From: Pseudomonadota bacterium
GTDB lineage: Bacteria; Pseudomonadota; Gammaproteobacteria; Burkholderiales; Burkholderiaceae_C
Assembly: GCA_031119395.1 (NCBI GenBank)
Contig: JAVHYA010000041.1
Span: 1 to 45,502 of the forward strand
Reading direction: 5' to 3'
DNA: 45,502 nucleotides
This document shows, piece after piece, positions 1 through 45,502 of this stretch. A program made the translations under genes and the position numbers. The notes beneath the pieces were generated by a model. The model did not search any database. It worked only from the letters and a program-made list of their open reading frames with translations, and was not told where the DNA came from. Within the stretch, counting starts at the first letter, position 1. Each line of letters starts with the position of its first letter.

Positions 1-636
<636 letters not shown>

Positions 637-644
<8 letters not shown>

Positions 645-1821
645 TCGCGGCCTCCGCCTTGTGTTTTTCCATGAGTGCCGTGAAGCGGTCGAACAGGTAG
701 CCGATGTCGTGCGGGCCGGGCGAGGCTTCCGGGTGGCCCTGGAAGCAGAAGGCCGGCTTGTCGGTGCGGGCCAGGCCCTGCAGCGTGTGGTCGAACAGGC
801 TGACGTGCGTGGGTCGCAGGGTCGCGGGCAAGGTTTTCTCGTCCACCGCGAAGCCGTGGTTCTGGCTGGTGATGCTCACGCGCCCGTTGTCCAGGTCCTT
901 CACGGGGTGGTTCGCGCCGTGGTGGCCGAATTTCATCTTGAAGGTCTTCGCGCCCGAGGCCAGGGCCATGATCTGGTGGCCCAGGCAGATGCCGAAGGTG
1001 GGAATGCCGGTTTCGATCAGCTCGGCCACGGCCTTGATCGCATAGTCGCAGGGCTCCGGGTCGCCGGGGCCGTTGGCCAGGAAGATGCCGTCGGGCTTGA
1101 GCTTGAGCACGTCCGCCGCGGGCGTCTGGGCCGGCACCACGGTGATGCGGGCGCCGCGCTGCGCGATCATGCGCAGGATGTTCTTCTTGACGCCGTAGTC
1201 GAAGGCGACGACGTGGAACTTGGGCGTGATCTGCACGCCGTAGCCGGCGCCGAGCTTCCACTCGGTCTGCGTCCATTCGTAGGTCTGCTTGACCGACACG
1301 ACCTTGGCCAGGTCCAGGCCGGCCATGCTGGGGGCGGCCTTGGCGGCGGCGATGGCCTTGTCGATGACGGCTTGGGTGACCGATTCGCCGGCCGCGAGGC
1401 CGACGATGGCGCCGTTCTGTGCGCCCTTCGTGCGCAGGTGGCGGGTGAGCTTGCGGGTGTCGATGCCGGCGATGGCGACCGTCTGGCCTCGCACCAGGTA
1501 TTCCGACAGGGTCGCCGTCTTGCGGAAGTTGGAGGCGACGAGCGGCAGGTCCTTGATGATCAGGCCCGCGGCATGGATCTTGTCAGCCTCGATGTCTTCC
1601 TCGTTGACGCCGTAGTTGCCGATGTGCGGATACGTCAGCGTGACGATCTGCTGGCAGTAACTGGGGTCGGTGAGGATTTCCTGGTAGCCGGTGATGGCGG
1701 TGTTGAACACCACCTCGCCGACGGTGGAGCCGGTGGCTCCGATCGACTTGCCGAGAAAGACCGTGCCGTCTGCGAGCGCCAGGATGGCGGGCGGGAAGGA
1801 TCCCTGAAGGGATGAAAGCAC
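637..1821 (-). CDS. carA: Carbamoyl-phosphate synthase small (glutaminase) subunit
   Basis: Hydrolyses glutamine and channels ammonia to CarB. The N-terminal half is the CPSase small-chain domain ([20 protein letters not shown]). The C-terminal half is a class I glutamine amidotransferase with nucleophile Cys279 in FGICLGHQ and the catalytic His/Glu in [11 protein letters not shown] chose the GTG at 1821 (product VLSSLQGS..., 394 aa) because GGAG lies about 7 nt upstream of it; a longer in-frame start at 1851 would add ten residues without a good ribosome site. carB follows with an 8-nt overlap. A 234-nt gap separates carA from the upstream methyltransferase, so carAB probably has its own promoter. 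Confidence 0.96.
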
Positions 1822-1952
1822 TGGGGTTCTCCGTTGATGGATGACGCCCAAAGCGGACCCAAGGCGCCCGGCGGTCGGGCAAACGGGTGGCGGCTTTCGT
1901 CAGGGATGAGGCTTGCGTGCGCTGTGGGCGGGTGTGAGCGGGAAAGCCGCTG

Positions 1953-1958
1953 ATTATA
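1953..1958 (-). promoter_or_regulatory. Candidate -10 box for carAB
   Basis: A perfect TATAAT on the minus strand, in the middle of the 1822-2055 intergenic gap and about 130 nt before the carA start. No good -35 hexamer is present at 16-18 nt, so an activator or a weak promoter is possible. The leader is long enough for regulation, but I see no clear attenuator or riboswitch in it. Confidence 0.45.
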
Positions 1959-2055
1959 GCCCGGCGCCTCGGTACTTTCCCTGTGGGTGGCGCGAGGTCG
2001 GCACCGTTCTGGTGACCCGGCCGCGCGTCGCCCGCGAGGCGCGCCAGCGCGGCAT

Positions 2056-2850
2056 TCAGGCGCCGCCGGACAGCTGGCGCGCCGCGCTCGCATGCAGGCA
2101 GATGGCGGCGGCCGCCGCCACGTTCAGCGACTCCTCGCCACCCGGCTGGGCGATGCGGATATGCAGGGCCGCCCGCGCCTCCAGCGCCGGCGACACGCCC
2201 TGCCCTTCGTGGCCCAGCAGCCAGGCGCAGGGCATGGGCAGCCGAGCCTCGTGCAGCCACTCGCCGCGGTGCGAACTGGTGGCGATCCAGGGCATCCGCA
2301 GGGCATCGAGCGCCTCGGGCTCCACGCCTTCGACCAACTGCAGGCCGAAATGCGCGCCCATGCCCGCGCGCAGCACCTTGGGCGACCACAGCGCAGCCGT
2401 GCCCTTGAGCGCCACCACCTGGCCGAAGCCGAAGGCGGCCGCACTGCGCAGGATGGAGCCCACGTTCCCCGGATCCTGCAGCCGGTCGAGCAGGACCGTC
2501 GGCACAGTGGGCGACAGCGCCGGAGGCGGCGGCAGGTCGACCACGAAACCCATCGGCGCCGGCGATTCGAGGCCGCTGCCGGCGGCCAGCAGCGCATCGT
2601 CGACCACTACGGTTTTGATAGCACCCTGCGCCCATTCCACGGGCGCCCGAGGCCAAAATGACTCCGAAAACACGGCCACGGACGGGCGCAGGCCTCGCGC
2701 CAGCGCGGCCCGGCACAGGTGGTCGCCCTCGAGCCACACACGCCCCAGCTTGCGGTAGGCCCCGGGATCCTGGGCGAGCTTGCGCAGCTCCTTGAGCAGC
2801 GGGTTGTCGCGCGACTGGATGCGCATCGGCTCGGAAGGGCTCACGGGCAT
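2056..2850 (-). CDS. SpoU/TrmH-family RNA 2'-O-methyltransferase
   Basis: A SPOUT-class methyltransferase that would transfer a methyl group from SAM to a ribose 2'-OH of rRNA or tRNA. The N-terminal substrate-binding domain holds SRDNPLLKELRKL and LEGDHLC. The C-terminal knot domain has the three family motifs: QDPGNVGSILR (125-131), LLGHEGQGVS (211-220) and SLNVAAAAAI (241-250). The target (RlmB-, TsnR- or TrmH-like) cannot be told from sequence. An ATG at 2826 is an alternative start. It follows rnhB by 7 nt, as the last gene of the long minus-strand run. A copy of the dispersed palindrome is translated as residues 77-82 (AIKTVV), in the linker between the two domains. Confidence 0.88.
   Translation of the reverse strand: MPVSPSEPMRIQSRDNPLLKELRKLAQDPGAYRKLGRVWLEGDHLCRAALARGLRPSVAVFSESFWPRAPVEWAQGAIKTVVVDDALLAAGSGLESPAPMGFVVDLPPPPALSPTVPTVLLDRLQDPGNVGSILRSAAAFGFGQVVALKGTAALWSPKVLRAGMGAHFGLQLVEGVEPEALDALRMPWIATSSHRGEWLHEARLPMPCAWLLGHEGQGVSPALEARAALHIRIAQPGGEESLNVAAAAAICLHASAARQLSGGA
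2606..2664 (+). repeat. Dispersed palindromic repeat, copy 1 (inside the methyltransferase gene)
   Basis: The core at 2606-2622 (ACTAC-N7-ATAGC) is a slightly degenerate form of GCTAT-N7-ATAGC. The tail holds CTGCGCCC...GGGCGCCC and ends in CCAAAATGACTC, matching the tails of the other copies. It lies antisense to the host gene and keeps the frame open. Confidence 0.75.
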
Positions 2851-2857
2851 GGCGGGC

Positions 2858-3553
2858 TCAGGCGGCGGGTTGCGACAGCGCGAGCTCGACGGTCTGCACC
2901 TGCACGGTCACGGAAGCGGATGACATCGCGGGCACGCGGGCCAGCGCCTGGGCCACGGGCGAGAAGGATCGGCGGTGGTGCACGCACGCGCCGTGCACCT
3001 GCAGGGCGGCCAGGTGCTCGGGCGTTCCGTAGCCCTTGTGCCCGGCGAAGCCGTACGCCGGAAATTCGGCGTGCAGTTGCTCGCACAGCCGGTCGCGGTG
3101 CACCTTGGCCAGGATCGACGCGGCCGAGATCGCCTTGACCAGCGCATCGCCCTTGACCACCGCCTCGGCCAGCACGTCCAGCGTGGGCAGGCGATTGCCG
3201 TCCACCAGCACCTTGGCAGGCTTGAGCCGCAGGCCGTCCACCGCGCGGCGCATGGCCAGCATCGTGGCGCCGAGGATGTTGTGGGTGTCGATTTCCTCCA
3301 CGCTGGCCTGCGCGATCGAGCAGCACAGCGCCTTGGCCAGGATCTGCTCGTGGAGCTTCTCGCGCTGCAGGGCCGTCAGCGTCTTGGAATCGGCCAGGCC
3401 GCGGATCGGCTTCTGGTCGTCCAGGATCACCGCGGCGGCCACGACCGGGCCGGCCAGCGGGCCGCGGCCCGCTTCGTCCACACCGGCCAGGAGACCCGGC
3501 GCGTCCCAGACCAGACGCGCTTGCTCAGCCTTCAAGAACTTTCTGGATCGCAT
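2858..3553 (-). CDS. rnhB: Ribonuclease HII
   Basis: Cleaves the RNA strand of RNA-DNA hybrids and incises at single ribonucleotides in DNA. The 231-aa protein has the type 2 RNase H signature [11 protein letters not shown] with acidic residues D26 and E27, a further catalytic Asp in VLVDGNRLP, and the [10 protein letters not shown] helix typical of RnhB. Its start overlaps the lpxB 3' end by 29 nt, so it is probably translated in a coupled manner; the lpxA-lpxB-rnhB order is common in proteobacteria. The length is normal for the family. Confidence 0.95.
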
Positions 3554-4679
3554 CGGCGCACAGTGTCGGCGTATCGCGCTGCAGTTGCACGTGCATGGCG
3601 GTGAATTTCCGCTCCGCCTCCTGCACCCGGGCCGGCTCCTGCAGCCAGGCCAGCGTGGCCTCGGCCAGCGCCTCGGGCGTGGCCGCGTCCTGCAGAAGTT
3701 CAGGCACCACGAACTCCCCGCACAGGATGTTGGGCAACCCGACCCACGGCTGCAACTGCTGGCGGTGCATCAGGTGCCAGGAGACGCGGTTCATGTTGTA
3801 GGCGATGACCATCGGCCGCTTGAACAGCGCCGCCTCCAGCGTCGCCGTGCCGCTGGCGATCAGCGTCGCGTCGCAGGCCGCCAGCACGGCGTGGGAGCGG
3901 CCATCGACCAGCTTGACCTTGCCGGCCATCGGGCTGGCGGCCAGCAGCTGCTCGGCCTCCGCGCGCAGGCTGGGGATCACCGGCGCTATGAATTCGATAG
4001 CAGGCTGCGCCCGCTGCATGAGCGCTGCAGCCGAAAAGAACCTTGAGGCCAGGTAGCGCAATTCGGAGCGCCGGCTGCCGGGCAGCAGCGCCACCACCGG
4101 CGCCTCGGCCGACAGCCCCAGCGCCCGCCTCGCCCCGGCCCGGTCCGGCTGCATGGGAATGACGTTGGCCAGCGGGTGGCCGACGTAGCTCGCAGCCACG
4201 CCCTGCTCCGCCAGCAGCGCCGGCTCGAAGGGGAAGATGCACAGCACGTGGTCGGCTGCGGCGCGGATCTTCTCGATGCGGTCCGCGCGCCAGGCCCAGA
4301 TCGAGGGGCAGACGAAGTGCACGGTCTTGATGCCGCGTCCGCGCAGCGCCGCCTCGAGGTCGAGGTTGAAGTCGGGCGCATCGACGCCGATGAAGAGTTC
4401 GGGCCATTCGCGCAGCAGACGCGCCTTGAGCTGGCGGCGGATGGCGGCGATCTCGGCGTAGTGGCGCAGCACCTCGATGTAGCCGCGAACGGCCAGCTTT
4501 TCTTGCGGCCACCAGCTCTCGAAGCCGCGCGCGAGCATCTGCGGCCCGCCGATGCCGACCGTCTTCACGTGTGGAAAGCGGCGCTGCAGGCCGTCCAGCA
4601 ACAGGCCCGCGAGCAGGTCGCCCGAAGGCTCGCCGGCCACCAGGGCGAACTGGCGCGCCTGTTCGCTCTCGCCCGTCAT
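3525..4679 (-). CDS. lpxB: Lipid-A-disaccharide synthase
   Basis: A GT-B glycosyltransferase at the inner membrane face that joins UDP-2,3-diacylglucosamine and lipid X to form lipid A disaccharide. Motifs include GEPSGD (16-21), GVDAPDFNL, the CPSIWAWR region and [10 protein letters not shown]. The ATG at 4679 is preferred because GGAG sits 8 nt upstream; a GTG at 4688 is the alternative. The product is 384 aa, normal for LpxB. Residues 227-232 (AIEFIA) and the stretch just N-terminal to them come from a dispersed palindromic repeat, inserted in frame shortly after the LPGSRRSEL segment. Upstream lies lpxA (73 nt gap), downstream the overlapping rnhB. Confidence 0.96.
3985..4045 (+). repeat. 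Dispersed palindromic repeat, copy 2 (inside lpxB)
   Basis: Core 3985-4001 is GCTAT-GAATTCG-ATAGC, followed by a GC-rich tail with CTGCGCCC and GCGCTGCAGCC and then CGAAAAGAACC. It is antisense to lpxB and read through as AIEFIA on the coding strand. Confidence 0.85.
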
Positions 4680-4752
4680 CGCATGCACTCCGATACCGCG
4701 CGTCGGGAGGTCGACGGCAGGCAGCGGGAGAAGGCGTCGCCCAGGCTGCGCA

Positions 4753-5541
4753 TCAGCGCGCGATGCCGCTGGCCGCGGTGGCGAGGAAGCCGTCCATCAG
4801 CGCAACGTCGGCTTCGATGCCCCCGCCCAGCGCTGCCAGTGCCTGGATGCCGGAGCGCGCCTCGTCGAGCGTCTTGCCCTGACGGTAGAGCAGCTTGTGC
4901 ATCTCGCGGATCGCCGACAGGCGCTCGGCGGAGAAGTCGCGCCGCCGAAGACCGACCAGGTTGACGCCGCGCACGGCGAGCGGGTTGCCGTCCACCACCA
5001 TGAAGGGCGGTACGTCCTTGTTGACGTGCCCTGCGAAACCCACCATCGCATGCGCTCCGACGCGCATGCGCTGCAGCACGCCCACCAGGCCGCCGATCGT
5101 GGCCCAGTCGCCCACCTGCACATGGCCGGCCAGGGTGGTGTTGTTGGCCATGGTGGTCTGGTTGCCGACCTGGCAGTCGTGCGCGATGTGCACGTAGGCC
5201 ATGATCCAGTTGTCGTCGCCGATGCGCGTCGCGCCGGCGTCCTGCACCGTCCCGAGGTTGAAGGTGCAGAACTCGCGGACCACGTTGCGGTCGCCGATCA
5301 CGAGCTCGGTGTCTTCGCCGGCGTACTTCTTGTCCTGCGGGTTGGCGCCCAGCGAGGCGAACTGGAAGATGCGGTTGTCGCGGCCGAGGGTCGTGCGCCC
5401 CTCGATCACGCAGTGCGCGCCGATCGTGGTACCGGCGCCGATGCGCACCTTCGGGCCAATAACCGCGTACGGCCCGACCGTCACCGAGGCATCGAGTTCG
5501 GCCTTCGTATCGACGAGCGCCGTCGGATGGATCTGCGTCAT
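4753..5541 (-). CDS. lpxA: Acyl-ACP:UDP-N-acetylglucosamine O-acyltransferase
   Basis: First step of lipid A synthesis: moves a 3-hydroxyacyl chain from ACP to the 3-OH of UDP-GlcNAc in the cytoplasm. The 262-aa protein begins [11 protein letters not shown] and forms a left-handed beta helix of hexapeptide repeats ([20 protein letters not shown]). The catalytic His lies in [13 protein letters not shown]. The C-terminal helical part begins near [19 protein letters not shown]. It sits 12 nt after fabZ in the conserved lpxD-fabZ-lpxA-lpxB cluster. Length and motifs are normal. Confidence 0.97.
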
Positions 5542-5553
5542 GCGGCCGGCGCC

Positions 5554-6006
5554 TCAGGCGTCGATCCGGCGCATGGCGCACATCAGGTGCGCCTCGCACG
5601 CCACTTCGGTTCCCACCAGGGCACGGCCCTTGAACTTGGAGATGCCGGCCTTCATGCGGTCGATCTCGACCTCGAGCGTGAGCTGGTCGCCCGGCTCGAC
5701 CGGGCGCTTGAATCGCGCGCCGTCGATGGCGGCGAAGTAATAGACCATGTTCTCGTCCGGCACGATGTCCAGCGACTTGAAGGACAGCAGTGCCGCCGCC
5801 TGCGCCATGGCCTCGAGCATCAGCACGCCGGGCATCACCGGCCGGTGCGGGAAGTGGCCGTTGAAGAAGGGCTCGTTCATCGTCACGTTCTTCAGCGCCG
5901 TGATGCGCTTGCCCTTCTCCATCTCCAGCACGCGGTCCACCAGCAGGAACGGGTAGCGGTGCGGCAGGAGCTTGAGGATCTGGTGGATGTCGAGCATCGT
6001 CGTCAT
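5554..6006 (-). CDS. fabZ: 3-hydroxyacyl-[ACP] dehydratase FabZ
   Basis: Dehydrates 3-hydroxyacyl-ACP in fatty acid elongation and competes with LpxA and LpxD for the 3-hydroxyacyl-ACP pool. Hot-dog fold; catalytic His51 in [12 protein letters not shown] and Glu65 in LMLEAMAQ. The ATG at 6006 is chosen because it forms an ATGA overlap with the lpxD stop and gives the usual 150 aa; upstream in-frame codons lie within lpxD. MLDIHQ, three codons later, is an alternative start. Confidence 0.96.
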
Positions 6007-6992
6007 GGTGTCTTGTCGTCCGGCCCCATCGACTTTTCGAGGGCCTTGAGTCGTTCCCGCAGCGTGTGCAGCTGCTTCAGGGTGGCAGCGTTCTTCTCCC
6101 ACGCCGCATTGTCGTCGATGGGAAACATGCCGGTGTATTGCCCCGGCTTCAGGATGGAGCGTGTGACCACCGTGGCGGCGGAGATGTGCACGCCGTCGGC
6201 CAGCCTGAGGTGGCCGAGCACGATGGCGCCGCCGCCGATGGTGCAGTGCGCGCCGATGTCGGCGCTGCCGGCGACGCCCACGCAGCCGGCCATGGCGGTG
6301 TGCCTGCCCACCCGCACGTTGTGGCCGATCTGGATCAGGTTGTCGAGCTTGACGCCGTCCTCGATGACGGTGTCCTCCAGCGCGCCGCGGTCGATGCAGG
6401 TGTTGGCGCCGATCTCGACGTCGTCACCGATGCGCACCGCACCGAGCTGCTCGATCTTCACCCACGCCCCCTGGTGCGGCGCCAGTCCGAAGCCGTCGGC
6501 GCCGATCACCACGCCCGGATGCAGCAGGCAGCGGGCACCGACCACGCAGTCCTCGCTGATCGTGACGCGAGACTTCAGCACCGTGCCCGGGCCGATGCGC
6601 GCGCCGCGCTCGACCACGCACAGCGCGCCGATGCGCGCAGTGGCATCGACCTGGGCGGCCGGATCGATCACCGCCGAGGGATGGATGCGCGGGCCCTCCT
6701 CGCGCGCATGCCGCGCCTTCCACAGTTGCGTGAGCCGGGCGAAGTACAGGTAGGGATCGTCGGTGACGATGAAGCTGCCGCGCTCGGCAGCCGCCTCGCG
6801 CATCGCGGGCGACACAATGACACAGGCCGCCCGGGAGGCGGCCAGTTCCTTGCGGTACTTGGGGTGGCTGAGGAAACTCAGCGCATCGGGCCCGGCCGTG
6901 GCCAGGGGCGCGAGGCGCTGGACTTCGAAGGCCCCGTCGCCCTGCAGCTCGCCACCGAGCGCTTGGGCGATCTCACCGAGTCGCAGTGCCAC
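6003..6992 (-). CDS. lpxD: UDP-3-O-acylglucosamine N-acyltransferase
   Basis: Third step of lipid A synthesis: N-acylates UDP-3-O-acyl-glucosamine. The 329-aa protein has an N-terminal LpxD-specific domain ([16 protein letters not shown] to LSFLSHPKY), then many hexapeptide repeats of a left-handed beta helix with the catalytic His in [10 protein letters not shown], then a C-terminal helix ([17 protein letters not shown]). The start is GTG at 6992, 13 nt after skp. It ends in a 4-nt overlap with fabZ. Confidence 0.96.
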
Positions 6993-7005
6993 GCCAGTCA
7001 GGGCG

Positions 7006-7533
7006 TCACTTGCCGTTGCCGGCCGGCGCCGCGTTCAGGGCCTTGATGACCTTCTCGGTGATGTCGTGCTTGGGATTGACATACACCGCGTCCTGCAGGA
7101 TCACGTCGTACTTCTCGGCTTCGGCGACCTGCTTGATGGCGCGCTGGGCGCTCTCGTACACCTTCTGCAATTCTTCGCTGCGGCGCAGATTCAGGTCTTC
7201 CTGGAACTCGCGGCGCTTGCGCTGGAAGTCGCGGTCCTGGTCCACCAGCTGGCGCTGGCGCGCCGTGCGCTGCGTCTCGGACAGGGTCGGCGCCTCACGT
7301 TCGAACTTGTCCGAAGCCGTCTTCAGCGCTGCTTCCTGGTCCTTGAGATCCTTCTCGCGCTTGAGGAACTCCTGCTCGAGGCGCGCCTGCGCGGCCTTGG
7401 CCGCAGGCGCCTCGCGCATCACGCGGTCGGGATTGACGACGCCGAAGCGGAACGCTTCCTGCGCCCAGACAGGATTGACGACGGCCGCGCCTGCAAGCGC
7501 GGCGGCGGCGACCCATTGATACAGCTGCTTCAT
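7006..7533 (-). CDS. skp: Periplasmic OmpH/Skp-family chaperone
   Basis: Holds unfolded outer-membrane proteins in the periplasm for delivery to the Bam complex. The 175-aa precursor has a signal peptide ([19 protein letters not shown], likely cut after VWA), then [16 protein letters not shown], then a long charged coiled coil from about 45 to 130 that forms the Skp tentacle, and a C-terminal strand region with [13 protein letters not shown]. Its ATG shares one base with the bamA stop (TGATG), coupling it to its client-folding partner. The bamA-skp-lpxD order is the standard one. Confidence 0.94.
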
Positions 7534-10085
7534 CAGAAAGAAGTCCCGATCTGGAACTGGACGCGCTGGACGCGGTCCGCAGGAATGAGGGGGTAGAAGG
7601 GATTGTCAGGGTTGGTGACTTCCCTTTGCTGGCGGATCGGCACCGCGTAGGAGAGCCGAAGCGGACCCAGCGGCGAGATCCAGCTGATCCCGATGCCCGC
7701 CGATGCCCGGAACTTGCGCTCGGCCTTGTAGCGGCGCTCGCACTGCTCCGCCGTTTCGCCCGGCAGTCCGACGAACGGATTGGCCACCGCGCAGCTCTTG
7801 TCGCCAAACACGTTGCCGGCGTCCAGGAAGGTGTACAGACGCAGCGTCCGGTCGTTGCCGGCGCCAGGGAATGGCGTGCTCAGCTCGATGTTGAACACCG
7901 CCTTCTTGGTGCCGCCGAGCGCCGCCTGCGTGATCGAGTCACGCGGGCCGAGCGAGTTCTGCTCGAAGCCGCGCACGGAACCCAGGCCGCCGGCGTAGAA
8001 GTTCTTGAAGATCGGGAATTCCTTGCCGCCGTACGCCTTGGCAGCACCGATGTCCGCATTGAGCGCCAGGGTGTACTGCTTGGACAGCGGGATGAACTGC
8101 TGGTACTGGTAGCTCGTCTTCACGTATTTGAAGTCGCCACCGACACCCACTTCGAGGTTGGCGCGCTGCAGCCGGCCGCGCGTTGGCACCAGGGCGCTGT
8201 CGCGGTCGTCGCGCGCCCAACCCACGGTCAGCGGGATGCCCCAGACCGAGTCCTGGCTGCAACTCAGCGCGTAGCTGTTGCTCAAGGCGTTCAGGTACGC
8301 ACCATTCGAGCCGCCACGCGAGCACCCGAAGTAGTTGAGGTAGGCGCCCGGCACCGAGCGCGCATAGATGTAGCGGTAGTAGTTCGCCGTCGTGGGCTGG
8401 TTCAGCAGGTCGTAGAAGTCCGCCGCATTGAGCAGCGACGAGGCACCGGTCTGGAACTTGTAGCGTTCCACCCCTGCGCCGAAGAAGACCGTGTCGATTT
8501 CGCTGAACGGAACCCCGAAACGGATCGAGCCACCCTCGCTGGTCAGCGTGTAGTCGCCATCCTGCGAGTAGTACGGCGTGGTGCGCTGGTGGAAGACGCT
8601 CAGCGTGCGCGAGATGCCGTCCTTGGTGAAGTAGGGGTCGGTCGTGGTGAGCGAGATGGTGCGGTTGTACTTGCTCGTGTTGACATTCAGGCCGAGGTAG
8701 TTGCCCGAGCCGAACACGTTCTCCTGCGTGATGCCGAAGTTGAGCGACACCTTCTCCGCACTCGAGAAGCCCGCGCCGAGCTGCAACGTGCCGGTCGGCT
8801 TTTCCTCGACCTGCACGGTCAGGTCGACCTGGTCCGGCGAGCCCGGCACTTCCTGCGTCTCGACGTTGACTTCCTTGAAGTAACCCAGGCGATCGACGCG
8901 CTCGCGCGAAAGCTTGATGCGGTCGCCGTCGTACCAGGAGGCCTCGTACTGGCGGAACTCGCGGCGGATCACTTCGTCGCGCGTCTTGTTGTTGCCGGCC
9001 ACGTTGACCTTGCGAACATAGACCCGACGCACGGGCTCGGCCTGGAGCACCAGGGTCACGCGATTGTTCTGGCGGTCGATCTCGGGCCTGGACTGCACCT
9101 TGGCAAAGGCGTAGCCGAAGCTGGAGAAGTAGTCGCTGAAGGCCTTGGTGGTTTCGGTGACCTGGTCGCCGTTGTAGGCTTCGCCCGGCTTGATGGTGAC
9201 GAGCGACTTGAACTCTTCCTCGCGGCCCAGGTAGTTGCCTTCGAGCTTGACGCCCGAAACCACGTACTTCGGCCCTTCGGTGATGTTCACCGTGATCGAC
9301 AGGTCCTTGCGATCGGGCGAGATCGCCACCTGCGTGGAGTCGATGCGGAACTCCATGTAGCCGCGCGTGATGTAGTAGGAGCGCAGTTGCTCGAGGTCGG
9401 CGTTGAGCTTGGTGCGCGAGTACTGGTTGGACTTGGTGTACCAGGCCAGCCAGCCGCCCGTGTCCTGGTCGAACAGACCCAGCAGCGTCGATTCGCTGAA
9501 GGCCTGGTTGCCCACGATGCGGATGTCCTTGATGCGCGCCGAGTCCCCTTCGGTGACGGTGAAGGTGAGGTTCACGCGATTGCGCTCGATCGGCGTGACG
9601 GTGGTGACCACGTCGACGTTGTAGAGGCTGCGCGTGATGTACTGGCGCTTGAGCTCCTGCTCGGCGCGATCGGCCAGCGCCTTGTCGTACGGCCGCCCGT
9701 CGGCCAGGCCGATCTCGCGCAGGGCCTTCTGCAGTGCGTCCTTCTCGAACTCCTTGGTGCCCGAGAAGTCGACGCTGGCAATGGTCGGGCGCTCTTCCAC
9801 GATGACGACGAGCACGTTGCCGCTCACGTCGATACGCACATCCTTGAACAGGCCCAGATCGAACAGCGCCCGGATCGCGGCCGAGCCGCGGTCGTCGGTG
9901 TACGTGTCGCCCACGCGCAGCGGCATCGATGCGAAGACGGTCCCCGGTTCCACCCGCTGGAGGCCTTCGACCCGGATGTCGCGTACCGTGAAAGGCTCGA
10001 CGGCCCAAGCGGCCGTCGCGGCCAGCGCGCTGGCTACCACCGCTGCCACGCTACGCAGGCGAAAGCGACTGAAGTGTGTGTTCAT
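7533..10085 (-). CDS. bamA: Outer membrane protein assembly factor BamA
   Basis: Omp85-family core of the Bam complex, which inserts beta-barrel proteins into the outer membrane. The 850-aa precursor has a signal peptide ending near AATAAWA, five POTRA domains (first at FTVRDIRVEGLQRVEPG, last ending near VQVEEKPTG), then a 16-strand barrel. The conserved VRGF of loop 6 is seen in GSVRGFEQNSLGPRD. The C-terminal residue is Phe (FQIGTSF), as needed for outer-membrane targeting. It lies between rseP and skp. No strong Shine-Dalgarno precedes the ATG. Confidence 0.97.
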   Translation of the reverse strand: MNTHFSRFRLRSVAAVVASALAATAAWAVEPFTVRDIRVEGLQRVEPGTVFASMPLRVGDTYTDDRGSAAIRALFDLGLFKDVRIDVSGNVLVVIVEERPTIASVDFSGTKEFEKDALQKALREIGLADGRPYDKALADRAEQELKRQYITRSLYNVDVVTTVTPIERNRVNLTFTVTEGDSARIKDIRIVGNQAFSESTLLGLFDQDTGGWLAWYTKSNQYSRTKLNADLEQLRSYYITRGYMEFRIDSTQVAISPDRKDLSITVNITEGPKYVVSGVKLEGNYLGREEEFKSLVTIKPGEAYNGDQVTETTKAFSDYFSSFGYAFAKVQSRPEIDRQNNRVTLVLQAEPVRRVYVRKVNVAGNNKTRDEVIRREFRQYEASWYDGDRIKLSRERVDRLGYFKEVNVETQEVPGSPDQVDLTVQVEEKPTGTLQLGAGFSSAEKVSLNFGITQENVFGSGNYLGLNVNTSKYNRTISLTTTDPYFTKDGISRTLSVFHQRTTPYYSQDGDYTLTSEGGSIRFGVPFSEIDTVFFGAGVERYKFQTGASSLLNAADFYDLLNQPTTANYYRYIYARSVPGAYLNYFGCSRGGSNGAYLNALSNSYALSCSQDSVWGIPLTVGWARDDRDSALVPTRGRLQRANLEVGVGGDFKYVKTSYQYQQFIPLSKQYTLALNADIGAAKAYGGKEFPIFKNFYAGGLGSVRGFEQNSLGPRDSITQAALGGTKKAVFNIELSTPFPGAGNDRTLRLYTFLDAGNVFGDKSCAVANPFVGLPGETAEQCERRYKAERKFRASAGIGISWISPLGPLRLSYAVPIRQQREVTNPDNPFYPLIPADRVQRVQFQIGTSF

Positions 10086-10124
10086 CTGAGAAATGGGCCG
10101 GCGCGCATGGGGCCGGCAAGATAG

Positions 10125-11495
10125 TTAACCAAAGAGCCGGTTCACGTCGTTGAAGAGTGCGATCGACATCATGACCAGCAGCAGCGCGACGCCCCCGCGT
10201 TGCAACCGGTCCATCCAGGCGTCGGAGACACCCTTGCCGGTCAGGCCCTCCCAAAGATAATACATCAGGTGCCCCCCATCGAGGACCGGCAAAGGCATGA
10301 GGTTCAGCACCCCGAGACTGACGCTGATGAGGGCGAGAAACACGAGGTACTGGGTCAGTCCGAGGCTCGCCGACTTGCCCGCATAGTCGGCGATCGTGAG
10401 CGGCCCGCTGATGTTCTTGATCGAGGCCTCGCCGATCAGCATCTTGCCCATCATGCGCACCGTGAGCGCCGACACCTCCCAGGTGCGGACCACGCCGCGC
10501 CACAGGCCGTCGACGGCGCCCTGCCGTACCGTCACCAGCTCGGGCTGGCTGCCCACGTAGGCAGCGATGCGGCCGATGCGCGCCGCGCCCTCGTCCTTGA
10601 CTTCGGGCGTGACCTCCAGCGTCAGCGGCTGGCCCTGGCGCTCGATGCGCCAGGCCTGCGTGCGTGGGGCGCTGCCGTCGACCGAAGCACGGATGAGCTC
10701 GCGCAGTTGCTGCCCGTCGACGACCTCGACCGCGCCGATCGACCGGACGACATCGCCGCGCTGCAGCCCCGCCTTCTGCGCGGCACCGCCGGCCATGACC
10801 TCGCCGATCTCCGGACGGGTGAACGGCGCCACGATGCCGATCTTGCGGAACATCTGTGGGTCGGCGTCCTTGGCGCCCATGCGGCCGAGCGGCAGCACGA
10901 GCTGGCGCGCGCGGGAGCCGTCGGCGTGGGCGACCTCGAGCGTCAGGTCGCGCCCATTCAGCGCGCCGCGCGTGATGCGCCAGCGCAGGTCCTCGAAGGA
11001 TTGCACCGGCTCCAGATCGCCATCGAAGCCGGCCTGCGTGACGAGTTCGCCGCCGCGCAGCCCGACCTCCGCCGCCAGTGAACCGGCCACGGGCGGGCCG
11101 AGCACGGCCCTGGGTTCCTGCACGCCGATCCAGTTCACCGCGCTGTAGAGCAGCACCGCCAGCAGCAGGTTGGCGATGGGCCCCGCCGCGACGATGGCTG
11201 CGCGCGCGCGCAGCGGCTGGGTGTTGAAGGCGCGATGGCGCTCCTGCGGCGGCACCGGCGCCTCGCGCTCGTCCAGCATCTTCACGTAGCCGCCCAGCGG
11301 GAAGGCGCCGATGACGAACTCGGTGTCCTGGCCCGGGTGCTGGCGGCGCGGCTTCCAGCGCAGCAGCGTCTTGCCGAAGCCGATCGAAAAGCGCAGCACC
11401 CGCACATTGCATGCGACTGCCACCCGGTAGTGCCCGTACTCGTGGACGGCGATGAGCACGCCCAGGGCGACAACGAAGGCAACGACGGTGAGCAT
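10125..11495 (-). CDS. rseP: Site-2 protease RseP (regulated intramembrane proteolysis)
   Basis: Inner-membrane zinc metalloprotease; in relatives it cleaves anti-sigma factor RseA after DegS, releasing sigma E when outer-membrane assembly fails. Zinc motif HEYGH at 18-22 lies in the first membrane segment, and the third ligand is in VLDGGHLMYYL near the C-terminus. Two PDZ-like domains lie between (around 110-200 and 215-300). The ATG at 11495 has AGGAG upstream. Lying next to bamA and skp, its likely substrates concern envelope stress. The length of 456 aa is normal. Confidence 0.96.
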   Translation of the reverse strand: MLTVVAFVVALGVLIAVHEYGHYRVAVACNVRVLRFSIGFGKTLLRWKPRRQHPGQDTEFVIGAFPLGGYVKMLDEREAPVPPQERHRAFNTQPLRARAAIVAAGPIANLLLAVLLYSAVNWIGVQEPRAVLGPPVAGSLAAEVGLRGGELVTQAGFDGDLEPVQSFEDLRWRITRGALNGRDLTLEVAHADGSRARQLVLPLGRMGAKDADPQMFRKIGIVAPFTRPEIGEVMAGGAAQKAGLQRGDVVRSIGAVEVVDGQQLRELIRASVDGSAPRTQAWRIERQGQPLTLEVTPEVKDEGAARIGRIAAYVGSQPELVTVRQGAVDGLWRGVVRTWEVSALTVRMMGKMLIGEASIKNISGPLTIADYAGKSASLGLTQYLVFLALISVSLGVLNLMPLPVLDGGHLMYYLWEGLTGKGVSDAWMDRLQRGGVALLLVMMSIALFNDVNRLFG

Positions 11496-11516
11496 GAAAG
11501 GCTCCTGTGAGCGGCT

Positions 11517-12713
11517 TCAGGCCGCCAGCCGGATCGCCGCGGCGTTGGCGGCCGCGCGTGCGCTGGCGTCGAGCGCCAGCAGGTCCGCCAGCGATCCGGG
11601 ATTGGACGGCGCCACCGCCTCCAAAGTTTCCAGGTTCACGGCATGGATGCGATCGAAACGCAGGCGCCGCTCGAGGAAGGCGGCGACCGCAACCTCGTTG
11701 GCCGCATTCAGGACCGCGGTGGTGCCCGGTGGCGCGCGCAGGGTCTGCCAAGCCAGGTCGAGGCCGGGAAAACGCCCGGCGTCCGGGACCTCGAAGCTCA
11801 GCGCGCCCAGCGTGCGGAAGTCCAGGCGGGCGGTGCCGCTCTCGACCCGTGCAGGCCAGGCCAGCCCGCAGGCAATGGGCACCCGCATGTCGGGCGTGCC
11901 CAGCTGCGCCAGCACGGAGCCGTCGACGAACTGCACCATCGAATGGATCACGCTCTGCGGATGGATGACCACCTCGATCTGGTCCGGTGCCACGCCGAAC
12001 AGGTGACGGGCCTCGATCACCTCCAGCGCCTTGTTCATCATGGTCGCCGAGTCCACCGAGATCTTGCGGCCCATGACCCAGTTGGGGTGGGCACAGGCCT
12101 GCTCGGGCGTGACGGCCGCCAGCGTGTGTGCCTCACGCTCGCGGAACGGGCCACCGGAAGCGGTCAGGATGATCTTGTCGATGCGCTCGGGCCAAACCAC
12201 CGGGTCCTCGGGCAGGCACTGGAAGATCGCCGAATGCTCGCTGTCGATCGGCAGCAGCGTGGCGCCGCCGCGGCGCACGGCGTCCATGAACAGCTCGCCG
12301 CCGACCACCAGCGCCTCCTTGTTGGCCAGCAGCAGGCGCTTGCCGGTGCGCGCCGCGGCCAGGCAGGGCGCCAGGCCCGCCGCGCCGACGATGGCGGCCA
12401 TGACGATGTCGACGTCCTCGTCGGATGCTATGGTTTCAATAGCGTCTGACGCAATGATGACGCGGGTTTCAAGCCCATTTTGCTTGAGCTTTTCCGCCAG
12501 GAGCGCGGCGTGGCGTTCGCTCGCCATGGCCGCGAAACGCGGCTTGAACCGCGCGCACTGTGCGAGCAGTTCATCCACCTTGGTGGCGGCCGACAGTGCG
12601 AAGACCTCGAAGCGCTCAGGATGCCGGGCGATCACGTCGAGGGTGCTGACACCCACCGAGCCGGTGGAGCCCAGCACGGTGACGCGTTGGCGGGGAGCGG
12701 AAAGGTTCTTCAC
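11517..12713 (-). CDS. dxr: 1-deoxy-D-xylulose 5-phosphate reductoisomerase
   Basis: Second step of the MEP isoprenoid pathway: converts DXP to MEP with NADPH and a divalent metal. NADPH-binding [12 protein letters not shown] lies near the N-terminus; the metal/substrate residues include the acidic site in [27 protein letters not shown] and the [12 protein letters not shown] segment follow. The GTG start at 12713 forms a GTGA overlap with the cdsA stop and gives a normal 398 aa. Residues 91-96 (AIETIA) are the translated palindrome of a dispersed repeat, in the NADPH-binding domain just before [15 protein letters not shown]. The next MEP genes, ispD and ispF, are 24 kb away in this window. 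Confidence 0.96.
12427..12490 (+). repeat. Dispersed palindromic repeat, copy 3 (inside dxr)
   Basis: Core 12427-12443 is GCTAT-GGTTTCA-ATAGC. The tail has diverged in its GC-rich part (GACGC...GCGGG) but ends in the family's CCCATTTTGCTTGAGC. It is antisense to dxr and read as AIETIA on the coding strand, with the tail giving [16 protein letters not shown]. Confidence 0.8.
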
Positions 12714-13558
12714 AGGGAAGCGAGCATCATCGCGAGCGGCAGCGTCGGCAACAGGGCATCCACCCGGTCGAGCACCCCGCCGTGGCCCGGCAGGAGCTGG
12801 CTGCTGTCCTTGGCACCCGCGCTGCGCTTGATGAGCGATTCGACCAGGTCGCCCACGACGCTCATCGCGGCGAGGAACAAGGCGCCCAGCACGAGCAGCC
12901 ACCAGCCGCGTCCCGCCAGGTGCGTATAGAGGCTGGGCACGAGCGCCCCTGCCGCACGATCGGCCCAGACCCAGGCGAAGGCCAGGACCAGCACGCCGAT
13001 CATGCCGCCCCAGACACCCTCCCAGCTCTTGCCGGGACTGATCGCAGGCGCCAGCTTGTTGCGCGTGAACTTCAGGCCGAAGGCACGCCCCGCGAAATAG
13101 GCGAACACGTCGGCCACCCAGACGAGCACGAGGATCGACAGCAGGAAGTTGACCCCGATCATGCGGGCCTGCACGACGGCCAGCCAGGCCACCCACAGGG
13201 CCAGCAACCCGCCGACGAGCCGCAGCGGCTTGGGGATGCGCGGCCAGCCCGGCACAGCCACCTTGAGCAGGGCGCCGCCGACCAGCACCCACGCGGCGCC
13301 GGCGACGATCCACAGGCCGGTCAGCCGCACCTCGAGCAATCCCAAGGTCCAGGACAGGACGCACAGCGCCAAGGCCTCGAAGCCGATGAACAGCGCCATG
13401 CGCGGGCCATAGCCGTTGAGCCTGCCCCACTCCCAGCCGGCGGCCGAGATCATTGCCAGCATGATGCAGGCGAAGGGCACGTGGGAGCCCGGGTAGAACA
13501 GCGCGGGCAGCAGGATCGCCAGCAGGACGAGCGCGGTGATGATTCTTTGCTTGAGCAT
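12710..13558 (-). CDS. cdsA: Phosphatidate cytidylyltransferase (CDP-diacylglycerol synthase)
   Basis: Converts phosphatidate and CTP to CDP-diacylglycerol, the precursor of all major phospholipids, in the inner membrane. The 282-aa protein is rich in membrane segments (about seven or eight). It carries [12 protein letters not shown] and the family signature near the C-terminus, [20 protein letters not shown] followed by GVLDRVD. The ATG at 13558 ([12 protein letters not shown]) leaves 8 nt after uppS. The 3' end overlaps dxr by 4 nt. Confidence 0.96.
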
Positions 13559-13566
13559 GCGCGCCG

Positions 13567-14310
13567 TCAGGCTGTCTGCTGCTGGGGGACCGCCGGCGCG
13601 GCGCCCCCGTCGAGCTGGGCGGAGGTCTGGCCGAAGCGCCGCTCCCGTCGGCCGAAGGCGGCGATCGCCTCGTCCAACGCGGCTTCGTCGAAATCGGGCC
13701 ACAGGCGGTCGCTGAAGAACAGCTCCGCGTAGGCGCTTTGCCACAGGAGGAAATTCGACAGGCGCTGCTCGCCGCCCGTGCGGATGAACAGATCCGGGTC
13801 CGGCACGTGGGCCAGCGCCATTGCACGGTCGAGGTTGAGCTCGGTGGGCGCCAGGCCCTGGGCCGCCAGTTTGGCGGCAGCCTGCGCGATGTCCCATCGA
13901 CCGCCATAGTTGAAGCAGACGTTGAGCACCAGCCGGCCGTTGTGCGCCGTGGCGGCCTCCGCCTGCGCGAGGCCGTTGCGGATGCGATCCGACAGCCCCT
14001 GGCGTTCACCGACGAAATGCAGGCGCACGCCGTCGGCCTGCAGCCGCGGCACCTCGCGCCCCAGCGCCACCACCAGCAGCTCCATCAGGCCCGACACCTC
14101 GTCCTGCGGCCGGTTCCAGTTCTCCGAGGAGAAGGCGAACACGGTGAGCACCGCCACGCCCCGGTCGGCGCAGGCCTTGACGCAACGGCGCAGCGACTCG
14201 ACGCCCTGCTTGTGGCCCGCCACCCGCGGGAGGAAACGGCGGGTGGCCCAGCGGCCATTGCCATCCATCACGATGGCGATGTGATGCGGTACGGTGCGCG
14301 AGGCACTCAT
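13567..14310 (-). CDS. uppS: Undecaprenyl diphosphate synthase (cis-prenyltransferase)
   Basis: Extends farnesyl diphosphate with isopentenyl units to C55 undecaprenyl diphosphate, the carrier for peptidoglycan and O-antigen. Signatures are [12 protein letters not shown] near the N-terminus, [11 protein letters not shown], and [19 protein letters not shown] with AYAELFF. The ATG at 14310 is preferred; an upstream TTG at 14325 would add five residues. The product is 247 aa. It lies 88 nt after frr and 8 nt before cdsA. Confidence 0.95.
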
Positions 14311-14398
14311 CGACGGTCGGTGCAAGCGAAGGACGCCGCCGGGCGGCGCCCCGGGGAGCAGCGACGCACGCGCAGCGGGCGAAGCGTGGGCGGCAGGT

Positions 14399-14959
14399 TC
14401 ATACCGCCATGATCTCCGCCTCTTTGGCGGTGACCAGCTTGTCGATCTCGGCGATGTAGCGGTCGGTGACCTTCTGGATGTCGGCCTCGGCGCGCTTCTG
14501 GTCGTCCTCGGAGGCCTGCTTGTCCTTGACCAGCTTCTTCACGGCCTCGTTGGCGTCGCGGCGCAGGTTGCGCGTGGCGATCTTGGCGCTCTCGCCCTCG
14601 TTGCGCGCCAGCTTGGTCATCTCCTTGCGGCGCTCCTCGCTCATCGGCGGCATGGGCACGCGGATGAGGTCGCCCATGCTGGCGGGGTTCAGGCCCAGGT
14701 CGCTCTCGCGGATGGCCTTCTCGATCTTGGCGCCCATGCCCTTTTCCCAGGGCTGGACGCTGATCGTGCGCGCATCGATCAGCGCGACGTTCGCGACCTG
14801 CGACAACGGCACCTGCGAGCCGTAGTACTCCACGTGCACCGCGTCGAGCAGCGCCGGGTTGGCGCGGCCGGTGCGGATCTTCGACAGGTTGTTCTGGAAG
14901 GCCGCGATCGACTGTTTCATCTTCGCTTCGGCCTGATTGCGGATATCTGCAATGGTCAT
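14399..14959 (-). CDS. frr: Ribosome recycling factor
   Basis: With EF-G, splits the post-termination ribosome. The 186-aa protein begins [18 protein letters not shown] and has the RRF hallmarks [41 protein letters not shown] and a long C-terminal helix bundle. Its ATG overlaps the pyrH stop by one base (TGATG). The rpsB-tsf-pyrH-frr order is one of the most conserved in bacteria. Confidence 0.98.
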
Positions 14960-15693
14960 CAGTGAGTCTCCTGGGCATGCACCAGCGTGCCCTCGTCCTC
15001 GCCCATCACGACGCGCTTGAGGGCGCCGTTCTTGAAGATCGAGAACACCTTGATCGGCAGGTTCTGGTCGCGGCACAGCGCGAAGGCGGTCGCATCCATG
15101 ATGCCGAGATTCTGGGCGATGGCCTCGTCGAAGGTGAGCTTCGAATAGCGCGTGGCCGACGGGTCCTTCTTGGGGTCGGCGCTGTAGACGCCATCGACCT
15201 TGGTGGCCTTGAGCACCAGCTCGGCGCCGATCTCGGCGCCGCGCAGCGCGGCCGCGGTGTCGGTGGTGAAGAAGGGGTTGCCGGTGCCGGCCGCGAAGAC
15301 CACCACCTTGCCCTCCTCGAGGTACTGCAGCGCCTTGGGCCGCACGTAGGGCTCGACCACCTGCTCGATCGCGATGGCCGACATGACGCGCGCCGTGAGG
15401 CCCTGCTTGTTCATGGCATCGGCCAGCGCCAGCGAGTTCATCACCGTGGCCAGCATGCCCATGTAGTCGGCGGTGGCGCGGTCCATGCCGACGGAACCGC
15501 CCGCGACGCCGCGGAAGATGTTGCCGCCGCCGATGACGACGGCCACCTCGACACCGAGGTTCACCACCTCCGCCACCTCCTCCACCATGCGCACGATCGT
15601 CGCGCGGTTGATGCCGAAGGCATCGTCTCCCATCAGTGCCTCGCCCGACAGCTTCAACAAGATTCGCTTGTGGGCTGGGCGGGCGTCGGGCAT
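14959..15693 (-). CDS. pyrH: UMP kinase
   Basis: Phosphorylates UMP to UDP; hexameric amino-acid-kinase fold enzyme, usually activated by GTP and inhibited by UTP. Motifs: [14 protein letters not shown] at the N-terminus, [28 protein letters not shown] and [15 protein letters not shown]. The ATG at 15693 has AGAGGA about 8 nt upstream. The product is 244 aa. The 95-nt gap to tsf contains a strong hairpin. Confidence 0.97.
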
Positions 15694-15748
15694 GGGCAAG
15701 GTCCTCTGGAGGTTGGCGGGGGGAGTGTAAGTCGTGGAGAAGTCAGAA

Positions 15749-15778
15749 CGGGGCGGCGCCACGACGGCGCACGCCCCG
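15749..15778 (-). other. Strong GC hairpin between tsf and pyrH
   Basis: Minus-strand transcript reads CGGGGCG-T-GCGCC-GTCGT-GGCGC-CGCCCCG: 12 base pairs with one bulged T and a 5-nt loop. It begins about 10 nt after the tsf stop. The next bases (TTCTGACTTC) are not a T-run, so it looks more like an mRNA-stabilising or processing structure than an intrinsic terminator. Confidence 0.5.
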
Positions 15779-15788
15779 GCGGGCGGGA

Positions 15789-16712
15789 TCAGGCGGCAGC
15801 CTTGGCGGCAGCGACCTGGGCCGCCACTTCGGCCGCGAAGTCGTCGACCTTCTTCTCGATGCCCTCGCCGACCACGAAGAGCGTGAAGCCCTTGATGGTG
15901 GTGCCCTTCTCCTTGAGCATCTGCTCGACGGTCTGCTTGTCGTTCTTCACGAAGGCCTGGTTGTGCAGCGAGACTTCCTTGAGGAACTTCTGCACGCCGC
16001 CTTCGATGCGCTTGGCGACGATGTCGGCCGGCTGCGGCTGCTTGCCGGCGGCTTCGGCGGCCTTGCGGTCTTCCTCGGCCTTGCCGGCGGCGACCGAGCG
16101 TTCCTTCTCGATCAGCTCGGCGGGCACGTCGGCCGACGTCAGAGCGACCGGCTTCATGGCGGCCACGTGCATCGCCACGTCCTTGGCGGCCGTGTCGTCG
16201 CCTTCGAACTCGACCACCACGCCGATGCGCGTGCCGTGCAGGTACGACGCCAGCTTGGCATCCGACGCGAAGCGCTTGAAGCGACGGAAGCTCATGTTCT
16301 CGCCGATCTTGCCGATCAGGCCCTTGCGCACGTCTTCCAGCGTGGGGCCGAAGCTGTCCTGGGTGTAGGGCAGCGCGCCCAGCGCAGCCAGGTCGGCCGG
16401 GTTGTGCTTGGCGACCAGTTCGGCCGCGGCCTGGGCCATGGCGATGAACGAGTCGTTCTTGCTCACGAAGTCGGTCTCGCTGTTGACTTCGACCATGGCG
16501 CCGGTCTTGCCGTCGAGGTAGGCAGCGACCACGCCCTCGGCCGTGACGCGCGCGGCGGCCTTGCCGGCCTTGTTGCCCAGCTTGACGCGCAGGATTTCCT
16601 CGGCCTTTTCCATGTTGCCGTCGGCCTCGGTCAGGGCCTTCTTGCATTCCATCATCGGCGCGTCGGTCTTGGCGCGCAGTTCGGCGACCATGCTTGCGGT
16701 GATTGCAGCCAT
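15789..16712 (-). CDS. tsf: Translation elongation factor Ts
   Basis: Guanine-nucleotide exchange factor for EF-Tu. The 307-aa protein begins with the UBA-like domain ([20 protein letters not shown]), followed by the EF-Tu contact motif [10 protein letters not shown] and two EF-Ts core subdomains ([10 protein letters not shown] and later). It lies downstream of rpsB across an 83-nt gap holding a terminator hairpin. Length is slightly above the E. coli 283 aa, as is common in Burkholderiales. Confidence 0.98.
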
Positions 16713-16746
16713 TTGATTACTCCGTCTGTTCTTCAGAATTCAAGTT

Positions 16747-16773
16747 AAAAAAAAGGGGCAACGAAGCCCCTTT
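16747..16773 (-). terminator. Rho-independent terminator/attenuator between rpsB and tsf
   Basis: Minus strand reads AAAGGGGC-TTCGTT-GCCCCTTT followed by T8 (complement of A16747-16754). The perfect 8-bp stem plus T-tract starts about 22 nt after the rpsB stop and lies inside the conserved rpsB-tsf operon. It probably ends part of the transcripts, giving more rpsB than tsf mRNA. Confidence 0.85.
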
Positions 16774-16795
16774 CTCAGGCTCGCGCAGCGCGCGC

Positions 16796-17551
16796 TCAGG
16801 CGGACGCGCCCTCTTCGACTTCGACGAATTCGTCGCTGCCTTCGGCGGCCACGGCCTTCACCACATCGGCCGCCGCGTTGTTGCGGCCTTCGATGACGGC
16901 GTCAGCCATGCCACGGGCGTACAGCGCCACGGCCTTGGACGAGTCGTCGTTGCCGGGGATCACGTAGTCGATGCCCTCGGGCGAATGGTTCGAGTCGACC
17001 ACGCCGATCAGCGGGATGCCCAGCTTCTTGGCTTCGGCCACGGCGATCTTGTGGAAGCCCACGTCGATCACGAAGATGGCGTCGGGCAGTGCAGCCATGT
17101 CCTGGATGCCGCCGATGTCCTTCTCGAGCTTCTCGATCTCGCGGGTGAAGGTCAGCTGTTCCTTCTTCGACAGGCCGTCGAGGCCGGCTTCCTGCTGCGC
17201 CTTCATGTCCTTCAGGCGCTTGATGGAGGTCTTGACCGTCTTGAAGTTGGTCAGCATGCCGCCGAGCCAGCGGGTGTCGACGTAGGGCATGCCGGCGCGG
17301 CGGGCTTCGTCGGCGACGAGTTCGCGGGCCTGGCGCTTGGTGCCCACGAACAGGATGGTGCCGCGGTTGGCAGTCAGCTGCTTGGCGTACTTCTGCGCCT
17401 CCTGGAACATCGGCAGCGATTTTTCCAGGTTGATGATGTGGATCTTGTTGCGGCTGCCGAAAATGAACGGCGCCATCTTGGGGTTCCAGAAGCGGGTTTG
17501 GTGACCGAAGTGGACACCGGCTTCCAGCATTTCACGCATGGTGGTGGACAT
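16796..17551 (-). CDS. rpsB: 30S ribosomal protein S2
   Basis: Binds late to the head of the small subunit near S1. The 251-aa protein begins [20 protein letters not shown], with [35 protein letters not shown] and the C-terminal [12 protein letters not shown] typical of S2. The ATG at 17551 has GGAG 7 nt upstream. It heads the long minus-strand run, with a promoter about 180 nt upstream. S2 often represses its own operon through the leader; I see no proven site here. Confidence 0.98.
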
Positions 17552-17731
17552 TGAATTGCTCCAAAGGTTGGGTCTTGAATCCAGCCCGCTTCCGGGGCAT
17601 CGCCTGGGCTGCGTACGCACTGGGCGTGCGGCAGGCCGGCCATGCTCCGGACACCTTGAAAGGGCTGGTTCGCGGATGCATCCCGCCACGGGTTCTTCAC
17701 TTGAGGAATGAGCCCGAGGCGGAACCCGAAG

Positions 17732-17758
17732 AGTATAGCATGCAGGGGACGATTTCAG
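17732..17758 (-). promoter_or_regulatory. Candidate rpsB promoter
   Basis: Minus-strand TATACT (17732-17737) with CTGAAA (17753-17758) 15 nt further upstream. The -10 is a 5/6 match; spacing is a little short. It would give an mRNA leader of about 175 nt before rpsB, the length range in which S2 leader regulation is found in other bacteria. The rest of the 17552-17843 gap shows no supported gene. Confidence 0.5.
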
Positions 17759-17843
17759 CCGGGTGGATTCACCTCCGGTTGCATGCGCGGGCGGCGCACA
17801 GGCGCCCGCGTTCCCTCGCCCGTCCCCAACGCCACGCACCCCG

Positions 17844-19187
17844 ATGACCGAACCCGCCGCACTCCCCGATCTCGTCGCCACCCGCGAAGCCCTGCAGGCC
17901 GGCCGCACCGACGCCCGCACCGAGCTGGAGCGCGCCATCGCGACGGCCCAGGCGCCCGCCAACGCCCACAGCTTCGTGCGCACCGACTTCGAAGCCGCAC
18001 GTGCCGCCGCTGCGGCCGCGCACCCCGGCCAGCCGCTGGCCGGCCTGGCGGTGTCGGTCAAGGACCTGTTCGACATCGCCGGGCAGCCCACGCCGGCCGG
18101 CTCGGTGGTGCTGGCCCACTCGCCCGCTGCCGCCGCCCATGCACCTGCCGTCGCGCGCCTGCTGGCAGCCGGCGGCGCGCTGATCGGCCGCACCAACATG
18201 ACCGAATTCGCCTTCTCCGGCGTCGGCGTGAACCCGCACCACGGCACGCCGGCGAACGTGGCCGATGCCCGGACCCCGCGGGTGCCGGGCGGCTCGTCGT
18301 CGGGCGCGGCGATCTCGGTGGCGACCGGCGCGGCCTTCATCGGCCTGGGCTCGGACACCGGTGGATCGATCCGCATCCCGGCCGCCCTGAACGGCATCGT
18401 GGGCTTCAAGAACACCGCTCGCCTGGTGCCCACCACCGGCGCCGTGCCGCTGTCGACCACGCTCGACACCGCCTGCGCCATGACGCGCTCGGTGCGCGAC
18501 GCCATCGTCGCCCACGAAATCCTGGCCGAGCGCCGCGTCACGCCCGACGCCACCCCGCTCGCACAGCGCCGTCTCGCCGTGGTGAAGGACCTCTTCCTCG
18601 ACGGCCTCGACGCCACGGTGGCTGCCGCCTTCGAGCGCACGCTGCGCCGGCTGCGCGCGACCGGCGCAGCGATCGACGAGATCGCCCTGCCCCCGCTGGC
18701 CGACCTGCCGGCGATCAACGCCACGGGGGGCTTCTCGGCGGCCGAGGCCTACGCCTGGCACCGCCTGCTGCTGGAGCGCAGCGCGGCCGGCTACGACCCG
18801 CGCGTGGCGCAGCGCATCCTCAAGGGCGCGGCGATGAAGGCCTACGAGTACATCGACCTGGTCCACGCGCGCGCCGCGTGGATCGGCCGCATGGCGTCGG
18901 CGCTGGCACCCTACGACGCCATCCTCTCGCCCACCGTGCCCATCGTCGCGCCGCCCCTGGCCGATGTCGCGCCGGGCGAGCCGCGCGATGCCGAATTCTT
19001 CCGGGTCAATGCGCTGCTGCTTCGCAACCCCTCGGTCGTCAACATGCTCGACGGCTGTGCGATCTCCATCCCATGCCATGCGCCGGGCGAACTGCCGGTG
19101 GGCCTGATGCTGTGGCACGGCGCGCTGCACGACGACGCCGTGCTCGCCATCGCGGCCCAGGCCGAAGAGGCGCTACGAATTCGATAG
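17844..19187 (+). CDS. Amidase-signature-family hydrolase
   Basis: A Ser-cisSer-Lys amidase. Catalytic Lys73 is in SVKDLFD; the signature region has [15 protein letters not shown] and the nucleophile serine in [14 protein letters not shown]. The C-terminal part [20 protein letters not shown] is seen in GatA-like and other amidases. No gatB or gatC is adjacent, so it is more likely a catabolic amidase than part of the Glu-tRNA amidotransferase; substrate unknown. The ATG at 17844 is preferred over an upstream GTG at 17763. Its last codons (CTA CGA ATT CGA TAG) lie inside a dispersed palindromic repeat, so the stop codon is supplied by the repeat. Confidence 0.9.
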
Positions 19188-19238
19188 CTGCCTGCGCAGG
19201 CGGGTCGTGGCCTGCAGCCCGATCCGCCTCGAATTCCG
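19172..19238 (+). repeat. Dispersed palindromic repeat, copy 4 (amidase 3' end)
   Basis: Core 19172-19188 is GCTAC-GAATTCG-ATAGC. The tail TGCCTGCGCAGGCGGG...CTGCAGCCCGAT closely matches the tail of copy 9 at 42958. Bases 19185-19187 form the amidase TAG stop. The remaining intergenic stretch to 19409 holds a 16-nt perfect palindrome at 19247-19262 and otherwise nothing I can assign. Confidence 0.8.
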
Positions 19239-19409
19239 GAGCTCGCGTCCGGCGCGCCGGACACCCCGCCCGACCGCCCCCTGGACGAGGTGGTGCCCGT
19301 GCAACGCCGCGCGCGCCGAAGGTGTAAGCGACAGGGCGGTCACCGGCGCCTCGTCTATCCTCGGGCGTCCGGCGCGCCGCTGACGCGCCCTGCTGCACTC
19401 TCTCGTTCC

Positions 19410-20666
19410 ATGAAAATCGCCATCGTGGGCGCCGGCATCATCGGCGTGACCACTGCCTGGGAGCTGGCCTGCGACGGCCACGAGGTCCACGTCTTCGATC
19501 GCCGCGGCGCCGCCGCCGAGGAATCCAGTTTCGCCAATGCCGGCGTGGTCGCGCCGGGCTACGTGACCCCCTGGGCCGCACCGGGCATGCGCATGAAGGT
19601 GCTGCGCTCGCTGCTTTCCTCGCACGGTGCCATCAAGCTGCGCTGGCCGCTCAGGGCGCGCGACATCGGCTGGATGCGCCAATGGCAGCGCGCCTGCCAG
19701 CTCGAGACCTACCTGGCCAACCGCGCGCGCATGCAGCGCCTGGCCTTCTACAGCCGCACGCGGCTGCACGAGATCGTCCAGGCGCGCGAGCTGAGCTACG
19801 AGCGCAGCGACGGCTACCTCGTGCTGCTGCGCGGCAAGCGCGAGAAGAAACTCGTGCAGCCGGGCCTCGACGTGCTGCGCGAAGCCGGTGCGGTGTTCCG
19901 CGAGGTCGACGCCGACGAGGCACGCCGCATCGAGCCGGCCCTGTCGGCCGACAGCAAGCTCGCGGGCGCCATCCACCTGCCCGAGGACGAGGTCGGCAAC
20001 TGCCGCCAGTTCGCCATGCTGCTCAAGCGCGAGGCGGAGGACTTCGGCGTGCAGTTCTTCTTCAACTGCGACATCGCACCGCTGTCGCGCGCGGCGCCAC
20101 GCGCGCTGCAACTGGCGGCCGGCTCCGACGCCGTGTCCTACGACGCCGTCGTGGTGTGCGCCGGCGTGGCCTCGGCCGGGCTGCTCAGGCCGCTGGGCGT
20201 GCGCATCCCGATCGCACCGGTGTACGGCCACTCCATCAGCGCCGCCATCCGCGAGCCGCTCAATGCGCCGCGCAGCGCCGTGATGGACGAGCGCTACAAG
20301 GTCGCCATCAGCCGGCTGGGCCTGCGCGTGCGCGTGGCCGGCAGCGCCGAACTGGGCGGCGACCCCGCCACCTTGCACCCGGCCGCGCTGCAGACGCTCT
20401 ACAAGGTGCTGCACGACTGGTTCCCCGGCGCCGCGCAGCTCGGTTCGGGCGTGCAGCAGTGGAAGGGCGCGCGTCCCATGCTGCCCGACGGCCCGCCCGT
20501 CATCGGCCCCAGCGGCGTGCCCGGCGTGTGGCTCAACCTCGGTCATGGCTCCAGCGGCTGGGCGCTGTCCTGCGGCAGCGCGCGCGTGCTGGCCGACATG
20601 GTGGGCGGCCGGGCGTCGGAGATCGACCTCGACGGGCTGGGGCTGGAGCGGCTGCTGCACGCTTGA
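19410..20666 (+). CDS. D-amino-acid dehydrogenase-like FAD oxidoreductase
   Basis: A DAO-superfamily flavoprotein that would oxidatively deaminate D-amino acids to 2-oxo acids and ammonia, passing electrons to the respiratory chain. The N-terminus MKIAIVGAGIIG has the FAD dinucleotide motif (7-12), followed by HVFDRRGAAAEESSFANAGV typical of DadA. The C-terminal WLNLGHGSSGWALSCGSARV is also DadA-like. 418 aa, near the E. coli DadA length of 432. No alanine racemase is adjacent, so I leave the symbol blank; a paralogue acting on another D-amino acid is possible. The ATG at 19410 starts at the conserved motif. Confidence 0.88.
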   Translation: MKIAIVGAGIIGVTTAWELACDGHEVHVFDRRGAAAEESSFANAGVVAPGYVTPWAAPGMRMKVLRSLLSSHGAIKLRWPLRARDIGWMRQWQRACQLETYLANRARMQRLAFYSRTRLHEIVQARELSYERSDGYLVLLRGKREKKLVQPGLDVLREAGAVFREVDADEARRIEPALSADSKLAGAIHLPEDEVGNCRQFAMLLKREAEDFGVQFFFNCDIAPLSRAAPRALQLAAGSDAVSYDAVVVCAGVASAGLLRPLGVRIPIAPVYGHSISAAIREPLNAPRSAVMDERYKVAISRLGLRVRVAGSAELGGDPATLHPAALQTLYKVLHDWFPGAAQLGSGVQQWKGARPMLPDGPPVIGPSGVPGVWLNLGHGSSGWALSCGSARVLADMVGGRASEIDLDGLGLERLLHA

Positions 20667-20710
20667 GGCGCGGCATGCCGCCCGCGCGTGGCCGGCCGCA
20701 GAATCGGCGC

Positions 20711-22177
20711 ATGCAGCGCATCCACCCCGACCGCATCCCGGCCCCGCTGCCGCTGTTCGGCACGCAGGCCACGCGGCGCCTCGAACAGGCGGCCGCAGCC
20801 GCCCTGCCCCCGCACACGCTGATGCAGCGCGCGGGGCTGGCGGTGGCACGTCTGGCGATGGCCGTCGCGCCGCACGCGCGCTCGGTGTGGGTCGCCTGCG
20901 GCCCCGGCAACAACGGCGGCGACGGCTTCGAGGCGGCCATGCACCTGCAGCAGCGCGGCTACGCACCCACCGTGACCTGGATCGGCGACCCGGCGCGCCT
21001 GCCGCCCGACGCACAGGCGTCGCTGCACCGTGCGCAGGCGGCCGGCGTCGCGATCGCCGACGAGCCGCCGGCAGCCCCCGACCTCGTCATCGACGCCCTG
21101 CTCGGCCTGGGCAGCACGCGCGCCCCCGAAGGCCGCATGGCGCAGTGGCTGCAGCGCATGCACGGGGGCACGGCACCGGTGCTGGCGGTCGACTTGCCGT
21201 CGGGCCTGGATGCCGACACGGGCCGCCACGCTATGAATTTCATAGCATCCGGCGCCCGTCCCGCGGGCGCTGCAGCCCGTTTTTGCTTGAGCCTGCTGAG
21301 CCTGAAGCCGGGCCTGTTCACCGCCGAGGGCCGCGACTGGGCCGGCGAGGTGTGGTCGGACGACCTGGGTTGCGCGCCGCTGCCGGGGATCGAGGCCGAT
21401 GCCGAGCTGGCCGCCGCACGGGTCGATGCACCCCGCGCCCATGCGTCGCACAAGGGCAGCTACGGCGATGTCGCCGTGCTCGGCGGGGCGCCGGGCATGG
21501 CGGGCGCCGCCGTGCTGGCCGCGACCGCCGCCTTGCACGCCGGCGCGGGCCGGGTCTTCGCCGGGCTGCTGGGCGCCGAGGTGCCGTGGGACGGCGCGCA
21601 GCCCGAGCTCATGTTCCGCGACGCCGCCATGTTGCCGCTGCCTGCCCAGACGCTGGTCTGCGGTTGCGGCGGCGGCGAGGCTGTGCGCGCCGTGCTTTCG
21701 CGCGCGCTGGCGCACGCCGGGCCGCTGGTGCTGGACGCGGATGCCCTCAATGTGCTGGCCGGCGACGAGAACCTGCAGGCCTTGCTGGCGACACGGCAGG
21801 CCGCCACGGTGATGACGCCGCATCCGCTCGAAGCCGCGCGCCTGCTGGGCGTCGACACGCGCAGCGTGCAGGCCGACCGCCTGGCCGCGGCGCGGACGCT
21901 GGCCGACCGGCACCGCTGCACGGTGGTGCTCAAGGGCTCGGGCAGCGTCGTCGCCCACCCGGGCGCACGGCCGTCGATCAATCCGACAGGCAACGCGCGG
22001 CTGGCCACCGCGGGCACGGGCGATGTGCTGGCCGGCATGGTGGGTGCTGCCCTCGCCGCCGGCCACCCGCCCCGCGAGGCCGCGGTTGCCGCCGTGTGGC
22101 GGCACGGCGCCCTGGCCGATCGCTGGCCGGCCGACCGGCCGCTGACGGCATCCGCCCTGGCGCGCGGCGGCCTCTGA
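20711..22177 (+). CDS. nnr: Bifunctional NAD(P)HX epimerase / ADP-dependent dehydratase
   Basis: Repairs hydrated NADH and NADPH: the N-terminal domain (1 to about 215) epimerises NAD(P)HX and the C-terminal domain (about 235-488) dehydrates S-NAD(P)HX using ADP. N-domain motif GPGNNGGDGFEAA and VDLPSGLDADTG; C-domain motifs TPHPLEAARLLG, VLKGSGSVVAHP and NATGTGDVLAGM-like TAGTGDVLAGM. The 488-aa length fits the fused family. Residues 174-179 (AMNFIA) and the following run to ARFCLSLL are translated from a dispersed repeat placed between DADTG and the conserved SLLSLKPGLFT strand. It lies 44 nt after the oxidoreductase. Confidence 0.93.
   Translation: MQRIHPDRIPAPLPLFGTQATRRLEQAAAAALPPHTLMQRAGLAVARLAMAVAPHARSVWVACGPGNNGGDGFEAAMHLQQRGYAPTVTWIGDPARLPPDAQASLHRAQAAGVAIADEPPAAPDLVIDALLGLGSTRAPEGRMAQWLQRMHGGTAPVLAVDLPSGLDADTGRHAMNFIASGARPAGAAARFCLSLLSLKPGLFTAEGRDWAGEVWSDDLGCAPLPGIEADAELAAARVDAPRAHASHKGSYGDVAVLGGAPGMAGAAVLAATAALHAGAGRVFAGLLGAEVPWDGAQPELMFRDAAMLPLPAQTLVCGCGGGEAVRAVLSRALAHAGPLVLDADALNVLAGDENLQALLATRQAATVMTPHPLEAARLLGVDTRSVQADRLAAARTLADRHRCTVVLKGSGSVVAHPGARPSINPTGNARLATAGTGDVLAGMVGAALAAGHPPREAAVAAVWRHGALADRWPADRPLTASALARGGL
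21230..21293 (+). repeat. Dispersed palindromic repeat, copy 5 (inside nnr), near-complete
   Basis: Core 21230-21246 is GCTAT-GAATTTC-ATAGC. Tail hairpin GCGCCCG-TCCCG-CGGGCGC at 21252-21270 is followed by TGCAGCCCG, T5 and GCTTGAGC. This is the clearest full-length copy and lies in the sense direction of the host gene. Confidence 0.88.
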
Positions 22178-22180
22178 AGG

Positions 22181-22202
22181 AAAAACGGGCCCGAAGGCCC
22201 GT
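22181..22202 (-). terminator. Rho-independent terminator of the SDR gene
   Basis: Minus strand ACGGGCC-TTCG-GGCCCGT followed by TTTTT. The 7-bp stem has a stable UUCG loop. It lies between the convergent nnr and SDR genes and has the T-run only on the minus strand, so it ends SDR (and perhaps rnr) transcription. Confidence 0.85.
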
Positions 22203-22218
22203 CCTGCTTGCGCAAACC

Positions 22219-22260
22219 GCTATCGAAAAGATAGCGCTTGCGCGGCAGCTTGCGCGCTCA
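22219..22260 (+). repeat. Dispersed palindromic repeat, copy 6 (nnr/SDR convergent junction)
   Basis: Core 22219-22235 is GCTAT-CGAAAAG-ATAGC, flanked by an extra C/G pair. The tail GCTTGCGCGGCAGCTTGCGCGCTCAGCC is shorter and runs into the SDR 3' end. Confidence 0.75.
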
Positions 22261-23019
22261 GCCGCGACCCACGAAAGGCATCTTGGTCGCCATCACCGTG
22301 TGGAAGAGCACGTTGGCCTCCAGCGGCAGGTTGGCCATGTAGAGCACCGACTGCCCCACCACTGCCACATCCATCGTCGGCTCGGTGGCGATCTCGCCGT
22401 TGGCCTGCGGCACGCCCTTCTGGAAGCGCGCAGCCAGCTCGGTCAGCGCGTTGCCGACGTCGATCTGCCCCACCGCGATGTCCCACTTGCGGCCATCGAG
22501 CGCGGCGGTCTTGGTCAGGCCCTGCACCGCGTGCTTGGTCGCCGTGTAGGCGGCCGAGTTGGGCCGCGGCGTGGTGGCCGAGATCGAGCCGTTGTTGATG
22601 ATGCGCCCGCCCGGGGGCGTCTGCGCCTTCATCGTGCGGAAGGCCTGCTGCAGGCAATAGAACATGCCGTTGAGGTTGATGTCGACCACGCCCTTCCACT
22701 GCTCGGGCGTCCAGTCCTCGAACGGGCCCGGCGGGTTGCCCACGCCCGCGTTGTTGAAGAGCAGGTCGACGCGGCCGAAGCGCTCGACCACGGCGGCGAA
22801 GAGCGCCGCCACCGATTCGGGGTTGGACACGTCGGTCGGCACGGTGAAGGCACGGTCGCCGGCGCCGGATTCGTCGGCCACCGCGTCGAGCGGATCGGGC
22901 CGGCGGCCTGCCAGCGCCACGCGCCAGCCGTCGTTCAAGAGGGCCAGCGCCGCCGCGCGGCCGATGCCGGTGCCGGCGCCGGTGACGATGGCGACGCCCT
23001 TCGAAGTCTTCTCGGTCAT
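22258..23019 (-). CDS. Short-chain dehydrogenase/reductase
   Basis: Classical SDR using NAD(P)(H). Rossmann motif TGAGTGIG at 13-20, NNAGVG in the structural motif, catalytic Tyr158 and Lys162 in [10 protein letters not shown] with the serine in NGSISATT. An Arg-Arg pair after the second strand (AGRRPDPLD) favours NADP. The usual proline-glycine after the sixth strand is replaced by QIDVGNA, a variant seen in a subfamily whose substrates I cannot name. 253 aa. It follows rnr by 45 nt. Confidence 0.88.
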
Positions 23020-23064
23020 GGGTTCAATCTCCTGGGGAAAGCGCGAACGCGGCCGGGCATGGCC

Positions 23065-25386
23065 TCAGGGCCGCGGCGCCTTGCGCTTCTTCTTCATCTT
23101 GCCCGCCGCCTTCTTGACGGCCGACCTCAGCGCCTGCATCGGCGACGACGGCATGCGTTCCGCGCGCTCGCCGCGCTCCGCCGACTTGGCCGCGGCCTTG
23201 CGCGACTGGCGCTTGTCCGAGGCCTTGGCCGGCACGCCCGAGGCGCCGGTGACGCCCTTGTCCTTGAGCGCACGCGCCGTCAGTTCCTCGCCTTCGCGCA
23301 CCAGGCGGAAGTCGATCTTGCGGCCGTCCAGGTCGACGCGGCTGACCTGCACCCGAACCCGGCTGCCGATGGCGTAGCGGATGCCGGTGCGCTCGCCGCG
23401 CAGTTCCTGGCGCGCCTCGTCGAACTTGAAGTACTCGCCGCCGAGCTCGGTGATGTGCACCAGCCCCTCGACGTACATCGCATCGAGCGTGACGAAGATG
23501 CCGAAGGTGGTGACGGCCGTGACCACGCCGCCGTACTCCTCGCCCAGGTGCTCGCGCATGTACTTGCACTTGAGCCAGGCCTCGACGTCGCGGCTGGCTT
23601 CGTCGGCGCGACGTTCGTTGGCGCTGCAATGCAGGCCGGCGGCTTCCCAGCCCTGCAGTTCCTTGGTGGGCACCACCGTGGCCTTGGCCGGCTTGCTGGT
23701 GGGCGCCTTCACCCGGGCCGCCAGGCGCTTGGCCAGCTTGGCCTGCGCCTCGCCCGGCGTCGGCAGCAGCGGCAGCTGGTACTTCGTGTTGCCCAGGATG
23801 GCCTTGATCACGCGGTGCACCAGCAGGTCGGGGTAGCGCCGGATCGGGCTGGTGAAGTGCGTGTAGGCCTCGTAGGCCAGGCCGAAGTGGCCGCTGTTGA
23901 TTGGGGTATAGATCGCCTGCTGCATCGAGCGCAGCAGCATGGTGTGGATCTGCTGCGCGTCGGGGCGCTCCTTGGTCGCCTGGGCGATCGCCTGGAACTC
24001 CGAGGGATGCGGCTCGTCGCTGATCGACATGCCCACGCCCATGGCCTTGAGGTAGCTGCGCAGGATCTCCTTCTTCTCGGGCGTGGGACCTTCGTGCACG
24101 CGGTACAGGCCCGGGTGCTTGCCCTGCGCGATGAAGTCGGCGCTGCACACGTTGGCGGCGAGCATCGCCTCCTCGATGAGGCGGTGCGCCTCGTTGCGCA
24201 CGCGCGGGACGATCTTCTCGATGCGCCCGGCCTCGTCGCAGATGATCTGCGTCTCGGTGGTCTCGAAATCGACCGCGCCGCGCTTGCTGCGCTGCTTGAG
24301 CAGCGCGCGGTACACGTCGGCAAGGTGGATGAGGTCGCCGACGCGCTCCTTGCGCTTCGCCGCCTCGGGCCCGCGGGTGTTGGCCAGGATGGCCGCCACC
24401 TCGGTGTAGGTGAAGCGGGCGTGGCTGAACATCACCGCCGGGTAGAACTGGTAGGCGTAGATCTCGCCCTCGCCGGTGACCAGCATGTCGCAGACCATGC
24501 ACAGGCGCTCGACCTCGGGGTTCAGCGAACACAGGCCGTTGCTGAGCTTCTCGGGCAGCATCGGGATCACGCGGCGCGGGAAGTACACGCTGGTCGCGCG
24601 GTCGTAGGCATCGATGTCGATGGCCGAGCCGGTCTTCACATAGGCGCTCACGTCGGCGATGGCCACCAGCAGGCGCCAGCCGTTCGCGGTGCGCGAGCGA
24701 CCGATCTTCGCGGGCTCGCAGTACACGGCGTCGTCGAAGTCGCGCGCGTCCTCGCCGTCGATGGTCACCAGCGGCACGTCGGTCAGGTCGATGCGGCCCT
24801 TCTTGTCGGCGGCACGCACCTTGTCGGGCAACGCCTTGGCCTCGGCCAGGCAGGCGTCGGAGAACACATGCGGCACGCCGTACTTGCGCACGGCGATCTC
24901 GATCTCCATGCCGGGGTCGTCGATCTCGCCGAGCACCTCGGTCACGCGGCCGACAGGCTGGCCGAACAGCGCGGGCGGCTCGGTGAGCTGGACCACCACG
25001 ACCTGCCCCGTCTTCGCGGTGCCGGTCGCCCCCTTGGGAATCAGCACGTCCTGGCCGTAGCGCTTGTCCTCGGGCGCGACGAGCCAGATGCCGCCCTCGT
25101 GCAGCAAGCGGCCGATGATGGGTTGCTCGGGTCGCTCGACGATCTCCACCACCCGCCCTTCGGGGCGGCCGCGGCGATCGAGCCGCACGATGCGCGCCTT
25201 GACGCGATCCTTGTGCAGCACCGCGCGCATCTCGTTGGGTGGCAGGTAGATGTCGGCTTCGCCATCGTCGCGCTGCACGAAGCCGTGTCCGTCGCGATGG
25301 CCTTGGACTGTTCCTTCAATTTCTTCCAGCAAGCTGCCGGAGGGGCCTGTATTTTTGATATGATCTCCTTCGTTCCTGAAATTCAA
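23065..25386 (-). CDS. rnr: Ribonuclease R
   Basis: Processive 3'-5' exoribonuclease that degrades structured RNA and takes part in trans-translation and cold growth. Order: cold-shock-like OB domains (about 25-215), RNB catalytic domain with DGEDARDFDDAVY, an S1 domain (about 620-705) and a basic tail rich in Lys/Ala ending MKKKRKAPRP. The longest frame opens with TTG at 25386 with no ribosome site. An AAGGAG at 25365-25370 lies inside that frame, 5 nt before an ATC codon (25359-25357), so the true start may be ATC and the protein nine residues shorter. It is divergent from tRNA-Leu. Confidence 0.95.
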   Translation of the reverse strand: MNFRNEGDHIKNTGPSGSLLEEIEGTVQGHRDGHGFVQRDDGEADIYLPPNEMRAVLHKDRVKARIVRLDRRGRPEGRVVEIVERPEQPIIGRLLHEGGIWLVAPEDKRYGQDVLIPKGATGTAKTGQVVVVQLTEPPALFGQPVGRVTEVLGEIDDPGMEIEIAVRKYGVPHVFSDACLAEAKALPDKVRAADKKGRIDLTDVPLVTIDGEDARDFDDAVYCEPAKIGRSRTANGWRLLVAIADVSAYVKTGSAIDIDAYDRATSVYFPRRVIPMLPEKLSNGLCSLNPEVERLCMVCDMLVTGEGEIYAYQFYPAVMFSHARFTYTEVAAILANTRGPEAAKRKERVGDLIHLADVYRALLKQRSKRGAVDFETTETQIICDEAGRIEKIVPRVRNEAHRLIEEAMLAANVCSADFIAQGKHPGLYRVHEGPTPEKKEILRSYLKAMGVGMSISDEPHPSEFQAIAQATKERPDAQQIHTMLLRSMQQAIYTPINSGHFGLAYEAYTHFTSPIRRYPDLLVHRVIKAILGNTKYQLPLLPTPGEAQAKLAKRLAARVKAPTSKPAKATVVPTKELQGWEAAGLHCSANERRADEASRDVEAWLKCKYMREHLGEEYGGVVTAVTTFGIFVTLDAMYVEGLVHITELGGEYFKFDEARQELRGERTGIRYAIGSRVRVQVSRVDLDGRKIDFRLVREGEELTARALKDKGVTGASGVPAKASDKRQSRKAAAKSAERGERAERMPSSPMQALRSAVKKAAGKMKKKRKAPRP

Positions 25387-25425
25387 AACATAACTGAAGC
25401 GCCGAACGGTACAGCAGTTATGAGG

Positions 25426-25510
<85 letters not shown>

Positions 25511-25520
25511 ACAACAGATG

Positions 25521-25549
25521 AAGCCACCGGCCAACCCGGTGGCTTTTTT
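25521..25549 (+). terminator. Rho-independent terminator of tRNA-Leu
   Basis: AA-GCCACCGG-CCAAC-CCGGTGGC-T6: an 8-bp GC-rich stem followed by six T, starting 10 nt after the tRNA CCA end. It marks tRNA-Leu as a monocistronic unit. The remaining bases to 25665 contain nothing I can assign. Confidence 0.92.
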
Positions 25550-25665
25550 CTTGGCCGAACGCAGATGCAGCCTCGGCCCACGCGCTGCAACGACGCGGTT
25601 CGGCCCGCAAGGCCGTCGCACCGTCGATTCGCAAGGCGGCAGTCACTCGGCGATTCGTACCGGCC

Positions 25666-27054
25666 TCAGATCGGCACGCCGATCAGGTCGTGGCCCTCGG
25701 TCCCGACGATGCGGGCGCGCGTGAACTCACCGACCTTCAGCTGCTTGCTGATCTTCTCGGGCGGCAGCAGCCGCACGATGCCGTCGATCTCCGGCGCATC
25801 GGCATAGCTGCGGCCCAGGCCGCCCTTGCGGCCCAGCGCCGGCGCGGAATCCACGAGCACCTGCATCGTGGCACCGATGCGTCGCTTCAGCCGCGCGGTC
25901 GATACCGCTTCGGCCACTTCCATGAAGCGCGCACGCCGCGCCTCGCGTTCGGCTTCGGGCAACATGCCCGGCAGCGCATTCGCCGCGGCGCCATCGACCG
26001 GGCTGTAGGCGAAGCAGCCGGCACGGTCGATGTCCGCTTCGCGGACGAAGTCGAGCAGGTGTTCGAACTCCTCTTCCGTCTCGCCGGGGAAGCCGGCGAT
26101 GAAGGTGCTGCGGATCACGAGCTGCGGGCACATCTCGCGCCAGCGCGCGATGCGCTCGAGGTTCTTCTCGCCGCTGGCCGGCCGCTTCATGCGACGCAGC
26201 ACATCCGGGTGGCTGTGCTGCAAAGGCACGTCGAGATACGGCAGCACCTTGCCTTCGGCCATCAGCGGGATGACCTCGTCCACACTTGGGTACGGGTACA
26301 CGTAATGCAAGCGGACCCATGCGCCGTAAGGCTCGGCGATCTCGCCGAGGGTGCGCACCAGTTCGAGCATGCGCGTCTTCACCGGCTTGCCGTCCCAGAA
26401 GCCCGTGCGGTACTTCACGTCGACGCCGTAGGCCGAGGTGTCCTGGCTGATGACCAGCAGTTCCTTCACGCCACCCTCGAACAACGCCCTCGCCTCCTTG
26501 AGCACATCGCCGACCGGCCGCGAGACCAGGTCGCCGCGCATCGACGGGATGATGCAGAAGGTACAGCGGTGGTTGCAGCCTTCGCTGATCTTCAGATAGG
26601 CGTAGTGCTTGGGCGTCAGCTTGATGCCCATGGGGGGCACCAGATCGACGAAGGGGTCGTGCGGCTTCGGCAGGTTGGCGTGGACGGCATCCATCACCTC
26701 CTGCGTCGCATGCGGGCCGGTGACGGCGAGCACGCTGGGATGCATCTGCCGCACCAGGTTCCCGCCGTCGTCGCCCGACTTCGCACCGAGACAGCCGGTG
26801 ACGATCACGCGCCCGTTCTCGGCCAGCGCCTCGCCGATGGTGTCGAGGCTCTCCCTCACGGCGTCGTCGATGAAGCCGCAGGTGTTGACGATCACGAGAT
26901 CGGCACCTTCGAAGGTCTTGGCAGTCTGGTAGCCCTCGGCGCTGAGCTGGGTCAGGATGAGTTCGGAATCGGTGAGGGCCTTGGGGCAACCCAGGCTGAC
27001 GAAACCGACCTTCGGGGCGGCCGCACTTCGTTCGGGGGAGACAACTTCGCTCAT
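25666..27054 (-). CDS. rimO: Ribosomal protein S12 methylthiotransferase RimO
   Basis: Radical-SAM enzyme that methylthiolates an Asp of ribosomal protein S12. N-terminal UPF0004 domain with the second cluster's cysteines ([23 protein letters not shown]), radical-SAM CX3CX2C at Cys160, 164 and 167 ([10 protein letters not shown]), then the TRAM domain (about 395-462). SLGCPKAL distinguishes RimO from MiaB. 462 aa. Convergent with tRNA-Leu, downstream of phaR by 51 nt. Confidence 0.95.
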
Positions 27055-27105
27055 GCGCCTATTGTCCCAGTTCTGCGGCCGACGAGCCGCGGGCCGCAGC
27101 GACCT

Positions 27106-27639
27106 TCAGGGCCGCTTCAGGCCGAAGGCGCCGAGCACCTGCTCGGTGTTCTTCTGCATCTGCTCCTGCATCTGCACGAACACGTTCTTCGACTGCTCGA
27201 CATAGCTGCCCATCAGGCCCTGCAGCATGGGTGACTGCATGCTCATGAAGTGCGACCACATCTCGGGCGTCAGCGTCTGCGCCTTCTCGGCGAGCTGCGC
27301 CTGGACCTCGGTCATGGCCTGGATGTTCTTCTCGAGGTACGGCCCCATGAAGCCCTGCACGGCCTGGCCGTAGAAGCGGATGATGCTGGCCAGCACCTGC
27401 TCGGTGAACATCGGCGCACCGCCTGCTTCCTCTTCGAGAATGATCTGAAGCAGGATGCTGCGCGTGAGGTCGTCGCCGCTCTTGGCATCGCGCACCACGA
27501 AGCTGGCGCCTTCGATCACGAGTTGCTTGACCTCTGCCAGCGTGATGTAGGCGGAGGTGTCCGTGTCGTACAGGCGGCGGTTCGGATACTTCTTGATCAC
27601 TCGCTGCGGCGACTTGGAAGCAACCTTCTTGCTCTGCAC
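27106..27639 (-). CDS. phaR: Polyhydroxyalkanoate synthesis repressor PhaR
   Basis: DNA-binding repressor of phasin genes that also binds PHB granules, so it senses granule surface. The N-terminal DNA-binding domain (about 13-75) has KKYPNRRLYDTDTSAYITL, followed by an accumulation-regulator domain (ILLQIILEEE, IRFYGQAVQGFMGPYLE) and a Met/Gln-rich C-terminus. The start is GTG at 27639 with AAGGAG 6 nt upstream. A TAGAAT -10 box lies at 27682-27687 on the minus strand, just downstream of TTGTTGCAC, which could be a PhaR-type site (unproven). A 3-hydroxybutyrate dehydrogenase lies 4 kb away. Confidence 0.94.
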   Translation of the reverse strand: MQSKKVASKSPQRVIKKYPNRRLYDTDTSAYITLAEVKQLVIEGASFVVRDAKSGDDLTRSILLQIILEEEAGGAPMFTEQVLASIIRFYGQAVQGFMGPYLEKNIQAMTEVQAQLAEKAQTLTPEMWSHFMSMQSPMLQGLMGSYVEQSKNVFVQMQEQMQKNTEQVLGAFGLKRP

Positions 27640-27681
27640 TTCGGACTCCTTCAGATGGCGCGCCCGATGGCGGCTCGGGAC

Positions 27682-27687
27682 ATTCTA
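27682..27687 (-). promoter_or_regulatory. Candidate -10 box for phaR
   Basis: TAGAAT on the minus strand, 42 nt before the GTG start. The -35 region is weak. The adjoining GTGCAACAAAA (plus strand TTTTGTTGCAC) resembles the GCAA/TTGC-containing sites bound by PhaR in related bacteria, which would fit autoregulation; this is inference. Confidence 0.35.
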
Positions 27688-27753
27688 GGGAGACGTTTTG
27701 TTGCACCGCGCCAAGGTTTACCCTCACGGTGCCACGCCAGCCCTTGAGCGCGG

Positions 27754-28128
27754 TCAAACGCTGGCGCTGGCGTATTCCGCACCGCAACTGCGGCACTTGG
27801 CGGTCTCGACGCTGCCGTCCTCGCTGTCGTGGAAGCTCAACAAGGTCTTGGTGCCGCTGAACACCCAGCAGCGTGGGCAATGTTCGTGGCCCGCCACCGG
27901 CAGGTAGCCGCGCGCGCGCTGCTCTGCACGCTCGCGCGTCACCGTGATGCCGTGCTGTCGCTCCGCGCGCGCCACATCCTCGGCGGCCATCGAATGGTGA
28001 CGCCCTGCTGCACGATCGTTGATGCCGTACACCACGCGCGCAAACTCCAGCGGCGCCTGGCGCAAAAGAGCTGCCAGCCGCTGCTCGGTGCGCGTGGCGT
28101 CAACAGGGATTTCGGACGGGCTGATCAC
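27754..28128 (-). CDS. Conserved hypothetical zinc-ribbon protein
   Basis: 124 aa, not recognised by function. The N-terminal half is helical (RTEQRLAALLRQAPLEFARVVYGINDRA). The C-terminal half has two CxxC pairs, HCPRCW and CRSCGAEY, about 28 residues apart, consistent with a zinc ribbon. The start is GTG at 28128 with only a weak ribosome site. It lies between phaR and tRNA-Val; the gap on either side is over 100 nt, so it may be its own unit. GC usage looks like its neighbours. Confidence 0.65.
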   Translation of the reverse strand: MISPSEIPVDATRTEQRLAALLRQAPLEFARVVYGINDRAAGRHHSMAAEDVARAERQHGITVTRERAEQRARGYLPVAGHEHCPRCWVFSGTKTLLSFHDSEDGSVETAKCRSCGAEYASASV

Positions 28129-28315
28129 GTGGGAACTTCAAAGACGCCGGCCCTTGCGGCCAGGCTCCACGGCAAGGTACCACAACCCCATCGCCGCCGC
28201 CATCGATCCGATTGGCTATGCACGCCGGCCTGATCGCCACGCGATCGATTCGCACGGCGAAGACCATATGGCCACGGCGCGAAGCACCGCAGCGGCAGGG
28301 ACGAAGAAGGGAAAT

Positions 28316-28392
28316 TGGTAGGCGCGATTGGACTCGAACCAACGACCCCCACCATGTCAAGGTGGTGCTCTAACCAGCTGAGCTACGCGCCT
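28316..28392 (-). tRNA. tRNA-Val, anticodon GAC
   Basis: 77 nt with encoded CCA. Acceptor AGGCGCG (28392-28386) pairs with CGCGCCT. The D arm is GCTCAGCTGGTTAGAGC. Anticodon stem CCACC/GGTGG with loop TTGACAT gives GAC, reading GUC and GUU. The T arm has GGTTCGAGTCC. It is close to E. coli tRNA-Val2 in the anticodon arm. No convincing T-run terminator follows; 28129-28315 downstream shows no supported gene. Confidence 0.97.
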
Positions 28393-28412
28393 AGGTTGTA
28401 TTCGAGACCGCA

Positions 28413-28441
28413 AGTATAGCGCGAATTCGCGCGCATCTCAG
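28413..28441 (-). promoter_or_regulatory. tRNA-Val promoter
   Basis: TATACT (28413-28418) and CTGAGA (28436-28441) on the minus strand with 17-nt spacing. The -10 lies 20 nt before the tRNA 5' end and the -35 overlaps the relA stop codon. A 14-nt palindrome, GCGCGAATTCGCGC, fills most of the spacer. Confidence 0.6.
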
Positions 28442-30621
28442 CGCCGACGCGCAGAACGCACGCCAGGCACTCCGGTGACGATGCCCAGCACGTGCGCCAG
28501 CCGCGCGGTGTCGGCGATCTCGACGGTGAAGGTCATCCAGGCCGTGCCCTTCACCGACTGCGTCTGAACACCGATGACGTTCATTTTTTCGCGCGCGAAC
28601 ACATCGGAGATGTCGCGCAACAGCCCCTGCCGGTCGGCCGCCTCCACCGACACGTCGACCGCGTAGACCGAGTCGCCCGCGGACTTCTGCTGACCCCACT
28701 CGACATCGATCACCCGCTCCGCGTCACGCACGGCCATCATGCGGAAGTTGCTGCAATCGGCGCGGTGGATGCTGACCCCGTGCCCGCGTGTCACGAAGCC
28801 GCGGATCGCGTCGGGGGGTGCAGGCCGGCAGCACTTGGCGAGCTGTGTCATCAGCGACGACACGCCGACCACCAGCACCCCGCCCTTGCCGCCATCGTTC
28901 ACGCGCGGCTTGCGGATCAGCGGCGCCTCTTCCGCCGGCGTGGTCTCCTGCGGCCGCAGGAGGTTCTCGATGTTGCGCAGCGAGAACTCGTCCTTGCCCA
29001 CCACCTCGAAGAGATGGTCGGCCGAGCGGAAGCCCAGCTGGGACGCCAGGTCCTCGAGCTTGAGCGCCGTCTTGCCTTCGCGCTGCAGCAGCCGCTCGAC
29101 CGCTTCACGGCCGCGCGCGATGGTCTCGTGCGTGGCCTGCGCGTTGAACCAGGCGCGCACCTTCGCGCGCGCCCGGTGGCTGGCCAGGTAGCCCAGCTCG
29201 GGGTTGAGCCAATCGCGCGACGGCCCGCCTTCCTTCGCAGCAATGATCTCGACCGTCTGGCCGTTCTGCAACGGCGTGTTGAGCGGCACCATGGCCCCGT
29301 CGATGCGCGCGCCCCGGCAGCGGTGGCCGAGCGTGGTGTGGACGGTGTAGGCGAAGTCCACCGCCGTCGCACCCTGCGGGAGTTCGACGATGGCCGCGTC
29401 GGGCGTCAGCACATAGATGCGGTCGTCGAACAGGCCCTGGCCCTGCTGGCCACTGAGGTCTCGCTCCCATGCCAGAAGCTGCCGCAGCACGGCGATCTTG
29501 GCGTCGTACTCGCCCCCGGCCCACACGCCCGCATACCCGCGCGGCCCGGCCTCCTTGTAGGCCCAGTGCGCCGCCACCCCGTGCTCGGCATGGTCGTGCA
29601 TCTCCTCGGTGCGGATCTGGATCTCGATCGGCTTGTCGGCCCGGCCGCCCACCGCATCGCGGACCACCGTGTGCAGCGACTGGTAGCCGTTGGCCTTCGG
29701 CCGCGCGATGTAGTCGTCGAACTCCTCGACGATGGGCTGGAAATGCGAATGCACCCAGGCCAGCACGGCGTAGCAGTCCTTCACGTCGGGCACGATCACG
29801 CGCAGCGCCAGGATGTCGAACACCTGGTCGAAGTCCAGCGACTTGCCGCGCATCTTCTTGACGATGCTGTAGATGTTCTTGGGCCGCCCCTGCACGGTGG
29901 CGCGGATGCCCTCGCCCTCGAGCCCCTGCTCCAGCCGCTCGCGCAGCTGCGCCACGTAGCCTTCGCGCTCGATGCGCTTCTCGTCGAGCAGGCGCGCGAT
30001 CAGCTTGTAGGTCTCGGGTTCGAGAAAGCGGAACGACAGGTCCTCGATCTCCCACTTGACCTGCCAGATGCCGAGGCGGTTGGCCAGCGGTGCGAAGACC
30101 TGCAAGGACTCGCGTGCCAGGCTCTCGGGCACCGGCTGCTTGATGGCGGCGGCGTGACGCAGCGTCTGCAGCCGCGACGCCAGCCGCAGCATGACCACCC
30201 GCAGGTCGCGCGAGAACGCGAGCAGCATCTTGCGCACGTTCTCGGTTTGACCCGCGGCGCCTTCGTGCAGGTGCACGGCGCTGCGCGTCTGCTTCTGCAC
30301 CTGCACGAGCTTGGTGGTCTCCACCGCCAAGGACGCGAAGTTGTCGCCGAAGACCTTGGCGATGACCTCCTGAGGTCGATTCAGGTGCTGGCACGAGTAC
30401 ACGAGATACGTCGCCGCCTGCATCGCCTCCGAGCCGCCCATCGAGGCCACGATCGCGGCCACCGCATCGGCATGCTCGAGAGTGTTCTCGCCGGTGTCGA
30501 GCACCTCGTCGGCGATCAGCGGGGCGGCAAAGAGCCGCGCGCGCTCCAGCATGTTCGCCATCGCGGGCGCCTGCGCTGTGGCGGCCGACAAGGCGTGGTC
30601 GGCAAGGGCGGGCTCGGACAC
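28438..30621 (-). CDS. relA: RelA-type (p)ppGpp synthetase
   Basis: Makes the alarmone (p)ppGpp at starved ribosomes. Order: pseudo-hydrolase (HD) domain in which the expected HDxxED region reads VYSCQHLNRP, so the metal ligands are missing; synthetase domain with GRPKNIYSIVKKM and acidic EFDD at 300-303, the mark of synthetase-only RelA rather than bifunctional SpoT; TGS domain (DRIYVLTPDAAIVELPQGAT); zinc-finger-like CCRPAPPDAI; C-terminal ACT domain. The GTG at 30621 has AGAGAG 7 nt upstream. 727 aa. A 29-nt gap from the alpha/beta hydrolase suggests co-transcription. Confidence 0.95.
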   Translation of the reverse strand: MSEPALADHALSAATAQAPAMANMLERARLFAAPLIADEVLDTGENTLEHADAVAAIVASMGGSEAMQAATYLVYSCQHLNRPQEVIAKVFGDNFASLAVETTKLVQVQKQTRSAVHLHEGAAGQTENVRKMLLAFSRDLRVVMLRLASRLQTLRHAAAIKQPVPESLARESLQVFAPLANRLGIWQVKWEIEDLSFRFLEPETYKLIARLLDEKRIEREGYVAQLRERLEQGLEGEGIRATVQGRPKNIYSIVKKMRGKSLDFDQVFDILALRVIVPDVKDCYAVLAWVHSHFQPIVEEFDDYIARPKANGYQSLHTVVRDAVGGRADKPIEIQIRTEEMHDHAEHGVAAHWAYKEAGPRGYAGVWAGGEYDAKIAVLRQLLAWERDLSGQQGQGLFDDRIYVLTPDAAIVELPQGATAVDFAYTVHTTLGHRCRGARIDGAMVPLNTPLQNGQTVEIIAAKEGGPSRDWLNPELGYLASHRARAKVRAWFNAQATHETIARGREAVERLLQREGKTALKLEDLASQLGFRSADHLFEVVGKDEFSLRNIENLLRPQETTPAEEAPLIRKPRVNDGGKGGVLVVGVSSLMTQLAKCCRPAPPDAIRGFVTRGHGVSIHRADCSNFRMMAVRDAERVIDVEWGQQKSAGDSVYAVDVSVEAADRQGLLRDISDVFAREKMNVIGVQTQSVKGTAWMTFTVEIADTARLAHVLGIVTGVPGVRSARRR

Positions 30622-30650
30622 GGACAGACTCTCTGAAACCAAACGAACAC

Positions 30651-31607
30651 TCAATCCAGAAGAAAGGACACCACGACGGCGCACTGGCGCGGGTCGACGA
30701 AGGTCGGCGCATGGCCGACGCCCGCGAACTCCACGAGCCTGGCCTTCGGCCCGCGCTCGCCCATCTGCCGGGCCGTCGCCGCGGACAGCAGGTCGGACTC
30801 GGCGCCGCGCGTGAGCAAGGTGGGGGCACGGATGCCGTCGTAAAGGGCCCAGGTCGCCGCTTCGGCCTGGGCGGCGATCTCGGGCGTGATGGCACGGATC
30901 GCGACGGCGATGGCGGGGTCGTAGTGAAGCACCACGGCCCCGTCGCCCACCGCCGCTGCTGCGTCGTCGACCTTGGTGCGCCCATCGCCACTGCGCGCGC
31001 TCGCCGGCACCACCATCGGCGCCGACAGGGCCAGCCACTGCTGCGGCGTGTGCGGACCGAAGGTGGTGGAGAGCTGCCACATCGCATCGGCCGCGGCCTG
31101 CACGCTCGCGTAGCGGCCGCCCTGCCCCACGTAGCGCGCGATCCGCGCGATCGCCTCGGCCTCGATGGCGGGCCCCACGTCGTTGAGCACCAGCTTGCCC
31201 ACCGGCGCGGCGAGCGGCAGCTCGGCATGGCCCGCAAGCACCATGCCGATGAGTCCACCCATGCTGGTGCCCACCACATCGAGCCGTTCGATCGGCTGCG
31301 CGGCATGCAGCTGCGCGATCAGGGCCACCATGTCGGCCGCATACTGCGGCACCTGGTAGCCCATCGGGTCGGCGAGCCAGTCGCTGCGGCCGCGGCCCAC
31401 GACATCCGGGCACACCACGCGCAGTCCGCGCCCGGCATGCGCCAGCAGGGCCTGTGCGAGCACATCGAAATCGCGCCCCTGGCGCGTGAGCCCGTGCAGG
31501 CACAACACCACATGCGCGGCAGACGGGTCGCCCCACTGCCAATAGGCCATGCGGTGGCTGCCTTGGGCATCGGCGCAAGCCACGAATTCGAGTGCCGGTT
31601 GGGTCAT
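30651..31607 (-). CDS. Alpha/beta-fold hydrolase
   Basis: 318-aa hydrolase with an oxyanion HGLTRQG motif, nucleophile Ser115 in VVGTSMGGLIG, acid residue in RGAESDLLSA and catalytic His in VGHAPTF. Substrate unknown; esterase, lactonase or a dienelactone-type role are all possible. No signal peptide, so it acts in the cytoplasm. It starts 67 nt from the divergent 3-hydroxybutyrate dehydrogenase and runs into relA. Confidence 0.88.
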   Translation of the reverse strand: MTQPALEFVACADAQGSHRMAYWQWGDPSAAHVVLCLHGLTRQGRDFDVLAQALLAHAGRGLRVVCPDVVGRGRSDWLADPMGYQVPQYAADMVALIAQLHAAQPIERLDVVGTSMGGLIGMVLAGHAELPLAAPVGKLVLNDVGPAIEAEAIARIARYVGQGGRYASVQAAADAMWQLSTTFGPHTPQQWLALSAPMVVPASARSGDGRTKVDDAAAAVGDGAVVLHYDPAIAVAIRAITPEIAAQAEAATWALYDGIRAPTLLTRGAESDLLSAATARQMGERGPKARLVEFAGVGHAPTFVDPRQCAVVVSFLLD

Positions 31608-31674
31608 GTCCAGGGGTCCGTCTTGCTGCGGATAATCGCGCGGTTCATCCTAATTGATCCGGAGATCGCTCATC

Positions 31675-32445
31675 ATGCTCAAAGGCAAAACTGCCCTCGT
31701 GACAGGGTCCACCAGCGGCATCGGCCTCGGCATCGCCAAGGCCCTGGCGCAGCAGGGCGTCAACATCGTGCTCAACGGTTTCGGCGACGCCAAGGGCCCG
31801 CAGGCCGAGATCGAAGCACTGGGCGTGGCCACTGCCTACCACGGCGCCGACATGAGCAAGCCGACCGAGATCGAGGACATGATGAAGTTCGCGGCCTCGA
31901 AGTTCGGCCGCGTCGACGTGCTGGTCAACAACGCGGGCATCCAGCACGTGGCGAAGGTCGAGGACTTCCCGGTCGAGAAGTGGGACGCGGTCATCGCGAT
32001 CAACCTCACCAGCGCCTTCCACACCACGCGCCTGGCGATCCCCGCGATGCGCGAGGCCAACTGGGGCCGGGTGATCAACATCGCCTCGGCCCATGGCCTG
32101 GTGGCGTCGGCGCAGAAGTCGGCCTACGTCGCGGCCAAGCACGGCATCGTCGGGCTGACCAAGGCCGTGGCACTGGAAACCGCGACCACCGGCGTGACCT
32201 GCAATGCCATCTGCCCCGGCTGGGTGCTGACGCCGCTGGTGCAGAAGCAGATCGACGACCGCGCCGCGCGCGAAGGCATCAGCGTCGCGCAGGCGCAGGT
32301 CGACCTGCTGGGCGAGAAGCAGCCGTCGCTGCAGTTCACCACCGTGGACCAGCTCGGCGGCCTGGCGGTGTTCCTGTGCTCGCCCGCGGCGGACCAGGTG
32401 CGCGGCGTGGCCTGGCAGATGGATGGCGGCTGGACCGCGCAGTAG
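31675..32445 (+). CDS. bdhA: 3-hydroxybutyrate dehydrogenase
   Basis: SDR enzyme oxidising D-3-hydroxybutyrate to acetoacetate with NAD, the step after PHB depolymerisation. Motifs: TGSTSGIG near the N-terminus, NNAGIQHVA, Ser138, Tyr151 and Lys155 in the YVAAK segment, and CPGWVLTPLVQKQI, which is characteristic of bacterial D-3-hydroxybutyrate dehydrogenases. The ATG at 31675 has GGAG upstream; a TTG at 31654 is a poorer start. 256 aa. Confidence 0.9.
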   Translation: MLKGKTALVTGSTSGIGLGIAKALAQQGVNIVLNGFGDAKGPQAEIEALGVATAYHGADMSKPTEIEDMMKFAASKFGRVDVLVNNAGIQHVAKVEDFPVEKWDAVIAINLTSAFHTTRLAIPAMREANWGRVINIASAHGLVASAQKSAYVAAKHGIVGLTKAVALETATTGVTCNAICPGWVLTPLVQKQIDDRAAREGISVAQAQVDLLGEKQPSLQFTTVDQLGGLAVFLCSPAADQVRGVAWQMDGGWTAQ

Positions 32446-32552
32446 ACACGGGCTCCGGCGCTCCGGGCCGCGTCACGGCACGTCGTTCGCCGCCAGCAGC
32501 GCAGCAGGAGGCACGGGCCCCCTGAGGCGAGCCCGGCGGCGCCCGCATCCGC

Positions 32553-33266
32553 CTACTTGAGCTGCACCGATCCCGAGACGTTGACCACCACCGTGGTCTT
32601 GCCGGCCTCGACCGGGATCGGCGCATCGGCGGCCGAGAAGGACTTCGCCTCCGCCGCCATCATGCGCGGGCGGATCGGGCCGCCCTCGTTCGCATTGACC
32701 GACACCTCGCGCAGGGTGTAGCTGCCGAAGCCGAAGTCCTTGGCCAGTTCGGCCGCCTTGCGCTTGAAGTTCTCGATGGCCTGGGTCTGCGCCTCGCCCT
32801 CGGACTTGAGCCGCTGCTCGCGGCTGAGCGCGAAGCCCACGTTGCCCACGCTCAGCGTCGTGATGCGGCCTGCCGCGCGCGTGATGCGCGGGAAATCACG
32901 CCCCTCCAGCACCAGCTCGGCGCTGCCCTGCCAGCCATTGATCTTGCCGTCGCGCGTGTAGCGGGGCGACAGGCTGAAGTTGCCGGTGCGCACGTCCATC
33001 TGGCCGGGCTGCGCGTCCTTCTTGGCCTCGGCGAGCGCGGCGTCGATGGCGGTGCGCAGTTGGTTCTGCACCGTCGCGGCATCGGTGGCGTCGCGCGTGG
33101 TGACCAGCGTCATGTTGAGCAGATCCTGCTGCACCTCGACCGTGCCGTTGGCGGACAACTGGAGCACGTTCTGCGGCTGCGCGGGCCCGCTGTTCTGCGC
33201 AAAAACGGCGCTAGCGCCCGCCAGTGCTGCGCAAGCAGCTATCAATTTAATAGCATTCAAAACCAT
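32553..33266 (-). CDS. SIMPL-domain (DUF541, YggE-like) periplasmic protein
   Basis: 237 aa with a signal peptide (residues 1-23, likely cut after VFA) and one SIMPL domain spanning the rest (LSANGTVEVQQDLLNMTL, SLSPRYTRDGKINGW, VSVNANEGGPI). The family is periplasmic or membrane-linked; the E. coli member lowers oxidative stress, but the mechanism is not known. Codons 5-22 of the signal peptide are a dispersed repeat in sense orientation: palindrome GCT ATT AAA TTG ATA GCT gives AIKLIA, and the GC-rich tail gives ACAALAGASAVF. The Cys at 12 is preceded by IAA, but the hydrophobic run before it is too short for a convincing lipobox. Confidence 0.88.
   Translation of the reverse strand: MVLNAIKLIAACAALAGASAVFAQNSGPAQPQNVLQLSANGTVEVQQDLLNMTLVTTRDATDAATVQNQLRTAIDAALAEAKKDAQPGQMDVRTGNFSLSPRYTRDGKINGWQGSAELVLEGRDFPRITRAAGRITTLSVGNVGFALSREQRLKSEGEAQTQAIENFKRKAAELAKDFGFGSYTLREVSVNANEGGPIRPRMMAAEAKSFSAADAPIPVEAGKTTVVVNVSGSVQLK
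33192..33254 (-). repeat. Dispersed palindromic repeat, copy 7 (forms a signal peptide)
   Basis: Minus-strand core GCTAT-TAAATTG-ATAGC (33254-33238), then TGCTTGCGC, GCGGGCGCTAGCGCC and GTTTTTGC. Order and spacing match copy 5 in nnr. It lies wholly within the first 25 codons of the SIMPL gene. Confidence 0.85.
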
Positions 33267-33333
33267 GATCTCCCGTCGAATGGATGAAGGAACGCGCGCC
33301 GGCTTGGGCGCTGCGGGGTGCGGATGCCCGCGG

Positions 33334-33699
33334 CTACTGCCGCGAGCCGACCCAGGGAAAGAGCGCCCGCCAGCCGCCCCCCGAATTCTGCGGGGTCGCG
33401 CCGTGCGGTCCGGGCGCAGAGGCCGAATCGGCCGTCTGCGTGGCGTCCGGACGCGCCGACCATTGGCTGCGAACCTGCTCGCGCAACTGCGCGCGCTCGG
33501 CCGGCGTCAAGCGGCGGCCCGCCACCGCCTCGTCGTGCTGGATCTCCTCGCGCTGCTCGGCGCGATGGGCGGCCACCGCGGCGCGAACCTCGTCGCGGCG
33601 TGGGCCGCCGACCTTCAGGAATTCCGCCGACGCGGCAACAGGCAGGGCTGCACCCAGGGCCAGGATGAAGGGGAACAGGGGCCGGGAAGCCAAGGGCAT
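33334..33699 (-). CDS. Hypothetical small exported protein
   Basis: Not recognised. From MPLASRPLFPFILALGAALPV it has a clear signal peptide (cut near ASA), followed by a charged helical stretch (RRDEVRAAVAAHRAEQREEI, TPAERAQLREQVRSQW) and a low-complexity tail ending WRALFPWVGSRQ. The start is uncertain: ATG 33699 begins at the signal peptide, but ATG 33717 and longer in-frame starts up to 33780 exist and none has a good ribosome site. Divergent from ompR and 67 nt before the SIMPL gene; both are exported. Confidence 0.65.
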   Translation of the reverse strand: MPLASRPLFPFILALGAALPVAASAEFLKVGGPRRDEVRAAVAAHRAEQREEIQHDEAVAGRRLTPAERAQLREQVRSQWSARPDATQTADSASAPGPHGATPQNSGGGWRALFPWVGSRQ

Positions 33700-33782
33700 C
33701 GGAGGGTGTCGGTGCATCAGGACATCCGACTGTGCCACCGCTGCGTATCTCCTCGACATCGCGTCCGCGAGCCCAGGCAAGT

Positions 33783-33860
33783 TTTGTAACTTAGTGTCAG
33801 ACAGGGGCGTTTTCGGCCGAGATGAGGACGCAACGCCTTCAGAATCGCCGCTGTTACAAA
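33783..33860. promoter_or_regulatory. Inverted repeat upstream of ompR
   Basis: TTTGTAAC (33783-33790) and GTTACAAA (33853-33860) are perfect inverted copies 62 nt apart in the 105-nt region before ompR. The TGTAAC/GTTACA core resembles half-sites bound by OmpR-family regulators, so autoregulation is plausible. Confidence 0.4.
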
Positions 33861-33885
33861 TTCATCCCTGGGAACTGTTGCTCAA

Positions 33886-34617
33886 ATGACTCAAGCACCC
33901 GCCCGCACCGACAAGATCGTCATCGTCGACGACGACGCCCGCATCCGGGACCTCCTGCGCCGCTACCTCACGCAAGAGGGCTTCGAGGTCATCGTCGCGG
34001 AAGACGGCAAGGCGCTGAACCGGATTCTCCTGCGCGACACCGTCGACCTCATCGTGCTCGACCTGATGATGCCGGGCGAGGACGGCCTGTCGGTCTGCCG
34101 CCGCCTGCGCGCCGCCAACGACCGCACCCCGATCATCATGCTCACCGCCAAGGGCGAGGACGTCGACCGCATCGTGGGCCTCGAGGTCGGCGCCGACGAC
34201 TACCTGGGCAAGCCCTTCAACCCGCGCGAACTGCTGGCGCGCGTGCATGCCGTGCTGCGCCGCCGCCCGCCCCAGGAGGCCCCGGGCGCCCCCTCCACCG
34301 AGAACGAGACCGTCAGCTTCGGCCCCTTCGAGTTCGACCTGGGTTCGCGCACCCTCAAGAAGGACGGCGAAGAGCTGTCGCTCACGACCGGCGAATTCGC
34401 GATGCTCAAGGCGCTGGTGCGCCACCCGCGCCAGCCGCTGTCGCGCGAAAAGCTGGCCCAGCTGGCGCGCGGCCGCGAGTTCGAGCCCTTCGACCGCAGC
34501 CTGGACGTGCAGATCTCCCGCCTTCGCAAGCTGATCGAGTCGGACGCTGCCGCGCCGCGCTACATCCAGACGGTGTGGGGCGTGGGCTACGTGTTCGTGC
34601 CGGACGGCACCGCCTGA
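33886..34617 (+). CDS. ompR: OmpR-family response regulator
   Basis: Receiver domain (10-125) with acidic pair D16/D17, phospho-acceptor D59 in LIVLDLMMPGEDG, and Lys in KPFNPRELLARV; then a winged-helix DNA-binding domain (about 145-240) with RGREFEPFDRSLDVQISRLR and YIQTVWGVGYVF. The RSLDVQISRLR recognition helix matches OmpR closely. It pairs with the histidine kinase starting 82 nt downstream. In relatives this pair controls porins and osmotic response; targets here are unknown. Confidence 0.93.
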   Translation: MTQAPARTDKIVIVDDDARIRDLLRRYLTQEGFEVIVAEDGKALNRILLRDTVDLIVLDLMMPGEDGLSVCRRLRAANDRTPIIMLTAKGEDVDRIVGLEVGADDYLGKPFNPRELLARVHAVLRRRPPQEAPGAPSTENETVSFGPFEFDLGSRTLKKDGEELSLTTGEFAMLKALVRHPRQPLSREKLAQLARGREFEPFDRSLDVQISRLRKLIESDAAAPRYIQTVWGVGYVFVPDGTA

Positions 34618-34699
34618 TCCCGTGGCGGCCCACGCAGGATCGCGCGGCCCCGACACGACGCAGCCCAGTCCCTTCGGCGAGGAGGGTGCGTCGGTCACG

Positions 34700-36115
34700 A
34701 TGCCCAGCCCGCTGGAGCTGACGGAGCGCGTTCGCCGTCGCAACCGGCTCCGGCTGGGCTTCAGCCTCTTCTGGCGCACCTTCTTCCTGCTGTCGCTGCT
34801 GTTGATGGTCTGCATCTTCGGCTGGCTGCAGACCTTCCGCGCCTTCGAGGACGAACCACGCGCCGTCCAGACCGCGCATCAGATCGCGTCACTCGTGAAC
34901 CTGACGCGGGCGGCGCTCGTGTACTCGGACGCCATCACCCGCGTGTCGCTCATCAAGACGCTGGCCGACCAGGAAGGCGTGCGCATCCTGCCGCGCGAGC
35001 CGAACGACCGTTTCGAGGCCTACACCAGCGGAACGCTCGACCGCCGCGTGACCGAGGAACTGATGGATCGCCTGGGCGAAGGCACCACCATCGCCAGCCG
35101 CGTGAACGACGACGCGGGCCTGTGGATCGGCTTCACCATCGACACCGACAACTACTGGCTGCTGCTCGACCCGACGCGGTTCTCGCGCGTGGGCGGACGC
35201 ACCTGGCTGACCTGGCTGATCACCGCCGTGGCGCTGTCGCTGGCCGGCTCGGCCATCATCGCGCGCTTCATCAACCGGCCGCTCAAGCAGCTGTCTCGTG
35301 CCACCTCGCAGGTGCGCGAGGGCGAGTACGAGGCCAATCGCCTCGACGAGCACGCCCGCACCGCCGAGATCCGCGCGGTGAACATCGGCTTCAACCGCAT
35401 GGCCGACCAGCTCGCCAAGATCGAGCAGGACCGGGCCGTGATGCTGGCCGGCATCTCGCACGACCTGCGCACGCCGCTGGCCCGGCTGCGGCTGGAAACC
35501 GAGATGAGCGTGGCCGACGAGGACGCGCGCGCCCACATGGCGGCCGACATCTCGCAGCTCGACGCCATCATCGACAAGTTCCTCGACTACGCCCGGCCCG
35601 ACCACGTGCAGTTCAAGCCGGTGCTGCTGCGCGACGTGATCGATGCCTGTACCTATGCCGTGCAGGACTACGAGGACGTCGAGATCAAGGTCGACGTCGC
35701 CAAGGACCTGGCCGTGATGGCCGACGACGTGGAGCTCACCCGCGTGATCTCCAACCTGCTGGAGAACGCGCGCCGCTACGGCAAGACGCCCGGCAAGGAC
35801 GTGGCGCAGATCAACATCCAGGCCCAGGCGCACAACGACGCGGTGCTGCTCAAGGTGCGCGACCACGGCGCCGGCGTGGCACCCGCCCTGCTCTCGCAGC
35901 TGACCAAGCCCTTCTTCCGCGGCGACGTCGCGCGCACCTCGGCCGCCGGGGCCGGGCTGGGCCTGTCGATCGTGGCCAAGAACATCGAGCGCATGGGCGG
36001 CACCTTCGCGCTCACCAGCACGCCCGGCCGCGGCTTCGCGGCGCACATCCGCATGCAGCGCGCCTCCACGCAGGCCGCTTCGGCCAACAAGGACGAGTCG
36101 CCCGAGCCGGCCTGA
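34700..36115 (+). CDS. envZ: EnvZ-like sensor histidine kinase
   Basis: Inner-membrane kinase for the upstream OmpR. First membrane segment at about 27-43 (FFLLSLLLMVCIFGWL), periplasmic sensor loop to about 165, second segment near 168-187, HAMP linker (INRPLKQLSRATSQV), phospho-acceptor His254 in AGISHDLRTPLARLR, and HATPase boxes NLLENARRYG, DHGAGV and GAGLGLSIV. I chose ATG 34700 because AGGAGG lies 13 nt upstream. An in-frame GTG at 34622, just after the ompR stop, would add 26 residues and has no ribosome site. Confidence 0.92.
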   Translation: MPSPLELTERVRRRNRLRLGFSLFWRTFFLLSLLLMVCIFGWLQTFRAFEDEPRAVQTAHQIASLVNLTRAALVYSDAITRVSLIKTLADQEGVRILPREPNDRFEAYTSGTLDRRVTEELMDRLGEGTTIASRVNDDAGLWIGFTIDTDNYWLLLDPTRFSRVGGRTWLTWLITAVALSLAGSAIIARFINRPLKQLSRATSQVREGEYEANRLDEHARTAEIRAVNIGFNRMADQLAKIEQDRAVMLAGISHDLRTPLARLRLETEMSVADEDARAHMAADISQLDAIIDKFLDYARPDHVQFKPVLLRDVIDACTYAVQDYEDVEIKVDVAKDLAVMADDVELTRVISNLLENARRYGKTPGKDVAQINIQAQAHNDAVLLKVRDHGAGVAPALLSQLTKPFFRGDVARTSAAGAGLGLSIVAKNIERMGGTFALTSTPGRGFAAHIRMQRASTQAASANKDESPEPA

Positions 36116-36120
36116 TCTCG

Positions 36121-36180
36121 GGCACCGAATCGGCCCGCAGCGCCCGCGGGACGGGCGCAAGCAGCTATCGATTCGATAGC
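36121..36180 (-). repeat. Dispersed palindromic repeat, copy 8 (envZ/ispF convergent junction)
   Basis: Minus-strand core GCTAT-CGAATCG-ATAGC (36180-36164), then TGCTT and a hairpin at 36158-36140 identical over 19 nt to the hairpin of copy 5, then TGCGGGCCGATT. It fills most of the 76-nt gap between the two stop codons and may act as a bidirectional terminator. Confidence 0.85.
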
Positions 36181-36191
36181 GTCCCGACCTG

Positions 36192-36695
36192 TCAGCGGTG
36201 CAGCAGCACGGCGGCGCGCGCCTCCATGGCGCGGCCCTCGCCCACCGGGCCGAGCTTCTCGGCCGTCTTCGCCTTCACGTTGACCTGCGTGGCATCGAGC
36301 CCCAGCAACTGCGCGATGCGCGCGCACATCGCCGGGATGTGCGGCGCGAGCTTGGGGGCCTGCGCGACGATGGTGCTGTCGACATTGCCGATCTGCCAGC
36401 CCGCCGCCCGCACGCGGCGCGCCGCCTCGGCCAGCAGCACGCCCGAATCGGCGCCGTGGAAGCGGGGGTCGGTGTCGGGGAAATGGCGGCCGATGTCGCC
36501 CAGCGCCGCCGCGCCCAGCAGGGCATCGGTGATCGCATGCAGCAGCACGTCGGCATCGGAATGGCCGAGCAGGCCGGTCGTGTGCGGGATCTCGATGCCG
36601 CCGAGCACCAGCCTGCGGCCGGCCACGAGCTGGTGGACGTCCCAGCCCTCGCCGATGCGGAAGGGAAAGACGCTGGTGTGGGTCGTTGTGTTCAT
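36192..36695 (-). CDS. ispF: 2-C-methyl-D-erythritol 2,4-cyclodiphosphate synthase
   Basis: Fifth step of the MEP pathway: cyclises CDP-ME 2-phosphate and releases CMP. Homotrimer with zinc ligands Asp19 and His21 in GEGWDVHQL and a His in the [12 protein letters not shown] loop; [12 protein letters not shown] and [11 protein letters not shown] are typical. 167 aa. The ATG at 36695 overlaps the ispD stop (ATGA), the usual ispDF arrangement. Confidence 0.97.
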
Positions 36696-37405
36696 GACGA
36701 TGGGGGTGGCCGGCCGGCCAGCACGGCCGCCGCGAGCGCGAAATCCTCGGGATAGGTGACCTTGAAGTTCCGCGCGCTGCCGGTGACCAGGCGCGGCGCG
36801 GCGCCGCTCGCCTCGATGGCGCTGGCCTCGTCGGTCACGCCCTCGCCGGCCTGGTCGATGGCGGCGGCCAAGGCGCCGATGCGGAACATCTGCGGGGTCT
36901 GCGCGAGCCACTTGTCGCTGCGCCCGAGCGTGGCCGCCACGCGGCCGTCGGGCGTGGCGGCCTTGAGCGTGTCGGCCAGCGGCAGTGCGAGCAGCCCGCC
37001 GACGGCGTCGCCCTCGCAGGCGGCGATCAGTGCCTCGATCTGCGCCGGCGTGACGAGGCAGCGGGCGGCGTCGTGCACCAGCACCCAGTCGCCGGCGTCG
37101 GCACCCTCGGCCAGCAGCGCAGCGAGCCCGTTGCGCACGCTGGCCGCGCGCGTGGCACCGCCGACGCGCAGCAGGCGCTCGCCCGCGCGGGGGAAATCCG
37201 GCAGCACGCGCTGCACCAGCCCGTCCTCGGGGGCCACCACGAGCGCGATCGTCGCCAGGCGCGCGCCGAGCGCCCGGAAGGCATCGAGCGTGTGGCCGAC
37301 CAGTGGCTGCCCGGCGAGCGGCTCGTACTGCTTGGGCCCCGCGACGCCCGCCCGGCTGCCGATGCCGGCCGAGGGAATGAGGACGTGGAAGCGCGGGGAC
37401 GGCAT
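36692..37405 (-). CDS. ispD: 2-C-methyl-D-erythritol 4-phosphate cytidylyltransferase
   Basis: Third step of the MEP pathway: joins MEP with CTP to give CDP-ME. Motif [20 protein letters not shown] binds [16 protein letters not shown] and the C-terminal [19 protein letters not shown] are family features. 237 aa. Divergent from mfd across 128 nt. Confidence 0.96.
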
Positions 37406-37462
37406 GGGGTCGTGAAGGCGGCGCCGGGCTGCTGCGGCGGCGCCAGCGAAGAAAGGGGCGCC

Positions 37463-37472
37463 ATTCTAAAAT
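37463..37472. promoter_or_regulatory. Overlapping divergent -10 boxes (ispD / mfd)
   Basis: The 10 bases ATTCTAAAAT read TAAAAT on the plus strand (37467-37472, toward mfd) and TAGAAT on the minus strand (37468-37463, toward ispD). Neither has a strong -35. If both are used, polymerases would compete for the same site. Confidence 0.45.
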
Positions 37473-37483
37473 CCGGTCCTTCG

Positions 37484-37511
37484 ACACCCCTCGCCACGCG
37501 GCGCGGGGTGT
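37484..37511 (+). other. Leader hairpin before mfd
   Basis: ACACCCC-T-CGCC-ACGC-GGCG-C-GGGGTGT: an 11-bp stem with a symmetric 1x1 internal mismatch, directly followed by TTC and ending 22 nt before the mfd ATG. The short T-run is too weak for a standard terminator, but it could act as an attenuator or stabilise the mRNA 5' end. Confidence 0.55.
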
Positions 37512-37533
37512 TTCGCATTGCCTGGCTTCCTGC

Positions 37534-40500
37534 ATGGACCTCCCCACCCTCCCCTCCGGCAAGCGCTTCACGCTGCCGCGCCCGCCTGCGTCGAGCGACG
37601 CCCTGCTGCTCGCCCGCCTGGCCGAGCGCGAGAAGTCCGCCGGCCGCGTGACGGCCGTCTTCGCGGCCGATGCCACCGACACCCAGCGCCTGGTCGACGA
37701 ACTGGCCTTCTTCGCGCCCGAACTGCGCACCGCCGTCTTCCCCGACTGGGAGACGCTGCCCTACGACGCCTTCTCGCCGCACCAGGACCTGATCAGCGAG
37801 CGGCTGGCGACGCTGTGGCGCATCCTGCAGCGCGACAGGACGGAAGGCGTGGATGTGGTGCTCGTGCCCGCCACCACCGCGCTCTACCGCGTGGCGCCGC
37901 CGAGCTTCCTGGCGGGCTACACCTTCCAGTTCAAGACCGGGCAGAAGCTGGACGAAGCGAAGTTCAAGGCCCAGCTCACGCTGGCCGGCTACAGCCACGT
38001 CACGCAGGTCGTGAGCCCCGGCGAGTACGCAGTGCGCGGCGGGTTGATCGACCTCTTCCCGATGGGTTCGCCGCAGCCCTTCCGCGTCGACCTGTTCGAC
38101 GACGAGATCGACTCCATCCGCACCTTCGACCCCGACAGCCAGCGCAGCCTGTACCCGGTGCCCGAGGTGCGGCTGCTGCCGGGCCGCGAGTTCCCGATGG
38201 ACGACGAGGCGCGGGCGCGCTTTCGCAGCCGGTGGCGCGAGCTGCTCGAGGGCGACCCGACCAAGAGCCGCATCTACAAGGACATGGGCAACGGCGTCGC
38301 GACCGCGGGCATCGAGTACTACCTGCCGCTGTTCTTCGACGAGACCGCCACGGTGTTCGACTACCTGGGCGCCGATGCGACGCTGGTGCTGCACGGCGAC
38401 CTCGAAGGCGCCTTCCAGCATTTCTGGCAGGACACGCGCGAGCGCTTTCGCCTGGTGCAGGGCGACCCCGAGCGGCCGGCGCTGCCTCCCGATGCGCTGT
38501 TCCTGTCGGCCGAGCAGTTCTATGCTAAGACCAAGGCGCATCCACAGCTGGCGATACGCCATGCCGTTCAGGCGGAGCCTGCCGAAGCCCAGGACAGCGC
38601 GTCGACCGTTCGACAGGCTCAGGACAGGCCAAGCTCGGCGCGAACGGGTGCGGGCGAGGCGGGCAGCTCGGCCTACGCCGAGTTCGACACCCTTCCCCCG
38701 CTCGCCGTCGTGCGCGGCGCCGAAGACCCGCTCACGCGCCTGAAGGACCACATCCGCAACACGCAGCACCGCGTGCTGGTGCTGGCCGAGAGCGAGGGCC
38801 GGCGCGAGAGCCTGCTCGACTTCCTGCGCGCCAGCGGCGTGAACCCGCCGGCCTTCGATTCGCTCGCGGAGTTCGAAGCCGCCGCCGACGAGAAGGTCGG
38901 CATCGCCACTGCCGCGCTGGCGGCCGGCTTCACCTGGCTCGAGACCGGCATCGACTTCGTCACCGAGACCGAGCTCTTCGCCACCCAGCCCACCACGCGG
39001 CGCCGCGGCAAGCGGCAGGAGCAGACCAGCGACGTCGATGCACTGATCAAGGACCTGTCGGAGCTCAACGTCGGCGACCCGGTGGTGCACAGCGCCCACG
39101 GCATCGGCCGCTACCGCGGGCTGATCAACATGGACCTCGGCTCGAAGAACGCCGACGGCACGCCCGCGCTGCAGGAGATGCTGCACCTGGAGTACGCCGA
39201 CAAGGCCACGCTCTACGTGCCGGTGTCGCAGCTGCACCTGATCAGCCGCTACACCGGCGTGTCTGCCGACGAGGCACCGCTGCACAAGCTGGGCTCCGGC
39301 CAGTGGGAGAAGGCCAAGCGCAGGGCGGCGGAGCAGGTGCGCGACGCCGCCGCCGAACTGCTGAACATCTACGCCCGCCGCGCCGCGCGCGAAGGCCATG
39401 CCTTCCGCTTCTCGGCCGCCGACTACGAGGTCTTCGCCAACGACTTCGGCTTCGAGGAAACGGCCGACCAGAAGGCCGCGATCCACGCGGTGATCCAGGA
39501 CATGATCTCGCCGCGGCCCATGGACCGCCTGGTGTGCGGCGACGTCGGCTTCGGCAAGACCGAGGTCGCGCTGCGCGCTGCCTTCGTGGCCGTGACCGGC
39601 GGCAGGCAGGTCGCCTTCCTCGCGCCGACCACGCTGCTGGCGGAGCAGCACTACCAGACCCTGGTCGACCGCTTTTCCAAGTGGCCCGTGAAGGTGGCGG
39701 AGATGAGCCGCTTCCGCTCGGCCAAGGAGATCACCGCGGCCGGCAAGGGCCTGGCCGACGGCAGCGTCGACATCGTGGTCGGCACGCACAAGCTGCTCAG
39801 CGAATCGGTCAAGTTCAAGAACCTGGGCCTGCTCATCATCGACGAGGAACACCGCTTCGGCGTGCGCCACAAGGAGGCGATGAAGGCGCTGCGTGCCGAG
39901 GTGGACGTGCTGACGCTCACCGCCACGCCGATCCCGCGCACGCTGGGCATGGCGCTCGAGGGCCTGCGCGACCTGAGCGTGATCGCCACCGCGCCGCAGC
40001 GGCGCCTGGCGATCAAGACCTTCGTGCGCAACGAGGGCACGGGCGTGATCCGCGAGGCCGTGCTGCGCGAGCTCAAGCGCGGCGGGCAGGTCTACTTCCT
40101 GCACAACGAGGTCGAGACCATCGAGAACCGGCGCCAGAAGCTGCAGGAGATCCTGCCCGAGGCACGCATCGCCGTGGCCCACGGCCAGATGCCCGAGCGC
40201 GAACTGGAGCGCGTGATGCGCGACTTCGTCGCCCAGCGCTTCAACCTGCTGCTGTGCTCGACCATCATCGAGACCGGCATCGACGTGCCCTCGGCCAACA
40301 CCATCGTCATCAGCCGTGCCGACAAGTTCGGCCTGGCCCAGTTGCACCAGCTGCGCGGGCGCGTGGGCCGCAGCCACCACCAGGCGTATGCCTACCTGAT
40401 GGTGCCCGACACCGAGGGCCTGACCAAGCAGGCGGCGCAGCGCCTGGATGCCATCCAGCAGATGGAAGAGCTGGGCAGCGGCTTCTACCTCGCGATGCAC

Positions 40501-41109
40501 GACCTGGAGATCCGCGGCGCCGGCGAGGTGCTGGGCGAGAACCAGAGCGGCAACATGATGGAGATCGGCTTCCAGCTCTACAACGAGATGCTGTCCGAGG
40601 CGGTGAATTCGCTCAAGGCCGGCAAGGAGCCCGACCTGCTCTCGCCGCTGTCGGTCACGACGGAGATCAACCTGCACGCCCCCGCCCTGCTGCCCGACGA
40701 CTACTGCGGCGACGTGCACCTGCGCCTGTCCTTCTACAAGAAGCTGGCCACGGCCAAGACCTCCGACCAGATCGACACGCTGCTGGAGGAGCTGGTGGAC
40801 CGCTTCGGCAAGCTGCCGCCGCAGGCCCAGACGCTGATCGACGTGCACCGGCTGCGCGTGCTGGCGCGGCCCTACGGCGTGGCCAAGGTCGATGCCGCCC
40901 CGGGCATCATCAACATCAGCTTCCGGCCGAACCCGCCGGTGGACCCGATGGCCATCATCCAGCTCATCCAGAAGAACAAGCACATCAAGCTGGCCGGCAA
41001 CGAGAAGCTGCGCATCGAGCGCGAACTCAAGGAGCCCCGCGACCGGGCGCAGATGGTGCGCGACGTGCTGCGCTCCCTGGGGCAGCCCAAGGCGGCGGAG
41101 GCGGCCTGA
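37534..41109 (+). CDS. mfd: Transcription-repair coupling factor
   Basis: Removes RNA polymerase stalled at DNA lesions and recruits UvrA. Order: UvrB-like region (1 to about 340), linker, RNA-polymerase-interacting domain (from [18 protein letters not shown] near 510), RecG-like motor with Walker A GDVGFGKT at 669-676, DEEH at 770-773, [10 protein letters not shown] and [14 protein letters not shown], then the TRCF C-terminal domain. At 1,191 aa it is about 40 residues longer than E. coli Mfd. The extra length includes residues about 345-371 ([19 protein letters not shown]), translated from an inverted-repeat element in the linker after the UvrB-like region. Confidence 0.96.
38564..38645 (+). 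repeat. Inverted-repeat element translated within mfd
   Basis: Arms at 38566-38587 (GTTCAGGCGGAGCCTGCCGA) and 38608-38629 (GTTCGACAGGCTCAGGACAG) are imperfect inverted copies of one another around a short centre. The TTCGACAGGCTCAGG unit is a repeat I recognise from many proteobacterial genomes, usually intergenic. It is unrelated to the GCTAT-N7-ATAGC family and keeps the mfd frame open. Confidence 0.8.
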
Positions 41110-41174
41110 CGGCGGCGTCGGCACAACCCTTGCTAAATTCCTTGCCAACCCGAGCCACCACAGACAAGGAACGC

Positions 41175-42152
41175 ATGCAGAGCCGACGCCAAGCCATCAT
41201 GTTCACGGGCGCGCTGGGCGCGTTGGCCGCCGCCGGGCGAGCCTTCGCGCAGGCGAAGTACCCCGACCGCCCGGTGAAGGTCATCGTGGGCCTGCCGGCC
41301 GGCGGCAGTGCCGACATGATCGCGCGCGAGCTGAGCCAGAAGCTCGCCGCAGCGCTGGGACAGCCCTTCGTCGTGGACAACCGCGCCGGGGCGTCGGGCC
41401 AGATCGGCATGCCGGCAGTGGCCCGTTCCGCGCCGGACGGCTACACGCTCACCGTCTCGCCCGCCTCCTTCCTCACGACCAACAAGAGCGTCTTCAAGGC
41501 CTTGCCCTACGACCCCGAGGCCGACTTCGCCCCGATCTCGCGGCTCGTGAACCAGCCGATGGTGCTGATCGTGAAGGACCGGACCAAGTACCCCTCGGTG
41601 GCCGCCTTCCTGGCAGCCGCGAAGGCCGAGCCGGGCAAGCTCACCTACGCGTCCTCGGGCGACGGCAGCCCGCAGCACCTGGGTGCGCTCATGTTCGAGA
41701 CCCGCACCGGCGCGAAGATGCTGCACGTGCCCTACAAGGGCGGCGCGCCTGCGATCAACGACACGCTGGCCGGCAGCGTGGACTGCATGTTCGCCGTCAT
41801 GCCCGAAGCCATGCCCCACGTGCAGGCCGGCAAGCTCTTCGCACTCGGCGTGATGAGCCCGCAGCGCTCGCCCGTGCTGCCCGCCGTGCCGACCATGGCC
41901 GAAAGCGGCCTTCGCGACCTGAACCTCTCGGCCTGGGTCGGCCTCCTCGCGCCGGCCAAGACGCCCAGGCCCATCGTCGACCAGCTCAACGCCGCCGTGC
42001 GCGCCGCGCTGGATCCGCAGCTCCAGGCCAAGCTGGCGACCAACGGCATCGAGGTCGCGCCGAGCTCGCCCGAGGAACTGCAGCGCATCATTGCGGCGGA
42101 CCTCAAGCTGCACGCGGAACTGGTGAAGGCGGCGGGACTGGTGCCGCAGTAA
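41175..42152 (+). CDS. Bug/TctC-family periplasmic solute-binding protein
   Basis: 325-aa tripartite-tricarboxylate-type binding receptor, a family hugely expanded in Burkholderiales. Signal peptide MQSRRQAIMFTGALGALAAA with a twin-Arg-like start, then YPDRPVKVIVGLPAGGSADM, DNRAGASGQIG and LHVPYKGGAPAINDTLAG, all typical. Ligand is unknown (carboxylates are usual). No TctA/TctB membrane genes are near, so it is an orphan receptor. The ATG at 41175 has AAGGA 4 nt upstream. A TAAATT -10-like box lies at 41134-41139 in the 65-nt gap after mfd. Confidence 0.93.
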   Translation: MQSRRQAIMFTGALGALAAAGRAFAQAKYPDRPVKVIVGLPAGGSADMIARELSQKLAAALGQPFVVDNRAGASGQIGMPAVARSAPDGYTLTVSPASFLTTNKSVFKALPYDPEADFAPISRLVNQPMVLIVKDRTKYPSVAAFLAAAKAEPGKLTYASSGDGSPQHLGALMFETRTGAKMLHVPYKGGAPAINDTLAGSVDCMFAVMPEAMPHVQAGKLFALGVMSPQRSPVLPAVPTMAESGLRDLNLSAWVGLLAPAKTPRPIVDQLNAAVRAALDPQLQAKLATNGIEVAPSSPEELQRIIAADLKLHAELVKAAGLVPQ

Positions 42153-42198
42153 GGCCGCGCGTGCGCCGCCCGCGGGGCGCGATGAGAAAATCAGCGCC

Positions 42199-42924
42199 AT
42201 GACTGCAGCCGTCTCCAAGCAAGACATCGCGCCGGGCCTCGTGCTCCGCCACATCACGCCGCCGCTCGCGCTCGCCGACTTCAGGCTCATCGCCTTCGAC
42301 ATGGACTCGACGCTGATCAACATCGAGTGCATCGACGAGATCGCCGACGCCGTGGGCAAGAAGGCCGAGGTGGCGGCCATCACCGAAGCGACGATGCGCG
42401 GCGAGATCCAGGACTTCAAGGAGAGCCTGCGCCGGCGCGTCGCGCTGCTCGAGGGCGTGCCGACGACGGCGCTGCAGCAGGTCTACGACGAGCGCCTGCG
42501 CCTGAATCCCGGCGCCGACACGCTGGTGGCGGCCTGCAAGGCCGCGGGGCTGAAGGTGCTGCTGGTGTCGGGCGGCTTCACCTTCTTCGCCGACCGGGTG
42601 AAGCAGCGCCTGGGCATCGACTTCGCACGCTCCAACCTGCTCGAGGAGGCGAACGGCCAGCTCACCGGCCGGGTGGTCACGCAGTCGTGGGGCGACATCT
42701 GCGACGGCGCCGAGAAGCGCCGCACCCTGCTGGAGGTCGCATCGCTGATCGGCGCATCGCCCGCGCAGTGCATCGCGGTGGGCGATGGCGCGAACGACCT
42801 GCCGATGATGGGCGAAGCGGGCCTCTCGGTGGCCTACCATGCCAAGCCGAAGGTGCGTGAGCAGGCGATGGTGGCAATCGACGAAGGTGGGCTCGATCGC
42901 CTGCTGGACGTCGTCCGGGCCTGA
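42199..42924 (+). CDS. serB: Phosphoserine phosphatase
   Basis: Last step of serine synthesis: dephosphorylates phosphoserine. HAD-superfamily enzyme with nucleophile Asp34 and acid Asp36 in FDMDSTLINIECIDE, motif II serine in LLVSGGFTFFA, and motif III/IV in AVGDGANDLPMMGEAGLSVA. 241 aa; it lacks the N-terminal ACT-like domain of the longer E. coli form, as is usual for shorter SerB proteins. Convergent with the DUF6172-like gene. Confidence 0.95.
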   Translation: MTAAVSKQDIAPGLVLRHITPPLALADFRLIAFDMDSTLINIECIDEIADAVGKKAEVAAITEATMRGEIQDFKESLRRRVALLEGVPTTALQQVYDERLRLNPGADTLVAACKAAGLKVLLVSGGFTFFADRVKQRLGIDFARSNLLEEANGQLTGRVVTQSWGDICDGAEKRRTLLEVASLIGASPAQCIAVGDGANDLPMMGEAGLSVAYHAKPKVREQAMVAIDEGGLDRLLDVVRA

Positions 42925-42941
42925 GGCCAAACCGCCGTTTT

Positions 42942-43003
42942 GCTATCGTTTTCGTAGCTGCTCGCGCAGGCGGGGCGGGCGCTGCAGCCCGATCTGGCTC
43001 AAA
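42942..43003 (+). repeat. Dispersed palindromic repeat, copy 9 (serB/DUF6172-like convergent junction)
   Basis: Core 42942-42958 is GCTAT-CGTTTTC-GTAGC, followed by TGCTCGCGCAGGCGGG, GCGCTGCAGCCCGAT and GGCTCAAA. The tail includes the stop codon (42999-43001) of the minus-strand gene. Confidence 0.85.
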
Positions 43004-43319
43004 TTTCTTCCTCGGTGGCGCCGTCGCTCTCGGTCGCCGCCGCGTGTCGCGCCGCCGGCCGCGCCGTGAGCTCCACATAGATCTGCGCTTGCTGCGTGCG
43101 CGCCGCCTCGTCGATGAGCGCATTGAGCGACGCCAGGTTCACGGCCTGCGCCTCCTCGGCACTGGGACCGAAGCGGCAATCGAACTCCCAGTGGTGCGCG
43201 CCCTCGGGCAGCGGATGGCGGCGGTCGCGCTTGAGCGCCTTGCGGATGTCGTGGCGGATGGCGTCGAGCACACGGTCCGGATGGCGGCCCTCGATCTGCA
43301 GCGGAAAGGTTTTTCTCAT
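42999..43319 (-). CDS. Conserved hypothetical protein (DUF6172-like)
   Basis: 106 aa. MRKTFPLQIEGRHPDRVLDA, then RHDIRKALKRDRRHPLPEGA and HHWEFDCRFGPSAEEAQAVN resemble a small Burkholderiales family I recall as DUF6172; function unknown. The ATG at 43319 fits the conserved start, although the frame stays open upstream. The C-terminus (ATESDGATEEEI) is acidic and its stop codon falls inside a dispersed repeat, so the tail may have been altered by the insertion. It is divergent from the 75-aa gene at 43412. Confidence 0.78.
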   Translation of the reverse strand: MRKTFPLQIEGRHPDRVLDAIRHDIRKALKRDRRHPLPEGAHHWEFDCRFGPSAEEAQAVNLASLNALIDEAARTQQAQIYVELTARPAARHAAATESDGATEEEI

Positions 43320-43411
43320 GCGCGATCGTATCGCGCCACCCTTTCGCCTCGCGCAAGCGCCCCGGACCTGCGTACAGTCGACCCCTCGACGACACCGCAG
43401 GAGATCAGGAC

Positions 43412-43639
43412 ATGGCGCGCGCAAACGATTGGGCCAGCAAGGTGATGGCACTGGTCCACGGCGGCAACACCGCTGCGGCCATCGCGCAGATCAAGGTCGC
43501 GCCCAGCGTGAAGGACCTGCAGGCCCTGGCGACGATCATGAAGCTCTCGCGCCTCACGGGCAAATACCGCCACCTCGACGCGGCGATCGAGGACAACCTC
43601 GCCCTGCTCTCGGCGCCGCGGCTGCACCGCTCGCCCTGA
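43412..43639 (+). CDS. Small conserved hypothetical protein (75 aa)
   Basis: Begins MARANDWASKVMALVHGGNT, then AAAIAQIKVAPSVKDLQALA and ends ALLSAPRLHRSP. I recall near-identical small proteins in other Comamonadaceae but no function. It is mostly helical with no signal peptide, membrane segment or metal motif. AGGAG lies 8 nt before the ATG. It stands alone: the MFS gene starts 146 nt later, and that gap shows nothing I can assign. Confidence 0.75.
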   Translation: MARANDWASKVMALVHGGNTAAAIAQIKVAPSVKDLQALATIMKLSRLTGKYRHLDAAIEDNLALLSAPRLHRSP

Positions 43640-43785
43640 GTGGCAGCCGGCACGTCGCAGCACGGCCTGCTGCCGCGGCGGGTTCCTAGCGATCCATCGA
43701 TCGGCCCGCCCTGGACCCGCAGCAGCCACGGCGCGTCGCGGTCCACGACACCGCCAGACTTCCTCGCCTTCGAACTGCCCATTTG

Positions 43786-45345
43786 ATGGACCCGACCCGA
43801 CCTGAACAAAGCACGGCGCGACCGGCACGTGTCCAGCGCGCCGTGCTGGTCGTGGCCATCCTCGGCTCCAGCATGGCCTTCATCGACGGCACCGTGGTCA
43901 ACGTCGCCCTGCCGGCCATGCAGCGCGACTTGCAGGCCACGGCCTTCCAGGCCCAGTGGGTGGTGGAGTCCTATGCGCTCTTTCTGGCCGCGCTCCTGCT
44001 CGCCGGCGGTGCACTGGGGGATCGGCTCGGGCGGCGGCGCGTGTTTGCGATCGGCGTGGCGATCTTCGCGCTGGCGTCCGTCGCCTGCGGCCTGGCGGCC
44101 AGCATCCAGCAACTGATCGGCGCGCGGGCCGTCCAAGGCGTCGGGGCTGCCCTGCTGGTGCCGGGCAGTCTCGCGCTGATCAGCGCCAACTTCGGCGAGC
44201 ACGAGCGAGGCCAGGCCATCGGCACCTGGTCCGGATTCAGCGGCATCACTGCGGCGATCGGCCCGGTGCTGGGCGGCTACCTGGTCGATCGATGGAGCTG
44301 GCACTGGGCGTTCCTGCTGAATGTCCCGCTGGCTGCCGCCGTGCTCTGGCTGGTCTGGCGCCACGTTCCGGAAAGCCGCGACCCGTCGGCGCGCGGCGCT
44401 CCGATGGATGGATGGGGCGCCGTCTGGGCCACCGCCGCGCTGGGTGGCATCGTCTACGCCTTCGTCGAAGCGCCGACGCAGGGCTGGCGCACGGCGCCGG
44501 TGCTGGGCGGCCTGGCCGCCGGGCTCGTGGCCTGCGCCGCGTTCGTGATCACCGAGGCGCGCGCCAAGGCGCCCATGATGCCGCTGCACCTGTTCCGCAA
44601 CCGGAACTTCACCGGCGCGAACCTCGTCACGCTTGTGCTCTACAGCGCGCTCGGAGGCAGCCTGTACTTCTTCCCGCTCGCGCTGATCCAGGTGCAGGGC
44701 TACTCCGCCACGGCGGCGGGCGCGGCCCTGCTGCCTTTCGTGCTGATCCTCTTCGCCTTCTCCCGCCCCGCCGGCCGGCTCGTCGACCGCTACGGTTCGC
44801 GCGGACCGCTCGTCGTCGGCCCGCTGGTGGCTGCCGCGGCCTTCGTGCTGTTCGCGCTGCCCGGCGTCGGCGGACCGTATTGGCGCACCTACCTGCCCGC
44901 CGCGCTGCTGCTGGGGATCGGGATGACGATCACGATCGCGCCGCTCACGACGACGGTGATGAACGCGGTGGACGTGGAGCACGCGGGCACGGCCTCGGGC
45001 GTCAACAACGCGGTGTCGCGGGTGGCGGGGGTCCTGGCGATCGCGGTCCTCGGCCTGCTGATGGCGTGGGCCTTCGGGCGGCATCTGCGCGATGCGCTGG
45101 AGGCACTCGCCCTGCCCGTCAGCCTGAGGGACGCCGTGCTGGCCCAGGAGAGCCGGCTGGCGGGCGCAGCACTCCCCGCCGGACTCGATGCGGCACTGGC
45201 CGAGCGGCTGCATCGCGCGATCGGCGAGGCCTACATGGCGGGCTTCCGCTGGGTGATGGGTACGGCCGCGGCGCTCGCGGTTCTCGGCGCGGGCTGCGCC
45301 TGGGTGTGGATCGATGCGCCCCCGGCCTCACGGCATCGACCTTAG
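43786..45345 (+). CDS. DHA2-family (EmrB/QacA-type) MFS drug exporter
   Basis: 519-aa inner-membrane proton antiporter with about 14 membrane segments. First segment has the DHA2 motif SMAFIDGTVVNVALPAM; motif A is GDRLGRRRVFAIG; motif C-like GITAAIGPVLGGYLVDRW; the second half has FSRPAGRLVDRYGSRGP. Substrates are probably hydrophobic drugs or metabolites. No membrane-fusion partner or regulator is adjacent. The ATG at 43786 is used (a TTG directly before it also lies in frame). Confidence 0.9.
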   Translation: MDPTRPEQSTARPARVQRAVLVVAILGSSMAFIDGTVVNVALPAMQRDLQATAFQAQWVVESYALFLAALLLAGGALGDRLGRRRVFAIGVAIFALASVACGLAASIQQLIGARAVQGVGAALLVPGSLALISANFGEHERGQAIGTWSGFSGITAAIGPVLGGYLVDRWSWHWAFLLNVPLAAAVLWLVWRHVPESRDPSARGAPMDGWGAVWATAALGGIVYAFVEAPTQGWRTAPVLGGLAAGLVACAAFVITEARAKAPMMPLHLFRNRNFTGANLVTLVLYSALGGSLYFFPLALIQVQGYSATAAGAALLPFVLILFAFSRPAGRLVDRYGSRGPLVVGPLVAAAAFVLFALPGVGGPYWRTYLPAALLLGIGMTITIAPLTTTVMNAVDVEHAGTASGVNNAVSRVAGVLAIAVLGLLMAWAFGRHLRDALEALALPVSLRDAVLAQESRLAGAALPAGLDAALAERLHRAIGEAYMAGFRWVMGTAAALAVLGAGCAWVWIDAPPASRHRP

Positions 45346-45425
45346 GGGCGCGCGGCGACGCGCCTCGCGCCAGCGCCGCCGCAGGCCCTGCGCGCCGCCG
45401 GAGGCAGCGGCGCCGCCCGCTCGAC

Positions 45426-45502
45426 TCAGAGCGCCTGGCCCAGGCGCGCGATGCCTTCGCGGATCTTGTCGACGTTGGCCGTCGCGAAGCTCAGGCGCAG
45501 CG
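45426..45502 (-). CDS. PLP-dependent aminotransferase, last 25 codons (runs off window)
   Basis: Minus-strand residues LRLSFATANVDKIREGIARL followed by GQAL and a TGA stop match the C-terminal strand and helix of class I aminotransferases (LR-x-SFA...I-x-EGI-x-RL). The rest lies beyond base 45502. Convergent with the MFS gene; the 80-nt gap is GC-rich with no clear terminator. Confidence 0.7.
   Translation of the reverse strand, partial: LRLSFATANVDKIREGIARLGQAL

Follow-up and report, generated by a model that had tools for sequence, protein, structure and literature searches.

The window, that is, the whole 45,502-nt stretch of DNA that was analyzed, carries a SIMPL-domain (DUF541/PF04402) gene on the minus strand at positions 32553..33266, which was assigned from its ORF, its Pfam match (PF04402, E = 3.5e-35), and the starts of near relatives. 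The nearest relatives of the protein were those of a proteobacterial MAG (99%) and Xenophilus aerolatus (97%). At gathering scores, Rfam matched two tRNAs only in the window. The translation of the ORF (33266-32553, minus strand) begins with MVLNAIKLIAACAALAGASAVFAQNS, its N-terminus is MVLNAIKLIAACAALAGASAVFAQ, and the codons from the fifth onward are GCT ATT AAA TTG ATA GCT GCT TGC GCA GCA CTG GCG GGC GCT AGC GCC GTT TTT GC. A GGGAG motif lies 3 nt upstream of the listed ATG (33266) and 9 nt upstream of a TTG at 33260-33258. Of the near relatives, those examined at the start of the gene (L017, L018, L019, and L097) have the TTG and no ATG at the listed place. The true start is probably the TTG, which is codon 3 in the window, and not the listed ATG; with the TTG start, the repeat described below accounts for nearly all of the SIMPL signal peptide. 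The SIMPL protein and the other cases reported here fit the layout of a Sec signal peptide, with a basic residue in a short N-terminus, a hydrophobic core, an A-x-A-type site, and a mature domain, where signal peptides were called by a home-made sequence rule.

The predicted h-region and c-region of the SIMPL signal peptide (AIKLIAACAALAGASAVFAQ) are encoded by a repeat copy at 33193..33254 on the minus strand, identified by its profile score and a recoding null. The copy includes a palindromic core, GCTAT-N7-ATAGC (33238..33254, no strand), whose frame 0 gives A-I-x-x-I-A from both strands, and a hairpin region with GCGC-N11-GCGC blocks (33214..33232, minus strand), which shows the family spacing (repeat offsets +22 and +37). 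We scanned two genomes, a sister genome (G071, hereafter X) and an Acidovorax-like genome (G085, hereafter A), over 1.2 Mb each, using main profiles built from 52 (X) and 51 (A) copies. The copies of both samples have one layout of fixed length (~65 nt), which consists of a GCTAY-N7-RTAGC palindrome, a 5-nt spacer, the GCGC-N11-GCGC hairpin region, and an A/T-richer tail. The hairpin region is preceded by RTAG, with ATAG as the consensus and G in the minority. The 17-nt core was found 268 times in the 5.14-Mb source genome, compared with once for the reversed pattern. Scores above 12 bits were obtained at 140 places in X and at 167 in A (overlaps removed), and the reversed profile, applied to both strands of the two 1.2-Mb samples, never exceeded 8 bits. 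SIMPL was absent from the training set of the main profiles, whereas the copies of the genes called UgpB (X) and MltB (A) below were part of it, so the scores of these two genes under the main profiles are somewhat raised; both copies were taken out for the six-profile, host-type, tree, and codon analyses.

The repeat lies mostly between genes: 93 of the 140 places in X and 130 of the 167 in A were classed as intergenic, a class that includes signal-peptide copies whose gene was called from a downstream start. Convergent gaps contained 25 of the 97 (X) and 41 of the 123 (A) copies that scored 25 bits or more and lay between called genes, whereas they made up 70 of 603 and 104 of 672, respectively, of all gaps of at least 60 nt. 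About a quarter of the places (39/140 in X and 33/167 in A) were within called genes, which were unrelated to one another and in which the frame was open; the open frame follows from the gene caller itself, and the coding signal extends well past the repeat. The palindrome was in frame 0 (the classes "same f0" and "anti f1" taken together) in 26 of the 39 and 20 of the 33 internal coding copies (together 46/72), a preference that perhaps reflects selection against stops. Many A-type copies, as well as many copies of the type found in a further genome (G031), have a stop in frame 0 (GCT TGA; TAG). The gene caller was seeded with amino-acid frequencies, and an earlier caller that chose antisense shadow frames was discarded.

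Nine repeat copies were found in the window, the SIMPL copy included. The highest score was 78.5 bits at 42942..43003 (plus strand). The copy at 21230..21291 (plus strand, 67.3 bits) has frame 0 open within the coding stretch AVDLPSGLDADTGRH-AMNFIASGARPAGAAARFCL-SLLSLKPG of a gene that, we presume, resembles an NAD(P)H-hydrate enzyme, and the sister genome has the same arrangement. Further copies were located at 36119..36180 (minus strand, 66.4 bits), 22174..22235 (minus strand, 57.0 bits), 19172..19233 (plus strand, 53.5 bits), and 2606..2667 (plus strand, 43.4 bits). A repeat-like stretch at 12427..12488 (plus strand, 50.9 bits) and a copy at 3985..4046 (plus strand, 43.4 bits) are antisense to reading frames that we take to be DXR-like and LpxB-like, respectively, and both presumably fit into these frames with no obvious insertion.

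The SIMPL copy scored 60.2 bits against a profile of 52 sister-genome copies from which SIMPL was excluded (profile information, 56 bits), and the match extends from the palindrome core down to 33193 with no gaps and with both GCGC blocks correctly spaced. Synonymous recoding of the same peptide (2 x 20,000) gave means of 13.6 and 14.6 bits (sd 6.1 and 6.4) and a maximum of 39.7 bits among all 40,000 recodings, which places the observed copy at z = 7.6 and 7.1; half of the recodings used the usage of the first 30 codons, taken from called starts that are often downstream of the true start. These results indicate that a hydrophobic peptide alone does not account for the nucleotide match, and they confirm that the minus-strand segment 33193-33254 is a full member of the dispersed repeat family. 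The initial annotation had proposed that the signal-peptide codons match the repeat family and had allowed that the match might be no better than chance for such a peptide; the proposal was borne out by the score, the empty reversed control, and the recoding maximum. Its suggestion that the composition of the repeat merely happens to give a signal peptide was not supported, because the nucleotide match far exceeds what the peptide requires.

We collected 130 SIMPL loci (the best 80 of 201 relatives, 30 best matches, and 20 hand-picked loci), which are best-matching loci and not a random draw, include a few genomes twice, and come from genomes that are not independent samples. Scores of at least 10 bits under the X or A profile were obtained for 61 of these 130 loci, and in 61 of 61 the palindrome was in frame 0 at the same place before mature SIMPL. 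A midpoint-rooted tree was built from the mature SIMPL domain, with the signal region excluded, for the 123 rows that were left after removal of 7 duplicates from the 130. Under six genome profiles and in frame 0 only, 50 of the 123 rows scored above 25 bits, 60 below 12 bits, and 13 in between. The positives were found in three large clades (Acidovorax-like, Polaromonas/Rhodoferax-like, and Xenophilus/Variovorax), and 0 of the 6 rows of the outgroup clade across the midpoint root were positive. Since it spans three clades, the recruitment at SIMPL looks old and not like a recent insertion. The presence of the repeat required a minimum of 14 changes on this tree, which has many weak forks, so a single old gain with losses and several gains are indistinguishable; we read the pattern as an early origin with many decays, with several gains possible.

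The median z against recoding was 5.4 in the 50 SIMPL positives and 1.4 in the 60 negatives. For the positives, signal-peptide codons had a GC3 of 0.39, compared with 0.86 for the mature part, and 46 of 50 signal peptides contained ATA, a codon that was seen 4 times among 10,435 mature codons. The left palindrome arm was often broken in Acidovorax SIMPL (ACTAC for GCTAT). As a separate observation, several Acidovorax loci (e.g., L087 and L093, minus-strand position 2946) have a second copy in reverse orientation just 3' of the SIMPL gene. In regards to Variovorax, most sampled members have a similar SIMPL peptide in GC-rich codons without a repeat match; the sole Variovorax with counted repeats, G122, has 22 cores. 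Because these Variovorax are nested in repeat-bearing lineages, we infer that their SIMPL signal peptides are decayed repeat DNA whose peptide has been retained. The initial annotation had asked which orthologues carry the repeat and had named the same residues without nucleotide similarity in distant orthologues as evidence against recruitment. Among the sampled orthologues, those of Acidovorax-, Polaromonas/Rhodoferax-, and Xenophilus-like lineages have the repeat at the same codons, and those of the six-row outgroup and of most Variovorax do not. The situation named as contrary evidence is literally the case in most sampled Variovorax, which lie inside the repeat-bearing lineages.

A gene-blind scan of N-termini in X and A returned SIMPL (both samples), an SBP_bac_8 solute-binding protein, an SLT_2 lytic transglycosylase, and GspD. 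We take the SBP_bac_8 protein to be UgpB-like and the SLT_2 lytic transglycosylase to be MltB-like. These five cases, SIMPL counting twice, were retained from 15 in-frame N-terminal candidates; the other ten, which were frames open through an upstream repeat or internal copies in short-called genes, were dropped by eye. A rule-based scan placed eight copies at signal-peptide-like N-termini, namely SIMPL (two), UgpB, MltB, and four antisense cases in what are presumably BamB-, PpiA-, TupA-, and DUF2147-like genes. With GspD, which the rule missed, the two 1.2-Mb samples contain eight different secreted-type genes with a repeat signal peptide, i.e., seven beyond SIMPL. A stricter first rule (ATG starts) gave 0 (X) and 1 (A) copies in the same orientation and 1 and 2 antisense copies, respectively; it missed SIMPL and UgpB and was relaxed, and GspD was missed under the relaxed rule too.

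The palindrome was in frame 0 (Ala-Ile-x-x-Ile-Ala from either strand) in 8 of 8 signal-peptide copies. At the rate of the internal copies, this result has a probability of about 0.03, which is modest evidence; since internal coding copies also favor frame 0, the frame says little about export, and a P of 7e-6 for the frame of the signal-peptide copies is overstated. Placement is more informative than frame in this respect: the 8 signal-peptide copies among 80 coding copies compare with 0.89 expected from the share of coding length (P = 3e-6) and with 2.87 expected from uniform placement over all DNA in any frame (P = 0.009), two of the eight being SIMPL, the gene that prompted the search. The initial annotation had allowed that such recruitment might be general, and the eight secreted-type genes in the two samples support its extension beyond SIMPL. 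The further idea of the annotation, the seeding of new secreted proteins, is not supported so far, because the recognizable cases are established kinds of exported protein.

Among the best-matching loci, 20 of 30 MltB-like and 24 of 30 GspD loci scored above 10 bits under the six profiles, all in frame 0. In regards to the UgpB-like protein, 16 of 30 loci were about 30% identical and were excluded from the orthologues; of the remaining 14, four (G000, G071, G146, and G121) have the repeat core and ten have an ordinary core. A start of the form M-x-x-x-x-F-L was present in all 4 repeat-bearing orthologues and in 4 of the 10 others, and the orthologues of the repeat-rich genomes G010 and G136 have an ordinary core. 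The UgpB-like orthologues show the plainest case of a predicted exchange of the core with the shared start kept. These cases support the initial proposal of a repeat that acts as the core of a predicted export signal and has taken the place of an earlier core in some genes.

We compared repeat-rich genomes (at least 20 cores) with repeat-poor genomes for the loci that had a repeat count (SIMPL, 37/50; MltB, 29/30; GspD, 29/30). In repeat-rich genomes, a signal above 20 bits was present in 21 of 25 SIMPL, 18 of 23 MltB, and 17 of 20 GspD rows, and was lacking in 4/25, 5/23, and 3/20, respectively. In repeat-poor genomes, the corresponding values were 0/12, 0/6, and 1/9, i.e., 1 of 27 rows overall. 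Weaker remnants were found in G147, in which the repeat is rare (SIMPL, 17.5 bits; GspD, 18.6 bits).

The repeat family has genome-specific forms. The profile of the source genome was chosen for left-out genomic copies in 47 of 51 (X), 47 of 50 (A), and 19 of 20 (G031) cases, and in 10 of 20 (G004), 4 of 7 (G125), and 0 of 8 (G003) cases; the G125 and G003 profiles comprised 7 and 8 copies after exclusion of copies of at most 13 bits (2/9 in G125 and 2/10 in G003). When the signal peptides were scored with the six genome profiles, the best fit was to the profile of the same genome for 12 of 17 and, with the A-like genomes A, G004, and G003 pooled, to the same type for 16 of 17; the sole exception was the MltB signal peptide of G004, which is closer to the X type. 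Two of the genomes, G000 and G071, belong to one genus. The form of the family in G031 is roughly ATAGCTATTTAGGCAATAAATACGCCGGCTA, with GCGC blocks that are mostly AGGC and GCCG-like. The SIMPL and MltB signal peptides of G031 have this form, scoring 61.4 and 64.5 bits under their own profile and at most 31.5 and 30.7 bits, respectively, under any other, and they have CAG where many copies show the stop TAG. The recruited signal-peptide copies in general are without the stops that are present in many other copies.

The membership of these sequences in the family, their frame, their occurrence in several genes and widely on the SIMPL tree, and their match to the host type were observed directly. 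In our judgment, these observations are quite likely explained by an old and recurrent recruitment of a REP-like repeat as the core and cleavage region of signal peptides, kept in step with the family. Frame 0 of the Comamonadaceae repeat would encode a Sec-type core and cleavage region, roughly A-I-x-(L/F)-I-A-A-(C/S)-A-L-x-x-x-A-x-(A/F)-A-Q. Because frame 0 encodes both a hydrophobic core and an ending of the A-x-A type, a copy that landed in, or was copied into, the start of an exported-protein gene could serve as a signal-peptide core. Early in Comamonadaceae, one copy would have displaced the SIMPL signal peptide's hydrophobic core, and further copies would have done likewise in unrelated exported proteins, in either orientation and in the palindrome frame. 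To judge from their sequences, the recruited copies may have been retained by selection because they function as export signals. Where the repeat family is abundant, the coding copies would hold the local nucleotide form; where it is scarce, they would drift to ordinary GC-rich codons with the peptide retained. The repeat-coded peptide is predicted to be cleaved and to export its protein, homogenization by gene conversion or re-replacement would lie behind the host-type match, and mobility of the repeat would presumably underlie its spread.

A variant compatible with this explanation is repeated independent replacement, in which the same set of genes receives, in each lineage, the repeat that is current there. 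It would account for the own-type match of the signal-peptide copies and for the presence and absence of the repeat in UgpB-like genes, including its absence in the repeat-rich G010 and G136, but the shared frame and place in the 61 SIMPL positives and the remnants in G147 argue against it, and we give it somewhat less than an even chance. It is rather unlikely that the repeat is kept as a DNA element for a nucleic-acid role, i.e., as a protein-binding palindrome or as a 5' mRNA hairpin that tunes translation, with the peptide merely tolerating it. Such a role would be consistent with the nucleotide identity at synonymous sites, which holds across genera, with the tendency of copies to follow the local repeat type, and with the frame preference of the internal coding copies, by which the frame is no proof of a peptide role; however, Acidovorax SIMPL genes often have a disrupted left arm of the palindrome, the DNA match is lacking in most of the Variovorax sampled although their peptide is similar, and signal peptides are denser in copies than other coding DNA. 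The wide distribution of the SIMPL copy on the tree would also suit an origin of the dispersed repeat as an amplified fragment of a gene in which the signal peptide came first, but the intergenic majority of copies, the frame-0 stops in many A-type and G031-type copies, and the eight unrelated signal peptides make this origin highly improbable. Convergence, whereby an Ala/Leu/Ile-rich signal peptide in the A/T-rich rare codons of gene starts resembles the repeat by itself, could supply about 14 bits with a wide spread, but it was rejected, together with codon bias, by the recoding tests and has scarcely any likelihood given the empty reversed profile, the exact spacing, the mostly matched genome-specific form, and the near absence of repeat-like signal peptides from repeat-poor genomes.

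The recruitment that we favor can be compared with known systems. Rickettsia palindromic elements (RPE) are, according to the available portion of one report, palindromic repeats of 105-146 bp that occur in frame in unrelated protein genes and between genes, and the insert that was tested is called neutral or slightly detrimental there (PMC2229807). The present family likewise has in-frame copies in unrelated genes and intergenic copies, but, as far as that portion describes RPE, it differs in that the repeat is about 65 nt and its copies form the predicted export signal itself. The same portion describes MITEs as small dispersed palindromic elements able to fuse into reading frames (PMC2229807), and the Comamonadaceae repeat is similarly small, dispersed, palindromic, and present in reading frames. 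In the partial accounts available, the enterobacterial RU-2/YPAL and RU-1f repeats occur in exported-protein genes (YPO1552 and YE2643), where RU-2 forms residues 1-30 of a 41-residue signal peptide at few Yersinia loci. By comparison with these accounts, the Comamonadaceae repeat forms the core and cleavage region in several conserved unrelated proteins and has an orthologue series and a host-type match. GTAG/CGTC REP elements, which are RAYT-associated, are described in the available text of another report as short palindromes in high number that lie chiefly in gaps between convergent genes or genes of the same direction and in some cases within genes, and its authors state there that many N-terminal REPs may be misannotation (PMC3733652). 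None of the six Comamonadaceae genus names that we looked for occurs in that text (PMC3733652). The Comamonadaceae repeat resembles REPs as a high-copy short palindrome that is mostly extragenic and enriched between convergent genes. In the one genome whose neighborhood was examined (G085), no repeat lay within 4 kb of the Y1 transposase; one match to Y1_Tnp was present in 9 of 10 genomes, repeat-poor genomes included. Among the titles and abstract openings listed by our searches of open papers, we found no description of this repeat or of repeat-derived signal peptides in Comamonadaceae, nor of a recurrent signal-peptide core formed by one repeat in conserved exported proteins of many genera with a match to the host type.

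Palindromic repeats within genes have been known mainly as tolerated inserts, with few partial signal-peptide cases in Yersinia. In many Comamonadaceae genera, the functional portion of several predicted export signals of conserved proteins comes from a single repeat family. It thus seems that a mostly non-coding repeat has been turned to a second use as a preformed export tag. More tentatively, and with the balance of our judgment leaning against it, the genomic repeats and the signal-peptide copies may be homogenized together, so that unrelated proteins within each genome would have their export signals shifted together to the local type. The signal-peptide codon statistics of these genomes should be used with caution, as they are partly the statistics of the repeat. 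As a tangible and testable example of a repeat that became a protein module for repeated use, the family is also suited to studies of gene conversion where selection acts on the protein.
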